Shown here one piece after another: positions 1 to 64,000 of a stretch of DNA of 64,000 nucleotides. Each line of letters opens with the position of its first letter. The stretch's first letter is position 1. The DNA comes from a virus. The notes beneath the pieces were generated by a model, which ran no database searches, was not told where the DNA came from, and saw only the letters and a program-made list of their open reading frames with translations. The stretch spans positions 124,001 through 188,000 of IMG/VR virus record IMGVR_UViG_3300027985_000843; one strand, written 5' to 3'. The position numbers and the translations under genes are program-made.

Positions 1-2953
1 AGAAGAGGGCCTCTCGAATCTTGCGGGACTCGTCTGCGTAGCCCATCTTCGCCAGAGGGATGACTTGGAAGTCGACCCCCGTGGTCGAGTCGATCGCATT
101 GATGAGGTCCGACTGCGCGGACCCTTGCCCAACAAGCTTCTGATTCAGCTCCGTCGAAACATTGGTACGGACGATCGGATCGGTTGTGTCCTTTTTCGCT
201 CCCGCCTTGAGCTGGATGGTTGTCTCTAGGTCGATGGCATTCAAGACGGCCTGTTTCGCGAGAACGTCTGCCGTCACGTGCCGCTGCTTGTTGAGAGCCC
301 GCTGGAACTCCTGAAGCAAGTCGTTGATCACGTAGGTCACGGCGAAATTCTCGTCATGGCTGTAGTCCACACTCACCGTCTGACCACTGAGGATGGCCGA
401 GGTGGTCGTGCGGACGACGGCCGCCGGAGTTGTTGCGGTGCCCTCGATGATCTCGAAGTCGGGGGCCACAGTGCTCGGGCCGTCGTATTCGATGGTCCGG
501 TCTTCCGAAAAGACTCGAAGCGTCGCTGTGTTGATGCCGATGGCTGCGAGCTTCTCCGAGAAGAAGCCGATCATGACATGCGTCTCATTGTTGACCGTGA
601 GAACATCGCCCGACGGCACACCTCCCACCTGGTTGATGGAGATGTAGTCCTGGGCGATGGTGCTCTCGCCATTCCACAGAGGATCCTCCGTCTTGTACAG
701 GTCGTAGCCCGCCGTGGAAGACAGAGTCCCAGACACCTCCCCGACAACCGACGTGACCCGCCGAACCGGCTGCAAGGTCGGGATGAACTTGTTCACACTG
801 CGATATCTCACGTCCGCGTGAATGACGTTGTCGATGGCAGTAACGAACGACTGAATGCTCACATCCAGCTGGAACGTCTGGTAGTCGAGGAGAACCACGC
901 CAGCCAAGTCGTAGTCGAGCCCCTGCGTCACGTTTCGGACCCCGAGTCCCTGGGCGATGTTGTCGAGAATCTCCACCAGCGGCGTGTCGACCGTTACCCG
1001 AGGATCAGTCACGCGGAAGATCAGGTTGACTGCATCCACGATCTGGCATTGCGTATCTCTCAGGACCTCGAAGGTGAAGGCAAACGTCTCCGTGACGGTC
1101 CGCTCTCGAACACCTTGGATCCAAATGTCCACCTTGCCGCCGATGTGCTTGTCTCGAACCTCATCGTAGTCGCGCATCATGAGGTCGTCCCCGGACTTTA
1201 CGACCTTGGCCCGTACGATGCCCTGCTGCTCGGCTGCGGTGGCAGCATAGCCGCCTTCCGTGCCCGTATCGACCGAAACGAAGCCAAGCTGCGCCCGGAC
1301 TGCGAGATCGTGGTTGCTTTCACGGTCCGTACCGAAGACGGTGGCCTCGGTGTTCGTCACGTTCATGCTTCCAGTCGCGGAGGCCGACTGGAAACTCGTG
1401 ATGGCCCCCGCCGACACATTGCCGTTGGCTCCGGGGTTCTCCGCCGTGATGGTGACAATCAGCTCGTACCGCTGCGTGTCGAAGTTGTAGTAGGCGTCAG
1501 CGTCTGCTGCTGGCAACAGGTAGGTGCCGCTCACGAGGAAGCGGACGGTGCCTGTCGACACGATGGTGCCCGAGGCGATCGTGATGTCCCGCGCGGGGCG
1601 AGTGGTCGTATAGAACACGGCCTGCCCTGTGGCCGGGCGGCCCGCAAGACGAGTCCGCTGGAAATTGCCCGCGAGCTTCTCAAACTGCGTGTCGATCAGC
1701 TGCTGAACCGCGATGTCCGTCGCGAACCCTAGAGCCGCCTTGAGGGCTGACTTGTAGGAGGACGAGGCCACCGCATCGGACACCTCGTCGCCATTGGCGT
1801 CATCGATGGGCAACAGGGTGAGGAAGCTCTGCGACCTGTGGACGAAGTCGAGGATGAACCAGATGCGCTCGGCCTCCGAGGCGAACGGATCAATCGACAC
1901 GTCCCGAGTGGTCGACCCGGGGAGCAAGCTGATCTCCTCGTTGACCCGCTTGATAGCGTCGAGGAAGTTGAGTGTCACCTGAAGCTGGGTCCGATCCGGA
2001 AGGTCCCGGATGGTCGTGTCGATGATGAGAGGCTTGCCCAGGATCTCCTGGCTGTACGGCGTCTCAAACTCCATCCTCTGCGTCGCGTCGTAGTAGACAC
2101 TGGTCACGACGTAGTAGAGGGGATCCTTGTCGTCCACGTCCGCGAACTGGTCGGAGTTGATAATCCCCGTCCCGCCGGCACGATTGTGGCGGAAATAGAG
2201 GTACTCCGTCCGATCCACCTCTTGCAGGTTGTAGCTCACCTGAAGGGTGTCGGCGTACCCAAACACGTCCAGTGAGTCGTCCACCAGCACGTTCTCGGTG
2301 ACGCCGAACGGGTCCTCTTCCGTGATCAACACATGGACGTTCGTCGAGGTCGTGGTGAAGGGCACGGCACTCGATGCAATGTCCACCAGCTCCTCATCGT
2401 AGTAGACGGACACCTCCGTCACCGGCGTCGCGTTGACCTTGAAGTAACCGGTCGTGCCACCAGGAGAAGTAGACGCGTAGAAGTTGAAGCCCCGGAACTC
2501 GAAGTCGCTTTCCTCAAGGCCCGTTGTGGCATTCGTCGCGACCACCGGCCGGGCCGCCATGACGTCGACGGAGTTGCGCCTACGGCGGAGCTTGATGCCA
2601 CTCGGGATGTCGACGGCCTGAACGACCTCCTCGACTCGGGTCACCTGGGCAGTAGCCGTGGGGCTGAGACTGCCCACCAGGTCGATTCCCCGAACCTGGA
2701 TGGTGTTGAGCCCGATCGACAGAGGGTAGCCGTCAGGATACGAAGACGGGTTGGGGAAGGTCCAGGTAGTGCCGTCGAGGTACACAAGGGTGGGGTCCGA
2801 GACGAAGGTCCCACCATCGAGGGCCACCTGAAGGTCCACGATGTTCGTGTCCATCGTCCCCGTCAACGTGATGTACCCAAGGTTCGTACTGAAGACGATG
2901 TCTTGAGCTGAGCCAGAACCGTCCCTGTAATTGATCTGCGGAGCTGTGGTCAT
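1..2953 (-). CDS. Baseplate J-like protein (gp6/gp47 type), 3' end outside window
   Basis: The frame is open from an ATG at 2953 to the left edge, about 984 codons without a stop, so the C-terminus is missing. Residues about 345-600 read as a Baseplate_J domain: the segment beginning TRDVSIDPFASEAERIWF, then GRPATGQAVFYTTTRPARD, then GTEGGYAATAAEQQGIVRAKVV. This family forms the wedge ring linking the central hub to the tail fibres. The first 300 or so residues are beta-rich and Ig-like. The start follows the upstream gene's TAA by six bases, which fits an operon of baseplate wedge genes. The protein is longer than a typical gp6-type wedge protein. The family call is firm; the exact wedge position is inferred. 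Confidence 0.9.
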   Translation of the reverse strand, partial: MTTAPQINYRDGSGSAQDIVFSTNLGYITLTGTMDTNIVDLQVALDGGTFVSDPTLVYLDGTTWTFPNPSSYPDGYPLSIGLNTIQVRGIDLVGSLSPTATAQVTRVEEVVQAVDIPSGIKLRRRRNSVDVMAARPVVATNATTGLEESDFEFRGFNFYASTSPGGTTGYFKVNATPVTEVSVYYDEELVDIASSAVPFTTTSTNVHVLITEEDPFGVTENVLVDDSLDVFGYADTLQVSYNLQEVDRTEYLYFRHNRAGGTGIINSDQFADVDDKDPLYYVVTSVYYDATQRMEFETPYSQEILGKPLIIDTTIRDLPDRTQLQVTLNFLDAIKRVNEEISLLPGSTTRDVSIDPFASEAERIWFILDFVHRSQSFLTLLPIDDANGDEVSDAVASSSYKSALKAALGFATDIAVQQLIDTQFEKLAGNFQRTRLAGRPATGQAVFYTTTRPARDITIASGTIVSTGTVRFLVSGTYLLPAADADAYYNFDTQRYELIVTITAENPGANGNVSAGAITSFQSASATGSMNVTNTEATVFGTDRESNHDLAVRAQLGFVSVDTGTEGGYAATAAEQQGIVRAKVVKSGDDLMMRDYDEVRDKHIGGKVDIWIQGVRERTVTETFAFTFEVLRDTQCQIVDAVNLIFRVTDPRVTVDTPLVEILDNIAQGLGVRNVTQGLDYDLAGVVLLDYQTFQLDVSIQSFVTAIDNVIHADVRYRSVNKFIPTLQPVRRVTSVVGEVSGTLSSTAGYDLYKTEDPLWNGESTIAQDYISINQVGGVPSGDVLTVNNETHVMIGFFSEKLAAIGINTATLRVFSEDRTIEYDGPSTVAPDFEIIEGTATTPAAVVRTTTSAILSGQTVSVDYSHDENFAVTYVINDLLQEFQRALNKQRHVTADVLAKQAVLNAIDLETTIQLKAGAKKDTTDPIVRTNVSTELNQKLVGQGSAQSDLINAIDSTTGVDFQVIPLAKMGYADESRKIREALF

Positions 2954-2959
2954 CCTGCG

Positions 2960-4099
2960 TTACCCCATGAGCGTGTAATCCGAGAGGGACTGACGGAAGA
3001 CCCCCTGCTGTGCCGTTGCCCCAAGAAGATCAACGGGCTCGGGCACCTTGATGCCTCGCGAGATTTGGATAGGCTGCCTGGAACGGTTTTGGACGGTCGC
3101 GTCCACGAACATGACCGTCGGGTCTTGTTGACTCTGCGTCATCGAGATATTCAGCAATCGGAAAGGGTACTCCTCATCTGAGACGTACTGACCCACCTCT
3201 TGCTCCTGCTTACGCTTGATGGCCTGCCACCGACGAAACGACTCGCTGAGGTCCGCGACGATGAGGTTCTGCACGAGCCCGCTGCTGCTGATCTTCTTGC
3301 CTATCGTCTGCAAGAGATTCGATCCATACCACTCGTGGAAGGGATTGCTCCCTCTCACCGTGTAGACCATCTTGAGGACCTCTTGGATCAGCAGGGCCTC
3401 GTCTCGTACCTGGATGACTTCTCCCGTCGTGCCGTACACCCAATCATGCTCGACCCCGAGCCCACCACACCTACGGCACTCCTGCCTGATTGTGGTGTAG
3501 GTCAGCTCAACGAAGTCGTTGGCACCGCTTATGGGAGCGTCGAACACCACGAGGCGTGTCGGCCTGTCTCTGAGGGTGTTGGGGTCCCGCACGAGGCTCC
3601 AACCCGGCACGGTCGTCTGACCCCGCCACATGCGGTCGACCGAGAACCCCAAGGTGGTCGCAAGCGTGCTGGTCGACCGAATGAACAGAGACGATGCCAC
3701 CCCCTTCAAACCGGTGCGTATCCGAATGCGGCCGCGATTGGACACGAGGACCACAGCCTGACTGATGGCTTGGTTCAAATCGTAGGCTACCTGAGCAGCT
3801 GTGAGGCGATGCCCAGGCGTCGCGATAATGGTCTGCTCCTGCCCGTTGACCAGCACCACGAGCCTGTCGTTGACTCCAGGCACGATGTCGAAGGGGCCTC
3901 GACTCGAAGCAATGGCCTCGGCTGGAATCTTCGAGCCCTCAGACGGAACTGTCACAAGGCCGTTGACCCGTACCTTCATTGACTGGACGGCACCCACGGG
4001 GCGAAGGGGCCTCACCGTCACACGGTCGTCGCCAAAGAAGAGAGCCTCTTCCACCACCTGGTGAGAGCACACTTGATCGATCTTGCGGTCGTAGCTCAC
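2960..4099 (-). CDS. gp25-like baseplate wedge protein with N-terminal beta module
   Basis: A 379-residue protein. Residues about 230-350 have the pattern of T4 gp25/phage W-type wedge proteins: an Ile/Leu-rich helix (EALLIQEVLKMVYTVRGSNP), then FHEWYGSNLLQTIGKKI, a helix ending in SFRRWQ, and a final beta strand region. Residues about 68-152 carry a beta module that also occurs in the tail sheath and in the gene at 52118-53230 (LNQAI near residue 108, LGF near 150). A CRRCGG knuckle lies near residue 208. The start overlaps the previous gene's stop by 4 nt (ATGA). Classical gp25 proteins are near 130 residues, so this is an extended form. The gp25 assignment rests on pattern recognition only. 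Confidence 0.75.
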   Translation of the reverse strand: MSYDRKIDQVCSHQVVEEALFFGDDRVTVRPLRPVGAVQSMKVRVNGLVTVPSEGSKIPAEAIASSRGPFDIVPGVNDRLVVLVNGQEQTIIATPGHRLTAAQVAYDLNQAISQAVVLVSNRGRIRIRTGLKGVASSLFIRSTSTLATTLGFSVDRMWRGQTTVPGWSLVRDPNTLRDRPTRLVVFDAPISGANDFVELTYTTIRQECRRCGGLGVEHDWVYGTTGEVIQVRDEALLIQEVLKMVYTVRGSNPFHEWYGSNLLQTIGKKISSSGLVQNLIVADLSESFRRWQAIKRKQEQEVGQYVSDEEYPFRLLNISMTQSQQDPTVMFVDATVQNRSRQPIQISRGIKVPEPVDLLGATAQQGVFRQSLSDYTLMG

Positions 4100-4866
4100 G
4101 TGTTCTGTCCTCCCTCACCCGGCTCATAGACCCCGGTGCCTTGCTTCTGGGGTGTCGTGACCACACGGGTTCCGCCCATGCCTGGGAACAGGGGCTCGTC
4201 GATGTCGTAAGCCGCGTGGTTCGCGTAGACGAGCTTGCCTTCCGGGTCCCGCTTGCCCTGATTCTGATCGTCGTAACAGGGGCGATAGTTGGGGTCTGAG
4301 AGGTATTCGTTGATCTGAGCCGCGATGTACTCCAGGGATCCCTCCGTGGACGCAGCAAGCTGCATCACCGTGAGGTTCTGCTTCTCCGCCCGAAGCTGGT
4401 CCGCGTAGTCCATGGCTCTGCGAATCTTCCTCTCCAGGCGAGAGAATCGGTATTGTACCGTCTCGTCCAGCCACCCCCGCATCTCATCCATCAGGACAGA
4501 GGTGGGGCCGTCTATGAGCCCCCTGCCGCCAATGGGCTCGCCACCGGAGGTGTACTGGGCTCCCGTCGCCTCGTTGCCCTGTACGAAGTAGAGCGGATCC
4601 GAGCCGGTGCGGAGGCGAAGATCGATGAAGGGGTTGCCTCCGAGGACCTCGTATGCTGCCAAGAGCTTCGCGAGATAAGAGTTGGACGGTCGGGCCGTGT
4701 ATCCTTGAGCCACGCCTCGGTCGAGCTTGAAGACAACCGTACCTATGCGAGCAATCTCCGCGTCGAGATGGTTCACACGGGCGTTGACGAGAGTCAGCTG
4801 GGATCGGGCGAACGTGACGAATCGCTCGAACTGGCTCTTGTTGAAGGTTCCTTTGAACTCAAACAT
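4096..4866 (-). CDS. Uncharacterised baseplate-region protein, 256 aa
   Basis: I do not recognise a family. The protein is mainly helical, with a charged helical stretch around residues 130-185 (LDETVQYRFSRLERKIRRAM onward) that could form a coiled coil, and a Gly/Pro-rich tail with little predicted structure. It starts at an ATG after an AGGTAGAG-like ribosome site and overlaps the gp25-like gene by 4 nt, so the two are probably translationally coupled. Its place between a large helical baseplate protein and the wedge gene suggests a structural or assembly role in the baseplate. That is inferred from position alone. Confidence 0.7.
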   Translation of the reverse strand: MFEFKGTFNKSQFERFVTFARSQLTLVNARVNHLDAEIARIGTVVFKLDRGVAQGYTARPSNSYLAKLLAAYEVLGGNPFIDLRLRTGSDPLYFVQGNEATGAQYTSGGEPIGGRGLIDGPTSVLMDEMRGWLDETVQYRFSRLERKIRRAMDYADQLRAEKQNLTVMQLAASTEGSLEYIAAQINEYLSDPNYRPCYDDQNQGKRDPEGKLVYANHAAYDIDEPLFPGMGGTRVVTTPQKQGTGVYEPGEGGQNT

Positions 4867-4898
4867 CGCTCTACCTAGGGTTGCGCCTCAAATGATCC

Positions 4899-7139
4899 TC
4901 AAGTCCCGAAGATGATCTCGAAGGCATTCACGAAGGCGTCCACGTTGGGAGCCACGTAGGCCAAGCCGATGCCAGCCGAGTAGCCCGCCACCCCAGTGGG
5001 GGGCAGGTCGCCGCCGGCCGAGTCCAGGACCTGGGCCCAGGCGAAGGCCGTACCGTCAATGGCTCCTGAGTTCAGAAGGTAGGCCCCGACCTCCAACGAC
5101 TCAATGAAGTCCAGCAAGCTGATCAGGAACTCGATGAACTCCTCAAGGACTTCGATCTTCCGGATGAGCAAGTCAATGAAGTTCTTGATCTCCTGGATGA
5201 CCCCATTGAAGGCGTCGAGCAACGCCTGGATCTTGTCCAGCAGGTCATACAAGAAGCTACCCGACCAAGGGATGATGTCGCGCAGGGGAACGATGCTGAT
5301 CCAGTCTGGGGGGACCCCACCAAGGGTGAAGCTCTTGATGAAATTGATGACATCGAGGATGCTCAGCCGGTACGTGACGTTGGTGTAGCCCTCGACGTAC
5401 GCCTGGACCGATTCGAAGGTCGCCCGTGTTTCCACGTCGATGTAGGAGTCGGGGACAACGTAGTCTTCCGTCTCCGTGGCCTGGAAGACGACTTCCTCCA
5501 GTGTCGTGAAGCCGGACAGGTGCACAACGTTGATCTGTCCTCTTGGAAGAGAACGCATGAGGTCGCGGAAGGTCGTGATGGCCCCGCCCCCGACCTGAAG
5601 CATTGCAGTTCCGACAGCGTCCGCAAGCTGAGCCGACCTCCTACGAACGCCGAAGGTCGTCCAGGGCATCTCAGGGTAGGCCCCAGAGATCTCGTCCGGC
5701 TGGTAGCTCGTGCCCAGAGCTTCCAAGTCCTTGAGGGCACCCAGAAGAGGGAGAGACGGCAGACCGGCCAAGATACCAGACACGCGCGTCAAGCTTCCCT
5801 TGCCCACAGCCGAGTTGGGTGTGGAGTCGTCGAAGGGGGAGCCGTCCTGCTTGAACGAGTAGATGACCTTGCCGTCCTCGTCCACTGGTAGTTCCTCATG
5901 GAAGTCGAGGGAGAAGGCCACCTCGAACAACGCCTTGAGGTTCTCGATGACGTCGAAGTCCCCAACGTCTACCGGGATGCGCGTCTTGAGGATGGGCGTC
6001 GGGAAGCCCATCGACACAAGGTCCGTCACGCTCGAAGACGTCGAGGGCCAGAACATGACGGGGATGGTCGTATTGTTGCCGTACTTGGGAACCTGCAACG
6101 CATCGACAGAGGTCGGGAAGTTGATCTGCCCGGTTGAGTCATCGTAGTCGAGGTCGCCTATGAAGGCCCGCACCTGATAGTAGTAGTCCTCATCGGCCAC
6201 GACATTCTGATCGATGAAACGGTACTTGCCGGTCAAGCCAACGAGCTGCGTCCCGATGGGCGCCACGAGGTAGCTCTCGAACTTGATGACAGGCTCGCCG
6301 CTATCGTCACGCAAGACCTCCCTCCGAGTCACCCGGCGACCGTCTGACGACCGAAGGTCCGTCTCCCGGTCATACTCGACGATGCCCACGGCACCGGGAG
6401 TATTCAGCTCCGAGATATCGATCTTCCGAGCCGCCGGGTTGATGGTTGAGCGTCCGATCAAAAAACTCGGTGGCACCAACTCTCGGTAGACCTTCTGGAC
6501 GACATCGGAGAAGCCTGGGTCCGCGCTCTCTTGTGTGGTGGGAGGCGTCCACTGAAGTTGGATGGACTCGATAGGACCGGAGGTGAACACCTTCGCGGCC
6601 GCCAGAATGGGGTCACCGTCAGCTCCGACAGGCAGCACCTTGAAGTTGTTCGGAGCCAGGTACTGAGGCTTGTCCAAGCCCTTCCCAAAGAAGGCCAGCA
6701 ACCGGATGATGCGTTGGATGAGCTGCCACGGGCTTGTGGCATCCACCATGAGGATGACGAAGCCGCCACGATTCGATCCCCGGGGCTGCGGGCGGTTGAA
6801 GTCCTTGGTGTCAAACAAGCTCGCCTTGAACCGATCGACGAAGGCCGGATAGCCACCTCGAATCCAGTCGAGGTTGGGATCGTCGAGAGGGTTGGGTACA
6901 TCGATGTACATGAAGAAGCCGCTCTGCTTGAGAGCCAGGAACAGCTCTTCGATGAGCTTGATCAACGCCTCAACAAGGGCCCGGATGGGGTTGCCAAAGT
7001 CGATCAGGAACAGCTTGATCGTTTCCAGGATGGCCTTGAGGACTTCCAGGTAGACCAGGAGCGTCTCTAGGACGCTCCTGACGGGCTCCATGAAGTCCTT
7101 GCCAGGGACTTGTACGGTGAAGGACTTCCAGTCAGCCAT
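4899..7139 (-). CDS. Large baseplate/tail protein with terminal amphipathic helices and FN3-like core, 746 aa
   Basis: Both ends are built of long Leu/Ile-rich amphipathic helices: residues about 20-75 (VRSVLETLLVYLEVLKAILE onward) and about 625-690 (LLDKIQALLDAFNGVIQEIK onward). The middle is beta-rich. Residues about 190-330 resemble a fibronectin type III-like segment, with an IQLQWTPP strand and a late EDYYYQVRAF strand. The ATG at 7139 is preceded by GAGGTGA. The architecture suggests an oligomer held by helical bundles at both ends with a beta body exposed, fitting a baseplate structural protein. No catalytic motif is visible and no specific family was recognised. Confidence 0.75.
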   Translation of the reverse strand: MADWKSFTVQVPGKDFMEPVRSVLETLLVYLEVLKAILETIKLFLIDFGNPIRALVEALIKLIEELFLALKQSGFFMYIDVPNPLDDPNLDWIRGGYPAFVDRFKASLFDTKDFNRPQPRGSNRGGFVILMVDATSPWQLIQRIIRLLAFFGKGLDKPQYLAPNNFKVLPVGADGDPILAAAKVFTSGPIESIQLQWTPPTTQESADPGFSDVVQKVYRELVPPSFLIGRSTINPAARKIDISELNTPGAVGIVEYDRETDLRSSDGRRVTRREVLRDDSGEPVIKFESYLVAPIGTQLVGLTGKYRFIDQNVVADEDYYYQVRAFIGDLDYDDSTGQINFPTSVDALQVPKYGNNTTIPVMFWPSTSSSVTDLVSMGFPTPILKTRIPVDVGDFDVIENLKALFEVAFSLDFHEELPVDEDGKVIYSFKQDGSPFDDSTPNSAVGKGSLTRVSGILAGLPSLPLLGALKDLEALGTSYQPDEISGAYPEMPWTTFGVRRRSAQLADAVGTAMLQVGGGAITTFRDLMRSLPRGQINVVHLSGFTTLEEVVFQATETEDYVVPDSYIDVETRATFESVQAYVEGYTNVTYRLSILDVINFIKSFTLGGVPPDWISIVPLRDIIPWSGSFLYDLLDKIQALLDAFNGVIQEIKNFIDLLIRKIEVLEEFIEFLISLLDFIESLEVGAYLLNSGAIDGTAFAWAQVLDSAGGDLPPTGVAGYSAGIGLAYVAPNVDAFVNAFEIIFGT

Positions 7140-7147
7140 GGGTCACC

Positions 7148-7423
7148 TCAGGAGCCGTATTGCAGCTTGCGAAGTCTCCGGCGATCCTTGTCGATCTGGT
7201 GTCTCGTTGCATCGATGGCCTTCCGGACAACGTCTGCCATACGCTCGTTGATGGGCAGGGTCTGCTTGAACTTCCATTGAGGACCAGCATCTACAGGTTC
7301 CTCAGCGTCAGGAGCTTGGTCAGCTGATTCAGCGTCTCCGCTGCTGCCGTCGCTCGGTAGTCCTGCGCCCTCTCCTTCTTCGGCAAGATGCCCGTCCTCA
7401 GGTTCGTCCTCGCGTCGATCCAT
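7148..7423 (-). CDS. Small acidic/basic protein overlapping the end of the 2004-aa gene
   Basis: A 91-residue frame whose first 44 codons lie inside the end of the upstream 2004-residue gene in another frame, a 133-nt overlap. The ATG at 7423 is preceded by GTGAGGT at good spacing. The N-terminal half is Asp/Glu/Gly/Ser-rich and probably disordered. The C-terminal half (residues 50-91) is a basic helix ending RRRLRKLQYGS. The C-terminal half lies outside the overlap and looks truly coding. A shorter product could start at the internal Met 62 near 7240. The function is unknown. Confidence 0.55.
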   Translation of the reverse strand: MDRREDEPEDGHLAEEGEGAGLPSDGSSGDAESADQAPDAEEPVDAGPQWKFKQTLPINERMADVVRKAIDATRHQIDKDRRRLRKLQYGS

Positions 7424-10400
7424 GTGTACCTCACGTCATAGAGGCGATCCCCCGACGACATCGCTGCCTCAAGAGTCGCAATATCCCCGGTGCCCGGGTC
7501 GCTCAGCTCGACGATGCGAGCCAGGATGCTGGCCTGTTGGTCGGCCAAGTCCGAATGTGTCGTGCGTCTCCCGAAGGCCGACGCGTCCCACTCCACGGTC
7601 ACTGCCGTCTGGAGAAGGGAGCGGAACGTCTGAAGCCCCGACAAGGCCGCGTCCGCGTGCAGGAGAGCCTGCATCACAGCAGACAGGGTCAGGATGGTCA
7701 CGCCGAAGGCGTCCACGATACGATAGGACACGCTCGGGTTCGTGGCGGGGAAGCCCCCGTCAATGTCGAGGGTTGTCGAGCTGGTGACCGAAGCGATCTT
7801 GTAGATGCCCGCCACGGTGCCCGTCCGGACGAAGACGAAGTGGGTCGAATCAACCCCCGAAGCCGTGAAGTCCACCGATAGGTCAGTCAGCGTCGGCGAG
7901 CCATTCGAGGTAAAGCCGTTCGAGGACACCAGCACATCGGTCAGTACATGCTCTAGGAACCTCTCTAAAGCCTCGATCTGGGCCCAAGGCTTCAGGGGTG
8001 GCGCGTTGGTCGAAAGGACCGCCTCCTGGGCGTCTAGCTCCGCTACGGCCCCATCCAAAAGACTGCCCGTCCCACCGTAGGTGAGAATCGAGTCATCCAC
8101 TCGGTACGACACCGCGCCTGTTGACGAGAAAGCTTCCACCAAAAGTTGCGTGGCCGAGTTGACCGCTGTGACCTGCCGCCTCTCCTGGAGAGCCGGCACC
8201 ACCACCGTGTGCCCCACCTGCACCCCGTTGACGAAGAAGTTGCCGGCCGGATCATCGAGCTGCGTCGTGGTCGTGAGCGTGCCCGCTGAAGACACCAAGG
8301 CAGTGGTTGCAGTCACAACGAAACTGAACCCCGTGTCCTGTAGCGCGAACGGCGTGCTGACCGTGATGTCGCTCACCCCCACCACCGTGATCCGATGGTA
8401 GGAGGTCGGGCCGTTGAGCCCGTTCAAGATTGCCACGAGGTCCCCAGTCCGGGGGGTCGGCACGCCCCACGCCCCGCCAGTGTTCGTGACGATGGTCCTG
8501 GTGACGTCCAAGTCGCCGGTCCCAGCCAAAGCATCTGAAGTTGCCGCTTGGATGGCCGTCAGCTCCGAAGACTGCCGGGTCAGGATACCGATGTCTGGAG
8601 TCACCGACCCGTTCACTGTCTTGCTGAGGCCAAGCTCGGATTCCGGGTCCGGCGTCAGCAACGGAAACTGTCGATTGCCGTCATCGTCGGCCGTGCCACC
8701 GTCAAGGGCCGGGAACCGGTAAGGGCTCGTGATGGTGTTGAACAGGTAGGTGTTGATGTCGATGAACTCTCCCTCTCCTGGAGCCTGAATCTCCAGCTCC
8801 GCCGGGATGGCCGGAAAGCTCCCGTCGAACGGGGGATAGGGCTTGATGTACGTGAGCACGCCGTCGGTCTGATTCACCCCTACGTCGAACCCCACCCGGT
8901 ACGTGTGCAGGAAGGGGCTTGCAGGCGAAGGGGAGAACGTCGCATCATAGTTCGGGATGTGGTAGACCGTCGCCCCCACAGGGATAGTCGTAGGCACAGG
9001 TCCTGAAAGGGTGAGGCTGCTGATTGTCTTCGAGGACAGATTGAGAGCCGGCCCCATGTTGGGCGGGTTGCCGTTGGGGACGATCCACGCGCCGTCACGA
9101 TCTCTGATGACCACGATGGAGTCGGTGGAGGCCGTGTCAGGCCAGGCCGGCCGAAGCAAGTCCTCTTCCTCTTGCGTCGAGTCCACCTGAATGGTTGTCG
9201 AGCCCGCAGGAGCTTCTTGTGTCACGATGGACCACGGAAGCCGGCGGGCCACGCTCTGTACCGAGCTAAGGTTGGTGAACCCTGTCTCGGCAATCGTGTC
9301 CCCTGTCTCTACCCCAGAGACGGCTGGACTGAACAGCCGCCGGTAGGTGGGGTAGAACCGGCTGTAGACCGCCGCCTTGTACGCCTCTCGGTAGGTCCCG
9401 AGCCATGTGTATGCGAACGGGTTGAGCGAAAACTGGAGAGGGGGATCCGCAATCCTCAGAAGGTCATCGATCTGGTTGGTGACCTCGGCGAAGGTGGCCC
9501 TGTCGGGGTTGGTGATGAGCCCGTCGAACAAGAACCGGCCGTCATGGTCGCCGATGACTCGCCCGTCCATTTCCTGGAGGGCGTCTTCGAGGTAGTTGAT
9601 TCCATCATTGAAGTATTTCAGCGTCGGACGAGCCACTTCGTCTTCGTTGTAGAGCCGACCTTCAGTGTAGAAGATAGATTCCCGCCCCTGCTCGTAGAGC
9701 TGGAGTTGGCTCATGTTCTCCAGTCGCGGACCGGCCGTCGGGATGGTCGCTTGAGCGTCTTCTTCGTACTGCTCGACCAACTCCCCTCGGAAGTTGGTGA
9801 ACGTCTCGACCCGGAAGTAGAACGTGTCGGGCAGGTAGGTGGTGTAGTCCGCTTTCAGCAGCTGCCCATTGAGGCCATTGCTGTCTGTCGGGACAATAGA
9901 ATGTGTATAGGAGGCTCGTACCCGCCGACCCGCTTCGATGAGGTTCGTACCTGTGTACAGGACGGCGACCTCTTCCAACTCTTGAAGGGGCGTCGTGAGC
10001 ACGATCTTGCCGCTGTCGTCGATGCTGTAGTCGTCCGGCTGACTGAGAATCACGCCTGCCTGCCCCTCGATCCTTCGGTAGACGAGGAAGGGCTCGCTCA
10101 ACACCGGGCTGTTCGATGTCGTGGCAGTGGTTGCCGACCCGTCGAGGATGGGCCGCTTGGAATACTTGAGCGTAACCGATCCACCGTCGTACTGAGAGAT
10201 ACCATTCGACGTGAGCACGACCTCCGTTCGATTCAAGGTCGCGTCATAGACGGAGCCCGTCACCCGGTTGAAGTCAAGCAGAGTCCCGCCATCCGTGAAC
10301 AAGGTGATGGTACCCGACACGTACGTTCGCGTGACGTCTCCGGGAAGGTAGATGCGGTTCGCCCCTCTTGGGATCGTCGGCCACGAGGACAGCTCTGTGT

Positions 10401-13305
10401 AGAAGTAGGACGGGAAGAATCCCACGGTCGAGGTCCTAACGTCACCGGAAGAGATCTCAACCGACGGGTTGAGGAGGTCGGATCTGAAAACTTGCGGAGA
10501 GGCAAGCACGATGGTGGTCGTGTCGCTGGTTGCGTTGTAGGTCGAAGCTCCGATAAGGTAGATCTCTGAGCTGTCCAGCCGCAGGAGTCGGTTTGACACG
10601 AAGTCCGATGTGCGGTCCCCGATGATCGTGAATTGGGACGCGTCCGCCTCGATATTCACGATGACCCCGAGCATGGGCGGTTGAAGCACCGTCAGGGTCT
10701 TCTCGCCCCCAATGGCCCCGTAGACGTAGTAGTCGATGTAGACGCGCTCGGTGGGCAGCACGTTGTTGCCGTGAGGCAGGGCGTCGGTCACCTGGGTGTC
10801 CGACAAGAAGCGGACGGTGGAAGCCGAGACGTTGAAGGCCACCTTTGCGCTACTCTGAGGACGGCCGCCCCGGAACGCCTCCGGTGCAGGCGTGTCGGCC
10901 ACTTCCCTCCCGAGAGGGTTGAAGTGCAGAAGGTCCGTCACCGTAGGATGGTCTTGCGTGATTTCCTTGCGGACGAGGAAGCGCCCGCGTTCTTGAACGA
11001 GGATCTTCTCATCGTTCTCGTCGAGCACTGCGTACGTGAGGAATACTTCCTCACTCTCAAGCATCCGGTCAGTGAACTCGATAAGGCCGAGAGCTGGCTG
11101 CAATGCGTAGTCGGTCCCGAGCACAAGCGTGCGGGCCGAGTAGACGCTGAGCCCCGCAGTGATGTCCGCCTGACTGAAGTTGACCTCGCCCGTATCCTGT
11201 GCGATCTCGACTTCGCCCGCAGCCAAGAGGACGGGGGCCGTGAAAGCGCCCGCGTTGGCGACCACTGTGACAGACGTCGAGAAGGTTGACGTGCCGAAGC
11301 GGAATCGGTAGCTGCCCACGTAGGACACGTCAACGAACAGGCCCGAGGCCGTCGTGCCCATGTTGATCAGACGCTCGACCACCGTATTGGGGTCCACATC
11401 GGACACGTTCCGGAAGTAGCGGTCTGCAAGGATCTCGCTGGATCGACGGACCTCGTAGACAAGATTCGATTCCACGCCTCCGCTGATGTCCACCGTCAGC
11501 GAAGTCGTGCCCACGGTAGCGATCGTGTACACCCCTTGGGCCGTCCCAGAAGTGACGATGAGCAGGTCCCCGGGAAGCACTCCGGCCGCAGTGAAGTTCT
11601 GGCTGGTATCGGTGAAAGACGTGCCCGAGAAGGCGCCCGACCCGCTCGCGTACAGAACGCCCTGCGTGTCCGCAAACGTGATGAGGCCGCTTGTGTAGTC
11701 AAATAAGGCAGTCTCTCCGAGAACCAACTCGGTCCACCCCACCGTCGAAGGATAGACCGCCCCGCCCCCGACCACATCCTCCAGCTCCAACGTGAGCCGC
11801 TGCTCGAACACCAAAGGATTGGGGAGTTGAAGAGCCCCAAACGGGCCGGCCACCCGAAGACGGAAATTGTCCGCCCCCGAAGCCGACACAAGCTGCCCAT
11901 TGTGTCGCTGAGCGTAGTTGAGCACTCCCGAATCCGGGTCGAGAAGGTAGCCGTAGCCTGAGGGCGGCGAGAGCACGTCGAGGTTCGACAGGATGCCTGG
12001 GGGGTAGGTACCTGTCCCCTGAGCAACTCGGATCTCGATCGTCCGGCCTTCCACGGGAATCGCTGGGAGGGTGACCGACGGAGCCCCGATGATGGGATCC
12101 GCCCACGAGGCATCCTCCGTCGAGTGAAAGGCCGCGACATCCAATGTTGTGGGGTCGGAAGCTGTCAGGTCGACAGGCGTCCGAAACATCCGGAGCGTCA
12201 TTCCTCGTTCGATGTCGAGATCGGCCACGATCGCCTGGACATTCTCCGAGCCGTAGGACGACTGGTCAGCGGCGGAGAATCGGACGGCACCCGTTCCTCT
12301 GTTGACCTCCACCACGCCCCTCTTGCCCAACGCACTGAAGGAGTCGACGTACTTCGTCTCCTCGAACTGTACTACCCCCGGCACTCGGAAGAACAGATCG
12401 CTGTCTTCCGGCGGTACGGGGCTGAGAATCCCAGGAGCACTCACCGTCCCGAAGGCCGCAGCGAACACCGTTGCACCGAAGGCGAACGTCGAGCCGTCGT
12501 AGTAGACGGACTCCCCGGCATATGTCACTGCATCGGTGGCATTGAACCGCAGCTCTCCAGTGGCCCGGTCCCACTCAACAGTGCCCACTGCCGGGGTTCC
12601 AAGAGCTACAACCTCGACTGGCGTCAAGTATTCCTGGAACCCGATCCGAATGAGCGGGAACTGTCCCGATCTCGGTAGAGGGTTGAGCAGTAGCGTGTCC
12701 TCAATGGCTCCGAGCTTGCCGCTAGAGTCATCTCGCGTGTAGAAGCTCTGCCGCTGGAACCGCACGGCCTGGGCATCGTAAGTGACGAGGTCCGTGGGGC
12801 TCCACCCCATGCTCCCTGACTCTTGAGAGATCTGGACGCTGCCCACCGGAGGGTCGGGGCTGTTCAGATCGACGTCCAGAGCCACCAGGACGACCGTGAA
12901 GGACGTTCCAGCCCCTGACCCTACCGAGACCCTCACCGGGTACGTGACGAGGTCTGAGGAGGCAGGGATTGCGACTACGAGCCGGTTCGTGTTGGAGTCG
13001 GCACCGAGCACACCAGGCTCGTCCAAAACCGACCCTGGCAACATGCGGAACCTCTGCTGTCGGCCATCGTAGTCGAACCGGTTGATGACCTCGTTCTTGG
13101 TCCAGCAGAAGGTACAGTCGGGGAAGTCCCCGTCCTCAAGGACGAAGACATGGTACTCCGTCCTCGGAGCCGACTCGTCCGACGGGTAGTAGAAGTCGAA
13201 CGTCGTCTGATTCGAGATGTACACGTTCGGCGTCTGTGTAAACGCACTATTCGCCGCACCTACGCGAGGGGGGTCGACAATGTATCCTGTTATTGACAGG
13301 GGCAT
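7291..13305 (-). CDS. Giant virion structural protein with repeated beta modules, 2004 aa
   Basis: This is the largest gene in the window. Two kinds of internal repeat can be read. The first has the pattern V-E-x-D-R-x-T-G-x-x-x-F and occurs near residues 158, 242, 332, 453 and 697 (for example VEWDRATGELRF and VEVNRGTGAVRF). The second is a T/S-L-T-D-x-x-x-x-F-x-x-x-G-V module ending in a Y-x-V strand, near residues 565, 1673 and 1797. The region from about 1150 to 1500 is less repetitive and more helical. Translation starts at an ATG after GAGGGTG. It sits between the spike/tip genes and the wedge genes, so a baseplate periphery or short-fibre role is likely. I recognise no enzyme motif and cannot name a family. 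Confidence 0.85.
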   Translation of the reverse strand: MPLSITGYIVDPPRVGAANSAFTQTPNVYISNQTTFDFYYPSDESAPRTEYHVFVLEDGDFPDCTFCWTKNEVINRFDYDGRQQRFRMLPGSVLDEPGVLGADSNTNRLVVAIPASSDLVTYPVRVSVGSGAGTSFTVVLVALDVDLNSPDPPVGSVQISQESGSMGWSPTDLVTYDAQAVRFQRQSFYTRDDSSGKLGAIEDTLLLNPLPRSGQFPLIRIGFQEYLTPVEVVALGTPAVGTVEWDRATGELRFNATDAVTYAGESVYYDGSTFAFGATVFAAAFGTVSAPGILSPVPPEDSDLFFRVPGVVQFEETKYVDSFSALGKRGVVEVNRGTGAVRFSAADQSSYGSENVQAIVADLDIERGMTLRMFRTPVDLTASDPTTLDVAAFHSTEDASWADPIIGAPSVTLPAIPVEGRTIEIRVAQGTGTYPPGILSNLDVLSPPSGYGYLLDPDSGVLNYAQRHNGQLVSASGADNFRLRVAGPFGALQLPNPLVFEQRLTLELEDVVGGGAVYPSTVGWTELVLGETALFDYTSGLITFADTQGVLYASGSGAFSGTSFTDTSQNFTAAGVLPGDLLIVTSGTAQGVYTIATVGTTSLTVDISGGVESNLVYEVRRSSEILADRYFRNVSDVDPNTVVERLINMGTTASGLFVDVSYVGSYRFRFGTSTFSTSVTVVANAGAFTAPVLLAAGEVEIAQDTGEVNFSQADITAGLSVYSARTLVLGTDYALQPALGLIEFTDRMLESEEVFLTYAVLDENDEKILVQERGRFLVRKEITQDHPTVTDLLHFNPLGREVADTPAPEAFRGGRPQSSAKVAFNVSASTVRFLSDTQVTDALPHGNNVLPTERVYIDYYVYGAIGGEKTLTVLQPPMLGVIVNIEADASQFTIIGDRTSDFVSNRLLRLDSSEIYLIGASTYNATSDTTTIVLASPQVFRSDLLNPSVEISSGDVRTSTVGFFPSYFYTELSSWPTIPRGANRIYLPGDVTRTYVSGTITLFTDGGTLLDFNRVTGSVYDATLNRTEVVLTSNGISQYDGGSVTLKYSKRPILDGSATTATTSNSPVLSEPFLVYRRIEGQAGVILSQPDDYSIDDSGKIVLTTPLQELEEVAVLYTGTNLIEAGRRVRASYTHSIVPTDSNGLNGQLLKADYTTYLPDTFYFRVETFTNFRGELVEQYEEDAQATIPTAGPRLENMSQLQLYEQGRESIFYTEGRLYNEDEVARPTLKYFNDGINYLEDALQEMDGRVIGDHDGRFLFDGLITNPDRATFAEVTNQIDDLLRIADPPLQFSLNPFAYTWLGTYREAYKAAVYSRFYPTYRRLFSPAVSGVETGDTIAETGFTNLSSVQSVARRLPWSIVTQEAPAGSTTIQVDSTQEEEDLLRPAWPDTASTDSIVVIRDRDGAWIVPNGNPPNMGPALNLSSKTISSLTLSGPVPTTIPVGATVYHIPNYDATFSPSPASPFLHTYRVGFDVGVNQTDGVLTYIKPYPPFDGSFPAIPAELEIQAPGEGEFIDINTYLFNTITSPYRFPALDGGTADDDGNRQFPLLTPDPESELGLSKTVNGSVTPDIGILTRQSSELTAIQAATSDALAGTGDLDVTRTIVTNTGGAWGVPTPRTGDLVAILNGLNGPTSYHRITVVGVSDITVSTPFALQDTGFSFVVTATTALVSSAGTLTTTTQLDDPAGNFFVNGVQVGHTVVVPALQERRQVTAVNSATQLLVEAFSSTGAVSYRVDDSILTYGGTGSLLDGAVAELDAQEAVLSTNAPPLKPWAQIEALERFLEHVLTDVLVSSNGFTSNGSPTLTDLSVDFTASGVDSTHFVFVRTGTVAGIYKIASVTSSTTLDIDGGFPATNPSVSYRIVDAFGVTILTLSAVMQALLHADAALSGLQTFRSLLQTAVTVEWDASAFGRRTTHSDLADQQASILARIVELSDPGTGDIATLEAAMSSGDRLYDVRYTWIDARTNLRTGILPKKERAQDYRATAAAETLNQLTKLLTLRNL

Positions 13306-13315
13306 CAGGACACCC

Positions 13316-13534
13316 TCACCTCTTGTGCCGCCACCGGATGTTCAAGCCTTTTCTGTTGACAGGGCAGGGGCCTGTTCCAGTCAGATAGGCAATCCGACCA
13401 TCTTCAAGGGAGACCTCCACACAGAAGCCGAAGCCGTTAGGAACAGGTTCCAGATCGGGAGGGGTTACATCCGGATTTGTCCGTAGGGGTCGGTGCTCTC
13501 GGATGTCGATCACCGTAGCTATATTTGCTTTCAT
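13316..13534 (-). CDS. Small uncharacterised protein, 72 aa
   Basis: I chose the ATG at 13534 (MKANIATVIDIREH) because a GGAG lies seven bases upstream; a TTG two codons earlier (13540) is a weaker choice. The protein has a short hydrophobic N-terminal strand, a Pro-rich middle and a basic C-terminus ending RWRHKR, with two cysteines near residues 38 and 57. The gene lies 11 nt before the giant structural gene and about 15 nt after the spike-tip candidate, inside the baseplate operon. The upstream bases TGAAGATGAAA recur at two other junctions in the window. The function is unknown. Confidence 0.6.
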   Translation of the reverse strand: MKANIATVIDIREHRPLRTNPDVTPPDLEPVPNGFGFCVEVSLEDGRIAYLTGTGPCPVNRKGLNIRWRHKR

Positions 13535-13549
13535 CTTCAATCTCCATCT

Positions 13550-14122
13550 TCATAGGATTTTCCCGGTTCCCGTTCCAGCTCCGCCGGTAGGGGAGGCCGT
13601 TCCTACAATGACAATCGGGATAGCAAGACTCGCGAAAACGGAGTCGAGTGCCAGACCGATTGCGCCAGCAAGACGGGGCATAGCCTCGCCAACAAGCCCA
13701 GCTGCTGTGAAACCTGCGATCATGGGCCCTGCACAGGAGGGGGCCAGGAACTTCGCAACCCCAGTTCCCGAACCGATCACAGGATGGGTCGTCGTCACGA
13801 GCATCTGAAGGAAAGCCAGGGACATTCCATTGGACAAGCCTGTCACGAACAGGGGCATCATGACACCAACAATGCCAGCTGCTGGGACTGTACCCATGAG
13901 AGCAGCGAACAGAACAGGTTGGGGAATGGGTAGGGGTAGGGGAACATTGGTACCCACCCCCAAGGACCCGGTGTCCGTAGTCGTGACTTGGACAAGGGGG
14001 ATCCACTGCTGCAAACCATTGGCAACCCCGAGGGCGATTCGGGGGGAGTCCGTGCCCACCATGCCCACTGCGAGCAAGTTGGGGGCAATGACCCCTGTCA
14101 TGGATGGGATGGCGACAGGCAT
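13550..14122 (-). CDS. Gly/Ala-rich hydrophobic virion protein, spike-tip (PAAR-like) candidate
   Basis: A 190-residue protein composed almost wholly of Gly, Ala, Val, Leu, Pro and Thr, with many short hydrophobic segments and conserved-looking Gly/Pro turns (VPLPLPIPQPVLFAALMGT, GLVGEAMPRLAGAIG). It begins right after the stop of the gp5-like spike gene (TGA G ATG). Genes in that position often encode the tip that caps the spike trimer. I do not see the paired His/Cys zinc ligands of canonical PAAR proteins, so PAAR-like is a positional inference. The hydrophobicity could also suit a membrane-active protein delivered by the spike. Confidence 0.65.
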   Translation of the reverse strand: MPVAIPSMTGVIAPNLLAVGMVGTDSPRIALGVANGLQQWIPLVQVTTTDTGSLGVGTNVPLPLPIPQPVLFAALMGTVPAAGIVGVMMPLFVTGLSNGMSLAFLQMLVTTTHPVIGSGTGVAKFLAPSCAGPMIAGFTAAGLVGEAMPRLAGAIGLALDSVFASLAIPIVIVGTASPTGGAGTGTGKIL

Positions 14123-14123
14123 C

Positions 14124-16316
14124 TCAGCTCGACAACACTACCGCAGCACCCAGCAAGGGTGTACCGGTGATGGGATCCAGGGTTGGGGCGTTCGGGGGCA
14201 TAGAGGGGATGCCACGAGCCACACCAAGCACCCCGGGGGTAGCTGCCCCTCCCAGGTTGATGATGGCCGCAAGGGTGCTTGCAGCGGCGCCAGCGGTGAG
14301 ATTCAGTGCGAGCCCCGCAGTCAATGCCATGGCGCCGGCACCGGCCGCAGCGGACCACGCCCCCGCCCCGGTAGACAGCGTCACGGCTCCAGCCCCCGTC
14401 GTGGCCGCCAAAGCTCCCGTGCCCACGGCAATGCTGAAGGCACCGGCGGGGTTGAGGAACGAGGTAGCTCCTGCCGCAACGTTGTAAGTCATGGCACCGG
14501 CCAGCACGTTGGTGATCTGCGCCCCCGCGAGGATGGTTGAGATCTTGCCACCCGCCACGATGTTCTCCAGCACCTGGAGGGCGTAATTGAGCTGCGACTT
14601 ACCAGCGATCAGCTGGTTCATCTCGCCCGCATTGAGAGTGTAGCCCGAGTGAGAGTTGATCTCCGTCCGGTCCGCCTCCATGCGATTGAGGCCGTTGACG
14701 AACGTAATCTTTGAACCCGAGATGCTCTTCTGCTCGGCACCCGTGATGGATGTCTTCTTGATACCCTTGACTTCCACCGCGAGGGCGGCGTCTTCCTCAT
14801 TGGGGTTGCCGGTGAAGGTTTGCCGTACGGCACCACGGAAGTTCGTGGTGATGACGTTGCCTTCGGCATCTCGCCCGATGTCGAGGTGCAAGCCACCCGC
14901 AAGTGTGAGGTGGGCCGAGATGCGGTCAGGAGTTGAAGCCCCGATGAATGCCTTGAGGGCACCGGCCAAGTTGGCTTCGACCGACACATGGTTCGTACCG
15001 CTCGCATAGGCTTCCGACCCTGAGGCCGGGACGTTGATGAGAGCCTTGCCCTCCTTGGTCACAGCCACCACGAAGTGGTTGTCCCCACGAGACTTCGGAG
15101 GGCGGATCCTGAACAGGAATGCTCCCGCCGTCGTGTCAGTCTCCTCCGCCCCTACACGGTCAACCTCGTCGAGCTGGAACTTGCCCGGGCCGTGAGTCGT
15201 GAACTCAGGGAATAGACGAGGGGTCAGAATCTTCCCATACTGTCGCTGACCTCTGGAAGAGGTCAGGTCGTTGCCGATGATCGTGCCGTACACACGTTCG
15301 ATGTAGGGAGGCCGCCTGTCCACGGAGAAGCCGTCGACCTGCTCAAGAACTTCTTGTGTTAGGTCCGACGTGTGCGACAGCTCCAAGCGGTGCTCTACGA
15401 GAGCGTCGGCCGGGCTGTCAGGGTCCTCCAAGCTCAGGTCGGGCCGTAGGGATGGCGGGTAGTGGACCTGCTTGCCATTCGAGTAGACAACGACAGGAAA
15501 CTCTCGGGTGTCGTTGAACAACGAGTTGAGATTGCCATCCGTGTCGGCGAACTTGTAGGGCTCCCCCTCATTGCCAGGGCCGGCAGCTTGCAGCTCGTCA
15601 CGTCCGAAGTAGTTGTCCAGGTCGTAGTAGTCTTCGGTGACTTCCTTGAGCGTGCCGTCACCCTTGAGGATGTCGGGGGGCAGGAAGAAAGCGCTGCGTC
15701 GAGCAGGACCGGAAAAGAACCGAACACCGCTCTCTGTCTGCACTCGGTGAATGGCCTGTGCGACGAGAGTCCTCTCGGCGTCTCGAAGCTCGATCAGGTC
15801 CCCCGCCCGGTTGGTCATTGCCACGTCCTTCGACAGGACGAACTCAGCCCCATCAGAGGACATGCCGCCGACGTTGCCAGGTTTCATCAGCAGTCGCTTG
15901 TATCGGACCGTGGGGCCAACCAGCTCTCTGTAGATGGCCTCGTCCCCGTCTGCGACCTCCCCCGGGCTCGCTGCTGCGAAGGGGTCGAACCTCAGGCCAC
16001 TGCGGTTGCCCGTGGGGATGAAGCCAAGGATGACAGCCTCATTGAGATTCTTGTGGATCTTCCGGAATCCAAGGACGCAGATCGAATTGACCTCCGGCAC
16101 ACCACCCCAGAAGGAACGAGGGCCCGCCATCGCCTGGGCGATGTCCACCTCCAGCCGCCAACCGCCACCAGTGAGAATCTTGACGTCGGCCTTCATGTTG
16201 ATCTCGTCAACACGGGTGACTAGGCCGATGCGAGTTCCCTCGACCTTGGTGGGATCGAAGAATTCCGACTTCGGAACGGACCCAACAGGCCGCTTCGGTA
16301 CGTTGTTGAAATTCAT
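14124..16316 (-). CDS. gp5/VgrG-like central spike protein, 730 aa
   Basis: Residues about 25-105 read as the OB-fold of gp5-type spikes (RIGLVTRVDEINMKADVKI, then FWGGVPEVNSICVLGFRK and a final AVILGFIPTGN strand). The C-terminal 200 residues become a repeating Ala/Gly/Thr/Ser pattern (for example LAGAMTYNVAAGATS and TLSTGAGAWSAAAGAGAM), as expected for a trimeric triple-stranded beta-helix needle. No lysozyme domain is evident; the muralytic activity seems to be in the gene at 19882-21813. The start overlaps the hub gene's stop by 4 nt. The order hub, spike, tip matches contractile baseplates. Confidence 0.88.
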   Translation of the reverse strand: MNFNNVPKRPVGSVPKSEFFDPTKVEGTRIGLVTRVDEINMKADVKILTGGGWRLEVDIAQAMAGPRSFWGGVPEVNSICVLGFRKIHKNLNEAVILGFIPTGNRSGLRFDPFAAASPGEVADGDEAIYRELVGPTVRYKRLLMKPGNVGGMSSDGAEFVLSKDVAMTNRAGDLIELRDAERTLVAQAIHRVQTESGVRFFSGPARRSAFFLPPDILKGDGTLKEVTEDYYDLDNYFGRDELQAAGPGNEGEPYKFADTDGNLNSLFNDTREFPVVVYSNGKQVHYPPSLRPDLSLEDPDSPADALVEHRLELSHTSDLTQEVLEQVDGFSVDRRPPYIERVYGTIIGNDLTSSRGQRQYGKILTPRLFPEFTTHGPGKFQLDEVDRVGAEETDTTAGAFLFRIRPPKSRGDNHFVVAVTKEGKALINVPASGSEAYASGTNHVSVEANLAGALKAFIGASTPDRISAHLTLAGGLHLDIGRDAEGNVITTNFRGAVRQTFTGNPNEEDAALAVEVKGIKKTSITGAEQKSISGSKITFVNGLNRMEADRTEINSHSGYTLNAGEMNQLIAGKSQLNYALQVLENIVAGGKISTILAGAQITNVLAGAMTYNVAAGATSFLNPAGAFSIAVGTGALAATTGAGAVTLSTGAGAWSAAAGAGAMALTAGLALNLTAGAAASTLAAIINLGGAATPGVLGVARGIPSMPPNAPTLDPITGTPLLGAAVVLSS

Positions 16317-19300
16317 GGCGGGAACTCTTGGTTGAGGTTGTTCAGTTCGAGGGTGACGTCACGAAGCTCCTGTTCGGCCGCGTCCAGGGCCTTCTGAAGC
16401 TCACTGAGCGTCGAGTCCACGCCAGTGACGACAACGCCACCTGCCGCGAGAGTTGCCTGTCTGTGTTCGATGTCGATTCGAAGATCAGCAACCCTGCGCT
16501 CCAACTGACGCTTGCGCTCTTCCAGCTCGGCTCGTTTCGAGTTGGACTTGAGGTTGTCGCTGAAGTCCTCGAACGCCTTCTCAAGGTTCTCTCTGGCAGA
16601 GCTGCCCTGTTGGGCAATGGCATCGAGGTCCCCGCCCCGCCCACGCCCCAAGGGGTTGAACGGAGGCGTGAAGCCACCCAAGTCTTGAGGGTTGAAGCCC
16701 CGCCCAAAACGAACCTCTTCGACGTTGACGGGCGGGCCTTCTTCCAGCTCGCCTCGAAGACCCTTCTCAAACTGCTGGTGTGGCCCATCGAGGGCCCGGT
16801 ATAGGCTCACGAGGTAGTCCTCGATCTTTGCTATGGTCTCTTCCCGACTCAGGGCCGGCGGAGCAATGGGGCGAGTGTTCAACTCCAGGTCGATTTGGCC
16901 CGTGTTGAACTGATAGAGGACGTCCTCGGGATCCTGCCCTGTCTGCAAGGCGTAGTCTTCGATTTGGGCCGACCTCTCCACGCCCTTCTGGTACGCCGCG
17001 CGAGCTTCGTCTGTGGTGATGCCCCGGCCGGTCGCCTGGACCTGGTACGCCTCATCCACGATCTTGGCGTAGTAGGCTTCCTGCTGGTCCGGGGGCAGCG
17101 TGCTGTAGTAGTCATCCTCTGCCAAGGTGGACGACACATAGTTGGACACGCCCTCGTAGATCTGATCCTCGTCGCTGGTGGTGATGGTGATACCCCCCTG
17201 CCCGAAGGACAGGGAGCTGTTGTCGGAAGCCGACGCATTGAGGATCTTCACCTGATAGCCGACGTTGATGAAGGCCAGATCGCTGCGACTCAGAAGACAC
17301 CCGCAATTCTCCGGAGAGGTGTCCTCCGTCTTGACGCTCAGCTCAGCCAGCGTCAGAGCCCTCGACAGCTGAGAAGCTTCCACCGAAACGTTCGTGCCCT
17401 TCTGTGCCGCCGACCCGAGAGGGGCGACGTCGACGAAGTTGGTCTCTGTGTTGACATATTCCGGCTCCCCCGTCTCAGGGCTGATGACTGCTGCCGTGTG
17501 CAGGTCATCCGGCTGCAACGTGGCGAGCGTCCGGGAAGGATTGGGGAACCCCGTGTTGATGGTCACGAGGCCCTGGGATTGAGCTTGGAGGGTCTCGGCC
17601 AAGCCCCCCGTCAGAGCCACCTGGGGCCTCACGTCCGCTCGACTGTTGAGAGCGCCTGGGTTGTCGGCCGTCTCGTTGAGTACCAAGCTGCCGTCCCTCA
17701 GGGAGACGTTACGTCCGTATTTGTAATGCCCGATGACCTCGAAGCCTCGCTCGTCCGACACAGGACGGATCATGGCTGTGGTGCCGTGGAAGACGTTCTC
17801 CAGCTGCCCTGTGTCTTCGTCTCGGAAAACCACATTGCTCTTGGGTATGAGCAACATTTCCTTGATGACTGCCGTTGACTCGTACAGGTAGGTGAAGACG
17901 CCCGCAGAATTGAGCCCGTAGGTGAAGCGGTTGTTCAGGTATCGCTCCCGGGCCCGGTCGATCTCATTCACCTGAAATTCCTTGTCGAACTCCCGCTGAA
18001 CGAGTTTGCCGGCGTCTTGGTTGAACTTCTTGGGGTCGAAGGCTGGCTTCGGGCCTCGCCCCGTACCTTCCTTCCGCCGGCCCGTGACCTTCGCGTAGTT
18101 GTCGGGGGCTGGCGCGAAAGGTCGCGTGTAGGCCATCACAACGTTGGGGTGGCCCAGGATGCGGTTCGTCTTCGGGTCCTTGAGGATGAGGGGCTCGTAG
18201 GGATCGTTCTCCCCCGGAGTCTCAGGGTAGTTCGTAGGGGGCAGCTGGGCAGCTTCCCCGACATCCCCCAAGAAGGTCGCTTCCCTTAGTGCTCGGGCCG
18301 GAGGTGTGGGTTCGTTGAGAGTGCCTTTCTGGTACGTCTGACCCTTGAGCTTGTCGAGACGAATGCTCCCGATGCCCTTCGGCGCGATGAACTTGGTCCG
18401 CTTGGCTGTGAGACTGAGAGTCGTCTGGGCTTGGCCGCCGAACTGCACGTTGTGTGAGATACCGGTGATGTACCAGACCTGATCCTTCGACGCGAGATAC
18501 ACAGGGAATCCCAATCGAAGCTCGGGGCGGAACGGGATAGCCACCGTGGCCCGGAACCGTCTGGCATTCATGCGGTCGAGAAGGTCGAGCCCCATGTAGA
18601 ACATGTGCAGCGTGGAGCCCATGAACTCCGAGTTGAAGGTCTCGACGCGCCACCCATACTTTCGGAGCAGGTGGTAGTCCGTGACGCTCGTGGCCGGCGT
18701 CATCTCCTCCCCGAAGCCATAGTCGATGTTGCCGCCATACGACCCGGAGATCTGAAGCTGCGTCACGACCTCCGCCTCAGACTCGGAAAGGTCCCAGCTG
18801 ATCACGTCGATGTCCTGAATCCAGCTCACGGGCTTGTTGCCCAGGACATCGAGGTTGTAGAAGGGCGGCTTGAAAACGATGTCCCCCGTCACGTCCATGT
18901 AGAACTCGAAACCGATGCAGTCCTTGGCGGCGTTCGCAAGTTCGAGCTTCGTCTGGTATTCACTCTGCCAGAAGTTGACCTGTCCCGCGTTCTGAAACTG
19001 CGTCCGGAAGGCAGTCACCTGGGAGTCTGTCGGGTCGAAGACGAGCTGGCTACCGGCCGATCCGCCGTTGGCCTTACGCACAGCCTGACTGATGGCATTC
19101 TTCGTGAGAGGTCGAGTCCCTCCAGGACCATAGGCAGCTTGCAGCTCGTCCCCCCGCACAGCGTTGCCTTGCGTGCCGTACAGCAGAAGGTTGGATCGAA
19201 TGTGCCGAAAGCGGTCCTCCCAGTAGACCATGAGGTCTGCGAGGGCTGCCTTGAACGTCGCTCGTTGGGACGTCTCCTTGTACATGCTCAATAGCGAGCC

Positions 19301-19882
19301 CGACCCAACGATGACGTCCCCGAAGCTGTGCTGTGCAAGGGTCCAGATGATGTCGTAGGGGTTGGCTCCCGAGAATACGTTGCCGAAGAGGTTGCGGCCC
19401 ATCTGCCCGACGCTCTGTGTGAACGCCGGGTTGATGTTCATCTTGCACAACTCCCACCACTTCAGGATGTCGGAGCAGTTGACGCTGAAGGTATGCTCGC
19501 CGCCCGAATAGCTCTCGGATACTTCGTTCACGAGACCCCAAAAGATGGGGTAGTATTGCGGAACACCCTCGACCACGAAGTGGCCCTTCGCGAAGATCTC
19601 GACCTCCATCATGGAGGTGATGAGAGGTTCCCCGTCGAAGAGGAACTCGTCCACGGCGTGTCGAGGAACGGACAGCGTGAAGCTCGCGGACCCCGGCACG
19701 CTTTGGGTGTTGAGGTCGACTTGAATGCTCGTGATGTACTTGTTCCAGGCAAACCGGCGTTTGCACTTCGGGCACCCGAGGATGTCCACCTCGCCGTTGA
19801 TGAACACAACAGCATCGGGGGCTGTCACGACAGTCGGACGGATGCCTTGCTGATATGTGCCTTGGTAGGGGCTGCGAGCCAT
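16313..19882 (-). CDS. gp27/gpD-like baseplate hub protein, 1189 aa
   Basis: The first 500 or so residues have the hub pattern: a strand pair TSIQVDLNTQSVPGSASFTL, a VEIFAKG strand, PIFWGLVNEVSESYSGGEHT and NCSDILKWWE, then domains ending KFIAPKGIGSIRLDKLKG. A GCPKCKRRF knuckle lies near residue 36. The middle section is poorly structured and the last 90 residues form a strong coiled coil (LEERKRQLERRVADLRIDIE onward). Known hubs are 350-550 residues, so the C-terminal half is an extension of unknown role. It joins the previous gene by TGATG and the spike gene by ATGA, supporting coupled synthesis of hub and spike. Confidence 0.85.
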   Translation of the reverse strand: MARSPYQGTYQQGIRPTVVTAPDAVVFINGEVDILGCPKCKRRFAWNKYITSIQVDLNTQSVPGSASFTLSVPRHAVDEFLFDGEPLITSMMEVEIFAKGHFVVEGVPQYYPIFWGLVNEVSESYSGGEHTFSVNCSDILKWWELCKMNINPAFTQSVGQMGRNLFGNVFSGANPYDIIWTLAQHSFGDVIVGSGSLLSMYKETSQRATFKAALADLMVYWEDRFRHIRSNLLLYGTQGNAVRGDELQAAYGPGGTRPLTKNAISQAVRKANGGSAGSQLVFDPTDSQVTAFRTQFQNAGQVNFWQSEYQTKLELANAAKDCIGFEFYMDVTGDIVFKPPFYNLDVLGNKPVSWIQDIDVISWDLSESEAEVVTQLQISGSYGGNIDYGFGEEMTPATSVTDYHLLRKYGWRVETFNSEFMGSTLHMFYMGLDLLDRMNARRFRATVAIPFRPELRLGFPVYLASKDQVWYITGISHNVQFGGQAQTTLSLTAKRTKFIAPKGIGSIRLDKLKGQTYQKGTLNEPTPPARALREATFLGDVGEAAQLPPTNYPETPGENDPYEPLILKDPKTNRILGHPNVVMAYTRPFAPAPDNYAKVTGRRKEGTGRGPKPAFDPKKFNQDAGKLVQREFDKEFQVNEIDRARERYLNNRFTYGLNSAGVFTYLYESTAVIKEMLLIPKSNVVFRDEDTGQLENVFHGTTAMIRPVSDERGFEVIGHYKYGRNVSLRDGSLVLNETADNPGALNSRADVRPQVALTGGLAETLQAQSQGLVTINTGFPNPSRTLATLQPDDLHTAAVISPETGEPEYVNTETNFVDVAPLGSAAQKGTNVSVEASQLSRALTLAELSVKTEDTSPENCGCLLSRSDLAFINVGYQVKILNASASDNSSLSFGQGGITITTSDEDQIYEGVSNYVSSTLAEDDYYSTLPPDQQEAYYAKIVDEAYQVQATGRGITTDEARAAYQKGVERSAQIEDYALQTGQDPEDVLYQFNTGQIDLELNTRPIAPPALSREETIAKIEDYLVSLYRALDGPHQQFEKGLRGELEEGPPVNVEEVRFGRGFNPQDLGGFTPPFNPLGRGRGGDLDAIAQQGSSARENLEKAFEDFSDNLKSNSKRAELEERKRQLERRVADLRIDIEHRQATLAAGGVVVTGVDSTLSELQKALDAAEQELRDVTLELNNLNQEFPP

Positions 19883-21813
19883 CAGGTGCCCTCTTCCGCG
19901 TTCGGGTCGGAAATGTTGGTCAGAATGTCGTCATTGCGAGAGGGATCGAACTGACGAAGGATGTCCGCGTCTGTGACTGTGCCGTCCACCTGATCTTGAG
20001 GATCCACGCCCGCCACCCCGGCAAGGGAGAACAGGTCACCATCATTGACGGACGGGTCACCTGGGATGGTTGGGATGGCGCCCTGGGTCTGCGAGCTTTG
20101 GGCACCCGAGTATGCGAGCCCGTATTCGCTGTCAGGGCGGTCCAAGAGGTACGCTGACCGCACCTTGAACTCGAAGCTGTACTCTGCCGTGAAGGGGGCG
20201 GTGTCGGTCTCAGTGATGTTGAATGAGTCGAATGAGCCCACATACAGGGTGCTGTCGTAGTAGATGTAGATCGAACCGAGGAGGGTGAGGTTGTTGACCC
20301 CCTCTTCTGCCGTAAGGCTGTCGTCGAGCCACATGGCCGCGTTGCTTTGATACAGCAAGAACAGGGACATGAAGTTCCGCCAAGACTCGGAGAACTTCGC
20401 GGCTTTGCGGGTGAGACCAGGCCCTACCGCGTTGGTGATGTCCATCGCGTAGAAAGCCGCAATGCGTCCAGACGCAGACACGCTATCTTGGTCGTCTCCC
20501 CAGAACTCGATGATGGGACCCTGCCGTCCCCAGTTGCCATCCGAGACGATCTTCGCCCCCTTGACCGAGAACTTCTGTGGATTAACCAGAAGCCGAAGGG
20601 GTGGGGTGTTTTTCATCTGCTCCAGGGCTGCCTGCATGGCCGCAATCTGCTGACGCTGGGCGGCCTGGTACTTCTTGCCGAGGTCCGTTTGATTGAGAGG
20701 CGTCCCGTCAGTCTTGTCCTTTTCCTTCCTCGACGTCTTGGACGCATCACTACCATTAGGAACCCAGTCGCCCCCGCGCCCCTCGCCGACTGTCTCGACG
20801 GGGGCATCCGGCACGTCGTTCCCGAGAGCTGCCTCAGCCTCTGCGATCTTGGCTCGGACGAGCTGAGGGGGCAGGTTGGCGATCATCGTCGTCAGCATGG
20901 CGTGTGTGAGGCGCCCCTCTCCGTTCTTGTCCAGGCTGCTGTTCTGGTCATAAGCCCTTTGCTGAAAGTCCGACCTGGTGTAGACGTCTTTCCGCGTTGT
21001 GCCCGGAGGATACTTGCCGGCGTCGATCTGCGCCTGAACGTACTTCTCTTGGTAGGCAATGCTCGCATAGGCACTCCCGTCGGGATTTCTCAACCCGCCG
21101 AAGTGCTTGCCATACATGGCGTTACGGTCACCCTTCATGCGGACCCGCTTCATGTAGCGTTCCATCCATGCGAGCTGGTCCTCAGGACCGAGGTTGCCGT
21201 ACTCCTCCCACTCCTCCCGTGTCATGCCGGAGCCCCGGCCGCAGGACCACACGAACTGGCTCATCCCCACAGCTATGGGCTGGTTGGCCTCTTTCCTACG
21301 CTTGATCTCCGCAGGATTCACACCGTAGTTTTTCTCAGCCGGGTTGAATCCACTCTCGTTGTAGATGATGGCGGCCCAGTCCACAGGATTCGCGCCAACC
21401 CGGCGGCACATTCCGACGAATTTGATCCAGAAGTCGTCGGACAGTGAAGGGACGTAGCTGCCCCACGGGGCATCTTCGTCATACTTCCCTTCGGAGCTTC
21501 TATCGTCCCGGCTATCGGCCTCACGCTGCCCCGTTATCACAGGCACGTCTTCGTCCCGAGCAATGGTGGCGGAGCGGTCGAGGATGCGCCCTGTCACGTT
21601 CACCGCAGGGGGAATGACGCCCACCGCAAACAGCTTCGACGCTTGAGGGTTCCTTGTGTGTGCTGCCGTGAGCGGGATGAACTCGTTGGACAGGGCATCC
21701 ATGGACCTGTCCAACCGGCTGTAGAAGGTCAGGAGATTGGCGTAGACGGCCGGACCGTAGTAGTCAGCAGTGGCCTCGATGTCCTGGTAGATCTTGGGAT
21801 CGCCAAGTGCCAT
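19882..21813 (-). CDS. Tail lysin: lytic transglycosylase-like domain fused to a hub-associated domain, 643 aa
   Basis: Residues about 125-300 resemble a soluble lytic transglycosylase. The likely catalytic Glu153 lies in IYNESGFNP and is followed by AVGMSQF (181-187), equivalent to the family's ES...GLMQ pattern, with later helices carrying repeated YG and AY motifs. Such domains cleave peptidoglycan during tail penetration. Residues about 400-585 carry a second domain (LLVNPQKFSVKGAK, then GSIYIYYDSTLYVGSFDSFNI) that is also present in the next gene. The TGATG junctions on both sides tie it to the hub genes. The transglycosylase call is by motif; activity is not shown. Confidence 0.82.
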   Translation of the reverse strand: MALGDPKIYQDIEATADYYGPAVYANLLTFYSRLDRSMDALSNEFIPLTAAHTRNPQASKLFAVGVIPPAVNVTGRILDRSATIARDEDVPVITGQREADSRDDRSSEGKYDEDAPWGSYVPSLSDDFWIKFVGMCRRVGANPVDWAAIIYNESGFNPAEKNYGVNPAEIKRRKEANQPIAVGMSQFVWSCGRGSGMTREEWEEYGNLGPEDQLAWMERYMKRVRMKGDRNAMYGKHFGGLRNPDGSAYASIAYQEKYVQAQIDAGKYPPGTTRKDVYTRSDFQQRAYDQNSSLDKNGEGRLTHAMLTTMIANLPPQLVRAKIAEAEAALGNDVPDAPVETVGEGRGGDWVPNGSDASKTSRKEKDKTDGTPLNQTDLGKKYQAAQRQQIAAMQAALEQMKNTPPLRLLVNPQKFSVKGAKIVSDGNWGRQGPIIEFWGDDQDSVSASGRIAAFYAMDITNAVGPGLTRKAAKFSESWRNFMSLFLLYQSNAAMWLDDSLTAEEGVNNLTLLGSIYIYYDSTLYVGSFDSFNITETDTAPFTAEYSFEFKVRSAYLLDRPDSEYGLAYSGAQSSQTQGAIPTIPGDPSVNDGDLFSLAGVAGVDPQDQVDGTVTDADILRQFDPSRNDDILTNISDPNAEEGT

Positions 21814-22646
21814 CAGGTACCTCCCCTCAGAATTGCCGCAACGTCTGCGTCGACCTCATCATTGGCAGCTGACCGGGCAGCGTCGTCCTCCGTAAAGGCC
21901 CCTCGACGGGCTTGAGCGGCCGCCGCTGACGTGACCTCCTGTTGATACTCTTCGTCGGTTCTCACCCGGCTTGGGCCGGGCACAGAGGCATCTCCAGGCA
22001 CGTTCTGGGTTTGGAAGGTCGGGACAGGGGCATAGGCTAGACTGTAGAAGTCGGAGTAGGTGAATGGGACGCTCATGATGGTGTATTCGATCTTGAAGGC
22101 CCAGTTGAGGCGGAACGCGAACGGACTGTCGTCCGTCTCCTCGACCTCGAAGGATCGAAAGTGCCCCAAGTAGGTCCCCCGGTCGTACATGAGCATGATG
22201 TGTCCCTGAAGGACGATGTTCCCGTAGGGGTCGTAAAGGCTGCCGTTGTTCAAGTACAGGTCGTGCAGGTCCCTGTATCGGTCCCATGCGATGGTTCGCT
22301 GTCGGAGCACGGACGATAACCCCGTCCGAATATGCATGAACGTCCCCGTCGACCCGTCCGCCGTGATCTCGATGAGATCCTGCCCCCAGTGTTGCTCGAC
22401 CCACCCACCTCGCGTTTGAAAGCGCTCCACCTTCTGAACGTAGCTCTCGTTCAAGCTCTGCGGATTGACGTGAAGAACCAACGTGTGCGGCAACAGGATG
22501 CGAGTCCGGTTGAAAGGACTCGTCACCTGGAAAGCCATGGCGATGGGCTTGTTCTTCCTGCCCGCCGCAGGGTGCTCATAGACATTGCCCTGTGTTGGGA
22601 CAGGAGCCTCCGCGAAGTCCGGGTTGGGTGAGGGGATGCGAGGCAT
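21813..22646 (-). CDS. Hub-associated baseplate protein, related to the second domain of the tail lysin, 277 aa
   Basis: The core (residues about 55-205) follows the same order of motifs as the C-terminal half of the 643-residue gene next to it: a LHVNPQSLNESY strand, a TRGGWVEQHWG turn, a helix around RYRDLHDLYLNNGSLY, GHIMLMYDRGTYLGHFRSFEV, then ETDDSPFAFRLNWAFKIEY. The match is spread along the whole domain, so the two are paralogues. The protein sits directly after the tape measure and before the hub, where T4 has its hub/tube-initiator genes (gp48/gp54) and Mu-type phages have the LysM-type proteins. A role in joining tube to hub is inferred. Confidence 0.78.
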   Translation of the reverse strand: MPRIPSPNPDFAEAPVPTQGNVYEHPAAGRKNKPIAMAFQVTSPFNRTRILLPHTLVLHVNPQSLNESYVQKVERFQTRGGWVEQHWGQDLIEITADGSTGTFMHIRTGLSSVLRQRTIAWDRYRDLHDLYLNNGSLYDPYGNIVLQGHIMLMYDRGTYLGHFRSFEVEETDDSPFAFRLNWAFKIEYTIMSVPFTYSDFYSLAYAPVPTFQTQNVPGDASVPGPSRVRTDEEYQQEVTSAAAAQARRGAFTEDDAARSAANDEVDADVAAILRGGT

Positions 22647-25600
22647 CAGGAGTTCCTCTCACGCTGTTTGTACTCGTAGATCCCATCCATGACCTGCGCC
22701 CTGATCAGACGCTGGGCGTTGGGGTCCAGGGTGATGTGGACGTTGGTCGTCCCACCGCCCCCGCCGCGACCCCGGGCATAAGCGGGCCGAATCTCCTCGC
22801 CCGGGCCGATGGCCGCATAGCCCTCACCCGGAGGCGGTGGCTGGACGACAGCGAGTCCGTCTCTGACGTGGGTCACGAGCCCGCCATGTTGGTTCGGCTC
22901 ACCGCCCGCACCAACCTCCCCAGTCGACATGTTGCCGTACAGCTCGTCGCCGGTTCCGATCTGCTCACTGAAGGGCCGAGCAAAATCCTCAACCGACAGG
23001 TTGGATTCCCGCATCAGATCCGCCACCTGGCCGCGATCCATTTCAGAGTACATCCAGTATTCGAACAAGGCTGTGCGAGCCGCGTCCAAGACAGCTTCCT
23101 TGACCACCTTCTTGTAGTCCCCCTTGAGGAACTTGGTGCTGTACTTGACGTACAGGGTGCCGTCCTTGGTCGCCTTCTCATCCAAGTGAGCCGAGGACTC
23201 CGCACTCGCCTTGGTGGCCTCTGCGGTGGCCTTGGCCTCCTCGTAGTAGCCAGTCTCTTCGAGAGCCGGCGTCATCGCAGTCATAGTTTTCAGGGCTTCG
23301 GTGCTGTCCTCTATCCACGGCACCTTCTCCATGACCTTCGCCATCTCTTCTTCGGTGATGCCCGCGTGCTTCAGGGCATCTGCCATCATCGCCTTGTCGT
23401 CCACCGCTCCCGCGTGGGTAGACCGATAGCTCATGTACTTGAACAACTTGGAGGACGTATCTCCCTCGCCACCACCCATACCGGCGGCCTTCATGGCCTC
23501 GCCCATGCTCTTCGAGGACATGTTTTCCATCATGGCCTTCTTCATGTCATCGAAAGCTTTCTGACTGCTATCAGCGGCCCTCAGTTGCGACTCAGCCGCC
23601 ACCAGAGCCTTCTCATCGGCGTCAGTCCACTTGCTAGGGTCCGAGGACTTGCGTTCTGCCAAGCTTGTGTACTTGGCCTCGATGTCGTCCCGATTGGAAT
23701 TGGTGGTCGCAAAGGTAGACGCGGCTTTGCCGATAGCAGATGCGAGGGCTGTCTTGGCGAGCCCTCCTTTGACATCGCCTCCCTTGCTAGCCACGCTCAC
23801 CAGCTCGTTCTTGGCGGCGCCTCCCTCTCTTGCAGCCTTGATCTGAGCTATCCGCTTCTTCGTCTCCTCGTCACCAACACCAGGGATGTTCATGATGCCC
23901 TCCCAGATGCCCAACATCGCGTTGTAGATCTGGTTCATGACGAAGTCGACGAGCACCCCGAGCTTGTCGATCAAGCTCTGGGTCATCTTCCCTTGGTCCT
24001 TGGCGAAGTCCTCCATGCTCTTGGCATCATCCTTGAGGGCCTTCTGCTCTTCCTCGCTCATCGAATCGAGGATGTCTTGTGTGGACCCGTTCAAGGCCAA
24101 GTCCTTGTCGCCTTGTGCGAGAAGCGCCTTTCGTTGCTCCTCCACAGCAACCTCCAACTTCATCATGCCGCGAAGTTGCTGAGTGGACATGCCCAGCATC
24201 TCGGACATTTTAGTCATTCCGAGGTTACCTGCACCCTCCATGAGGGAGTTACCCCCGCCGAATCTCGAAAGGGCTGCACGCATCATGTCGACCGTCGAGC
24301 CCATACCGAGGTTTTCCATCGCGAAAGCTTGCCCGTAGACCCCCTTCTTGGAAGCATTCTCGTCGATATTCAATTCGAGAGAGGACTCTCGAAGGGTACC
24401 CAACTGTTCCTTGGCCCTGTCTTGGACCTTGTCCCACAGGGCCTTCGGGTCTGAGGTGATCTGATCCCGGACAGCGTCAGCCTGTTCCCCGATGGCCTTC
24501 CCGATGTCGCGGTAGAGATTCTCTCTCCGAGTCTGCAAGTCCTGTTCGACGATCTTCTTACCCTTGTTGCCCGCAAGAAGGGCGACCTTGAGGCGCTCGT
24601 CCTGGCCCATGTTCTTGAGGCCCTGGGCCGCCTGCTGCATGAACTTCGCAGCGTTGCGAGGGTTCATCACCTTGCCCAGCATCTTGAGCAGCTTGACCGC
24701 AGAACCCATTCGAACGTTGTAGAGGGACAGGTCCTGCGACACGCCACGGATGATAGTGAAGAACCGGTTGGCGGCGATGCCCGACTCGGTGGCTGACCGT
24801 GTCATCTGAGCAAAGGCCAGTCTCGTGTCTTCGAGCCCCATCCCGAGGTCGGTCATCATCTCGCCCTGGAACTTGGTCACCTCCTGGAGAGACACGCCGA
24901 AGGCCCGGGAATAGGCCACGCTCACGTGGGTGAGTTCTGACGCGAACTCCCCTACTTCCTTCTTGGCAACAGCCGCCTCTTGAGTGATGCGCTTGATTGA
25001 CACGCCTTCTTGCGTAAGTGTCGAGATGACGGCCACGTGCTCGTCCGAAGAGATGCCCCACTTGATGTTCTCCCACGAGAAGGCCGCGTCTCGAATGGAT
25101 TTCATCGCATCAGACAAGTCCTCGTAAGCCAGGGCCGTATCACCCGCCGCCCCGGCCATGAACTCAGCGGTGCTCGCGGACTCCAGGATGCTCTTCTGGA
25201 ACTTCTTGGCCTTGGCGTCTGCGTCGATCATGACCTGCACAACAGCCATGAGAGCCGCCGTAACGCCCCCGATGACAGGACCAAGCTTCGAGAGCGTGGA
25301 CACCATGCTGCCCATTTTGCCCATAGCCCCGCCCACAGCCTTCAGGCTCTTGCCAGCGAGGGCTGTGGCCTTACCGGCACCCGGCTTGTTCATCAGGCCG
25401 GTGCCAACCCCTCTGAGCTTGACTCCGCCAGTACCGATGCCGCTGAGGAACATCTTGCCAACGCTCTTGGCGATACCGCCACCACCCTTCAGCATGCCTG
25501 GGATGTCACGCTGGAAGAAGCTGCGCATCGTCTCCTTGAAGTCCTTGGCAGCCTCACCCATCCCCTTTTTGGCTTCGGTCCCCATGGCCTTCATGTCGAA

Positions 25601-25972
25601 GGGAGAGACCTCTGTCTTCTTCCGCTTGAGCTGTTTTGCCAGGGCCTTGATCTGGTTGTCGATGCCCTTCTTGGCCGAATCGTCAGCGCTCTCTCGTTGC
25701 CTCTTCAGATGCTCGATGGCGTTGTCCAGACGCCGGATCTCTTTGATCTCGTTCGAGTAATACCCCGAGACCTTCCCGAGATTATCGATCCAGTCCTCTG
25801 TGGAGTCGGCAGCATCATCTGATACTCGTTGGGCCGTCTTGCCGAGCTTCTCGATGCTCTTGCTGACCTTGCCGATCTGCCTGTCCATCTCACGCTGGAA
25901 CTTGGCAGCCTCCCGCACACCTTTCTTGGTATCGACGTCAATGACGTAGCCTAGGACTTCTTTGTCGGCCAT
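22646..25972 (-). CDS. Tail tape measure protein, 1108 aa
   Basis: A long, almost wholly helical, Lys/Ala/Glu-rich protein. The N-terminus is coiled-coil (VREAAKFQREMDRQIGKVSK onward). A Gly/Ala-rich hydrophobic segment at about 205-235 (GPVIGGVTAALMAVVQVMI) is followed by an Ala-rich helical region and many Met residues. These are hallmarks of tape measure proteins, as is the place between chaperone genes and hub genes. At the usual 1.5 angstrom per residue it would set a tail of roughly 165 nm. It joins the gene upstream by TAATG and the gene downstream by TGATG. No peptidase or lysozyme insert was seen. Confidence 0.92.
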   Translation of the reverse strand: MADKEVLGYVIDVDTKKGVREAAKFQREMDRQIGKVSKSIEKLGKTAQRVSDDAADSTEDWIDNLGKVSGYYSNEIKEIRRLDNAIEHLKRQRESADDSAKKGIDNQIKALAKQLKRKKTEVSPFDMKAMGTEAKKGMGEAAKDFKETMRSFFQRDIPGMLKGGGGIAKSVGKMFLSGIGTGGVKLRGVGTGLMNKPGAGKATALAGKSLKAVGGAMGKMGSMVSTLSKLGPVIGGVTAALMAVVQVMIDADAKAKKFQKSILESASTAEFMAGAAGDTALAYEDLSDAMKSIRDAAFSWENIKWGISSDEHVAVISTLTQEGVSIKRITQEAAVAKKEVGEFASELTHVSVAYSRAFGVSLQEVTKFQGEMMTDLGMGLEDTRLAFAQMTRSATESGIAANRFFTIIRGVSQDLSLYNVRMGSAVKLLKMLGKVMNPRNAAKFMQQAAQGLKNMGQDERLKVALLAGNKGKKIVEQDLQTRRENLYRDIGKAIGEQADAVRDQITSDPKALWDKVQDRAKEQLGTLRESSLELNIDENASKKGVYGQAFAMENLGMGSTVDMMRAALSRFGGGNSLMEGAGNLGMTKMSEMLGMSTQQLRGMMKLEVAVEEQRKALLAQGDKDLALNGSTQDILDSMSEEEQKALKDDAKSMEDFAKDQGKMTQSLIDKLGVLVDFVMNQIYNAMLGIWEGIMNIPGVGDEETKKRIAQIKAAREGGAAKNELVSVASKGGDVKGGLAKTALASAIGKAASTFATTNSNRDDIEAKYTSLAERKSSDPSKWTDADEKALVAAESQLRAADSSQKAFDDMKKAMMENMSSKSMGEAMKAAGMGGGEGDTSSKLFKYMSYRSTHAGAVDDKAMMADALKHAGITEEEMAKVMEKVPWIEDSTEALKTMTAMTPALEETGYYEEAKATAEATKASAESSAHLDEKATKDGTLYVKYSTKFLKGDYKKVVKEAVLDAARTALFEYWMYSEMDRGQVADLMRESNLSVEDFARPFSEQIGTGDELYGNMSTGEVGAGGEPNQHGGLVTHVRDGLAVVQPPPPGEGYAAIGPGEEIRPAYARGRGGGGGTTNVHITLDPNAQRLIRAQVMDGIYEYKQRERNS

Positions 25973-27240
25973 TACCGGTTACCTCGTCTGAAAGGCTTGC
26001 CTGGAGGTCTCTGCGCCACAACCACAGGGGCAACTTCTCGTAGCTGCTGTTCTGTGACCTTGGGGTCGTGCCACTTGTCCATGAATTCGGACAGCTTGGG
26101 GTCGAACGCCTCCGGGAACTTCTGAGCAGCTGACGCCTTACTAGCAACCAGCCTTCGTCGATCCGCGATACGCTGTTGGACTTCCTCTTGTGTGAGGCCC
26201 CGAGTTATCTCTGCCCCACCGACCACAGCATTCGGGCCAAACTGCTCGATATGCTGGTCTCGAAGGGTTTCGAGAGCCTGCATGCGTTCTGCGTAGCGGG
26301 CTCGAACGCGGGCCTCTTGAGCCTCGACCACCTGATCGTGCCAGTCTTTTTCGCCCCTCAGATCGTTCTCCAGCTGTTCAGCCAGCTCTTCCACAGTGCG
26401 AGCTACCTGAGTGGGAGACCCCGCCTTGGCCGTCGAAGAGGTCAACGATTCGTTCAACAGAGCCGCTCGCAAGAGACGGTCTCTTCTTGCCAGCCGATCG
26501 TTGCGCTCCCTCTCTCGCCGTTGCTTATCGCGATTGTTGATCGGTGCAAGGCCCTTGCTACCGGCGAAAGCTCCCGCAACGAACTTGGTATTCTCCCACT
26601 CCCTCTCGATTTGCTCTTGCTGATCCTCGAAGTAGTTGATCGCTCGCCACGTAAGCTGCCCCCAGTTGAGACCGAGTGCCTCCGTACCAGAGAAGCCCGT
26701 CACAGCAGACGACGTCAGGTCGAGCTTCTGGTATTGCGCCCAACGAAGCCTCGACTGAGAGTCCATGGCGTAGACGTCCGTCAACAGAACCGCCCGGCTG
26801 GCTCTTCGGTTGACCTCGCTGAGGTTCCGGATGACCTTCTGCTTGGATCTGTTCTCGAACTGTCGGAAGGTCTCGGCAATGTCGGGGATCCATCGCTCCC
26901 GGTCCGGGAGGATGTTGATGCCATCGACCATCAGAACACCGAAGGCCAGGAAGTAGTTGTAGAAGTTCGAGCGGCCCTGTCGACCGGTCGGATTCACCGT
27001 GAGTAAGAGACGCTCGTATTCGTGATGGTTGAGCGACTTAAAGACGAAGGTGACCCCGTTTATCTCCGCTGCCACGTACAGAAAGCCGTGAAACAGTAGA
27101 GGTTCCACGTCCTTCAGAAGCTCAGGGTTGACCTCAGGCGGCTTCGGAGCCTCGATGTGGATGTCCTCGGCGGTACCTGTATGCTGACGTTCGAGCCGTG
27201 CTTGCTCGCGAGCATACTGCTGTTCCGCTGCCGTCGACAT
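25972..27240 (-). CDS. Probable tail assembly chaperone region protein 2, 422 aa
   Basis: The protein has an N-terminal globular part (residues 30-190) with the strand INGVTFVFKSLNHHEYERLL, resembling the short binding domain seen in tail chaperone families. A long charged helical region of Arg/Glu/Gln repeats follows (DKQRRERERNDRLARRDRLL and later EAQEARVRARYAER). It lies immediately before the tape measure, where tail assembly chaperones are normally encoded. It begins one base after the previous gene's stop (TGACATG), so I see no sign of the frameshift product usual for lambda-type G/GT pairs. Chaperone is a positional and partial pattern call. Confidence 0.6.
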   Translation of the reverse strand: MSTAAEQQYAREQARLERQHTGTAEDIHIEAPKPPEVNPELLKDVEPLLFHGFLYVAAEINGVTFVFKSLNHHEYERLLLTVNPTGRQGRSNFYNYFLAFGVLMVDGINILPDRERWIPDIAETFRQFENRSKQKVIRNLSEVNRRASRAVLLTDVYAMDSQSRLRWAQYQKLDLTSSAVTGFSGTEALGLNWGQLTWRAINYFEDQQEQIEREWENTKFVAGAFAGSKGLAPINNRDKQRRERERNDRLARRDRLLRAALLNESLTSSTAKAGSPTQVARTVEELAEQLENDLRGEKDWHDQVVEAQEARVRARYAERMQALETLRDQHIEQFGPNAVVGGAEITRGLTQEEVQQRIADRRRLVASKASAAQKFPEAFDPKLSEFMDKWHDPKVTEQQLREVAPVVVAQRPPGKPFRRGNR

Positions 27241-27241
27241 G

Positions 27242-28417
27242 TCATCCTTGTGGTGGCTTGAACCGCGTGTTGATTCCTACCCTAGGCGGCGTACCGATAA
27301 TTGTTCGAGCCCCTCTCCCGTCCACACTCTTGATGGGTTCCGAAAGTACGGCGACCTCTCCCCCATGAGGGTCGTACATACCTGTTTCGTCCAGAATGCC
27401 CGGATCCACCTGGGATTCGAGATTCGCGATGGCGGCGGATCGCCCCCGCATGCTCGACGCATTCTCCGCAGCTGCCTTTCGGATGTGCTCAGGGACCTCG
27501 ACCTTTTTGGCTGCTGGCACAGCTTCGTCTTGCACTGGACGCGACACCGTCACGGGTCGACGATTGAGCGGCATCCGTGTTCGCATCAGCTCTTCGGGCG
27601 TTGGGTCCGAAGATGCCCGTTGCACGGGCTCGGGAGCGGGTTCAGGAGCCTTTTGCCTCACTGGCGGCTCAGGGGCCACGGGCAGAGACTCGGTGGCCTG
27701 AGGGGCCACTTGGACGTTCTGGAGGCGAGAGGTCACACGATCGAACTCTTCCTTCGAGGACGACTTGAAGAACCCAACCTCGTTGTAGATGGCGGACACC
27801 ATCTCGGGCGGCAGGTCCTCTTCGGCTTCCTTCAGCTCGGAGAGGATCCGACGAAACTTCTCCTCGGCTGTTTCGTCTGGGATCTTGAAGGTGACCCCCT
27901 CGCGGGCCTTCTCGTCGGCCATGTCCAAGACCTCGGCGAACTTCTTCCACGCGACGGCAACAGCCTCCCTCCCCCATCCGGGTAGAAGGTGTTCCTTGAT
28001 CCACGTGTGCCGTTCGAGGCGAACGGAGCGGGGCTCGCCACTAGGAGGGATCAAGCCCGCCTCGCCACTCCTCTTCCGGACCTCTTCCACGATGGCCTCG
28101 GCGGCCTTCTTGTTTGGAAGTTGGGCCTCAACCACGTAGGCACCGCTTGGGACCTCTTCCTCGATGAACTGAACGTCTCGAAGATCTTGGTCCCCGATCT
28201 CCACGATCGCTCGACAGATGTGACCCTCTTGGAAGCCGTACAGGTAGGCCACCTCGTCGAGATCCTCCGTCTCAGCGTGGATGTCGTTGTAGTCAGACGT
28301 GGTGAGGTTCTGAAGAACGATTGAGCACCCGTCGATGGTGACGGGTATCTCGACGCGCCCTACCTGCTTGGCTCGATTGAGTGCCTCTAGAACCTTCGAT
28401 GCTTGCAACGTTGCCAT
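27242..28417 (-). CDS. Probable tail assembly chaperone region protein 1, 391 aa
   Basis: I place the start at the second ATG (28417, MATLQASKVLEAL) because AAGGAG lies six bases before it; the ATG at 28423 has no spacing from that site. The N-terminal 70 residues (VEIPVTIDGCSIVLQNLTTS DYNDI) resemble the chaperone N-domain of the next gene, with a strand, a short turn and a DY/EY helix. A helical middle and a Pro/Ala-rich disordered tail (residues 235-300) follow. It is the first gene after the tube, matching the tube-chaperone-tape measure order. A regulatory role in tube or tape-measure assembly is inferred. Confidence 0.62.
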   Translation of the reverse strand: MATLQASKVLEALNRAKQVGRVEIPVTIDGCSIVLQNLTTSDYNDIHAETEDLDEVAYLYGFQEGHICRAIVEIGDQDLRDVQFIEEEVPSGAYVVEAQLPNKKAAEAIVEEVRKRSGEAGLIPPSGEPRSVRLERHTWIKEHLLPGWGREAVAVAWKKFAEVLDMADEKAREGVTFKIPDETAEEKFRRILSELKEAEEDLPPEMVSAIYNEVGFFKSSSKEEFDRVTSRLQNVQVAPQATESLPVAPEPPVRQKAPEPAPEPVQRASSDPTPEELMRTRMPLNRRPVTVSRPVQDEAVPAAKKVEVPEHIRKAAAENASSMRGRSAAIANLESQVDPGILDETGMYDPHGGEVAVLSEPIKSVDGRGARTIIGTPPRVGINTRFKPPQG

Positions 28418-28550
28418 CCCCATCTCCTTTTCATCTCACCCAGGGACGGCGACGAAGACGAAAGCGATTAGACCTGATTCATTAGGCACCAATTGCCGCT
28501 GGAGGGTCTTTTTATTTTCATCTTCATCGTCGTCTAGGCGTTGCCGACGC

Positions 28551-29288
28551 TCAGAGAGGCGTCGGGGAACCTGCACCACCAGCGAACCGCAAGGAGTAGC
28601 CCTTGCCGGCCGCAGACCCCGCACTCGGAGCGAGTCCGGTGTCCATCCACTCGCCGTATTCGCTGAGGCCGTCGATGATGTCCGTCACCGTGACAGAACC
28701 ATTCTCCGCCACGATGGCAGAGTCCGCCGCGAACGACGCAGAGTAGCTGTTGAACCAGCAACCCTCGAAGAACGTAAACAGGGCCCGAGCCGTGCCGATC
28801 GGGGCACCGGCACCTGAGCCGTTGACGCCCGTCTGCACTGTGGCTGTGCCCACGCCAAGAGCGCCGTCGATGTCGCCTTCCACATTGGTGCCACCGGAGA
28901 CGATCTCGGAGAAGACCAGCTCCTGCTTGATGTCGAACGGCCACCGGTGGTGCTTGAGGGACCGAACCAGGCCCTCGACACCGCCCTTGTAGCCTACGAC
29001 CTGGAAGAGGTTCACGGCGTACATCAGCGTTTTGTTCAGGGTCAGGGTCATGGGCTCGGTCACGCCAGGGACCAGCTCAGCGATCTGGTCGCCGTAGCCC
29101 ACACCTCGAACGGCTTCCACGGCCCGAGACTCGTCCGAGTTGAATTCCGAGACCACGCCGATCTGCTGGAATTGGCCTACGCTGTACATGTAGCCGTAGA
29201 CCTTGTTTTTCTGGCTGGATGCAGCACGGGTGTTCGGAGCCGTGCCCATTCTGTAGATGTAGTTCGATGCGGAACTGGGGGATGCCAT
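28551..29288 (-). CDS. Major tail tube protein, 245 aa
   Basis: A beta-rich protein of tube size. Its features include an N-terminal arm ending KNKVYGYMYSVGQFQQIGVV, the strand-loop AVEAVRGVGYGDQIAELVPG, then PMTLTLNKTLMYAVNLFQV, and a C-terminal strand around FTFFEGCWFNSYSASFAADS. The pattern of an effect of transitions (G-Y-G-D-Q-I-x-E-L-V-P-G) and TLTLNKTL fits myovirus tubes of the T4 gp19-like class. It follows a strong CAGGAG site and a degenerate copy of the leader motif found before the sheath, as expected for an abundant protein. Its place before chaperones and tape measure supports the call. Confidence 0.85.
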   Translation of the reverse strand: MASPSSASNYIYRMGTAPNTRAASSQKNKVYGYMYSVGQFQQIGVVSEFNSDESRAVEAVRGVGYGDQIAELVPGVTEPMTLTLNKTLMYAVNLFQVVGYKGGVEGLVRSLKHHRWPFDIKQELVFSEIVSGGTNVEGDIDGALGVGTATVQTGVNGSGAGAPIGTARALFTFFEGCWFNSYSASFAADSAIVAENGSVTVTDIIDGLSEYGEWMDTGLAPSAGSAAGKGYSLRFAGGAGSPTPL

Positions 29289-29330
29289 TATCTCGTCTCC
29301 TGTGCGTCTGGGTCTAGTCTCAACGACCTA

Positions 29331-30206
29331 TCAGTAGTAGTCGTCCCCCGAGTCCACCTTCACGGGGCTTGGGCTTGGTTCAGGGGCTGGAGCCGCTGAG
29401 GCACCCTTTGGGAAGAACAACCCATGCAGGTGGTTGGCTCGCGCTGCGTACTTCGCGAGGTCCTCTTGGGCCCAGGACTCCATCAGGTCCGTGCTGGCTG
29501 TGAGGCTCGCTACGCGTTGAGTCAGCTCGTAGACGTCGAGACGAGCCTGGACATGGTCGAACTGCTTGCCCGATTCCACGAGCTGCCCGATCTTCTCGTC
29601 GACGGCCGACATCTTTTCGAGGATGCCGCTGACCGTCTTCTCTCCCGGGTTCAGCACCTGAGCCACCTTCGCAGCATCCACGTCCTCGACCTGGGTCACT
29701 TCAGGAGGCCGGTCCACACCAGCATCGAAGACCTTCGCTCCAAGACCGAGATAGGCTGTGTTGCTGCTTTGGTCGACGACCTTCGCAACGAACTTCTGCA
29801 AGATGCCCACGCCCTCGGCCATCTTCTTGGCGGGCACACGACCCGCTACCCGGTTCAGGTTTCCGATGTGCTGTAGGATGTTGTCGAGATCAGAGCTGAT
29901 CGTATCCATCGTTTTTCCTTGGCTCGTCTGTCGATCCGTGGGGATAAAAGGATGCGCTACCGCCCACCTACTCCGGCGAGGGGCCAGAAGGCTCCACAGA
30001 CGATCTTCGTCCACGCGGAGCATGACCTCCTCGCCCTTGAGGAACTTGTTGAGGACCTCTCGGGCCTTCCTACTTCCCCCAAGGCAAGCCTTAACCACGA
30101 AGTTCAGGACGGAGACGGACCCAAGGTTAAACTTCTGGCCGTCAGGCGTGCGAACCCAATTGGTGGCCTTGTCCGAGCCGATTGTGACGAGCAAACGTGC
30201 ACCCAT
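29331..30206 (-). CDS. Uncharacterised helical protein upstream of the tail tube, 291 aa
   Basis: The N-terminal 90 residues are a compact, partly beta region with a basic segment (LAPRRSRWAVAHPF). The rest is helical, with a possible coiled coil at 185-230 (ILEKMSAVDEKIGQLVESGK) and an Ala/Pro-rich tail ending in DSGDDYY. The ATG at 30206 follows AAGGTGA. An internal Met near 29908 (MDTISSDLDNIL) might give a second product or mark a fusion of two older genes, since the two halves differ in composition. No family was recognised; it may be a late regulatory or structural protein. Confidence 0.6.
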   Translation of the reverse strand: MGARLLVTIGSDKATNWVRTPDGQKFNLGSVSVLNFVVKACLGGSRKAREVLNKFLKGEEVMLRVDEDRLWSLLAPRRSRWAVAHPFIPTDRQTSQGKTMDTISSDLDNILQHIGNLNRVAGRVPAKKMAEGVGILQKFVAKVVDQSSNTAYLGLGAKVFDAGVDRPPEVTQVEDVDAAKVAQVLNPGEKTVSGILEKMSAVDEKIGQLVESGKQFDHVQARLDVYELTQRVASLTASTDLMESWAQEDLAKYAARANHLHGLFFPKGASAAPAPEPSPSPVKVDSGDDYY

Positions 30207-30248
30207 TCACCTTGGGTGGGGTACGAAAGCTCTATTGAAAAATCCAGC

Positions 30249-31055
30249 CTACAGCCGCACGAGGACTTTGACGAGGGCTTCCAAGGGCAACAGTGTGCCC
30301 TTCACCGGGCTGTACAGGAAAGTCCCAGTGCTCTTCCAATCAGAGGGCTCCCCCATGGCCGCCTCGGCCTCGTTCAGGACATCCGCCCCCTTCAAGAGGT
30401 CGAAGGCCAGCAAGAGGCTTTTGCGGGCCGCCAGGACGTGGAGCCGGTCCCCCCTCTGACGAACCAACGCCCCCTTCAAGAAGCCCTGCCGAAACAGCTC
30501 GACCCAACCCTTCCTCAGGTCCTTGTGCTGCGTCTTCGCCAGAACGAAACCAACCGTGCCCACATCCAGCAATTCCGGCATCGGAACCCTGGGAGGCAAG
30601 GCGGGATAGGCGTCTTCCGTTATCGCGTAGAAAATCCACTCCACGACCGTAGCCAGACGCTTGTGCTGCTCCGACAACGACAGCCCCTCGGGCAGGTAGC
30701 TCTTCAGCAGCTCGAAGAACCGACCCATGTCCGACGTGATGTGGGCGCAACCGGACTCTCCGTACGCCTCCACCAGATGGGCTGCCACTATGAAGTCGGG
30801 TGTCCTCGGGTGAATGGCGAGCTGCCGGTTGAGAAACAGGGCGATGGCGAGCAGAGTGCTCACCGAATCCACCGATCGAGTCAGAAACTTGAGGGGAAAG
30901 GGCTTCCCCATGATCAGGTCGGAGTAGAAGTCCCCCAGGGCGGGCAGCCCTGTGTAGACATAGGGTCCCTTGAAAGTACCGAAGGCCACAACTGTATCTC
31001 CGACAACACCATCGTGTTTCGGATCGACAACGACCTGGAACTCAAACTCCTCCAT
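30249..31055 (-). CDS. Uncharacterised protein, 268 aa
   Basis: The frame is open from 31073, but the first two codons would be TTG and GTG. I favour the ATG at 31055 (MEEFEFQVVVDPKHDG), although no clear ribosome site is visible for either, so coupling to the stop of the preceding gene at 31074 may matter. The sequence is a globular alpha/beta mixture with a His/Asp-containing stretch (AIHPRTPDFIVAAHLVEAY) and no diagnostic motif that I can place. It is the third gene of the run helicase, 333-residue protein, this protein, which are probably co-transcribed. Confidence 0.6.
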   Translation of the reverse strand: MEEFEFQVVVDPKHDGVVGDTVVAFGTFKGPYVYTGLPALGDFYSDLIMGKPFPLKFLTRSVDSVSTLLAIALFLNRQLAIHPRTPDFIVAAHLVEAYGESGCAHITSDMGRFFELLKSYLPEGLSLSEQHKRLATVVEWIFYAITEDAYPALPPRVPMPELLDVGTVGFVLAKTQHKDLRKGWVELFRQGFLKGALVRQRGDRLHVLAARKSLLLAFDLLKGADVLNEAEAAMGEPSDWKSTGTFLYSPVKGTLLPLEALVKVLVRL

Positions 31056-31073
31056 GTCTGGAGGGTACACCAA

Positions 31074-32060
31074 CTAGTTGGCGACGGGACCGTAAAAGGC
31101 GTCGGCGTCATCCTCTGCGATGTCGCCCCACTCGGCCAGCTCTTCGGAGGCTGACCGCCTTCGAGACTGTTGCCACGCTCGCAGAGAGTCGTCGAAGACC
31201 TTGATGATCTCGGCGGCCTGCTCCTGTGTGAAGCGTCGTCGGAAGTCGTCCGGCCCGTTGGGCATGGGACCAAACTTTCGGTCGAGGTTGTGCTTCTGCC
31301 AGAGCCACGCCTTGCCACTCAGGTGGTACTTGAGACGCTCGATCTGAGCATCTGTTGGACCTCCTCCAGGATTCTGTTGTGGCCTCGGAGCAGGTTGCTG
31401 GCTCCGCTGGTCGTTCTGGATTCGGTCGTGCTCGGCACGAGCTTCGAACTCAGTCAACGCATCCCTGAGATGCGTGATGAGCCGAGAAGCTGATCCATCG
31501 CGACCACCATCGAGCATCGAGAAGTCTTTGGGCTCGGTGCTACCGTCGAGCCCAAAGTCCTTCCAGTGGATCTGACCTTGCAGCTTCCGCTGGAACACCA
31601 TGGATACCAGCTTCTGGATGAACTCCATTTGCTTGGGAGAAGGACCACTCGCCGCAGGAGCTACTCCTTCGGCCCTCTTCTCCCAGTAGTCCTCGCTGTC
31701 TTCGTAGATGTCGATGAGCTTGTCGACACGATCGTCAAGAGCCGATCGCCAGTTCTTGGTGCGCATCACAAGCACAATTCCGTGCTTCTTCTGCGTGGCC
31801 TTGGTCATCAGGTATTCGCCCTTACCCTTGACCTTCAGGCTGACCAGGAAGACCTCGATGGCATCGTCCCCTACCCCACGAACCTCTTCACGTCCAATGG
31901 ACAGGGAGGTGTGAATGCGAACCCCAACATTGGGTCCGACCTGGAGGGTGTAAGTCAGCTGGTTGCCGATCCGGCCCGGCTTCGGACGGTATGGACGGTA
32001 GGAGTTCATGACGAACTTCTCCATCTCATCCTTGGAGATCTCGACGTACCGATCAGCCAT
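31074..32060 (-). CDS. Helicase-coupled protein of unknown function, 328 aa
   Basis: The start at 32060 (MADRYVEISKDEME) has AGGGAG eight bases upstream and overlaps the helicase stop by 8 nt. Residues about 45-110 have the order V-R-I-H-T-S-L, then G-x-D-A-I-x-V, then R-T-K-N-W-R, which I associate with an uncharacterised domain in phage proteins. A short segment PSPKQMEFIQKLV lies near residue 145, and a Gln/Pro-rich linker (about 230-250) separates a C-terminal helical region containing KAWLWQKHNL. The tight coupling suggests a partner or loader of the helicase, such as a DNA-binding accessory factor. That is inference. Confidence 0.65.
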   Translation of the reverse strand: MADRYVEISKDEMEKFVMNSYRPYRPKPGRIGNQLTYTLQVGPNVGVRIHTSLSIGREEVRGVGDDAIEVFLVSLKVKGKGEYLMTKATQKKHGIVLVMRTKNWRSALDDRVDKLIDIYEDSEDYWEKRAEGVAPAASGPSPKQMEFIQKLVSMVFQRKLQGQIHWKDFGLDGSTEPKDFSMLDGGRDGSASRLITHLRDALTEFEARAEHDRIQNDQRSQQPAPRPQQNPGGGPTDAQIERLKYHLSGKAWLWQKHNLDRKFGPMPNGPDDFRRRFTQEQAAEIIKVFDDSLRAWQQSRRRSASEELAEWGDIAEDDADAFYGPVAN

Positions 32061-35000
32061 TGTCCACTCCCTCATTCCACCGAATCGAAGCCTCGACCAA
32101 GTCCTCTTCGGTCATGTCGTCCTCAGAGGGGTCGGCGCCCCACCAGATGGATGCGTCAGCAGCTGTCTTGGAGGTCACGCCGTCGACCGCTGCCGCAGCT
32201 TCGCCCGCCACACCTGCCGGGTTGACGTTCTCTCCTGGTGCCAAGCCCGCTTCCAACACGAACCGACTGATACCCGAAGGCTTGTTGTTCAACCTCTTCG
32301 GGCAGATGATCGTGAGGTTCTTCTCAGCACGAGTGATGGCAACATACCCAAGACGCCGTTCGTCTTCGAGTTGCTTCTGTTCCTTCTCGGGCGGAGGCGG
32401 GGGCTCGTCTGGTTTCGTGAACAGAGGCATGGGGAACTTGCTGTCCGGCATGGGGACGTAGACGTTCTTCCACTCCAGACCCTTCGTGCTGTGCACTGTG
32501 TTCAGGGACATGAAGTCCGAAGGCCCCTCAGGGAGGACCTCACCACGCTTGAGGGCCGCCTTGCGCTCCTCCTCTGTCGGGACTCGCAGGCTCTTGGCCC
32601 GATCTTCGTAGCGAAGCATCTTGGCGGCAAACCCTGCCGGCGTGTTGGGGTTCTGGGCCACGTCACCAGGATCCGTTGGATCGACTTCCGTGAGAAGATA
32701 CAGGAAGGACACGTTGCCCAAACCAAGTTCGGACGCGTTGACGTCTCCCACGGCTTCCTTGTCAACATTGTCTTCGTCGGTCGAGTTCCGGAGGTCCCCT
32801 TCGATGTTCTCACGAAGAGAAATCGACTTCCATTCGGAGCGGCCTGTTTCCTCGTTGATGGTAGGGACCTCACTGCGGATGTCCAGGATGGCACCGAACA
32901 AGTCCTTGGTGGTGGTCTCTTCCTTGTCAGCGTTGGCCTGAATCTCCATGAGTTCATCACGAAGGGCCTCGATCTTGCGCATGGCCGGCTTGATGCCGTT
33001 GTGGCTCTTGGCAAGCCTGCTCGCCAACATCTCGACGAAGACTCCGTCCCTGAGCGCCTTGATGGGGCTGATGGCACTCACATCCTCCCCCTTGCGACGG
33101 GCATACTCCCGGAAGACCCCCTTGACGATGTCAGGGCCTTCTTTGCCACGGAAGAAGCGCAGGGGTGAATCGATGACGTTGCCGAAGGACTCCTGCATCC
33201 TTTCGTAGTCGCTGCCCATGATCAGGTCGACGTACCCGAGCACAGCCTTCGCCTCTGAAGACTCCAAGAACCCCTTCCCGCCCTTTCGTTGGTAGGGGAC
33301 ACCTCGAACGATGCATGCTGTCTCGTAGGAATTCAGTTCGGCGTTGGTGCGGGTGAGAACAGCATGATTCTTGAACTCGTCACCATCGGGCCGATCCACT
33401 GCCGCCTTGACCCGATCGATCACGGAGATGGCTGCCGCTGCCTCGTCCACGGGAAGTTCGACTCGGATGGAGGCGTTGCCCGACTGACGTGCCGGGTTGG
33501 CGTTGGCCTCCATCGGAATCTGATCCTCGTTGTTGGCGATGAGCTTGTTGGCTGCCGTGATGATCTCAGGCTCGCACCGGTAGTTGGTTCGGATCATCCG
33601 AACCGTAAACTCCTCGTTCGTAGCCAGGGCAATGAACAGGTCAGGTCGAGCCCCACGGAAGCCGTAGATCGACTGCTTGTCGTCTCCCACCATCCACAGG
33701 GACCGACCATCCTTGCCGTCACCCACCTGTTCCGTGATGTAGCCGATGACCTCGTGCTGGATCGTGTTCATGTCCTGGCACTCGTCGACGATGACGTGGT
33801 CGAGTCCAGACTGAATCTTCTTCCTCGCGGCAGGGTTCCGGCGGAGAATGTCCCGAGCGATCGAGAGCTGATCATCGAAGTCGCCGGCTGGAACCAAGCG
33901 AGAGCGGTTGTTGTACTGAACAGTTCGGACAGACGCGAGGAAGGCTTCCCATTGAGTGGTTCGCCTGTTGGACGGAGGCCGACGTCCCCACTGCCTGGCC
34001 TTCTGGACATTCTCCTGGTGCTCTTCCTCGATCGCCTCTCGTTGGCGCTCTTCGCAAGGAGGTTCCCAGTTCTTGCCATTGGACGTCTTGAACTGGTTGT
34101 ACCATTCGTACCAGCGGGCTGCGAGGGCCTCTTCCTCGTTCTCAGCGATCTCTGCCGCCTTCTGCGGAGAAATGTCATTGCCCGCCCAAAGGCTCTTGTA
34201 CAACATCATGGTGCTGAGCGGTGGCACGTTTTCCTTGCCGTAGCAGGCGCCCCACACCTTGTTGACCCACCGACCAATCTTGCTGCCGTCTCCCGTGAAG
34301 GCGGCCTCTACTGCCATCTGTTCGTCTTCGTTGCCGAAGTCCTTGATGACTCGCAAGAAGGTCGAGTGCAGTGTGCCGAGCTTGCCCGACGCGTCCATGC
34401 GTTTGACCACGTCCTCACCAAGCGTGGGCTTGAGACGTTCTGCCAGCTCCTTGCCCGCCTTCTTGTTGAAGGTCGTGGCGAGGATCCTCGTGGGCGCCAC
34501 CCCCCGATCCAGGACCAAGTGGGAGATTCGAGCCACGGCCGTCCGTGTCTTGCCCGAACCGGCCGACGCTGCCACGAGCACCTTGCCGTCTGTGAGAGCA
34601 GCCGCTCGTTGCTCATCGTCGAGCCCCTTGAGGGTCTGGGGGATGTTCTGTGGGTTGGAAAGGTCGGTTACGGCCGTCAGAGCGGCCGCTGTTGCGATTC
34701 CCACCACCTCGGACTTCTTCGGGGGCACGTCGGGCTCCCCGCTCGCTTCTAGGGCCTTCTGAGCCTTGGCAGTGGCCTCTTGCTCTACGATGGCAACAGT
34801 TTCAGCCCGAGCAGCCTTGGCTTCCTGAATCTCCTCAGGGTCGACAGCCGCGAGCTGTCGAGCTTGCTGGGCCACGAGAGTGCTGGCCTGATCAGTCACC
34901 TCGCTCGCACCCACTTCCACGGGAGACACGAACTCGGGGAAGAATTCGTCCGCACGAAGGGGCCTCGCCACCTCGTCTGCCCAGTCAATCCACTTGCGGA

Positions 35001-35652
35001 TGAGGGCGTGCTTCACGGGAATGGCTGCGAGCTTCTTGAGGGCGGCATCCCCGTCATCCATCTGGACGGCGGCGAAGGCTTCCTGCACTTGGTTGCGGAG
35101 CTTGATCTTGTTCCCGAACACACCCTTGAGCGTCTTCGGGCCGCCGCGCGTCACCACGCCGCGAAGGTCCCGGGCTCGAACCGCCATACTCTGAGGGCTT
35201 CGAGCAGGCTTGCGCATCGCCCGGTCCAGCTTGGTGTGATACTGCTCCGGCAAGTGTTCACGCATGAAGTCGGTGAACTGGGCCATCTCTGAGTCGAGGC
35301 GCCGCATCAGTCGGACACCCGCCTGGACAACCTTGTCTACGGGATTCTCTCGGTTCTGTTCGAGCTTGACGAGTTGCTCATCGATGTCAGCAACCTGATC
35401 GTAGTCCAGCTCTCCCGCACCATTGTCCACAACGGACATCAGGGCTTCCCGACGTTCCGTCAGGGTCTGGATCTTGAACTGGATGGTGCTCTCCAAGTGC
35501 CTAGAGTACACATCAAAAGCTTGAACGAAGATCAGGTACTCGGAAGCCTGGTATGCCTCCAACGGCTCCGCTTCCCCCTCCTCCATGGCAGCTAGATGCT
35601 GCGTGAAGTCTTCGACTGCTGCCCGGAGTTCTTGCTGTTGCTGTGCATCCAT
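32053..35652 (-). CDS. UvrD/Rep-type superfamily 1 helicase with N-terminal extension, about 1199 aa
   Basis: I chose the ATG at 35652 (MDAQQQQELRA); a TTG at 35673 would add seven codons. SF1 motifs appear in order from about residue 330: a Q-motif-like LDDEQRAAAL, Walker A AASAGSGKTRT, TTFNKKAGKELAERL, Walker B VDECQD, motif III MVGDDKQSIYGFRGA, IRTNYRC, VHSTKGLEWKNVYVP and VAITRAEKNL. It should be a 3'-5' DNA translocase acting in replication, repair or recombination. The first 320 residues are helical and unlike the roughly 720-residue UvrD/Rep; I recognise no nuclease motif there. It ends by overlapping the next gene by 8 nt. Confidence 0.92.
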   Translation of the reverse strand: MDAQQQQELRAAVEDFTQHLAAMEEGEAEPLEAYQASEYLIFVQAFDVYSRHLESTIQFKIQTLTERREALMSVVDNGAGELDYDQVADIDEQLVKLEQNRENPVDKVVQAGVRLMRRLDSEMAQFTDFMREHLPEQYHTKLDRAMRKPARSPQSMAVRARDLRGVVTRGGPKTLKGVFGNKIKLRNQVQEAFAAVQMDDGDAALKKLAAIPVKHALIRKWIDWADEVARPLRADEFFPEFVSPVEVGASEVTDQASTLVAQQARQLAAVDPEEIQEAKAARAETVAIVEQEATAKAQKALEASGEPDVPPKKSEVVGIATAAALTAVTDLSNPQNIPQTLKGLDDEQRAAALTDGKVLVAASAGSGKTRTAVARISHLVLDRGVAPTRILATTFNKKAGKELAERLKPTLGEDVVKRMDASGKLGTLHSTFLRVIKDFGNEDEQMAVEAAFTGDGSKIGRWVNKVWGACYGKENVPPLSTMMLYKSLWAGNDISPQKAAEIAENEEEALAARWYEWYNQFKTSNGKNWEPPCEERQREAIEEEHQENVQKARQWGRRPPSNRRTTQWEAFLASVRTVQYNNRSRLVPAGDFDDQLSIARDILRRNPAARKKIQSGLDHVIVDECQDMNTIQHEVIGYITEQVGDGKDGRSLWMVGDDKQSIYGFRGARPDLFIALATNEEFTVRMIRTNYRCEPEIITAANKLIANNEDQIPMEANANPARQSGNASIRVELPVDEAAAAISVIDRVKAAVDRPDGDEFKNHAVLTRTNAELNSYETACIVRGVPYQRKGGKGFLESSEAKAVLGYVDLIMGSDYERMQESFGNVIDSPLRFFRGKEGPDIVKGVFREYARRKGEDVSAISPIKALRDGVFVEMLASRLAKSHNGIKPAMRKIEALRDELMEIQANADKEETTTKDLFGAILDIRSEVPTINEETGRSEWKSISLRENIEGDLRNSTDEDNVDKEAVGDVNASELGLGNVSFLYLLTEVDPTDPGDVAQNPNTPAGFAAKMLRYEDRAKSLRVPTEEERKAALKRGEVLPEGPSDFMSLNTVHSTKGLEWKNVYVPMPDSKFPMPLFTKPDEPPPPPEKEQKQLEDERRLGYVAITRAEKNLTIICPKRLNNKPSGISRFVLEAGLAPGENVNPAGVAGEAAAAVDGVTSKTAADASIWWGADPSEDDMTEEDLVEASIRWNEGVDNG

Positions 35653-35681
35653 CTTACCGACTCTCGGAGACAAGTAGAAAC

Positions 35682-35690
35682 GCTATACCA
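35682..35690 (-). promoter_or_regulatory. Candidate extended -10 promoter for the helicase gene
   Basis: On the minus strand TGGTATAGC matches an extended -10 (TGnTATAAT-like) about 30 bases before the helicase ATG. The best -35-like hexamer, TTGACG at 35709-35714, is 21 bases away, which is too long for a standard sigma-70 site. It lies just past a hairpin terminator candidate, a sensible place to restart transcription. The evidence is short and weak. Confidence 0.3.
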
Positions 35691-35699
35691 GCACGTAAC

Positions 35700-35732
35700 A
35701 AGGCCCGGCGTCAACAGCTGACGTCGGGCCTT
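35700..35732 (-). terminator. Hairpin terminator candidate after the HU gene
   Basis: A 14-base inverted repeat (35700-35713 with 35719-35732) has a 5-base loop and one internal mismatch on the minus-strand RNA (a G-U pair on the other strand). The arms are G+C rich and flanked by AA and TT. The downstream minus-strand run is only TTGTT, so intrinsic termination may be partial. It lies between the HU stop and the helicase start. Confidence 0.6.
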
Positions 35733-35751
35733 CGGCGACTACGGTCGAGGT

Positions 35752-36069
35752 TCAGGCAACGGCATCCTTGAGGGCCTTGACGGGGGCTGACTTGACGGCC
35801 TTCGAGGCCGGCTTGGCCTTGAACGTCATCTCTTCCCCCGTGAACGGATTGCGGCCCTTGCGGGCGGCCGTCGCGGGCTTGACCTTCACGGTGAACTTGG
35901 CGACGCCCGGAAGCGTGAAGACTCCCGCCGTCTTGAGTTGCTTCGCCATGATCCCCTGGACGGCGTTGAGGAAGCCGGCGGCCTCCGACTGGGTGCAACC
36001 GCAGTCTTCCGCGAGGGACTTGACGAATTCAGCCTTGGTCATTGGTTTCTTGGTGGTGGTTTTGCTCAT
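35752..36069 (-). CDS. HU/IHF-family DNA-binding protein, 105 aa
   Basis: From residue 10 the protein reads as a full HU domain: MTKAEFVKSLAEDCGCTQSE, an NAVQGIMAKQL helix, FTLPGVAKFTVK, and the signature GRNPFTGEEMTFKAK followed by a Lys-rich end. HU proteins bend and compact DNA as dimers. I chose the ATG at 36069 (MSKTTTKKPMTK), although its GGGGGAG lies very close; the ATG at 36042 is the alternative. The gene lies between a beta-rich structural gene and the helicase and is followed by a hairpin terminator, so it may be expressed at a high level. The family call is firm. Confidence 0.93.
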   Translation of the reverse strand: MSKTTTKKPMTKAEFVKSLAEDCGCTQSEAAGFLNAVQGIMAKQLKTAGVFTLPGVAKFTVKVKPATAARKGRNPFTGEEMTFKAKPASKAVKSAPVKALKDAVA

Positions 36070-36121
36070 GCTCCCCCATATACACCAAGACGGGGAAGTT
36101 ACAGAGCAAATTTTCACGAGG

Positions 36122-36859
36122 CTAGCCCCTAAGAATCTTGGCGAATACCCGGATGGGGCCGTGAATCTTGATGGACCCCGACACCACCGAAGGGGCCACC
36201 ATGAACTTGACCTGAAGGTCTGTCACATACCCGGTGATGCCAGACAGGGTCTTCCGGCCACTGAGATGCAGCATCTGAGGGCCGTGAATCGTGTCGATGA
36301 ACTTCCGGTAGGTGCTCGCGATGGCACTATTGCCCGAGTTGTAATCCACCCGAAGGTAAGTCTCCCACGTGCTGCCAGTTCCGACGTCGTAGACGTCACA
36401 GGACGCCTCCACTTCGATGATGTCGTTGTTCGTGACATACTGACCGGACATATCCAACGTGAGCAATGTGGTGAGGTCTGTGGTGGCGATGACCGTCTCG
36501 TCAGACGTGGTCCCTGACACGTCCTCAGTTTCGTACTGACGAACATGGTAGTTGACCCGTGTTGGCTGCGACCATACAATCACACCCGAACCAGGATCGG
36601 CCGAATAGGTAGCAATGGTGCCGGCACCCTTTGACCACGCATTCAAGTAGGACGGGGAAGCATCATCGTCCCGACTCCACCCGGTAACACCGTAAACAGC
36701 GTTCACCGACTGCTCAAAACCGTTACCGGTCGAATAGAGCCGGGTCTTGATTGTGCCGGTACCTGACTCCCAAACCAGATGGAAGTTCGACAGGCCACGG
36801 TCATCGTATGAAGCGATGCCCCCAGGAGTTTGCAGGGACTTGTCTGTGAATTTGGGCAT
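36122..36859 (-). CDS. Beta-rich uncharacterised protein, probably virion-associated, 245 aa
   Basis: The protein is rich in Thr, Ser, Gly and Val with alternating hydrophobic residues, typical of beta-sandwich virion proteins. There is no signal peptide or membrane segment, and the few charged residues are scattered. The middle (DLTTLLTLDMSGQYVTNNDI, then EVEASCDVYDVG and TWETYLRVDYNSG) reads like a lectin or decoration-type fold. It starts after a GAGGAC site that lies inside a hairpin at 36865-36895. It is placed between the homing endonuclease and HU genes, outside the main tail blocks, so its role is unclear. Confidence 0.65.
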   Translation of the reverse strand: MPKFTDKSLQTPGGIASYDDRGLSNFHLVWESGTGTIKTRLYSTGNGFEQSVNAVYGVTGWSRDDDASPSYLNAWSKGAGTIATYSADPGSGVIVWSQPTRVNYHVRQYETEDVSGTTSDETVIATTDLTTLLTLDMSGQYVTNNDIIEVEASCDVYDVGTGSTWETYLRVDYNSGNSAIASTYRKFIDTIHGPQMLHLSGRKTLSGITGYVTDLQVKFMVAPSVVSGSIKIHGPIRVFAKILRG

Positions 36860-36864
36860 GTGGT

Positions 36865-36895
36865 CCTCGATGATAGGCGTTCACTCCTATCGAGG
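36865..36895 (-). promoter_or_regulatory. Hairpin covering the ribosome site of the 245-aa beta-rich gene
   Basis: CCTCGATAGG pairs with CCTATCATCGAGG on the minus strand (arms 36886-36895 and 36865-36877, loop 8 bases, one 3-base bulge). The second arm contains the GAGG of the ribosome site for the start at 36859. It could reduce initiation until unfolded, or act as a weak terminator after the endonuclease gene. Confidence 0.5.
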
Positions 36896-36906
36896 TCACA
36901 AGGAAA

Positions 36907-38199
36907 TTACACGGGAAGCACATCCAGCAGCCGGTGCCTAAGGTACTCGGGATCTGTGTAAGGTTCGTCCTCACGGATCACCAAAAGGTGATAGCGACCA
37001 TCGTCGACAACTTGTCGAGCCTTCTCAGCGTCCCGTTCAACCATGGCATCGAACAGGATACGATCTTGGATGTAGACGCTCGGGAATGTCCAGTGCTGGT
37101 AGCCGTGAAACTCGACGATGAGGTTGTGGCTAGGGAAGAACCCGTCGAAGCGGAAGCGGTGCCCTGTCTTGGGGTTCGTGAACTTCCGGGGGCTCCACTC
37201 CATCTCGTAAGGGGTTCCTAGAACGTCCTTGACAGCCTCCAAACATAGAATCTGACGCAGAGCGTGCACCCTGACAGGCAATCCGAGTCGCACGCATTCC
37301 TTGCGGATCGTGGTTGCTGTATGGCCCAAGCCTCGCATGGCGTGTGCAAGAACCACCCTGCCATTAACCTGACGGTAGGGCTCAAGTTGCTCCGCCGTGA
37401 GTACAACCCGTGTGACTTCGGCTGACTTGCGGCTCATCTCGTGAAACCTGCCATCAGCCTTGTCCCGCTCAACACGGGCACCCACATACTTGGTCGAAAG
37501 CCGAAGCCCCAAAGACTCCATGTAGGCCGTGATAGTGGGTTCACAAAACCCAAGCTCTTCCGCCATGGCACGCCGATCCACAGCCCCGGTAGCGTCTAGG
37601 AACGGTGTGAAATCCACCTGGGATAAGTCCGCCTTGAGTCCATTCGTACAGGGACCGCCCGTCTTAAGGGCCGACAGCTTCTCAGCCGTGCTACGAAGGC
37701 TCGGATGGTCGCCTTTCGTGAGCCCCTTGCTCCACGACTTTCGGCCCTTCATCCCAGCCGCAGCACGGGCAACACGCTCGTCCGTCTCCTTGGTCAAGCC
37801 TCGGTTCCACCCCGCACTGGCCGACATTTTCGCCCGCGTCTCAGCAGACAGCTTCCGGCCCTTGAGTGGTGATGGCTTGCGGACCTTCGGTTTGGAAGCC
37901 TTGTCCCTTGCCTTGCAAGCAGGGCAACGAAGGTCTTTCGAGGCGGATGTGGCCGCTACCTCATGAACAACTCCACAAGGGCACGTGACCGCCTTCCTGA
38001 GCCCCTTGCGGGGCTTCTCAGCATGGGCCTTAGAGATAGCAGCACGTCGGTTCGACTCACAGACTTCCGACCGAATACGAGCCTCGGGAAACTGCTCTCG
38101 GTACGCATCCGCCGTGATGCCGTGTGCTGCCTTGAGGTGCCTTGCAAGGGTTTGGGCTTGGTGCCCGCAGATGAGGCAGGAGACTAGGGTTTCCAGCAT
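36907..38199 (-). CDS. Free-standing homing endonuclease with NUMOD3 repeats and a Vsr/EDxHD-like nuclease domain, 430 aa
   Basis: The modules in order are: a C2H2-type finger (C8, C11, H21, H26) followed by AHGITADAYREQFP, as in phage MucR/HNH-linked fingers; a second Cys set (C73, C75, C92, C95); two NUMOD3-like DNA-binding segments (about 112-135 and 148-170: KGRKLSAETRAKMS and KGRKSWSKGLTK); helix-turn-helix-like stretches (205-235, 265-305); and a PD-(D/E)xK-like nuclease (RFDGFFPSHNLIVEFHGYQH, D352 and E363, then RDAEKARQVVDDGRYHLLVI). It should nick or cut a site in genomes lacking it and spread by repair. Hairpins lie on both sides. Confidence 0.88.
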   Translation of the reverse strand: MLETLVSCLICGHQAQTLARHLKAAHGITADAYREQFPEARIRSEVCESNRRAAISKAHAEKPRKGLRKAVTCPCGVVHEVAATSASKDLRCPACKARDKASKPKVRKPSPLKGRKLSAETRAKMSASAGWNRGLTKETDERVARAAAGMKGRKSWSKGLTKGDHPSLRSTAEKLSALKTGGPCTNGLKADLSQVDFTPFLDATGAVDRRAMAEELGFCEPTITAYMESLGLRLSTKYVGARVERDKADGRFHEMSRKSAEVTRVVLTAEQLEPYRQVNGRVVLAHAMRGLGHTATTIRKECVRLGLPVRVHALRQILCLEAVKDVLGTPYEMEWSPRKFTNPKTGHRFRFDGFFPSHNLIVEFHGYQHWTFPSVYIQDRILFDAMVERDAEKARQVVDDGRYHLLVIREDEPYTDPEYLRHRLLDVLPV

Positions 38200-38207
38200 G
38201 CTTTCAG

Positions 38208-38242
38208 CCTAGCTCTTGATTATCAGCCTGTCAAGAGCTAGG
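38208..38242 (-). terminator. Perfect 12-bp hairpin between sheath gene and homing endonuclease
   Basis: CCTAGCTCTTGA pairs perfectly with TCAAGAGCTAGG (arms 38231-38242 and 38208-38219 on the minus strand, loop 11 bases). It follows the sheath stop by about 20 bases. There is no U-run, so it may stabilise the sheath mRNA end or, because the last arm ends in GCTAGG nine bases before the endonuclease ATG, hide that gene's ribosome site. Confidence 0.6.
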
Positions 38243-38263
38243 TTTAGAAAGTTCTGGCCCCTG

Positions 38264-41200
38264 TTAAATCCTTGCTCTCAAGTTGAATGTCAGGACAATG
38301 TACAGAAGCGGGAAAATCGGCTGGTAGTACGACTCGTAGCGCATGATGGTCGGGTCATCCGGATCGACCGTTGCCGAGATACCGGTGAAGGCTCCGACGA
38401 TCTCCGCCTGAACGAGCTGCTTGAACAGCGAGGTCATCGAGACCTCGACCTCGTTCGTACGGCTGCTCAGGTACTTGGTTCCCACGAAGGAGTCGAGAAC
38501 CACACGGCTCTGTTGCTGCACGTAGTCGGCGATCTGCGTGACCGTCGGCAGACGGGTCAGAACGCTGGTCATGTCGGTCGTCAAACCCTGTCGGATTCGG
38601 ACGATCGGGGACAGGTCCTCCAGGAGCGTGATGCCCGCGACAGCCGTCTGGTTCATCTGGATCGGATCCAGGATGCGAGGCAGTCGAGTGAAGCCGATGA
38701 CGTGCCGACGCGTCCACGGGGTCGCGACGTCCACAGCCGGGGAGATCACCGCACCACCCACCGCAGCGGCGAGGAAGGTGCCGTCCACCAGAACCTCGAA
38801 GTTCTCTCCCAGCTCGTTGGTCAGGGTGACAACTGCCGAGTCCGGATAGACGGCCGCGATGCGGTTGCTCAAGAGAGCCTTGGCGATGGTCTGAGCACTG
38901 GTCGGAGAAGTCCCCGACGCAAACCCGATGATGCCCATTCGCTCCGACTGGTTCCGGATGTTCGACTGCGTTTCGCAGTGCTGCATCAGGAAGCTGTAGA
39001 CCGACGTGTCGGTGGACAGCGGGAGCAAAAGGTTGGGCCGGATGTTGCCCGGCAACGGAGTCGCCAGGTCAGCGATGGCGTTGTTGAAGCTCTGTGCCGA
39101 CGCCTGGTTGGTGTTGACCACCTTGAGCACCTGCTTGATGCCCACGAGGACTGCACCGTTCTGGATCGCCAGGTAGGATGCGAGGGTGACCCGGTTCTCT
39201 GCCGAGAGGGGGCCGAAGTTCGCCTCGATCGTCTTGAACTGCTGGTACAGACGCGTCGAGAAGTCCTGCTTCATGAACTTGTAGGTGATGTAGTAGTAGT
39301 CGCCGATGGCCGGTTCCAAACCGCTCGGGTCGAACGTCTGGACAGTCGCGGTGTCGTCCACTCCCACACCCACGGTGTCGGTGACCACCACTTCGAGGCC
39401 GCCGATCGAGAGCCACGGAACGGCCGGGTTGACCTGGAAGGTCGGCGAGACGATCATGGTGAAGTTGCCGGTCGGGGTGTAGGTCCCGGTGGCTGCTGCC
39501 AAGACGGTGAAGCGCAGACCCGTGGTAGCGTCCGTGTAGGTCTGACCGGGGATGCCGGTACCGGCGGACCCACTCGCGTTCGAGGAGGTCACGGTGAAGA
39601 TGTCGTGTGCGTCCTCTCCGTTGTCGCCGCTGGTGCCCGGGATGATCTCAGTCCCAGTACCCTCGATGAAGGCACTCGTGGTGCCCGTCGCGAAGGCGAT
39701 GGTCGAGGTCGTCGCACCCGTCGCGATCGACTCGATGGTGACGTAGTCCTGACCCTCGATCTGGCTCACATACGCGACACCATCGGTCACGAAGCTTGCC
39801 GTTGCCACGAGTTCGTCGACGATCTCCTGGGCCCCGACCTGCGTCCAGCTCGCTCGATCTCCCGAGGTGAAGCCAAGGACTGTCAGAGCGGTGGAGGTTG
39901 ACAAGATCTCGACACTCGAACCCGCGTTGAAGGTTGTGGAAGTGAGGCGGACCTTGTTGAGGTTGGCGAGAGTGCCAACCGATGCCACGCCTGTGACCAC
40001 AGAGTTGATGTCACCGGCGATCGTAGCCGCTGTCACCGCCGCGCCTGCCGTCAGGGTGACCTGGTAGTCGACACCGTCCACTCGGACGTCGAGCTGGTCG
40101 TCCACGCCCGCCGTGACCAGGAAGGGGCCGGCCTCGGTACCAAGGAGGGTGGCTGGCTTCGTGGTCGCCGTCGGAGTACCGCTGGCGCTCTGGAAGGTCT
40201 CGAACCCAAGGTACGTCTCCGCAGTGCCCTGACGAACAGCCACGGTCGAGGCGTGGTCGAAGCCGCCGGGGAGGGCCGCCGGGGTCGAGTAGGATTCGAT
40301 GATGATGAACGCGGCCGTCGCTCCGATGCTCACCGCCTGAGCGAGGGCATTCGGTGCGGTGGCCGTGAAGTCGATACCACCGGAACCTGAGAAGTCCGCC
40401 GCGTCGATGGCCGCATTGATGTCGGTGACGATCTGCGCAGGGGTCGGGTTCGGCAAGCCTGTCGTCAACGTGACGTCGATCTCGTTCGGCGAACCGTCGA
40501 TCGTGATCTTCAGGGAGTCGTTGACAGCGGCCGTGATGGTTGCCGTCAAGCTGCCCGCCGTCAGGGCGATGCGGCTGCCAACAAGATAACCCTTGGCGGC
40601 CGTGTCGAGGTCGGTGACGTAAGGGGTCCCATTGAGGGTCGTACGCCAGAAGTCCGAGGCCCCAGCGAACATGCTGTAGGGGGCGGGCCCTTCGTTCGTG
40701 TAGACGGCATTGAGAGCCGCCGACGAAGAGAAGGTCACCGTCACGATCTCAGCCACCGGGGTTCCCGCGCCTGTGTGGAACGCGTCCGGAATGGTCTCCA
40801 CACCTCGCGGCCACTGCACCGTCTCCGGCAGGCCGGTCTTGACCCCAAAGCGGCACTGGTACAGGTTCGTGGCGTACGTCGTCGAATACACTTCGTACTG
40901 ACCCACGCCCACGGACCCTGCCACCTTGTTGGTGAAGATGTAGGTGTCATCCGAGAGACGGGAGTACCAGAAGGTCGCGTAAGCGTTGTGGTCCGGCGGG
41001 ACCGCGTCCTTCAAGGTGATGGTGCGGGTGGTTGCATCCACCTGCGTCACGGTGACGGGGTTGCGGCCGAGCGCGTCGCGGAGGTCGCGACCGGTGTACA
41101 CGATGACGAGATCAGGCCGATTGGTGTTCAGGCCAACGCGGTTGTTGCTGATCGCGGTGTACACGGAAGACCCCAACGGGGTATCGCGGCCGTTACCCAA

Positions 41201-42559
41201 GGTGGGAATCTCGGGCAGCAAGAACTGATTGGGGCTCTGTACCGCCGGCACCACCGTGGTGTTGACCACCCGGGTGCACTCGGCGTTGTAGAGCTTGTCG
41301 TCCACGAGGGTCGGGATGATCTGGGTGTCGTCGAAGACGGTGGCCCCAGCCGTTCTGCTCGTCGAAGCAACCACGTAGCTCGCGCCCCAGTGGATGATCG
41401 ACACGTCCGCACTCGGGTTCGAGACAACGAAGTCTTGCTCTTCGATGTAGTCGTTGCGGTTCGGAGAGAACCCGCAGCGAATGACATCGGTGACCATCGT
41501 GTTGGGCAGGTAGTCGAAGGTGTCCTGCCAGGTGTTCGCCCAGTATTGGATGGTCACGGTCGAACCGCTCGCGGGCGGCTGCGACAGGGTCACAACGCCA
41601 TTGGTACCATCCACCGAGATGGGGATGACCTGCACGCCATTGACCATGACCACGACCTTGCTCGTATCCGTCGTGGTGATGCCGCCGTCGGTGCCATCGA
41701 CGATCGGACGCTGGAAGACACGGAAGGCTGTGTTGCGGCTCGTCTGGGCACCGGCTGCGAATCCGAGGATCCCGTTGGCGTTGCCGCTGCCGATGACGAT
41801 GCTCTGAGCCGCCGTGAGACGCAGGTGGCTGCCACCTTGCTCGTCCGTGTAGACGGAGGTCGTCAGGCCGGTGATGGCTGCCGCGTCGACAAGGGCCTTG
41901 AGGCCGGCGGCCGTGTAGGTTCCCGCTGCGAAGACGACCGTTGACTCGGAGCCGCCATCGATGGTCAGGGAGAACGTGTCGGTGGTGCTGAGCGTGATGG
42001 TGTACGTCGCTGCTGCGGGAGCCGTCAGGATGGCCTGTTCCGTCGTCACCTGGTCGGACACGATGTCCGTAAAGGCGGTGTCGCCACGGTGGAAGTAGTA
42101 GGTGCAACGAACGTTGGAGCCCACGGGCGGGGGCACCTGGAGGACGACGTAACCGCCGGTCCCCTGAACACTGCCAACTGCAACCTGCTGCCCGTCCACG
42201 GTCACGCTGACATGACGAGGGCTGTTCGCCGTACGCCCGAAGCCTTCACCGGTGACGATCGGGTAGTTGCGGACACGGAACCGGGAAACGGCACCGTTGG
42301 CTGCCCCCAGAACGGGGCTGTTGGGGTTCGTCGAGTCAACCACGAACCTTTGCGAGACATCCTCACTGACAATCTGCTGGTCCAGGGTGGCAGAAGAGCC
42401 ACGAACCAACTCCAGGTCCGGCTGCTCCAACTCTTCCTGTCCCACGCCGATGAGCACAGGGATTCTCAGCCCCGCGACCATGTTGGCCGCATTGGCTTCG
42501 GTGAGGGTGCGGGTGTAGATCCCAGGGGGTACGTACGTAGCGAGAGGTCCAAGAGCCAC
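38264..42559 (-). CDS. Tail sheath protein, 1431 aa, with large beta insertions
   Basis: The N-terminus (VPPGIYTRTLTEANAANMVA, then IPVLIGVG) and the last 370 residues (RVVLDSFVGTKYLSSRTNEV, then QLVQAEIVGAFTG and the final strand LYIVLTFNLRARI) are those of contractile sheath proteins. The start is GTG with AAAGGAG seven bases upstream. Usual sheaths are 400-700 residues. Here residues about 183-265, 668-785 and 808-895 hold a repeated beta module (for example VDDQLDVRVDGVDYQVTL ending VLGF), also found in the gp25-like and 52118-53230 genes. Three copies of a 12-base leader motif precede it. The modules probably decorate the outside of the tail. Confidence 0.93.
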   Translation of the reverse strand: MALGPLATYVPPGIYTRTLTEANAANMVAGLRIPVLIGVGQEELEQPDLELVRGSSATLDQQIVSEDVSQRFVVDSTNPNSPVLGAANGAVSRFRVRNYPIVTGEGFGRTANSPRHVSVTVDGQQVAVGSVQGTGGYVVLQVPPPVGSNVRCTYYFHRGDTAFTDIVSDQVTTEQAILTAPAAATYTITLSTTDTFSLTIDGGSESTVVFAAGTYTAAGLKALVDAAAITGLTTSVYTDEQGGSHLRLTAAQSIVIGSGNANGILGFAAGAQTSRNTAFRVFQRPIVDGTDGGITTTDTSKVVVMVNGVQVIPISVDGTNGVVTLSQPPASGSTVTIQYWANTWQDTFDYLPNTMVTDVIRCGFSPNRNDYIEEQDFVVSNPSADVSIIHWGASYVVASTSRTAGATVFDDTQIIPTLVDDKLYNAECTRVVNTTVVPAVQSPNQFLLPEIPTLGNGRDTPLGSSVYTAISNNRVGLNTNRPDLVIVYTGRDLRDALGRNPVTVTQVDATTRTITLKDAVPPDHNAYATFWYSRLSDDTYIFTNKVAGSVGVGQYEVYSTTYATNLYQCRFGVKTGLPETVQWPRGVETIPDAFHTGAGTPVAEIVTVTFSSSAALNAVYTNEGPAPYSMFAGASDFWRTTLNGTPYVTDLDTAAKGYLVGSRIALTAGSLTATITAAVNDSLKITIDGSPNEIDVTLTTGLPNPTPAQIVTDINAAIDAADFSGSGGIDFTATAPNALAQAVSIGATAAFIIIESYSTPAALPGGFDHASTVAVRQGTAETYLGFETFQSASGTPTATTKPATLLGTEAGPFLVTAGVDDQLDVRVDGVDYQVTLTAGAAVTAATIAGDINSVVTGVASVGTLANLNKVRLTSTTFNAGSSVEILSTSTALTVLGFTSGDRASWTQVGAQEIVDELVATASFVTDGVAYVSQIEGQDYVTIESIATGATTSTIAFATGTTSAFIEGTGTEIIPGTSGDNGEDAHDIFTVTSSNASGSAGTGIPGQTYTDATTGLRFTVLAAATGTYTPTGNFTMIVSPTFQVNPAVPWLSIGGLEVVVTDTVGVGVDDTATVQTFDPSGLEPAIGDYYYITYKFMKQDFSTRLYQQFKTIEANFGPLSAENRVTLASYLAIQNGAVLVGIKQVLKVVNTNQASAQSFNNAIADLATPLPGNIRPNLLLPLSTDTSVYSFLMQHCETQSNIRNQSERMGIIGFASGTSPTSAQTIAKALLSNRIAAVYPDSAVVTLTNELGENFEVLVDGTFLAAAVGGAVISPAVDVATPWTRRHVIGFTRLPRILDPIQMNQTAVAGITLLEDLSPIVRIRQGLTTDMTSVLTRLPTVTQIADYVQQQSRVVLDSFVGTKYLSSRTNEVEVSMTSLFKQLVQAEIVGAFTGISATVDPDDPTIMRYESYYQPIFPLLYIVLTFNLRARI

Positions 42560-42591
42560 GGTGGTCTCCTTTTGCGAAGTGTTTCTTTTCT

Positions 42592-42633
42592 GGATCTGGG
42601 TCTAGGGCTTTTGGATCTGGGTCTGGATCTGGG
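42592..42633 (-). repeat. Three copies of the leader motif AGACCCAGATCC before the sheath gene
   Basis: On the plus strand GGATCTGGGTCT occurs at 42592-42603 and 42613-42624, and GGATCTGGG at 42625-42633. They lie in the 138-nt gap between the FmdB-type gene and the sheath gene, with AAAGGAG for the sheath just downstream. The same 12 bases precede the actin-like gene and a degenerate form precedes the tail tube. A role in translation or RNA processing of abundant proteins is inferred. Confidence 0.6.
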
Positions 42634-42697
42634 TATTCATTTGGAGGTCGGATGCCCGTCCTCTACCCCCATCATGCGAACGAAAGCATTATCGAAG

Positions 42698-43111
42698 TCA
42701 GTCTTCGGCTACTTCGAACTGCCGGATCCGATCGACGATCTTCTTTCGTTCTGCGACGACGTTACCGCCCTCTTCGTACTCGATGGCGTTAGCGTAGGTT
42801 CGACGCCGAAGGGCTCGGGTGCCTCCGACCTCCCTCACCTTTTCCTTGACCTTCTCACGCTCGTCGTATTCTTCCCAACGTGCCTCGGCAGAACGTCCCA
42901 CAGCTTGGTCAGCCGTAGGGGAGTCATGCTTGGTCACGCCACTGTTGCCGGGAGTCGAACCAGGGGTGAAGTCAAAACCAAAGCCTTGTCCATCCCACTG
43001 GCGAGGGGCTTCCTCACCGCAGTCAGGGCAGACGTGCATGGAGTGGTTTCCGGCCTTGAGCGTGCGGGTGAACTGCACTCCGCACAAGCAGCTGAATGTG
43101 TACTGGGGCAT
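42698..43111 (-). CDS. FmdB-type zinc-ribbon protein, 137 aa
   Basis: Residues 1-40 form an FmdB-like zinc ribbon with C8, C10, C28 and C31 (MPQYTFSCLCGVQF and HVCPDCGEEAPRQW). The remainder is a charged helical segment (SAEARWEEYDEREKVKEKVR) with a final ERKKIVDRIRQFEV helix. Small FmdB-like proteins are common in phage structural operons, but their role is unsettled; zinc-dependent nucleic acid binding or assembly control are options. The ATG at 43111 follows GATGAGGATGAG. It stands between the tail-completion gene and the sheath. Confidence 0.82.
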   Translation of the reverse strand: MPQYTFSCLCGVQFTRTLKAGNHSMHVCPDCGEEAPRQWDGQGFGFDFTPGSTPGNSGVTKHDSPTADQAVGRSAEARWEEYDEREKVKEKVREVGGTRALRRRTYANAIEYEEGGNVVAERKKIVDRIRQFEVAED

Positions 43112-43129
43112 CTCATCCTCATCTGATTT

Positions 43130-44299
43130 TTAGCTGATCTTCTCGTAGTCGCTGTTCCGGTCAATCAAGACTGCCCGGGTAGCGAAGAACAGGTCATCTG
43201 GTACCTGATGAATCCCTGAGGGCGCCGACGGATCTTCATCCCCGGCAGCTGTCACAGGCGTGACTCTGGACAAGGTGAGAGGTATGGGAATGTGGATCTC
43301 CCAGTCCGCTTGAACCTGCACAGACATTGACGCCTGATAGTACGAGTCGTCACCCGTTTCATCGGCGATCTCTTCCGATTCCCCGCCCATGGACACATCG
43401 ATCAACTCGATGCCCTCCAGGGCCAGCTTGGACCTCTTCTCGCCCCACAGGTACATAACCAGCAGGTCGGCGATCTCCTCCATCTGGTAGGGGTCACGAG
43501 CAATGACGTCGATATCGAAACTGGCTTCGAACTTCCCACCATACGCTTGAGCGGTGCTCACTCGATCGTCGTACACGACCACCGCAACCTTCTGACCTGC
43601 CTCTGCCCTCTTCCCGAAAGCCAAGACAACACCGGGCAAGGTCACACTGTCCGCAGAGTTCCACTTGAAGGGGATAGGGCCCCTAGACTCACCGGCATAT
43701 CGGTAGTCCGCTGTCACCAGCGAATCGGACGAGAATCGAGACAGGAACGTGATGGCTCCCGAGGGGGTCGCTGTGTAGTCTCGTCCCTCAAGAAGGGGGA
43801 ACTTCCGGTCCATCCACAAGCGAAGCGTGTTGGCAACCGGCTCTTGTTGGAGCTGCGCTGTGTGTTCCAATCCGCTCTGGAACAGGATGACGCCCTCGTC
43901 CTTCTGTGTGAGCAGAGGGTCCACAGCAAAGAACCCGATCTCGCCCGCGTCCGTGGGTGCCTGTAGGATCTCGATGAAATAGACCCCAGGGAGGGTTTGC
44001 AGGCCGTTCTCTTGGATGGCCCTCAGGTCTTCCCGGACCCACTCCAGCGGATAGACGGGGGAGCCGACGTACGCCAACATGACGTGGCTCAAGATCGTCC
44101 CCACGTAGTTGTCAGCCGAGAGCTGTACCTTGTTGGCGTTGGAACCCTTGACCACGATCCCGAACTGAGGCCGGCTGTCGAAGGCGAACTTGTTCTGGAT
44201 GTTTGGTGTGATCTTGCGGAAAACAGGATGCTTGCTGAAGCTGTCCTGAAGCTCCAGGAGGATGCGATTCTTGAGGGCGCCGATCAGGTAGTAGAACAC
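43130..44299 (-). CDS. Probable tail completion/terminator protein, 389 aa
   Basis: The start is a GTG sharing bases with the stop of the actin-like gene (TAGTG). The N-terminal helix IGALKNRILLELQDSFS and the strands PQFGIVVKGSNANKVQLSAD and MLAYVGSPVYPLEWVRED resemble neck or tail terminator proteins of large myoviruses. A C-terminal part around KFEASFDIDVIARDPYQMEE, then ADLLVMYLW and QADWEIHIPI has the alternating helix-strand pattern of tail terminators (gpU/gp15 type). It lies just upstream of the FmdB-type and sheath genes, where such proteins are usually found. The function is inferred from position and fold pattern. Confidence 0.65.
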   Translation of the reverse strand: MFYYLIGALKNRILLELQDSFSKHPVFRKITPNIQNKFAFDSRPQFGIVVKGSNANKVQLSADNYVGTILSHVMLAYVGSPVYPLEWVREDLRAIQENGLQTLPGVYFIEILQAPTDAGEIGFFAVDPLLTQKDEGVILFQSGLEHTAQLQQEPVANTLRLWMDRKFPLLEGRDYTATPSGAITFLSRFSSDSLVTADYRYAGESRGPIPFKWNSADSVTLPGVVLAFGKRAEAGQKVAVVVYDDRVSTAQAYGGKFEASFDIDVIARDPYQMEEIADLLVMYLWGEKRSKLALEGIELIDVSMGGESEEIADETGDDSYYQASMSVQVQADWEIHIPIPLTLSRVTPVTAAGDEDPSAPSGIHQVPDDLFFATRAVLIDRNSDYEKIS

Positions 44300-45333
44300 T
44301 ACTCGTCCTCGTATTCCTCGACAGCCAACACCAGAAGACCCTCAGCCACCGCTGTCAACGGATTGGCGGCAGCCCGTATGTCGGAAACGTCGATCGGGAA
44401 TCCGTCCTTCTGAATCTTCGAGAATTGCTGCTTGAAGACATCCATGAACCCTTCGACCTTGGACGTGCCGCCGGACACGATGAAGGGAATCGGTTCCAGA
44501 AGCTCCACCTCACCCCGGTTCTTGCTGAACTGGGCGGCGACGTTCTTCAGGCAGTAGTCGATGAGTGCCCGTACGTAGAGCGCAATGGCCTCTTGCTCGC
44601 GATTCTTGGGCTTCGTGAGGTTGACCCCCTTCTCCTTCACGGCACATATCTGAGCGGCCGTTCTGCCCACCGCACGGCCCGATTGTGCGTCCACCCAATC
44701 TCCGCCCCGAGCGAGGGAGAAGTCCATGGCCTGCGTCGCCTGGTAGCTCAGAGCCACATTGCACATACCGGCCCCGAAGCTCACGGCCAGGCCGTTGAAC
44801 ATGTCCTCGGCGCACTGACTGTAGACGATTGCCATGGCCTCATTCGTGGGGTGGGCCTGGTAACCAAGCTCATCCACGATGCGCCGGAAGACTTCCGTGT
44901 GGTAGATGATGTCCTGGCTCGGATCGTCAATCGGCGAAGACGGGACCGAGTAGAAGCAATGCTCTTTCGACTGGACAGGGTCCTGCAAGACGTGATGGAT
45001 CAAGATGCTCAGGATTTCCTGAGCATCGATCTCACCGGACGAGATGACACCCTTGCTCAGAGGGCGACGGGCCTCCCGCTTGAACAGGTTCGCCATCGTC
45101 AGAACGCTGTCCCCAATCACGATGAGCTTGCCGTCCTTCTCGACGTAGTCCACGCTGCTCATCTTGAGGCTTCGCTTGGCCGACATGTCGAGATCCAGGA
45201 AGGCGTCCCGGACCTGACTGACTCGCGTCGCATCGTCGAGCCCTCGACGAGCGGACACGATGTTCATCGTCCCGATATCGAGCCCCACGCCGGGCTTGTA
45301 TGCCTGCTCGGGCTCCACTTTCTTGTTACTCAT
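44299..45333 (-). CDS. Actin-fold ATPase (ParM/MreB-like), 344 aa
   Basis: The order of actin/Hsp70-fold motifs is complete. Phosphate-1 is GLDIGTMN at 17-24 (D19, G21, T22). Connect-1 is NEAMAIVYSQ at 164-173. Phosphate-2 is AVSFGAGMCNVAL at 183-195. GGDWVDAQSG at 210-219 matches the family's GG-x-x-D turn, and the adenosine motif is FIVSGGTSKVEGF at 284-296. The length fits bacterial actins. The phosphate-2 segment has Ser185 where an Asp is usual, so hydrolysis may be altered. It should bind ATP and may polymerise. It lies between the Dps-like and tail-completion genes with a leader motif before its GAGGACTAG site. The fold is clear; the role is unknown. Confidence 0.88.
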   Translation of the reverse strand: MSNKKVEPEQAYKPGVGLDIGTMNIVSARRGLDDATRVSQVRDAFLDLDMSAKRSLKMSSVDYVEKDGKLIVIGDSVLTMANLFKREARRPLSKGVISSGEIDAQEILSILIHHVLQDPVQSKEHCFYSVPSSPIDDPSQDIIYHTEVFRRIVDELGYQAHPTNEAMAIVYSQCAEDMFNGLAVSFGAGMCNVALSYQATQAMDFSLARGGDWVDAQSGRAVGRTAAQICAVKEKGVNLTKPKNREQEAIALYVRALIDYCLKNVAAQFSKNRGEVELLEPIPFIVSGGTSKVEGFMDVFKQQFSKIQKDGFPIDVSDIRAAANPLTAVAEGLLVLAVEEYEDE

Positions 45334-45357
45334 CTAGTCCTCGTTTTCTCTGAATTT

Positions 45358-45369
45358 GGATCTGGGTCT
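45358..45369 (-). repeat. Leader motif copy before the actin-like gene
   Basis: Plus-strand GGATCTGGGTCT, identical over 12 bases to two copies before the sheath gene, lies in the 46-nt gap between the Dps-like gene and the actin-like gene, about 25 bases before the ATG at 45333. The downstream minus-strand bases run AAATTCAGAGAAAACGAGG into the ribosome site. Confidence 0.55.
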
Positions 45370-45379
45370 CGTAGTCGAA

Positions 45380-46018
45380 TCAGCTACGATCGTAGCTGTA
45401 AACGACTTGACGACTTCGTTGCGTCAAGAGGTAGACGAACTCCTCGTGCTTGCTGGCGATGCCCTGAAGAAGGTCGTCCAAGCCTTCGGTCAGTGCCCCT
45501 GACGCCTCGATGTGCTTCTTGATGGTCGTGAGTGCCTTGATCAGCATCGTCTCGGCGTTCAAGGAGAGGGCAACGAGGGCGTTGGGCTCGGGGGCTCCCT
45601 TGTGCCCAAAGCGTTGCTTCCACGTCTCAAGGATGGTGTGCATGCTGTGGACCTGGTCGCACAGGCAAACCTTCGAGGGGTCGCCAGTCAGGCCAACGAG
45701 TCTCTCCGCCAGCCCGTCGATGCCCTCTTGGCTGTCGTTGTACAGACGCTCGAACAGCAGGTGGTCTCCGTAGTAGGCATGCCCCCGCGTCTGCCAGTGG
45801 GCCGTCTGGTGGACCATGGCAAGGAGGCGCAAGCCCACCAAGAGCTGAGACAGAGCGTCGTAGGGACTCTTCGGCTTCGGCACGTCGTAGTAGGCGGCAC
45901 TCTTGTTGACGTATTCGCGAGCCTCCCGACGCTGGACAGCTGTCACCGGAAGATACGGCGGGCCGTCGCGCATCGGGTCGTAGTCCATAGGGTCACGCCA
46001 CACTGCATCCGTGCTCAT
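45380..46018 (-). CDS. Dps-like ferritin with a complete ferroxidase ligand set, 212 aa
   Basis: Residues 50-200 read as a four-helix Dps bundle. The ferroxidase ligands H74, H86, D101 and E105 (HWQTRGHAYYGDH, then DGLAERL) have spacings 12, 15 and 4, exactly those of Dps proteins (H31, H43, D58, E62 in Listeria numbering). The helices TAHWQTRGHAYYGDHLLFER and DSQEGIDGLAERLVGL are diagnostic. A 50-residue N-terminal extension with Pro and Arg may contact DNA or a partner. Dps proteins form 12-mers that oxidise iron with peroxide and protect DNA. Finding it in a tail operon is unusual; it could protect or compact DNA or be packaged in the virion. Confidence 0.9.
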   Translation of the reverse strand: MSTDAVWRDPMDYDPMRDGPPYLPVTAVQRREAREYVNKSAAYYDVPKPKSPYDALSQLLVGLRLLAMVHQTAHWQTRGHAYYGDHLLFERLYNDSQEGIDGLAERLVGLTGDPSKVCLCDQVHSMHTILETWKQRFGHKGAPEPNALVALSLNAETMLIKALTTIKKHIEASGALTEGLDDLLQGIASKHEEFVYLLTQRSRQVVYSYDRS

Positions 46019-46041
46019 GACACACCTCTCGAATCAATGGA

Positions 46042-46725
46042 TTAGGCGGGCTTGCCCTTGGCCCGACCCTTCTTCAATTCCCGAAGTGACGACGCAGCTC
46101 CCTTGACGGTGGACCCTTCCAGAACGTCCACTTTTTTGGTCTGGATGTTCGTCTCAGCGTCTTGCGGCTGAATCGTGTCGGGGATGAAGACAGGGATGTC
46201 GCCACCCACAGCCTGGAGGGCTTCCTGGACACCCTCGACCACGGACACTTGCCCCGAGCCCAGTCGAGACAGCATGCCCACGATGGTCTCCAGCTTCTTC
46301 GTGTGGTCCTCTTGGAGGGACGAGTTGTGCTTCTGTGCCGCCGCGAGTTCCGTCAGGGCATCGGTCAACCGACCCTGGACCAACAGAAAGTCCTGACGGG
46401 CCTTCTCCGCTTCTTGCCGAGCCGAGACCAGTTCTTGCTTGGCCGCCTCCAGCTCGGACTTCAGTTGGTCAACCTCTTCCTTCGAGGCTGCCGGCACGCT
46501 GACGGGAGTGGCCTTTGGCGCCGGCCTAACGGCCCCAGATTGGCCTTTCAAGAGGAACAGGCGCTTCTGGTCGATCCCAATCCACAAGTCCCGGGAACGG
46601 TGTGCCTCGTCCGCCGGAATGTGTACTGCGACTCGATAGGGCACCGGGAGCTTGAGATCCTCGATGACGTGAGTACCTGTGACCATGCCCACTACTGTGT
46701 AGGTGCCCTGCGTTGGGTTGTTCAT
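46042..46725 (-). CDS. Coiled-coil protein upstream of the Dps-like gene, 227 aa
   Basis: Residues 10-65 form a small beta domain (TYTVVGMVTGTHVIEDLKLP and DLWIGIDQKRLFLL). Residues about 85-155 form a clear coiled coil (EVDQLKSELEAAKQELVSAR onward), followed by a Gly/Ser-rich linker and a basic tail ending ELKKGRAKGKPA. It overlaps the neck gene by 4 nt. The basic end and coiled coil suggest a dimer that binds nucleic acid or a partner, such as a tether between neighbouring products. No family was recognised. Confidence 0.65.
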   Translation of the reverse strand: MNNPTQGTYTVVGMVTGTHVIEDLKLPVPYRVAVHIPADEAHRSRDLWIGIDQKRLFLLKGQSGAVRPAPKATPVSVPAASKEEVDQLKSELEAAKQELVSARQEAEKARQDFLLVQGRLTDALTELAAAQKHNSSLQEDHTKKLETIVGMLSRLGSGQVSVVEGVQEALQAVGGDIPVFIPDTIQPQDAETNIQTKKVDVLEGSTVKGAASSLRELKKGRAKGKPA

Positions 46726-47225
46726 TTGGATTTCCTCATGGCAGATCGAAGCTGTTTCCGAATCTCTTTCTGAATTCGTTTTTTGATGATCTCGCGGGCT
46801 TCTTTTTTAGCCTCTTCGATGATTCTCGTTGACTTGTGGCCCGGGTGCATCCAGCCCCCGTTTCGCATCGACTTGGCTGTGGCCGTGCGGAAGATGACCT
46901 CTCCGTCGTCCGTGATGATAGGGATGGGCCGGCGAGCTTTTTGGAGCCACGTCATCTGCCCGCGTGCCTGCCCCTTGAGGAGGGGAAAGAAGGCCGGGTG
47001 CGTGGCGATGAGCGTGATGCTGTTGGGCCCGATCTTGATCTCCAAACCGTTCCGAAGCGCTTGCTTGGCTCGGGCTGAGAACGCAGCCAGCTCAATCCGG
47101 GCCTTCATTGCCTTGAACACCTCTTTTTGAAGGGACTTGAGCACCTTCTCAGGGTGGATCGAAGACAACGCCCCCACGGCGAGGGGCTTGTAGTTGACCC
47201 GGGCGACGAAGGGATACTTGGGCAT
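46722..47225 (-). CDS. HK97-gp10-like neck/tail completion protein, 167 aa
   Basis: The start at 47225 (MPKYPFVARVNYKP) shares TGATG with the upstream gene; seven codons further upstream in frame there is no better site. The protein has the gp10-type order: a helix FSARAKQALRNGLEIKIG, strands NSITLIATHPAFFPLLKGQA, then a central loop and the C-terminal basic helix KKEAREIIKKRIQKEIRKQL. Such proteins sit at the head-tail interface as connector subunits. It is followed by an ATGA overlap with the coiled-coil gene. Confidence 0.7.
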   Translation of the reverse strand: MPKYPFVARVNYKPLAVGALSSIHPEKVLKSLQKEVFKAMKARIELAAFSARAKQALRNGLEIKIGPNSITLIATHPAFFPLLKGQARGQMTWLQKARRPIPIITDDGEVIFRTATAKSMRNGGWMHPGHKSTRIIEEAKKEAREIIKKRIQKEIRKQLRSAMRKSK

Positions 47226-48577
47226 CAGTACATGATGTCTTCCCACGTCTTAGTGCGGCCTCGAATCTCCCTCTCGTCAGGGATGTTCGGCTTGTCCGTC
47301 ACTTGCGGGGGTTCGTTCTCCGGCGGGATGGCCGGGGCCAATTGCGTCTGACTCGTGGGCCGGTCCATCGGCACACGGTATCGGATGTCCCTCTCGTCGA
47401 TGTGCCCGACAGTGAAGTGCTGCTGAAGGACCATGCCCCGATTGGTGGGCATTCTGACGGCCCCCACGCTGTAGCGCTCCCCGTTGATCTTCACCAGGAA
47501 GTCTCGTTGCGACAGCAGAGGGCTGGGGCCGGTCCAGACCTCGTAGGCGTGTTCGATGGTCCGGCCGATGTCCCGCTGGGCAATCCTGCGTTCCGCGTCG
47601 TCCGGAGCGATGACAAGGTCGAACGGACCCTCGTACCCTCCGATGAAGCCCGTCCCGAAACACTTCGGGCAGTCGTTTTGCGGCTGCTTGTACCTCGGCC
47701 TCTCAGTGCACCCACACGGGATGCCATTCCGCTTCCGGATGAAGATCTTGACCCGCTCCCCACCCTGCCGAAGGATCCAAGCATTCCGGCGCACAGCTTC
47801 TCGCCAGATGTAGTCGATCTTCTCGATCTCTTTGCTCGACGTGAAGGTTGCCCACTCCAGGGGTGTCTCCACGAGGTCCTGGGGTTGCGCTTGGCTGATG
47901 GGCAGGGTCGTCGGAACGCCCACCGTGGAGACTCGATAGAAAACTCGCTGGTCCAGATCGGTCCGAAGCAAACTGCGATTGTACAGGTAGGTGACCCGCA
48001 CCTCCGCATTAGCACCCGGGACAATGGCCGGCTCAAGCGTCTGCGTGTCGACGTTGGGGTACCACATGGGATCCAGCTCGATCTCTCCAGACGTGCCATC
48101 CACCCGAAGGATGGTGGCCCGCGTGCCATTCACCGTGACAACGACATCGGAGGGAGCGTCCGCCGGTGTGGCTTGGGACCCGGACTTGACGATGGGGCGA
48201 CGCTGCGTGCACAGCACGTAGCGTACCTGGTCAGAACCAGCCGTCTGGACGCCCCGAAGCACCCAGTAGTCATCCTCCACCAGCTCCCCCTCGATGAGCA
48301 CGTTGTCCGTGCGGTCTCGCCAGTACATCGCCCCTATCGGGAGAGACGTGAGTCGTTCGTACGGACCGAACTCAGAATCGAAGGCGCGGTAGATGTTGAC
48401 CCCACAGACGTGGAACTGCGAGTTGAGAGCCAAGCTCGCGGGGTCGTCCCATACGAGGTCGTACACACCAGCCTCGAAGCCGCTCGTCAAGAACAGGTTC
48501 CTGGGAGGGGCCGGCCACGGGGCCTTCTCGATTTCATCCCACTGGGGGCGTCTGTCTCGGTCCGATGCGTAAGGCAT
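47225..48577 (-). CDS. Neck/virion protein with FN3-like N-domain and DnaJ-like zinc knuckle, 450 aa
   Basis: Residues 20-105 resemble a fibronectin-type domain (VYDLVWDDPASLALNSQFHV, then GVNIYRAFDSEFGPYERLTS). Around 300-325 lie CGC and CPKC with a following FGTGF, giving a DnaJ-type zinc knuckle. Later strands (DFLVKINGERYSVGAVRMPT, then RGMVLQQHFTVGHID) have a neck-protein appearance. The ATG at 48577 follows GAGGAGACC. Large myoviruses of several groups carry similarly built proteins in the connector region. The specific role is inferred from context. Confidence 0.7.
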   Translation of the reverse strand: MPYASDRDRRPQWDEIEKAPWPAPPRNLFLTSGFEAGVYDLVWDDPASLALNSQFHVCGVNIYRAFDSEFGPYERLTSLPIGAMYWRDRTDNVLIEGELVEDDYWVLRGVQTAGSDQVRYVLCTQRRPIVKSGSQATPADAPSDVVVTVNGTRATILRVDGTSGEIELDPMWYPNVDTQTLEPAIVPGANAEVRVTYLYNRSLLRTDLDQRVFYRVSTVGVPTTLPISQAQPQDLVETPLEWATFTSSKEIEKIDYIWREAVRRNAWILRQGGERVKIFIRKRNGIPCGCTERPRYKQPQNDCPKCFGTGFIGGYEGPFDLVIAPDDAERRIAQRDIGRTIEHAYEVWTGPSPLLSQRDFLVKINGERYSVGAVRMPTNRGMVLQQHFTVGHIDERDIRYRVPMDRPTSQTQLAPAIPPENEPPQVTDKPNIPDEREIRGRTKTWEDIMY

Positions 48578-48613
48578 GGGGTCTCCTCATGGAACGAACC
48601 ATAAGGAGAGTTG

Positions 48614-48904
48614 CTACGCAGAAGGCTTGTCCTCAGCCATCTCGAAGGCCCCTGTCTTGGGATCGATCTCGATAACGGTGCCCGGAGCGAAGCCCCTCTC
48701 CGTGAGGATCTTGTTGAAGATCTCGTCCCGCTGCTGATCCAGGCGGCGAATGGTCGCGAGGATCTGTACCTTCCGTAGGTCGATATCGATGCCCTCGATC
48801 GAGAGCTGCGTGCGGAACTTCACGATGTGGTCGAGCTGGCTCAGAACCTCCTGAGACACAGGGGTGTTCTGGGGGATTCTGACGTCATCATTTTCAGTAG
48901 GCAT
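48614..48904 (-). CDS. Small helical protein in the neck block, 96 aa
   Basis: A short helical protein with an amphipathic central helix (QEVLSQLDHIVKFRTQLSIE, then DIDLRKVQILATIRRLDQQR) and a terminal turn with GFAPGTVIEIDPKTGAF. The start ATG at 48904 has GGAGATGAACC before it. Position suggests a small connector or assembly factor between two neck genes. No family was recognised. Confidence 0.65.
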   Translation of the reverse strand: MPTENDDVRIPQNTPVSQEVLSQLDHIVKFRTQLSIEGIDIDLRKVQILATIRRLDQQRDEIFNKILTERGFAPGTVIEIDPKTGAFEMAEDKPSA

Positions 48905-48928
48905 GGTTCATCTCCATCTGGTTTTTGG

Positions 48929-49819
48929 CTAGAAGCCAACGAACTTACGAGGGGACAGTGCGCCCCTCCCAGCGTAGGGTCCGAAGGCGGAACGAATGCC
49001 AACCCCATAGCGGGGTTGCTTGAGACCACGAATCGTTTTGACCGTCTGCTTTGCTCGGTCGAGCTGCGTGTCAAACTGGTCCTTCATGGCCTGATAGGCG
49101 GACTCGTACTTGCTCGACTTCTCGATGGTCAACGACACACCACCGATGCTGTAGTCGAACTCGTCGGCGATCCAGTTGACCATGAGGGCGAACAGTGCGT
49201 GCATGGCAGCACCGTTAAGGAGCAGGGTCCGCCACTCAGGGTAGCACTGGACAAGCGTGTCGCAGTTGTTGAAGGGCGTCCTCGGGGGAGCCGCTGCGAT
49301 CATGTCCAAGCTGCGGTTGATGTACTCCTGGAGTTCGATGTCCTCCCAGATGTACCCGAAGACCTGGTTGAACTGTCCGATGGTCGTCTCATGGGCGGGC
49401 GGGCGAAAATGGTAGTTGCGATCGGGGTTGTTGTCCCGAAGGTAGATCCGGAGTCTCCGGATCATGTCGTCTTCGCAGGTGGTAAACTGGCTCGCGAGGT
49501 TCGTGGACTTGTCGATGACCTCGAACTCCTGCAACACCTGGTGGATGGGGCCACCGATGCGCTCTCTGAAGGTCCACCGGATCCGGTAGTTGCCGATGTT
49601 GGCGTCCAAGGGCACGATGATGCTGACGTAGTAGGCCCCTACGGAAGGATTGACGGGGGTGCGCCTGGGCGCCCCAAGGAGCACTTCCTGCCCCGTGGTG
49701 AAGTCGTACAGGGCATAGGTGATCTCGGCCGCGTTCGTGGGTACCCCAGACGTGTCCTCTAGGAAGATGTTGAGGTCTTCGCTTCCGAGCTGTTGTCCCT
49801 TGTAGAACGCGACGGACAT
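48929..49819 (-). CDS. Head-tail connector protein with N-terminal Ig-like module, 296 aa
   Basis: Residues 1-105 hold an Ig-like module (GQQLGSEDLNIFLEDTSG, then RTPVNPSVGAYYVSII and a final EFEVID) that also occurs in the gene at 50158-50910 and, in weaker form, at 51357-51746. Residues about 120-296 are helical with the connector-like helices MIRRLRIYLRDNNPDRNYHF and YINRSLDMIAAAPP, and a Cys pair in FNNCDTLVQC. The ATG follows the previous TAG directly. The fusion suggests an adaptor ring that also carries an outward-facing domain. Confidence 0.72.
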   Translation of the reverse strand: MSVAFYKGQQLGSEDLNIFLEDTSGVPTNAAEITYALYDFTTGQEVLLGAPRRTPVNPSVGAYYVSIIVPLDANIGNYRIRWTFRERIGGPIHQVLQEFEVIDKSTNLASQFTTCEDDMIRRLRIYLRDNNPDRNYHFRPPAHETTIGQFNQVFGYIWEDIELQEYINRSLDMIAAAPPRTPFNNCDTLVQCYPEWRTLLLNGAAMHALFALMVNWIADEFDYSIGGVSLTIEKSSKYESAYQAMKDQFDTQLDRAKQTVKTIRGLKQPRYGVGIRSAFGPYAGRGALSPRKFVGF

Positions 49820-50158
49820 CTACTCACCCCACCGTTCTTCCCAAGTGACAGTGATGGTCAACCCACCGCCGCGCTTCTGGGTGTCGATGTTCTTCAGCTG
49901 GCTACTGATACCACCTGGAACCTTGGAAGGGAAGGTGAAGTATCGACTGAACTCCCTTCGCAGGTCCTGTTTGTCGGGGGCCCCGTCGAACTGTTCCTCC
50001 AGCGTCTGGGGAGGTACCGTCAACACTACCTCGAAGGTATCCCCTGACTCGTCGACCTTCTGAACGAACCTACCCCACTTCTCCCGGAAGGCGGGAGGGA
50101 GGTCTCTCTTGGTCAGAGCCCGCAGATACCTAGCGACAACACGCCTTACCAAGTTCAT
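49820..50158 (-). CDS. Small neck protein, 112 aa
   Basis: The start at 50158 (MNLVRRVVARYLRAL) shares TGATG with the previous gene's stop. The protein has a basic N-terminal helix, a segment GRFVQKVDESGDTFEVVLTV, then REFSRYFTFPSKVPGG and a final strand LTITVTWEERWG. The size and helix-strand order resemble a small connector protein. No clear family was recognised. Confidence 0.62.
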   Translation of the reverse strand: MNLVRRVVARYLRALTKRDLPPAFREKWGRFVQKVDESGDTFEVVLTVPPQTLEEQFDGAPDKQDLRREFSRYFTFPSKVPGGISSQLKNIDTQKRGGGLTITVTWEERWGE

Positions 50159-50910
50159 CAATTCCACCCGTACTTCCGGCACCTGACCGTGACGTCCCTA
50201 GGACAGTTCGCCAAGGCTGCATCGAGGACCTCGAACTCCATTTCCTTGCTCTGGGCCACAGAGTTGAGGTTGTACCACCATTCCCATACGACAACCCACG
50301 AGCCGGGCTGCCCTAGTTCCCCGGCCTTCCCGGCCACGTAGAATTCACCAGTCTCGCCCGCCACCGGGACTCTGCGAGCTGGACCCGCCTGCCTCCGAGT
50401 GCCGCTGGGCAGCACCTGGTACAGGGTGTACCGCACCAACACGGGCACGACAGGGCCCGTCTGATTGCAAAGGTAGATGGGCAGGTCACCTCGTTGCAAC
50501 AGCTGGCCGTAGCGGAACTGCTTGGGCGGCGAGACGATGGCTCGCACGGCCGGCAGCTGATGTTCCACGACGGGCTCCCCCACCATGCTGGACGTCCCAT
50601 GAATGGGCAGGGGAACACCCACCAGCAAGAGGTCGCCGAAGCCGATAGCCCAACCTGCCACGCTGATGACCTTGAGGGCCTGCCCTGTCGTTGTAGACGT
50701 CCCCGAAGCTACCCCCGCCACAGGCGTGGTCAAGTCAACTTCGAGAAGGCTCGTGCCGACAGTGTGACCCGTGACGATCTGACTGCGTCCAACCGAGGCA
50801 GTCGTGTCAGAGCTGCCTTGAGCAAGGGCTGACACATTGCGCACGACTCCCGTTGCCCCAACAACGACTGCCTGGCCGACAGTGAGTCCTGCTGCGTCAA
50901 TAATCGTCAT
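50158..50910 (-). CDS. Neck-associated Ig-like virion protein, 250 aa
   Basis: The N-terminal 115 residues are a Thr/Val/Gly-rich beta region with repeated G-x-x-V-V steps. The C-terminal half (about 128-235) matches the Ig-like module of the connector gene: GQLLQRGDLPIYLCNQTG, then RRVPVAGETGEFYVAGKAG, SWVVVWEWW and a final EFEVLDA. A Cys pair (NCPRDVTVRC) lies near the C-terminus. The ATG follows GAGGAC. It is probably an accessory protein of the neck or tail surface. Confidence 0.68.
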   Translation of the reverse strand: MTIIDAAGLTVGQAVVVGATGVVRNVSALAQGSSDTTASVGRSQIVTGHTVGTSLLEVDLTTPVAGVASGTSTTTGQALKVISVAGWAIGFGDLLLVGVPLPIHGTSSMVGEPVVEHQLPAVRAIVSPPKQFRYGQLLQRGDLPIYLCNQTGPVVPVLVRYTLYQVLPSGTRRQAGPARRVPVAGETGEFYVAGKAGELGQPGSWVVVWEWWYNLNSVAQSKEMEFEVLDAALANCPRDVTVRCRKYGWN

Positions 50911-50925
50911 ACGTCCTCAGATCCC

Positions 50926-51309
50926 TCAATCCTCCGTGACGGTCAGCTGCCCGGTAGGAAACCTCAGCTGGTCGGAGGTCAAGATCTCCCTGCTGGCCGT
51001 GAGGTTGGCGTAGTAGAGCATGTTGCCCGCCGAGGCCGCATCGAACAGAGCGTATGCCACGATGGTGCCCCAGTCCCCCGTAGCTATCGGAAAGGTCACA
51101 TCGGCACTGTTGCTGACACTGTCAGGCGAGGGAGCCGTGAAGGTCACGGACTGCCTGGCGTACGCGCCACCAGACACTTCCGTCCCCCCGCCTGTCTCAT
51201 CCGGTGCGACCGTGAAGAGTCCCACGTAGACGGTGGTGGGGGAGCTGTATGCCGTGTTCCTCAACACATGGTTGAGAAGCTGCGTTTCGAGGTAGTTGGT
51301 CTTGCTCAT
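50926..51309 (-). CDS. Tail-associated protein of a common phage family, 127 aa
   Basis: The sequence MSKTNYLETQLLNHVLRNT, then TVYVGLFTVAPDETGGG, RQSVTF, SNSADVTFPIA and the end QLRFPTGQLTVTED follow a well-known small phage protein family, often annotated as a tail fibre-related protein (gp80 type). I chose the ATG at 51309; an upstream ATG nine bases earlier is less likely. The ribosome site GAGTGAG lies in a hairpin region (51310-51356). The family has no firmly known function. Confidence 0.82.
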   Translation of the reverse strand: MSKTNYLETQLLNHVLRNTAYSSPTTVYVGLFTVAPDETGGGTEVSGGAYARQSVTFTAPSPDSVSNSADVTFPIATGDWGTIVAYALFDAASAGNMLYYANLTASREILTSDQLRFPTGQLTVTED

Positions 51310-51356
51310 GGGTCTCACTCGGAGAGGCTCATAAAAAGAGCCTCAGGCGAAGACCC
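51310..51356 (-). promoter_or_regulatory. Nested hairpin upstream of the common tail-associated gene
   Basis: An inner perfect 7-bp stem GAGGCTC/GAGCCTC (51338-51344 with 51324-51330) has a U-rich loop TTTTTAT. An outer GGGTCT/AGACCC pair (51351-51356 with 51310-51315) would close the leader, which contains the GAGTGAG ribosome site. It may attenuate translation or transcription of the gene starting at 51309. It could also be a simple mRNA stabiliser. Confidence 0.5.
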
Positions 51357-51746
51357 TCAAGGTCGCGTGAAAGCTGCCCGAAGGCTCGTTTCCGCTTGGG
51401 GAAGGTTCACGACGTTGTAGTCCTGAGCCATGATCTGCGTGCCGGCAGTGTAGTTGATGATCACCCGCCAGAAACCGATCGCGTTGGGGCGCCACCGAAC
51501 ACTGTAGAACCCCGGGCTACCGGTGATCTCTGTCCAGTACAAGACACCTGAGCGGACCTGGCTGTCTTGGGTGGTCGTACCATCGACCAACGTCCAGGGC
51601 TGCAAGGCGTTGTTGAAGAACACCTGGTGAGTCAAGTCACCTACGACCAAGCCGACCTTTCGAGTGAATTCGTCTACCTCGAAGAAGTCGGGCTGGTCAT
51701 AAGCCACCTGACTGGTCTGGATGAGCTGTTGTCCACGGGTAATCAC
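51357..51746 (-). CDS. Small Ig-like virion protein, 129 aa
   Basis: The start is GTG at 51746 (MITRGQQLIQTSQ) with GGAGGCAGAA upstream. The core (FNNALQPWTLVDGTTTQDSQ, then SPGFYSVRWRPNAIGFWRVI, and the end DYNVVN) matches the last strands of the Ig-like module in the connector genes. It is probably a stand-alone version of that module. The C-terminal 15 residues are helical. No family name was assigned. Confidence 0.65.
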   Translation of the reverse strand: MITRGQQLIQTSQVAYDQPDFFEVDEFTRKVGLVVGDLTHQVFFNNALQPWTLVDGTTTQDSQVRSGVLYWTEITGSPGFYSVRWRPNAIGFWRVIINYTAGTQIMAQDYNVVNLPQAETSLRAAFTRP

Positions 51747-51764
51747 TTCTGCCTCCGAGGGATC

Positions 51765-52016
51765 CTACGGCATGTGGCAGATTGACTTCAGACTCTTGAT
51801 CGCATCGGCGAACGGCAGTGCCTCCACGCGCCCGGTCCGATTGAACCAAGCAGTCTTCAGCTCCTCGATGTTGGTCACCGAGGAGTCGAAGACGAAAGTC
51901 ACTTTGTTGTTGCCGCTTCGATCGGTCCGAAGCATCCGTGCCCCCGCAACCTGAAGGTAGGCTGCGAAGTAGAGATCACACGTCCGGAACTCGTCCGGGT
52001 TCAGGTTCTTGCTCAT
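51765..52016 (-). CDS. DUF5659-like protein, 83 aa
   Basis: The sequence DLYFAAYLQVAGARMLRTDR, then VTFVFDSS, and the end ADAIKSLKSICHM follow the pattern of small DUF5659-like proteins (D-L-x-x-A-x-x-L, later F-x-F and a final L-K-S helix). These are common in phages and mobile elements, with no settled role. I chose the ATG at 52016 (MSKNLNPDEF) after GAGAAGA; the upstream GTG at 52040 is an alternative. The 101-nt gap before it holds an acidic-coding frame that ends on the start codon. Confidence 0.75.
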   Translation of the reverse strand: MSKNLNPDEFRTCDLYFAAYLQVAGARMLRTDRSGNNKVTFVFDSSVTNIEELKTAWFNRTGRVEALPFADAIKSLKSICHMP

Positions 52017-52117
52017 CTGATCTTCTCTTGGTCTGGGCACAGAGTGCCTGTAGTCGTTTCGGGTTCGAGTTCTGGATCTGTGTTTTCATCTTCATTTGCC
52101 GTCAGAGGCTACTGGTA

Positions 52118-53230
52118 CTAGCTGACAGCTACGGCCAGTGACACCTGCTGACGAACCTGGACCTGCGCGTAGGTCGTGGTCGTGGCAGCCCCCGGAATGA
52201 GGGAGGCCGGAACTACGATAGCGGTGTCGGACACTGTGCCGCCAGCGGCTTCCAGGACTTGCTGAGTGATGACCGTCGTGACATCGCCCGTGAACTTGAT
52301 CACGGTCTCATTCCGCTCGGGATCACCCAAGCCAGTTCCAGCGATGGTCACGTCACCCGCAGTGGGGCTGTCGAGGGTCGCCGAAGATGTGGTGGGCAGC
52401 GTCAGCGAGAACGCGGTTCCGTCGTCCGAACACACGGAGATGGCAGGCCCATTCGATAGGGCGGGCCGGCGGCGAGGGTCGGGGTTGAAGTTCGCACTCA
52501 GCAGGTCGGCCATGTTGCCCACGAGGTAGCTGTCGAGAACCTTGGGGGTCTCGACGAGTCGGGGAGCCAAGGCGTCTGCCACCGCCGTAACCGTTCCACG
52601 AGCATCGGGGATGAGGTTCAGGGCATTGGAGTTGGTGGATGCCCCCACCGCCTTGATGGTCACCGCCGTCACATCGAGAGGGCCGCTCACAGGAAGACAG
52701 TCCGCGATGAAAGCGGCGGCCGAAGGCATGGTGCGGGCACCGTCCGTAAGACCCAACGGGGTGTTTGCCACGGAACCATTCAACACGGTATCGAGCGCGA
52801 TGTACGAGTTCACGCCGTAGGTGTTCGACTCCAGAGCCACACCATTGCCGGCCACGTTCGTGCGGGCCGTGATGCCGGTCCCCGTGAGGGCCGTGTTCAC
52901 AGCTGCGACGAGCGATGCCAGTGTGGCGTATGCTGCCTGGGTGATGAGCACGGTGGTGAACGCCGCCGTTGCCGACGTCTTGACCTTGAGGTCATCGTTG
53001 GTGGCATCGATGGTGAGCGGGAACGTGCCCGAGATGTCGGACCCGTTGAGGGTTGCACCGGCACCCGTCGTGGAGTTCGACAGGGCTGCCTCGACGACGG
53101 ATGTCACGGGGCGGCTGATGTAGCGCTCCTGTCCACGGGGCTCGGTGGGAGGATTGTACCTGGAAACGGGCTCCAAATCCGCCAGGAAAACAGGACCAGG
53201 AAGGTCTCCACGAATGACGCCGACTCTCAT
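52118..53230 (-). CDS. Virion surface protein with sheath-type module and Ig-like C-terminus, 370 aa
   Basis: Residues about 69-162 carry the beta module shared with the sheath (FPLTIDATNDDLKVKTS, then LVAAVNTAL and TPLGL). Residues about 280-370 form an IPT/TIG-like Ig domain (LDSPTAGDVTIAGTGLGD), the same type as the repeats of the gene at 53629-54789. The first 45 residues (GPVFLADLEPVSRYN) look like a binding arm. A role as tail or head decoration is inferred. It is followed by a 101-nt gap with an imperfect copy of a leader motif. Confidence 0.75.
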   Translation of the reverse strand: MRVGVIRGDLPGPVFLADLEPVSRYNPPTEPRGQERYISRPVTSVVEAALSNSTTGAGATLNGSDISGTFPLTIDATNDDLKVKTSATAAFTTVLITQAAYATLASLVAAVNTALTGTGITARTNVAGNGVALESNTYGVNSYIALDTVLNGSVANTPLGLTDGARTMPSAAAFIADCLPVSGPLDVTAVTIKAVGASTNSNALNLIPDARGTVTAVADALAPRLVETPKVLDSYLVGNMADLLSANFNPDPRRRPALSNGPAISVCSDDGTAFSLTLPTTSSATLDSPTAGDVTIAGTGLGDPERNETVIKFTGDVTTVITQQVLEAAGGTVSDTAIVVPASLIPGAATTTTYAQVQVRQQVSLAVAVS

Positions 53231-53239
53231 TGTTGACTC

Positions 53240-53620
53240 CTACTCGTTGGGTGGGTTCTCCGTGCCGTCGAACCGTCCCCTTGCCTGATCAATCTTGAGA
53301 TACTGGAGGACAGTCCCGTAGTCACTGTAGAATTCCGCGATGGCCTGGATGAGCAAGAGGTCGTCAGCTCTCCAAGCGAACTGAGCCCGCCGCAGGGCGA
53401 GCTGCATCCTGTTGAGGATGCGGGTGTAGATTGGTGCTCTGTCAAGGGTCTGAAGCTCGGCTTGCGCCTCCTGGAGACCCTTGAACTTCGCCACGGCATC
53501 CTTGAGGATGTTGCTGCTGATGATCGATGGAATGAGGTCCTTCGGCCTCCACCGCTTGTCGATTTGGTAGAAGCGATCACCTTCTTGCTGCAACAGCCTC
53601 GGTAGATGTCGATACAGCAC
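53240..53620 (-). CDS. Uncharacterised helical protein, 126 aa
   Basis: The start is GTG (MLYRHLPRLLQQEGDRFYQI), nine bases after the upstream stop. A 132-residue frame on the same strand overlaps it but is Ser/Arg-rich and looks like a shadow. The true frame is helical and basic with KRWRPKDLIPSIISSNIL, AVAKFKGLQEAQAELQTL and QLALRRAQFAWRADDLLL, a pattern of a small structural or assembly protein. No family was recognised. Confidence 0.68.
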   Translation of the reverse strand: MLYRHLPRLLQQEGDRFYQIDKRWRPKDLIPSIISSNILKDAVAKFKGLQEAQAELQTLDRAPIYTRILNRMQLALRRAQFAWRADDLLLIQAIAEFYSDYGTVLQYLKIDQARGRFDGTENPPNE

Positions 53621-53628
53621 GTCACTTC

Positions 53629-54789
53629 TCAGGGCACCGTGAATGCGTTGCTGGCCTGACCATCCGCTGTCACCGTGATGGTGTCTCCGGACGTCAGACC
53701 AGCGATCAGGGTCGAGTCGATGATGATCTGGGTATCGCCCACAGCTCCAGGAGCCGTGCCTGTGATGGTGGCCTCGTCCAAGGTCACGTCGCCCACACCA
53801 GCACCAACCAGGTGGACGGAGCCCAGAACGGTGAAGCCCTCGCCGTCGATGGTGACGTCGCCAGCTGCCGGGGCATCCAAGGTCACAGCGGTGATGGAAG
53901 CGGGCACCACGAAGGCTGTGCTTGCCTTGCCATCGGCCGTAACCACGATGGTGTCATCCGGCGCCAGGCCAGGGACCAACGTGGCGTCCACGATGATCTG
54001 CGTGGCACTCACGGCACCAGGAGCCACCGCTTCGATCTCGGTCTTGGTGAGGGTGATCGGGGCACCCACGCCAGCACCATCGAACGTGACAGAGGTTTCG
54101 TTCGGAGCGGACGAATCGAAGTCGGTACCGTCGATCGTGATGTCTCCGGCGGCCGGGTCGTTCAGGGCTGCCCCCGTGACGATCGGCTTCGTGTAGATGG
54201 TGAAGGCCGCTGTCGTCTGAGCATCCGATCGAACCTGCACAGTGTCACCGTCAGCCAACCCGACGAGCAGGGTGGAATCGATCACGATGCTGGTATTGCC
54301 TACGGCTCCGGGAGCGACCGCCTCGATCTGGGCCTTGGTAAGGGTCACCGACCCGATGCCAGACCCAGAGAAGATGACCGTCGTGATCTCCGGCAACACC
54401 GACAGGAAGTTGGTGCCCGTGATCGTCAGGTCGCCCGCCGCCGGACTGTCCGGTGTCGTGGCCGTGATGGTCGGGGCATTCAGGTCAGCGATCACGAGAT
54501 TCACGACGCTGATCAGACCAGCACTCTGGAGGCCGGCGATCTTGCCCGACCCGGCGGACATGAGCACTCGCTGGGTCTCTTCCAAGTCGATGTATCCTGC
54601 GACCGTCGCATCGGTGGCCTTGACTCGGGGAATGTAGCACGGCTGCTTCCGAGAGTTGGCGTAGCCATCCCTGGCGTACGTCTTGGGGTCGGAAGTCATA
54701 CGGTGGGCGGTCTTGTTCGGCAGCCCGTCGTCAATGTCGTCGACGAGCAGGGCGCCCTGAACGGTCTGTGAGTGGATGAGCCGTAGCAT
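53629..54789 (-). CDS. Virion protein with three IPT/TIG-like repeats, 386 aa
   Basis: After an N-terminal arm of about 105 residues (VQGALLVDDIDDGLPNK, then RVKATDATVAGYIDLEETQR) come three Ig-like repeats of about 90 residues (about 108-200, 201-295, 296-386). Each begins P-A-A-G-D-x-T-I-x-G-x-x-F and ends in a strand such as DTITVTADGQ. The copies are very similar, suggesting recent duplication. Such domains usually mediate attachment to carbohydrates or to other virion proteins. The start ATG follows AGGAGACAC. Confidence 0.78.
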   Translation of the reverse strand: MLRLIHSQTVQGALLVDDIDDGLPNKTAHRMTSDPKTYARDGYANSRKQPCYIPRVKATDATVAGYIDLEETQRVLMSAGSGKIAGLQSAGLISVVNLVIADLNAPTITATTPDSPAAGDLTITGTNFLSVLPEITTVIFSGSGIGSVTLTKAQIEAVAPGAVGNTSIVIDSTLLVGLADGDTVQVRSDAQTTAAFTIYTKPIVTGAALNDPAAGDITIDGTDFDSSAPNETSVTFDGAGVGAPITLTKTEIEAVAPGAVSATQIIVDATLVPGLAPDDTIVVTADGKASTAFVVPASITAVTLDAPAAGDVTIDGEGFTVLGSVHLVGAGVGDVTLDEATITGTAPGAVGDTQIIIDSTLIAGLTSGDTITVTADGQASNAFTVP

Positions 54790-54838
54790 GTGTGTCTCCT
54801 GTCAGGTTCTACCCTTTGGACCTATAAAAGAAGAATCA

Positions 54839-55489
54839 TCACAACGGCAGGTAGTTCGCCATTGTGGCCGTGAAGGTCGCGGTAGCACCACCCCCACGAA
54901 CAACCAGGGTCGCCACTGACCCGGGCTGAAGACTTCGGACCTCCCCAGGAGGTATCCTGATCTCAGGACCTCCCTCCACCGGTGCCACATACAGGGGGGT
55001 TGCGGTCTCTTCGTTGTGAACGGCCACATCCTTCATACTGAACGGGAGGTTCAGAGTGAGAGACCCCGAGATGTCAGCAGCACTCGGAGCTGTGCCCCTG
55101 ATGCTCACCGTGCTCGACGCCTGAAGTTCGTCATCCGGAAGGATCAGGTTTGGGTTCCCGATTGCTCCACCGACCCCTGCGAAGTCCACGGGCTGGAACT
55201 GGATCCAGATGTGCTGGGTATCCGTGATCCCCGCGAGGACCGTGTAGTTGTCCGGGTCGAACACGGCCCTGATGTGGTTCCAGTTGTTGACGCTGTTGAG
55301 GGTCGCCCTGTTGATGGACGAGTCCAGGTGGCCCGAGGATATGGGGGCCGTGAAGAGGGCCGTGAAGGGGCCGTTGAACGTCGCGGCGGCCAGGAAACGG
55401 TACCCTGCCACGTCGGCCCTCTTGGGGGTCAGGAGGTCCACCAGATTTGCTCGACGTCGGATGACGGAAAAGTCGCGTGTGTTGCTCAT
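54839..55489 (-). CDS. Beta-rich virion protein, 216 aa
   Basis: A protein with a short basic N-terminus (MSNTRDFSVIRRRANLVDLL) and a beta-rich body (AAATFNGPFTALFTAPIS, WIQFQPVDFAG, then PEIRIPPGEVRSLQPGSVAT and FTATMANYLPL). The composition fits a minor capsid or tail surface protein. It lies 49 nt before the IPT-repeat gene. No family was recognised. Confidence 0.65.
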   Translation of the reverse strand: MSNTRDFSVIRRRANLVDLLTPKRADVAGYRFLAAATFNGPFTALFTAPISSGHLDSSINRATLNSVNNWNHIRAVFDPDNYTVLAGITDTQHIWIQFQPVDFAGVGGAIGNPNLILPDDELQASSTVSIRGTAPSAADISGSLTLNLPFSMKDVAVHNEETATPLYVAPVEGGPEIRIPPGEVRSLQPGSVATLVVRGGGATATFTATMANYLPL

Positions 55490-55516
55490 GGGTACCCTCT
55501 ACGATTCACAAGAGGA

Positions 55517-58177
55517 CTAGCTGTTGACTGTGATGGTCCAGCCGGGCAGAGCTGTCTGCGCCGCCGCCTTGATTGCCGGTGTTGGGGTCGCGTTGGTCCC
55601 GCCCGAGAGGTTGATGGTGCCTGCTGCCGGGCGTCCCGCCGCACCCGTGGTGAAATCAATGAGGATTTGATCGACTGCTGCGAGGGTGAGGGCGTTGTCA
55701 TGCATGTCGAACGTTGTGCAAGTAGCCGCAATGACCGATGGTGCGTAACCGGTGATTACGTTCCCAAAGTAGTGCGCCTCGACCAAAGCAGTGCAACCTG
55801 TGAACGATGGCAGTGTTCCAACAAAACCACTGTTGTATCCGTACACAACAAGCAACGCCGGCTTGCTCCCAAGATCGGGTAGCTGTGTGAACGCAGGGTT
55901 ATCGTTGAAATAGTACCTACTCAAAGATGTCGCGCCAGATAGGGTTGGGGGCGCACCAATCAAATCGTTTGCTGTGCAGTACAACAGTAGGAGACTCGTT
56001 GGTGCACAATACCCACGAATCACGTACGTACCAGCGCTCGCGTAGGTGTGAGTGATTGCCTGGTTCACCCCAGTGCCCGTGTACCAATTGCTCGTCCCGT
56101 CACCCCACTCGAACACGTACACCGCGCCCGCCGCAAGGTTCATCGTCCAGTTCTGTGTCGTGTCCGTGGTAGTGACCTCCCAGAACGGCTCGGGGATGGT
56201 GCCGGACAGCTTGCCTGCGCGGATCGCTTCGAAGGGGTTGAACTCGGAGAGATAGTGGGTCACCGCTGCGATCGTACTGCCAGCGTCCAAGTCGGCCACC
56301 AGATACGGCAACGACTGCGTGTAGGTCGTGTCTGTGACCGGGTTCGATCCCGATGTCGTGGGAACGAGGGTCCAATCGGCATACGTGCCACCTTTTAGCC
56401 ACACACTGAACTGCCCGTCCACGCGGCGCGTGATCCAAAACTCATACTCGACCCCTGCCGTCAACACCCCTGTGGCCGTGCCGAAGATGTTGACGTGTCC
56501 GCCGCCTACGTTCCTGCGAAGGTACAGTTCGCCAGCACTGCCCAAGATGAGCGCGTACCCGACAGGCGCGTTGGACCCAGCCACACGATCACTCAAGAAA
56601 TTCAAGAACGTGGTTTGCAGCGAAGCCACGCTCGCCTTGAAGTACCACGCTCCGTACGCCGCAAAGTTGGCTTGGGTCCACACCACACCTGCGGTCACGC
56701 ATTGGATCGATCGAGCGCCTGGCCGACCGTTCGCAGGTGCCGCTTCGATCACCTTGTGGGTTCCGCTCTGCACCTGCCACCCGTTCGCGATCTCGTTCGG
56801 TGCGCCCACCGCTGCCAGCGAGACCGGGCACGAACCGTCGCTGTGTACACGCGCATCGAGCAGGCACTTGGTCGCGCCCCTCAGGTACTCGGCGCGGACC
56901 TCGGCGGGGGTGAGGGCTGCCACCTGTACTTTCCCACTAGCAACCTCGCCCCAAAATCGCGTTGTCGGGCTTCCGCCATATGCCCCGATTCGCCACGTCG
57001 GGTTGGCTCCTACAGCCAAGTCAACCGCAGGACCTGCGGATACACTATGCTCCACAGAATCGATGAACAGTCGCGCGTTCTGACCGTTTACTTTGACAAG
57101 TGCCACATGGGTTGGTTTCTTGGGGAGCAGGTAGCCTACCCAAGACTGAGGCGTGCCCGCGACATCAGACCAAAAATTGGCCAGTGCGTTATCAAACCTG
57201 AACAAAAGCAAACCGATGCTGAGCAGATTCTGATTTGACAGCGCCGTAGTACTGTCGACCTCAACCCAGAACGAGCATGAGAACGAGGTGGGGGCGGCAC
57301 AGACCGCAGTCCCGGTCACGTACCCGCTCTTGTCAAAACGGAATGAGGTAGTAAACGGACCCTTACGAGACACATCGATCGCCCCAGCCGTTATGGTTCC
57401 CGGTGTCCCCGCATGGTTCGGTACCTGCCCGCCCGAACCCACCACGGGCTCCATGTCGAGAATGATCCCTTCCGCCGCGTACTCGCTCGGTGTCTTGGAT
57501 GGGTACGGCAGCGAGAACCCCTTGCGCGGGCGACGCACCACCGATGGCCCCGCCACAAGCTCACGATGGAGCCGGGCGATGTCGGCGTCGGTGATGCCGT
57601 CGGCGTCGATCATGAGGCTGGCGTGGTTCGGCCTAGTTGCGCTCTGGTTGATGCGGACTTCCTGCGCGGATGATGCCCAGGTTTGCGCATTGGATACAGA
57701 GTTGGTCACCACCGCCCCATCTACAAAAAACCTCGTAGGACTGCCACTAACCAATAGCGCAGCAACACTGGAGTTGTTGTACATTTTGGTGGTTACGGGC
57801 GATGCCAAGCAAGACGCACTGCCATTGTACGTAGCCAGACTTGTACTGCTAACGTAAAAGTAAAAAGACGTCCAAGGCGGCGTGCCGAAAAACACAGAGT
57901 TCGCTGGCGTTCCGTGAAGATTGCTCGCCATACACACCAACAGGAGCCCAGTCGATGGGAATTCCAGAGACAGGGCAGCGGCGAAGGTTTGTACGAGTCC
58001 AGTATTCGAAATGTACAAGCCTTTGCCTTTGCGCGTGTTTTGCCACTTGCCTGTCCCACTGCCGACGAATGAGGAAGTGTGGCTGTACGCGCTCAGGTCT
58101 TGGTACGAACCCGTGCGGTAGTCGACGTACAGACGAAGCCGACCGTCCTCATGAAGTGCGCGAATGAACTGTCCCAT
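55517..58177 (-). CDS. Modular adhesin/tail fibre with LamG-like, PKD-like and leucine-rich domains, 886 aa
   Basis: The start at 58177 (MGQFIRALHEDGRLRLYV) shares TAATG with the previous gene. Modules in order: LamG-like (1-200), second LamG-like (240-450; FRFDKSGYVTG onward), a third beta domain (470-665), then a PKD-like segment (YVFEWGDGTSNWYTGTG, ending THTYASAGTYVIRGY) and a leucine-rich region with N-x-x-x repeats ending GWTITVNS. That last pattern is familiar from phage fibre C-termini, where it contacts the receptor. The region is less G+C rich than its neighbours. A receptor-binding role is inferred from the architecture. Confidence 0.82.
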   Translation of the reverse strand: MGQFIRALHEDGRLRLYVDYRTGSYQDLSAYSHTSSFVGSGTGKWQNTRKGKGLYISNTGLVQTFAAALSLEFPSTGLLLVCMASNLHGTPANSVFFGTPPWTSFYFYVSSTSLATYNGSASCLASPVTTKMYNNSSVAALLVSGSPTRFFVDGAVVTNSVSNAQTWASSAQEVRINQSATRPNHASLMIDADGITDADIARLHRELVAGPSVVRRPRKGFSLPYPSKTPSEYAAEGIILDMEPVVGSGGQVPNHAGTPGTITAGAIDVSRKGPFTTSFRFDKSGYVTGTAVCAAPTSFSCSFWVEVDSTTALSNQNLLSIGLLLFRFDNALANFWSDVAGTPQSWVGYLLPKKPTHVALVKVNGQNARLFIDSVEHSVSAGPAVDLAVGANPTWRIGAYGGSPTTRFWGEVASGKVQVAALTPAEVRAEYLRGATKCLLDARVHSDGSCPVSLAAVGAPNEIANGWQVQSGTHKVIEAAPANGRPGARSIQCVTAGVVWTQANFAAYGAWYFKASVASLQTTFLNFLSDRVAGSNAPVGYALILGSAGELYLRRNVGGGHVNIFGTATGVLTAGVEYEFWITRRVDGQFSVWLKGGTYADWTLVPTTSGSNPVTDTTYTQSLPYLVADLDAGSTIAAVTHYLSEFNPFEAIRAGKLSGTIPEPFWEVTTTDTTQNWTMNLAAGAVYVFEWGDGTSNWYTGTGVNQAITHTYASAGTYVIRGYCAPTSLLLLYCTANDLIGAPPTLSGATSLSRYYFNDNPAFTQLPDLGSKPALLVVYGYNSGFVGTLPSFTGCTALVEAHYFGNVITGYAPSVIAATCTTFDMHDNALTLAAVDQILIDFTTGAAGRPAAGTINLSGGTNATPTPAIKAAAQTALPGWTITVNS

Positions 58178-59253
58178 TATCGGTTCCTCATCTGTCGGGC
58201 TCGGCGCCCCCACTCGCGCACCTGCGCGGGATTCAACTCGAACCCGTACACAGCCGATTGGAAGATGGTGCCCTTGTACCGGTTGCCCCCCACGATGTCC
58301 TGACCGAAGAACGCCTTGCTCGCCGCATCGAACGAAGCGAGCCGCACGTCCCCAGCCACGCTACCCATCACCCGGTCATTCACCATCAGACGCATGCCCG
58401 TGGAAGAGATGCTCGCGGCCACTACGAACGGTTGCCCGAACTCGCTCCCGCCGTACCCACTGGTGATGGTGACGCCGGTGGTGTCGTCCTTCTCCCAGAC
58501 CAGCGTGCCTGCGCTCAGGTCGTAGTAGAGGCTGTACCGCTTCCCCGCAATCCCCACCTCGTAGATGCGACCGTCCGCGCTCGGGGTGGTGGGCTGGACG
58601 AGAGACAGGACGGTGAAGGTCTGCGTGTCGAGCGGTCCGCCCGCTGCCCAGTCGAGGCCCGCGTACTGACTCCCGTTGAACGTGAGCCCGCGCCCGCTCC
58701 GCTGCCCCGGCATCGTGCTTGCCGTGTGCCCGTCCCCCAGTCGCGCGTAGTTCAACGCGCCCGGCACGAGCGAGAGGCTGCGGGTGACCTGTGGGTGCTC
58801 AATCGCAGAGAAATCGTCAAACTCCGCGTACCCGTTTGCGATGATAGAGAGGAATAGGTTGCCATTCACGAAGGCGACCTTATCGAATTCCTGCCACGAC
58901 AACGTGCTGTTGGTGTTGATGTCAAGCACGCCGCTAGTTCCACCTACATAAGCGGTTACAATTCCCGTGGTCCACCCTCGGAGATGCAGATACTTTGAGG
59001 GCAGCACTTGAGACGCCCATCCGAGACCGGTATCGGTGACTCGCATCACACGCGTCCCACTTCCTCCTGGCCTCGCCCCCAAAACACTTGTAACCACAGC
59101 ACCGGAACCAGCGGGCCAATTGGGAAGCAGTGGGTTTTCGAATCCGCCATCAGTCAGCAACTCAGCCCCCACGTCCTGGCGGAACTGCCCGTCCATCGGA
59201 AGGCACACGATCGCGTACTGCGGCGCGATGCGGTCAATGTCTGGATACGTCAT
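58177..59253 (-). CDS. Adhesin with galactose-binding-like and LamG-like domains, 358 aa
   Basis: Residues about 25-150 form a galactose-binding-like beta domain (ELLTDGGFENPLLPNWPAGS, then RVMRVTDTGLGWASQVLPS, with a final EFDDFSAIE). Residues about 160-345 are LamG-like (SGRGLTFNGSQYAGLDW, then RIYEVGIAGKRYSLYYD). The C-terminus is a short basic helix RRARQMRNR. The start overlaps the previous gene by 4 nt. It appears to be a smaller relative of the large adhesins around it. A sugar-binding role is inferred. Confidence 0.78.
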   Translation of the reverse strand: MTYPDIDRIAPQYAIVCLPMDGQFRQDVGAELLTDGGFENPLLPNWPAGSGAVVTSVLGARPGGSGTRVMRVTDTGLGWASQVLPSKYLHLRGWTTGIVTAYVGGTSGVLDINTNSTLSWQEFDKVAFVNGNLFLSIIANGYAEFDDFSAIEHPQVTRSLSLVPGALNYARLGDGHTASTMPGQRSGRGLTFNGSQYAGLDWAAGGPLDTQTFTVLSLVQPTTPSADGRIYEVGIAGKRYSLYYDLSAGTLVWEKDDTTGVTITSGYGGSEFGQPFVVAASISSTGMRLMVNDRVMGSVAGDVRLASFDAASKAFFGQDIVGGNRYKGTIFQSAVYGFELNPAQVREWGRRARQMRNR

Positions 59254-60893
59254 CGTGCGGCCCTCAGCATGTAATTGGCTACCATCGCTCGCTCAGATGT
59301 TGAAAGCTCACCCGACACCAAAAATATCTTCCGCTCGGTTCCAGCTAGGTACTGACTCAGCCCCCCGTAAGCCCCCAAGGTAATACCCGTTGAATCGGTA
59401 GACCCAGCGTTACCAACCACCTGCGTTCCCCCATTGATACCAATCTTAGAATTCGCGCCGTTGAAAACAGCGTCTACGACAAACGAAGTGACAACCGCTG
59501 GGTAGGAGGGACCGACCACTTGCGCTCCAGCGTATATATTGATTTTCCCACCGGTTCCCTCGAAGATCCGCATAGAGTTTCCGGCAACCCCGTCCACAAG
59601 TGTCTGTGTAGGTACCGCTGCATTGAGTGTGCACAACACGAAGATGTGCGTTGGTTGTGGAAGTGGAGCTGTGACCCTGAAGTAATCCGACACACCATCG
59701 AACCGCACCCCGAGCCCGTCGCTCGACTTCCACCCCATGTTTGCTGCCGTGGCCTGCGCGAACTTGGTCCCCGCCAGCGTGCCACTGCCGTAGTAGTTGA
59801 GTTTTTTGCAGGAACGTTGTTCGAGTCGGATACGCGCAAAGTCCGCGTACCCACTGTTCGGGAAAGCGGTAACTCTCAAGTTCGTATCCCCGGCCCAAGT
59901 ACCCTCACCTTGACTGAACATCCAATCCACGTTCGACCCCGACAAGACCGCAGCGTTGCCGAGGTCTACTCGGTAACTGGTGGAAGTCCTTCGAGCGGCG
60001 TAAAGAGATGCGACGTATCGATTTCCTACAATACCAACCGGTTGATACATCGTAAAAGCGGTGCCAGCTCCGGTAGCCGTCATCCTAACAAAGTTAGTGA
60101 TCCCACTTGGACCACCAACCATGTGGGCCAGAGTTGACTGGTATGCACTCCACCCTGTCACACCGGCATCGAAGTCTGGGTTCAGGAGATTCGCCGGTGT
60201 ATTCAAATCGTACGTCCCAGGCTCATCTCCATCGAGGTAGAGCCCGTTATCGTACGTCCCGCCGAAGTCGGTCAGCAGGCTGCGGGGTGTCCAACCCTCG
60301 ATGGCACTTGCACCGAACGCCTCTTCCTCATCGAAGGCGTCGCGGTAGACGTCGATCTTGTAGACGGTGGCACCCCACGGTTTGGTTCCTGTGGACGAAG
60401 CACCCACGAAGAGGGTGGTTGGACTTCCTGTGGCAAGTGTGATGCTGTCGCTGCCGATCCGGACGCCGTCACACCAAAATTCCACAGTTCCGTCAACAAA
60501 TACCCAACCGAGAGTGTGGCGGCCAGCACTTATGGTGTCGTCACTGACGACCGACGCTCCACCATTGCCAATCATCTTGAGCTGGTTCGTGGAAGCTAGA
60601 CCCAGTTCGAAGCGATCCCCCAAAGAAGGATGGCCGCAATTAAGGAGAGCCCTTTGCGTGCCGCTTGCTGGCACACTCACATCGGCGAAGATACTCCAAT
60701 GAGACAAGGACCCGACCAGGTCCGCACCTCGCCCACCGAAGACGATGTACCCACCCCCGGACAGGTCCGCACCCTGGTCCACGCTCACCGAACCGTAGAC
60801 AACCCCACCGCCCCCCATCACGTAGCCGAGGTGTTGGAAGCTATTGGAGAACTGGAGGTACTGGGAACGAATGCCGGGAATCCAGAGCTTCAT
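59250..60893 (-). CDS. Adhesin with LamG-like and galactose-binding-like domains, 547 aa
   Basis: Residues about 55-215 resemble a LamG-like domain (HWSIFADVSVPASGTQRALL, then GRHTLGWVFVDGTVEFWCDG). Residues about 235-365 form a carbohydrate-binding-like beta sandwich (NLLNPDFDAGVTGWSAYQST), followed by another LamG-like unit (VRFDGVSDYFRVT). The start ATG follows AAGGGATGAG. It is part of the adhesin array and shows the same module types as the genes at 55517, 58177 and 61319. The exact ligand is unknown. Confidence 0.78.
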   Translation of the reverse strand: MKLWIPGIRSQYLQFSNSFQHLGYVMGGGGVVYGSVSVDQGADLSGGGYIVFGGRGADLVGSLSHWSIFADVSVPASGTQRALLNCGHPSLGDRFELGLASTNQLKMIGNGGASVVSDDTISAGRHTLGWVFVDGTVEFWCDGVRIGSDSITLATGSPTTLFVGASSTGTKPWGATVYKIDVYRDAFDEEEAFGASAIEGWTPRSLLTDFGGTYDNGLYLDGDEPGTYDLNTPANLLNPDFDAGVTGWSAYQSTLAHMVGGPSGITNFVRMTATGAGTAFTMYQPVGIVGNRYVASLYAARRTSTSYRVDLGNAAVLSGSNVDWMFSQGEGTWAGDTNLRVTAFPNSGYADFARIRLEQRSCKKLNYYGSGTLAGTKFAQATAANMGWKSSDGLGVRFDGVSDYFRVTAPLPQPTHIFVLCTLNAAVPTQTLVDGVAGNSMRIFEGTGGKINIYAGAQVVGPSYPAVVTSFVVDAVFNGANSKIGINGGTQVVGNAGSTDSTGITLGAYGGLSQYLAGTERKIFLVSGELSTSERAMVANYMLRAAR

Positions 60894-60896
60894 GAC

Positions 60897-61310
60897 TCAT
60901 CCCTTCGCGGGCTTGTCCTTGACGGTGGCCTTGTCTTTGATGACGGCCTTCGCCAGCTTCTTTTCCTTGTCGGTGCGTTCATTCGCAGGCTTTGCCTTCG
61001 CCGTCTCGATCTCGGCCACAATCTCATCGTGCAGCTCAAGCCGCTTCGTGACACCGTCTGCATCAGTCTCGATTGGGTATGTGTCCTTGATGCCGACCCA
61101 CTTGGAGTGCTTGTCGAGGGGCAGGGGGTTGCCTTCCGCGTCGACTTCATCCTTCCAACCGGGAAGCTGATTGATCGGGACGAAGACCCCGCCGATCTTC
61201 TTGCAGCCGATGCGGGGCTGCCCGTTAACTGTGGAGTTGCACATGTCGTTCTGGATCGCGTACACGTCCAGAACAACTTGCTCGTCGGCGGTTTCGAGAA
61301 TCTTGGTCAT
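60897..61310 (-). CDS. Small charged protein in the adhesin array, 137 aa
   Basis: The first 90 residues form an alpha/beta domain with two Cys residues (NDMCNSTVNGQPRIGCKKIG) and a WVGIKDTYPIETD strand. The last 40 residues are Lys/Ala/Asp/Glu-rich and probably disordered (ETAKAKPANERTDKEKKLAK). The ATG at 61310 has GAGGTAGGAC upstream. It lies between two adhesins and may be an assembly or attachment factor. No family was recognised. Confidence 0.68.
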   Translation of the reverse strand: MTKILETADEQVVLDVYAIQNDMCNSTVNGQPRIGCKKIGGVFVPINQLPGWKDEVDAEGNPLPLDKHSKWVGIKDTYPIETDADGVTKRLELHDEIVAEIETAKAKPANERTDKEKKLAKAVIKDKATVKDKPAKG

Positions 61311-61318
61311 GTCCTACC

Positions 61319-64000
61319 TCACGCGTACTTGGCTGCGAGCTTAGTTTCCAACCGAATTGCTTCTGTGAGAGATAGTATACGAGAGAACACCAAGCAATCG
61401 TACGTGACCATCTCATTCGTAATGGCGTAAGGCGGGTTTGCCCCTATCCTCGCCCCAAACGTCGCAGCAGCATCGAGCGGTGTCCCGGTAAGCAAAACCG
61501 ACGAGGATACGCCATCCAATCGTCCTAGAAGCTGAGTTGAGGTAACACGCATCACAACCACTCGCGTTGACGCTGAAATCGTCCCAAGTGGCAACTCTCC
61601 GATTTTGGCTGTCCCATTTTTTAGAATCGCGACGTAATTTGAGGCGTTGCGGTATATCTGGAACCCATTAGAGTTGGACCCAGCTTCTCCAGTATCCCAA
61701 AGATACTTGGTTCCAGACACATCGGCCCCTTGTTTCCATGTCATTACCAACGTTCCGCCGTTACCGTCATTGAGGCATTTGACGGCAGTCGTCGCACCAG
61801 CAGCAGAATCCACAATCCCATCGTCAACCGCGAAGGAGATTCCTCCGGTCGCAATGTCTTCCCAAGGCATGTACCCTGCGGAAGCCTGTGTTAGATTGTT
61901 TGCCGTAGCCCCAGCACGCGGAGTCACGGCGACGAGGGACTCATTGACTACAGAAGCAGCATCGATTTCAAACCACGAACCAACGCCGGCAGTGATTGTC
62001 ATGACTCCGAACCGGAAACCAGGAGAAGGCAACGTGAAATCGCCCTCAACGAGACCCCAATTCGTCGAGGTATAAGGCCAGCCCACCTCAGTGCCCGACC
62101 CACCACCAGCACCAACAGTAACCCCCGATGATGCACGCATGGCTATACGTAAATAGTACCGATTCCCAGACGTGCCGAGCTTGTAGACATCGATCGCCCC
62201 ACCTCCGTTGTCGGTCACGCGCATATTACGTATGCCCTCATAGGGAGACGCTGACTCCTTAGACAACGTGGCACCTGCTCCAGACAGATACGCAGAAGTA
62301 TCAACCCCGTCCATGTTGAAGTCTGTGCTGTTTAATTGTGGCGCGTATGTGTAAGCCCCCTCGTACAACGGATCCACCCACGTCACGAGCCCAGCCCAAC
62401 CCTCAAGCTCCGCGTCAGAAAGCTCGTCATAGGAGAGCGGGATGTTGTGCTTGTTCGACAACATCCTCTCGACGTTTGCACGCTCGGCATCCGTGAGAGC
62501 GGTAGGACGAAACATGACATCGGCGTGCGAGCCCGTCATTGCGTACCCAACACCACCATATCCAAAGTTCATTGGGTAAGAGGGCAAGCCAGCAATAAAC
62601 CCAGAAGTGGACGCTGTGTTGTGCACTAAAACGCCATCGATCCAGATCTTGAACGATCCTCCGAGACCTTCGTGAACCATCACCAGCTGGAACGGCTTGT
62701 TTGCGATGATCGCACCCGTCGGCAAGCTGGTAGACCAAGCCGGAGCACCCGTACCATTCGCAATATAGATGGTGATCACACCAGTGGACGGCGACACGAG
62801 CACGAGTATCCCAAACTGGGTGAACGTATTGAAGTTTCCAAAGATGGCACTTGAATCCGAAGTGACACTGAACACACCAGCTATCGAAAAAGGTCGGCCA
62901 TCATGCAAGAAATCGAACGCGCCGTTGGGTAGGTTCGAGGCATTCCTGTCAGTCGAGCTTGTGTCGTACCTGACCCATCCCGTATTCGGATCGATCCACG
63001 ACATGGCCGTAGCACTCGCCTGAACGATGCTCCCGCACGGATCGTCAAGGTCTATCACTTCGATCTGGTCAAATTCAACCCATGATCCAACAATGGTGCC
63101 AATCGAGCCCACATACAGTGTTGTGTTTCCACCGCACAGAACCACGACATCAAAGTATTGCCAATCCGTGTTTGCCTCGCCGTCCCATCCTGCGTTCAGC
63201 CCGCACAGCACGCGTGGCGCTTGCGACGCCGTGGACGAACGCGCCCACCCACGCAACCTATAGGTGTGGCCTAGCGTAAGTATTCCGCTTTGGGTAGCGT
63301 AGAACGTGGCGGCCGTGCACGTCACGCGTAGGACTTGTGTTCCGTCTCCTGATGGCGAGCCACTTTCCTTGGTTAGTGTTGCATCGACTGCTGCCCACGA
63401 TGCAACCCCTACATATTCCATCCTCCCATCGTTGCAGCGATTGAGACCGGGGCCCCTCGCTTCAATGCCGACGACAGAGTGATTCGTGCCAGGGTTCACC
63501 TCGTCATACTCAGAATAAGTCGTTCCGACGGTCCACAACCGGGCGATGTTCACCGTTGCGGTGAATTCCCCCATGTCGAGCAGTGTCCAATCGGTGAGCG
63601 ACGTTTGTGCAAAGATGCTTCCGTCATGATACATGCGAGCATCGGAGGACCCGTCGCCTCTGCCATAAACCCCCACATCCGAGTAGCGATTGCCGACGGT
63701 TAGAAATGCAACAGGTATCGTGTACGGGTTGGCCGTGCCGTTGTAGGCTACGCGCATCCCGTTGCCAACCAGTCCAGTGACGGTCGTGAGCACTGCATCG
63801 TTGACAGGTGCCCAGCCAGTTGTGGTCTCCAGTGAAGTGTTCGGGAGACTCGGCGGTGGAGCATACGTCACGCTCAGCGGGTCCCCCACCGGATCGATCC
63901 ACCACGCATCCCCCAGGTCCGCGAAAGTGAAGGGGGTCGTTCCCCCGCGCACCACGCCGCAACCGACACCACAACCGATACCATCCGCCCCACGAGGAGT
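61319..64000 (-). CDS. Large modular adhesin, 5' end outside the window
   Basis: The frame is open through the right edge: 15 codons upstream of a GTG at 63955 stay in frame (ADGIGCGVGCGVVRGG), so the true start probably lies beyond 64000. At least 893 codons are present. Galactose-binding-like modules occur three times (about residues 35-155, 185-300 and 545-670 counted from the GTG) and LamG-like modules twice (about 340-500 and 715-875). The final helix LTEAIRLETKLAAKYA ends the protein. The module types match the next three adhesins, suggesting duplication and swapping. It is probably a tail fibre or receptor-binding protein. Confidence 0.8.
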   Translation of the reverse strand, partial: TPRGADGIGCGVGCGVVRGGTTPFTFADLGDAWWIDPVGDPLSVTYAPPPSLPNTSLETTTGWAPVNDAVLTTVTGLVGNGMRVAYNGTANPYTIPVAFLTVGNRYSDVGVYGRGDGSSDARMYHDGSIFAQTSLTDWTLLDMGEFTATVNIARLWTVGTTYSEYDEVNPGTNHSVVGIEARGPGLNRCNDGRMEYVGVASWAAVDATLTKESGSPSGDGTQVLRVTCTAATFYATQSGILTLGHTYRLRGWARSSTASQAPRVLCGLNAGWDGEANTDWQYFDVVVLCGGNTTLYVGSIGTIVGSWVEFDQIEVIDLDDPCGSIVQASATAMSWIDPNTGWVRYDTSSTDRNASNLPNGAFDFLHDGRPFSIAGVFSVTSDSSAIFGNFNTFTQFGILVLVSPSTGVITIYIANGTGAPAWSTSLPTGAIIANKPFQLVMVHEGLGGSFKIWIDGVLVHNTASTSGFIAGLPSYPMNFGYGGVGYAMTGSHADVMFRPTALTDAERANVERMLSNKHNIPLSYDELSDAELEGWAGLVTWVDPLYEGAYTYAPQLNSTDFNMDGVDTSAYLSGAGATLSKESASPYEGIRNMRVTDNGGGAIDVYKLGTSGNRYYLRIAMRASSGVTVGAGGGSGTEVGWPYTSTNWGLVEGDFTLPSPGFRFGVMTITAGVGSWFEIDAASVVNESLVAVTPRAGATANNLTQASAGYMPWEDIATGGISFAVDDGIVDSAAGATTAVKCLNDGNGGTLVMTWKQGADVSGTKYLWDTGEAGSNSNGFQIYRNASNYVAILKNGTAKIGELPLGTISASTRVVVMRVTSTQLLGRLDGVSSSVLLTGTPLDAAATFGARIGANPPYAITNEMVTYDCLVFSRILSLTEAIRLETKLAAKYA

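What the first reader, a model, noticed from the sequence alone, without database searches (positions are those of the whole stretch)
44299..45333. Actin-fold ATPase inside the tail operon
All five actin/Hsp70-fold motifs are present in order (GLDIGTMN, NEAMAIVYSQ, SFGAGMCNVAL, GGDWVDAQSG, FIVSGGTSKVEGF). Phage-encoded actins are known (AlpC of phage CGP3, ParM-type segregation proteins), but I know of none embedded between neck and sheath genes. The usual phosphate-2 Asp is Ser185, so the nucleotide cycle may differ. It could position virions or genomes, act in assembly, or be a virion component.
Basis: partly seen in the sequence, partly recalled or inferred. Interest (0 to 1): 0.82.

Follow-up and report, generated by a model that had tools for sequence, protein, structure and literature searches.

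The report
Jumbo-phage actin in the tail operon
A large family of giant bacterial viruses carries, in the middle of its tail-building genes, a relative of a haloarchaeal cytoskeletal actin, almost always next to a partner protein whose tail end looks like the one on the actin's neighbour in archaea and bacteria, which suggests that these viruses use an actin to organise the building or placing of their particles.

Summary
The ORF is real (minus strand, 44299-45333, 344 aa) and is an actin. It belongs to the Volactin family (Pfam PF25216, 250 bits, cut-off 35), named after a filament-forming actin of Haloferax volcanii. The predicted fold (pLDDT 92) matches MamK, MreB and BeeR. Ser185 is no oddity: it is invariant in phage, archaeal and bacterial members.

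Hundreds of viral contigs, many from jumbo phages, encode it; the tail-module phages form one clade. It lies between neck genes and the tail terminator, followed by a Zn ribbon and the sheath. Phages without it, including cultivated Tunturi_5, lack its coiled-coil neighbour too (41 both, 4 neither, 0 single).

That neighbour (46042-46725) ends in a conserved tail, 'PxFIPS...VDxAxxALRxLRK'. A profile of phage tails alone finds the gene adjacent to volactin in haloarchaea (a DUF7139 membrane protein), Omnitrophota and Clostridia; the reverse search works. In a read-through model the tail becomes ordered beside the actin.

Best reading: actin plus adaptor. Where archaea appear to hang the actin on a membrane protein, phages appear to hang it on a tail-module protein, to organise tail or virion assembly. 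Filaments, binding and phage function are inferred. I found no report of phage volactins in the library searched.

The parts
44299..45333 (-). Phage volactin: actin-fold protein, 344 aa (stop codon included in the coordinates)
   Evidence: Pfam PF25216 250 bits, cut-off 35; model pLDDT 92.4, actin fold; Ser185 invariant in the family
46042..46725 (-). Proposed volactin adaptor (here called u227), 227 aa: small N-terminal domain, coiled coil, flexible linker, conserved C-terminal tail
   Evidence: Upstream of volactin in 103 of 113 evaluable 90%-clusters, most of the rest on inspection; lost together with volactin; no Pfam/PHROG family beyond coiled-coil matches
46066..46200 (-). Conserved C-terminal tail of u227 (residues 176-220, DIPVFIPDTI...VKGAASSLRELKK), proposed volactin-binding element
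   Evidence: Column counts over 62 tails: F 53/62, P 59/62, L 61/62, R/K 62/62; profile finds volactin neighbours in cells; ordered in the read-through model of a relative
46276..46509 (-). Coiled-coil stretch of u227 (about residues 73-150)
   Evidence: Only coiled-coil type matches in Pfam/PHROGs; inference from sequence
45380..46018 (-). Dps/ferritin-like protein between adaptor and volactin (only in part of the phages)
   Evidence: PHROG 3636 E = 4.7e-12, Pfam Ferritin below cut-off; in 35 of 113 clusters
43130..44299 (-). Tail terminator; GTG start overlaps the volactin stop by one base
   Evidence: hmmsearch of the family hits Tunturi_5 gp324, annotated tail terminator, E = 1.3e-32; sequence
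42698..43111 (-). Zn-ribbon protein of the tail module
   Evidence: Pfam Zn_ribbon_8 E = 1.5e-5, below cut-off; Tunturi_5 gp325 E = 8.8e-16
38264..42559 (-). Tail sheath, 1431 aa
   Evidence: Family hits Tunturi_5 gp326, annotated tail sheath, E = 8e-186
46722..47246 (-). 174-aa protein of the module, probably neck/tail completion (by place and look)
   Evidence: Conserved neighbour; no family match; role is inference
47225..48577 (-). 450-aa minor tail/neck protein
   Evidence: Tunturi_5 gp322, annotated minor tail protein, E = 1e-60

Best explanation
The gene encodes a phage volactin, an actin of the MreB-like branch, that works together with the coiled-coil protein u227 encoded upstream. 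u227 binds the actin through its conserved C-terminal tail (FIP motif, strand and amphipathic helix) and holds, by its N-terminal half, something of the neck/tail assembly; its coiled coil makes it multivalent. The actin filaments so anchored serve as a scaffold or motor that organises tail or virion assembly, or places particles in the giant infected cell, late in infection. Haloarchaea use the same pairing with a membrane protein (DUF7139) in place of u227, which would anchor filament ends to the membrane. SHOWN here: family, predicted fold, conserved place in the tail operon, co-loss of the pair, shared tail motif across phages, archaea and bacteria. INFERRED: ATP-driven filaments, direct binding of tail to actin, the cargo of u227, and the role in assembly or positioning.
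For: Family and fold. Conserved place on one strand: 123 clusters at 90% identity; u227 upstream in 103 of 113, tail terminator, Zn ribbon and sheath downstream in 67-68 of 88. Pair kept or lost together: 41 both, 4 neither, 0 with one only, among 45 tail-terminator clusters, including cultivated Tunturi_5. Tail motif: profile from phage tails hits 27 of 148 adjacent same-strand ORFs against 6 of 4107 others in cellular loci, Fisher p = 3e-35; in Haloferax the gene 106-127 bases upstream, E about 6e-5 to 2e-4, two copies of the motif; reverse profile from 27 haloarchaeal partners hits 24 u227 and 2 other ORFs of 15,917 at E <= 1. Read-through fold of adaptor plus actin (L057): tail residues 161-180 pLDDT 92-94 with strand 165-170 and helix 173-187, linkers below 50. 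Volactin of Hfx. volcanii forms dynamic filaments bound to the membrane by their tips (PMC10869688). Precedent of actin plus adaptor in a prophage: AlpC/AlpA (PMC4446434).
Against: No phage volactin has been studied; no filament, ATPase or binding data. The shared motif is short (15-20 residues): profile-profile comparison gives only 58-65% probability. Coordinates of the read-through model could not be inspected, and it is one chain made by reading a stop codon as Gln. pTM is 0.73. Fisher tests use related sequences. Distant viral relatives L249 and L003 show no adaptor, and in one viral clade the actin lies outside this tail module.
Confidence: 0.55

Rival explanations
1. Virion component: volactin and u227 are built into the neck or tail (for example a filament or collar), and the actin fold serves structure or ejection rather than a cytoskeleton in the cell.
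For: Fixed place between neck genes and tail terminator on one strand; late structural operon; translational coupling with the tail terminator.
Against: Related jumbo phages with the same terminator, Zn ribbon and sheath do without the pair, so it is no obligate tail part; the nearest studied family member is a cytoplasmic filament.
Confidence: 0.18
2. ATP-dependent assembly factor or chaperone acting as monomer or short oligomer on tail proteins, without a cytoskeleton.
For: Place in the assembly operon; very large sheath (1431-1665 aa) and tails that may need help; the fold superfamily includes Hsp70.
Against: No Hsp70 substrate-binding domain: the 344 residues are one actin-type domain; best solved matches are filament-forming actins; the same partner motif accompanies a filament-forming cellular actin.
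Confidence: 0.12
3. Genome segregation or DNA positioning of the ParM/AlpC kind, with u227 as DNA-binding adaptor.
For: Actin plus co-transcribed adaptor is the AlpAC layout; volactin filaments resemble ParM dynamics; Omnitrophota volactins lie beside a ParA.
Against: No repeat array of the parC/alpS kind in 42000-50000; u227 has no DNA-binding domain match; the genes sit in the structural operon, whereas alpAC are early genes at the prophage end.
Confidence: 0.1
4. A passenger gene: a host-derived actin that interferes with the host cytoskeleton and only happens to lie in the tail operon.
For: Homologues are cellular in haloarchaea and several bacterial phyla.
Against: The tail-module phages form one clade apart from all cellular members (SH-aLRT 99) and keep the same place over wide divergence; a passenger would move.
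Confidence: 0.05

Closest known systems
Volactin (HVO_2015, VolA) of Haloferax volcanii; Pfam PF25216
   Same: Whole-length homology (plasmid copies in Haloarcula/Natrinema 37-38% identical), Ser at phosphate 2, adjacent partner gene with the same kind of tail motif
   Different: Phage genes lie in a tail operon; the partner is a soluble coiled-coil protein with a phage-only N-terminal part instead of a DUF7139 membrane protein; the role in cell shape does not carry over
AlpC/AlpA of prophage CGP3 (PMC4446434)
   Same: Phage-borne actin with a neighbouring adaptor
   Different: Different actin family; adaptor binds DNA repeats (alpS) and genes are early; no such repeats here
PhuZ tubulin of nucleus-forming jumbo phages
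   Same: Phage cytoskeletal protein of large phages, moves capsids
   Different: Tubulin fold, not actin; no tubulin match in this record
MamK, MreB and BeeR actins
   Same: Best fold matches, TM about 0.7
   Different: 14-18% identity; Asp at phosphate 2; far below the MamK family cut-off (21.7 of 400 bits)
Tunturiibacter phage Tunturi_5 tail module
   Same: Homologous minor tail protein, tail terminator, Zn ribbon and sheath in the same order
   Different: Has neither volactin nor u227

Membership tests
Volactin (PF25216) | Score above the curated cut-off over the whole model | tested here: met
   250 bits against 35, model positions 3-321 of 321; only match over cut-off
Volactin (PF25216) | Actin fold | tested here: met
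   Predicted, pLDDT 92.4; Foldseek to MamK/MreB/BeeR
Volactin (PF25216) | Ser at the phosphate-2 Asp position | tested here: met
   Invariant in 65 members incl. Haloferax mucosum (L130)
Volactin (PF25216) | Neighbouring gene with the VDxxxxxLxxLR tail motif (proposed here, not a published criterion) | tested here: met
   u227 tail in the window; cellular loci
Volactin (PF25216) | Dynamic filaments in the cell | not testable with these tools
   Known only for Hfx. volcanii (PMC10869688)
ParM/AlpC segregation system | Repeat array (parC/alpS) bound by the adaptor | tested here: not met
   No array in 42000-50000
ParM/AlpC segregation system | DNA-binding adaptor | tested here: not met
   u227: only coiled-coil type matches
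MamK (NCBIfam NF040964) | Score above cut-off | tested here: not met
   21.7 bits against 400
Salactin (NCBIfam NF053533) | Score above cut-off | tested here: not met
   11.6 bits against 400
Hsp70 chaperone | C-terminal substrate-binding domain | tested here: not met
   Single actin-type domain of 344 aa
Virion structural protein | Presence in purified virions | not testable with these tools
   Needs mass spectrometry; no cultivated phage with volactin found

The most novel reading that the evidence does not exclude
A whole lineage of jumbo phages runs an actin-based system for organising tail or virion assembly, and it uses the same adaptor-tail code by which haloarchaeal and bacterial volactins are tied to their partners; phages thus re-wired an archaeal-type cytoskeleton from membrane to virion.
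Probability: 0.45. Interest if true: 0.9.

Novelty: new variant of a known kind. Interest (0 to 1): 0.8.

Why it matters
Phage cytoskeletons known so far position DNA or the phage nucleus, or carry capsids (PhuZ, AlpC). An actin held in the tail operon of hundreds of phage contigs would be the first sign of a cytoskeleton tied to tail assembly. How tails and finished particles are gathered in jumbo-phage cells (the 'bouquets' of PhiPA3) has no known mechanism (PMC9067925). The shared tail motif also gives a testable binding partner for haloarchaeal volactin (the DUF7139 protein next door), whose binding factors are called unknown in the 2024 paper (PMC10869688).

Tried and rejected
Single-protein scan of viral contigs found nothing; alignments did. 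PHROGs has no family for the actin, and sequence search of the PDB gave only chance matches. A first complex alignment with separate adaptor rows was misaligned and dropped; only natural read-through rows were used. A first haloarchaeal partner profile held unrelated ORFs and was rebuilt from sequences with the SWGG element. DNA-segregation repeats: none. Tubulin in the record: none. Host of this phage not determined; only the host of the relative Tunturi_5 (an acidobacterium) is known. Considered and rejected: Ser185 as a special feature of this phage; Hsp70-type chaperone as family; chance or low-complexity origin of the tail motif (shuffled ORFs give 17 weak hits without adjacency).

Full report
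WHAT WAS CHECKED. The ORF of the finding lies on the minus strand of the window at 44299-45333 and encodes 344 aa. The window is bases 124001-188000 of a 371,739-base virus record of IMG/VR. The start has a ribosome site, and the stop TAG overlaps the GTG start of the next gene.

WHAT IT IS. The only Pfam family over its cut-off is Volactin, PF25216, with 250 bits (cut-off 35) over model positions 3-321 of 321. [quoted passage not shown] The AlphaFold model of the window protein with 65 relatives has pLDDT 92.4 and pTM 0.89. Its best solved matches are MreB-type actins, the MamK double filament (TM 0.70) and BeeR (TM 0.70). Among predicted viral proteins only Hsp70s, phage G gp506 and a few unnamed entries match, none close. 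NCBIfam MamK and salactin are far below their cut-offs.

SER185. In an alignment of 65 phage, archaeal and bacterial members Ser185 is invariant, as are Gly17, Asp19, Gly21, Thr22, Asn164, Glu165, Gly187, Gly189, Gly288 and Gly289. It is a mark of the family, and a filament-forming member belongs to it; so it predicts a nucleotide cycle of its own for the family, not for this phage.

HOW WIDESPREAD. Of 50,697 deposited phages only two uncultured huge ones carry it. In cells it is in 117 of 195 sampled Halobacteria genomes over the cut-off and in scattered Omnitrophota, Planctomycetota, Acidobacteriota, Nitrospirota, Thermoplasmatota, Patescibacteria and others. In a quick tree the tail-module phages form one group of 75 rows (SH-aLRT 99) with only two 'cellular' rows inside: L087, a phage contig binned with a bacterium (it carries the whole tail module), and L088, probably also viral by its place in the tree. 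A second viral group and the cellular members lie outside. The tree is unrooted, so direction of transfer cannot be told.

THE CONSERVED PLACE. In the window the order on one strand is: 450-aa minor tail/neck protein, 174-aa protein, 227-aa coiled-coil protein (u227), Dps-like protein, volactin, tail terminator, Zn ribbon, sheath. Names come from homology to the cultivated acidobacterial phage Tunturi_5: minor tail protein E = 1e-60, tail terminator 1.3e-32, Zn ribbon 8.8e-16, sheath 8e-186. Over 123 volactin clusters at 90% identity, u227 is upstream in 103 of the 113 that can be judged, and tail terminator, Zn ribbon and sheath are downstream in 67-68 of 88. Of the ten without a hit, four have a weaker adaptor of the same build, two have u227 about 3.1 kb upstream, two have none by eye (L003, L249); L247 and L258 were not printed but belong to or resemble the L246 group.

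PAIR KEPT OR LOST TOGETHER. Among 45 tail-terminator clusters with enough sequence upstream, 41 have both volactin and u227 and 4 have neither, Tunturi_5 among them; none has one alone. Three of the four are contig fragments, so complete absence from those genomes is not shown; for two of them the whole available contig has no volactin. The exact chance of such a split is 1 in 148,995 if the two were independent, ignoring relatedness.

THE TAIL MOTIF. u227 has a small N-terminal domain, a coiled coil, a loose linker and a conserved end: PxFIPSxI, 20-25 variable residues, then VDxAxxALRxLRK. A profile made only from phage tails was run against all ORFs of 80 cellular volactin loci. It hits 27 of 148 same-strand ORFs within 250 bases of volactin and 6 of 4107 others (Fisher p = 3e-35; shuffled ORFs give 17 weak hits without adjacency). 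The hits are a DUF7139 membrane protein in haloarchaea, with two copies of the motif, a coiled-coil protein in Omnitrophota, and small proteins in Clostridia and others. In four Haloferax genomes the gene 106-127 bases upstream of volactin is hit with E 6e-5 to 2e-4. The reverse profile, from 27 haloarchaeal partners chosen by place and by a neighbouring element, hits 24 u227 and 2 other ORFs among 15,917 phage ORFs at E <= 1. Profile-profile probabilities are moderate (58-65%), as expected for a motif of 15-20 residues.

STRUCTURAL HINT. In L057 u227 and volactin are in one frame, parted by a stop codon. Reading TAG as Gln gave one chain, which was folded with 16 further natural read-through rows and 35 actin rows. 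The tail becomes ordered: residues 161-180 have pLDDT 92-94 with a strand 165-170 and a helix 173-187, while the linkers at 63-82 and 123-138 stay below 50; overall pLDDT 88.1, pTM 0.73. A strand needs a partner strand, so the tail most likely adds to a sheet of the actin or of the u227 N-terminal domain. The read-through is a modelling device, not a claim about the phage.

HOW IT MOST LIKELY WORKS. u227 is the adaptor: tail to actin, coiled coil to join several, N-terminal domain to some part of the neck or tail. Filaments then gather, hold or move tails or particles. In haloarchaea the same pairing, with a membrane protein as adaptor, would explain why volactin filaments touch the membrane with their tips (PMC10869688). 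Steps shown: family, fold prediction, place, co-loss, shared motif. Steps inferred: polymerisation, binding, cargo and function. Confidence in family about 0.98, in the pair as partners about 0.85, in a role in virion or tail organisation about 0.55.

COMPARISON. AlpC of prophage CGP3 also works with an adaptor, AlpA, but that adaptor binds DNA repeats and both are early genes (PMC4446434); no repeat array is found here. PhuZ is a tubulin, and none is found in this record. Reviews of jumbo phages and the huge-phage paper do not mention phage actins in the passages found (PMC7824862, PMC13282480, PMC7162821). Literature search was limited to an open-licence library without preprints.

LIMITS. 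The statistics use related sequences. The loci were found through volactin, so the synteny counts describe volactin phages only; the co-loss test uses a separate search by tail terminator but its patterns favour near relatives. The host of this phage is not known.

Noticed in passing
window 45380-46018: A Dps/ferritin-like protein inside the tail module, between adaptor and volactin; similar proteins lie upstream of the tail terminator also in relatives that lack volactin (L400, L380).
   Followed up: partly
L089, L095, L098, L103 (Omnitrophota): Tandem pairs of volactin genes (about 330 and 470-520 aa) with a ParA upstream and coiled-coil genes around; looks like an undescribed bacterial actin system.
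   Followed up: partly
L091, L092, L093, L094 (Planctomycetota): Volactin domain at the end of 740-940 aa proteins with long acidic, repeat-like N-terminal parts.
   Followed up: no
Halobacteria genomes (for example G140:C2:40973-41923): Many haloarchaea have a second volactin domain inside proteins of about 900-1350 aa.
   Followed up: no
L061 and L073 (one 297-kb viral contig, G005): Two volactin genes on one contig, each with its own 174-aa-type and u227-type gene.
   Followed up: partly
L408, 493-1395: The haloarchaeal gene just upstream of volactin is a DUF7139 membrane protein with two copies of the tail motif; a CetZ/FtsZ-like gene follows volactin nearby in Haloferax. Candidate volactin anchor.
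   Followed up: yes
L113, L102, L163, L100: Bacterial volactin relatives with GLDVGTAF instead of GLDVGTMN, beside small heat-shock-like and gas-vesicle-like (GvpL/F-type) genes; possibly gas-vesicle clusters.
   Followed up: no
L008, L213, L055: HNH-type endonuclease genes inserted within or beside the volactin neighbourhood in some phages.
   Followed up: no
window 38264-42559: Very large tail sheath (1431 aa here, up to about 1850 aa in relatives) with many inserted repeats.
   Followed up: no
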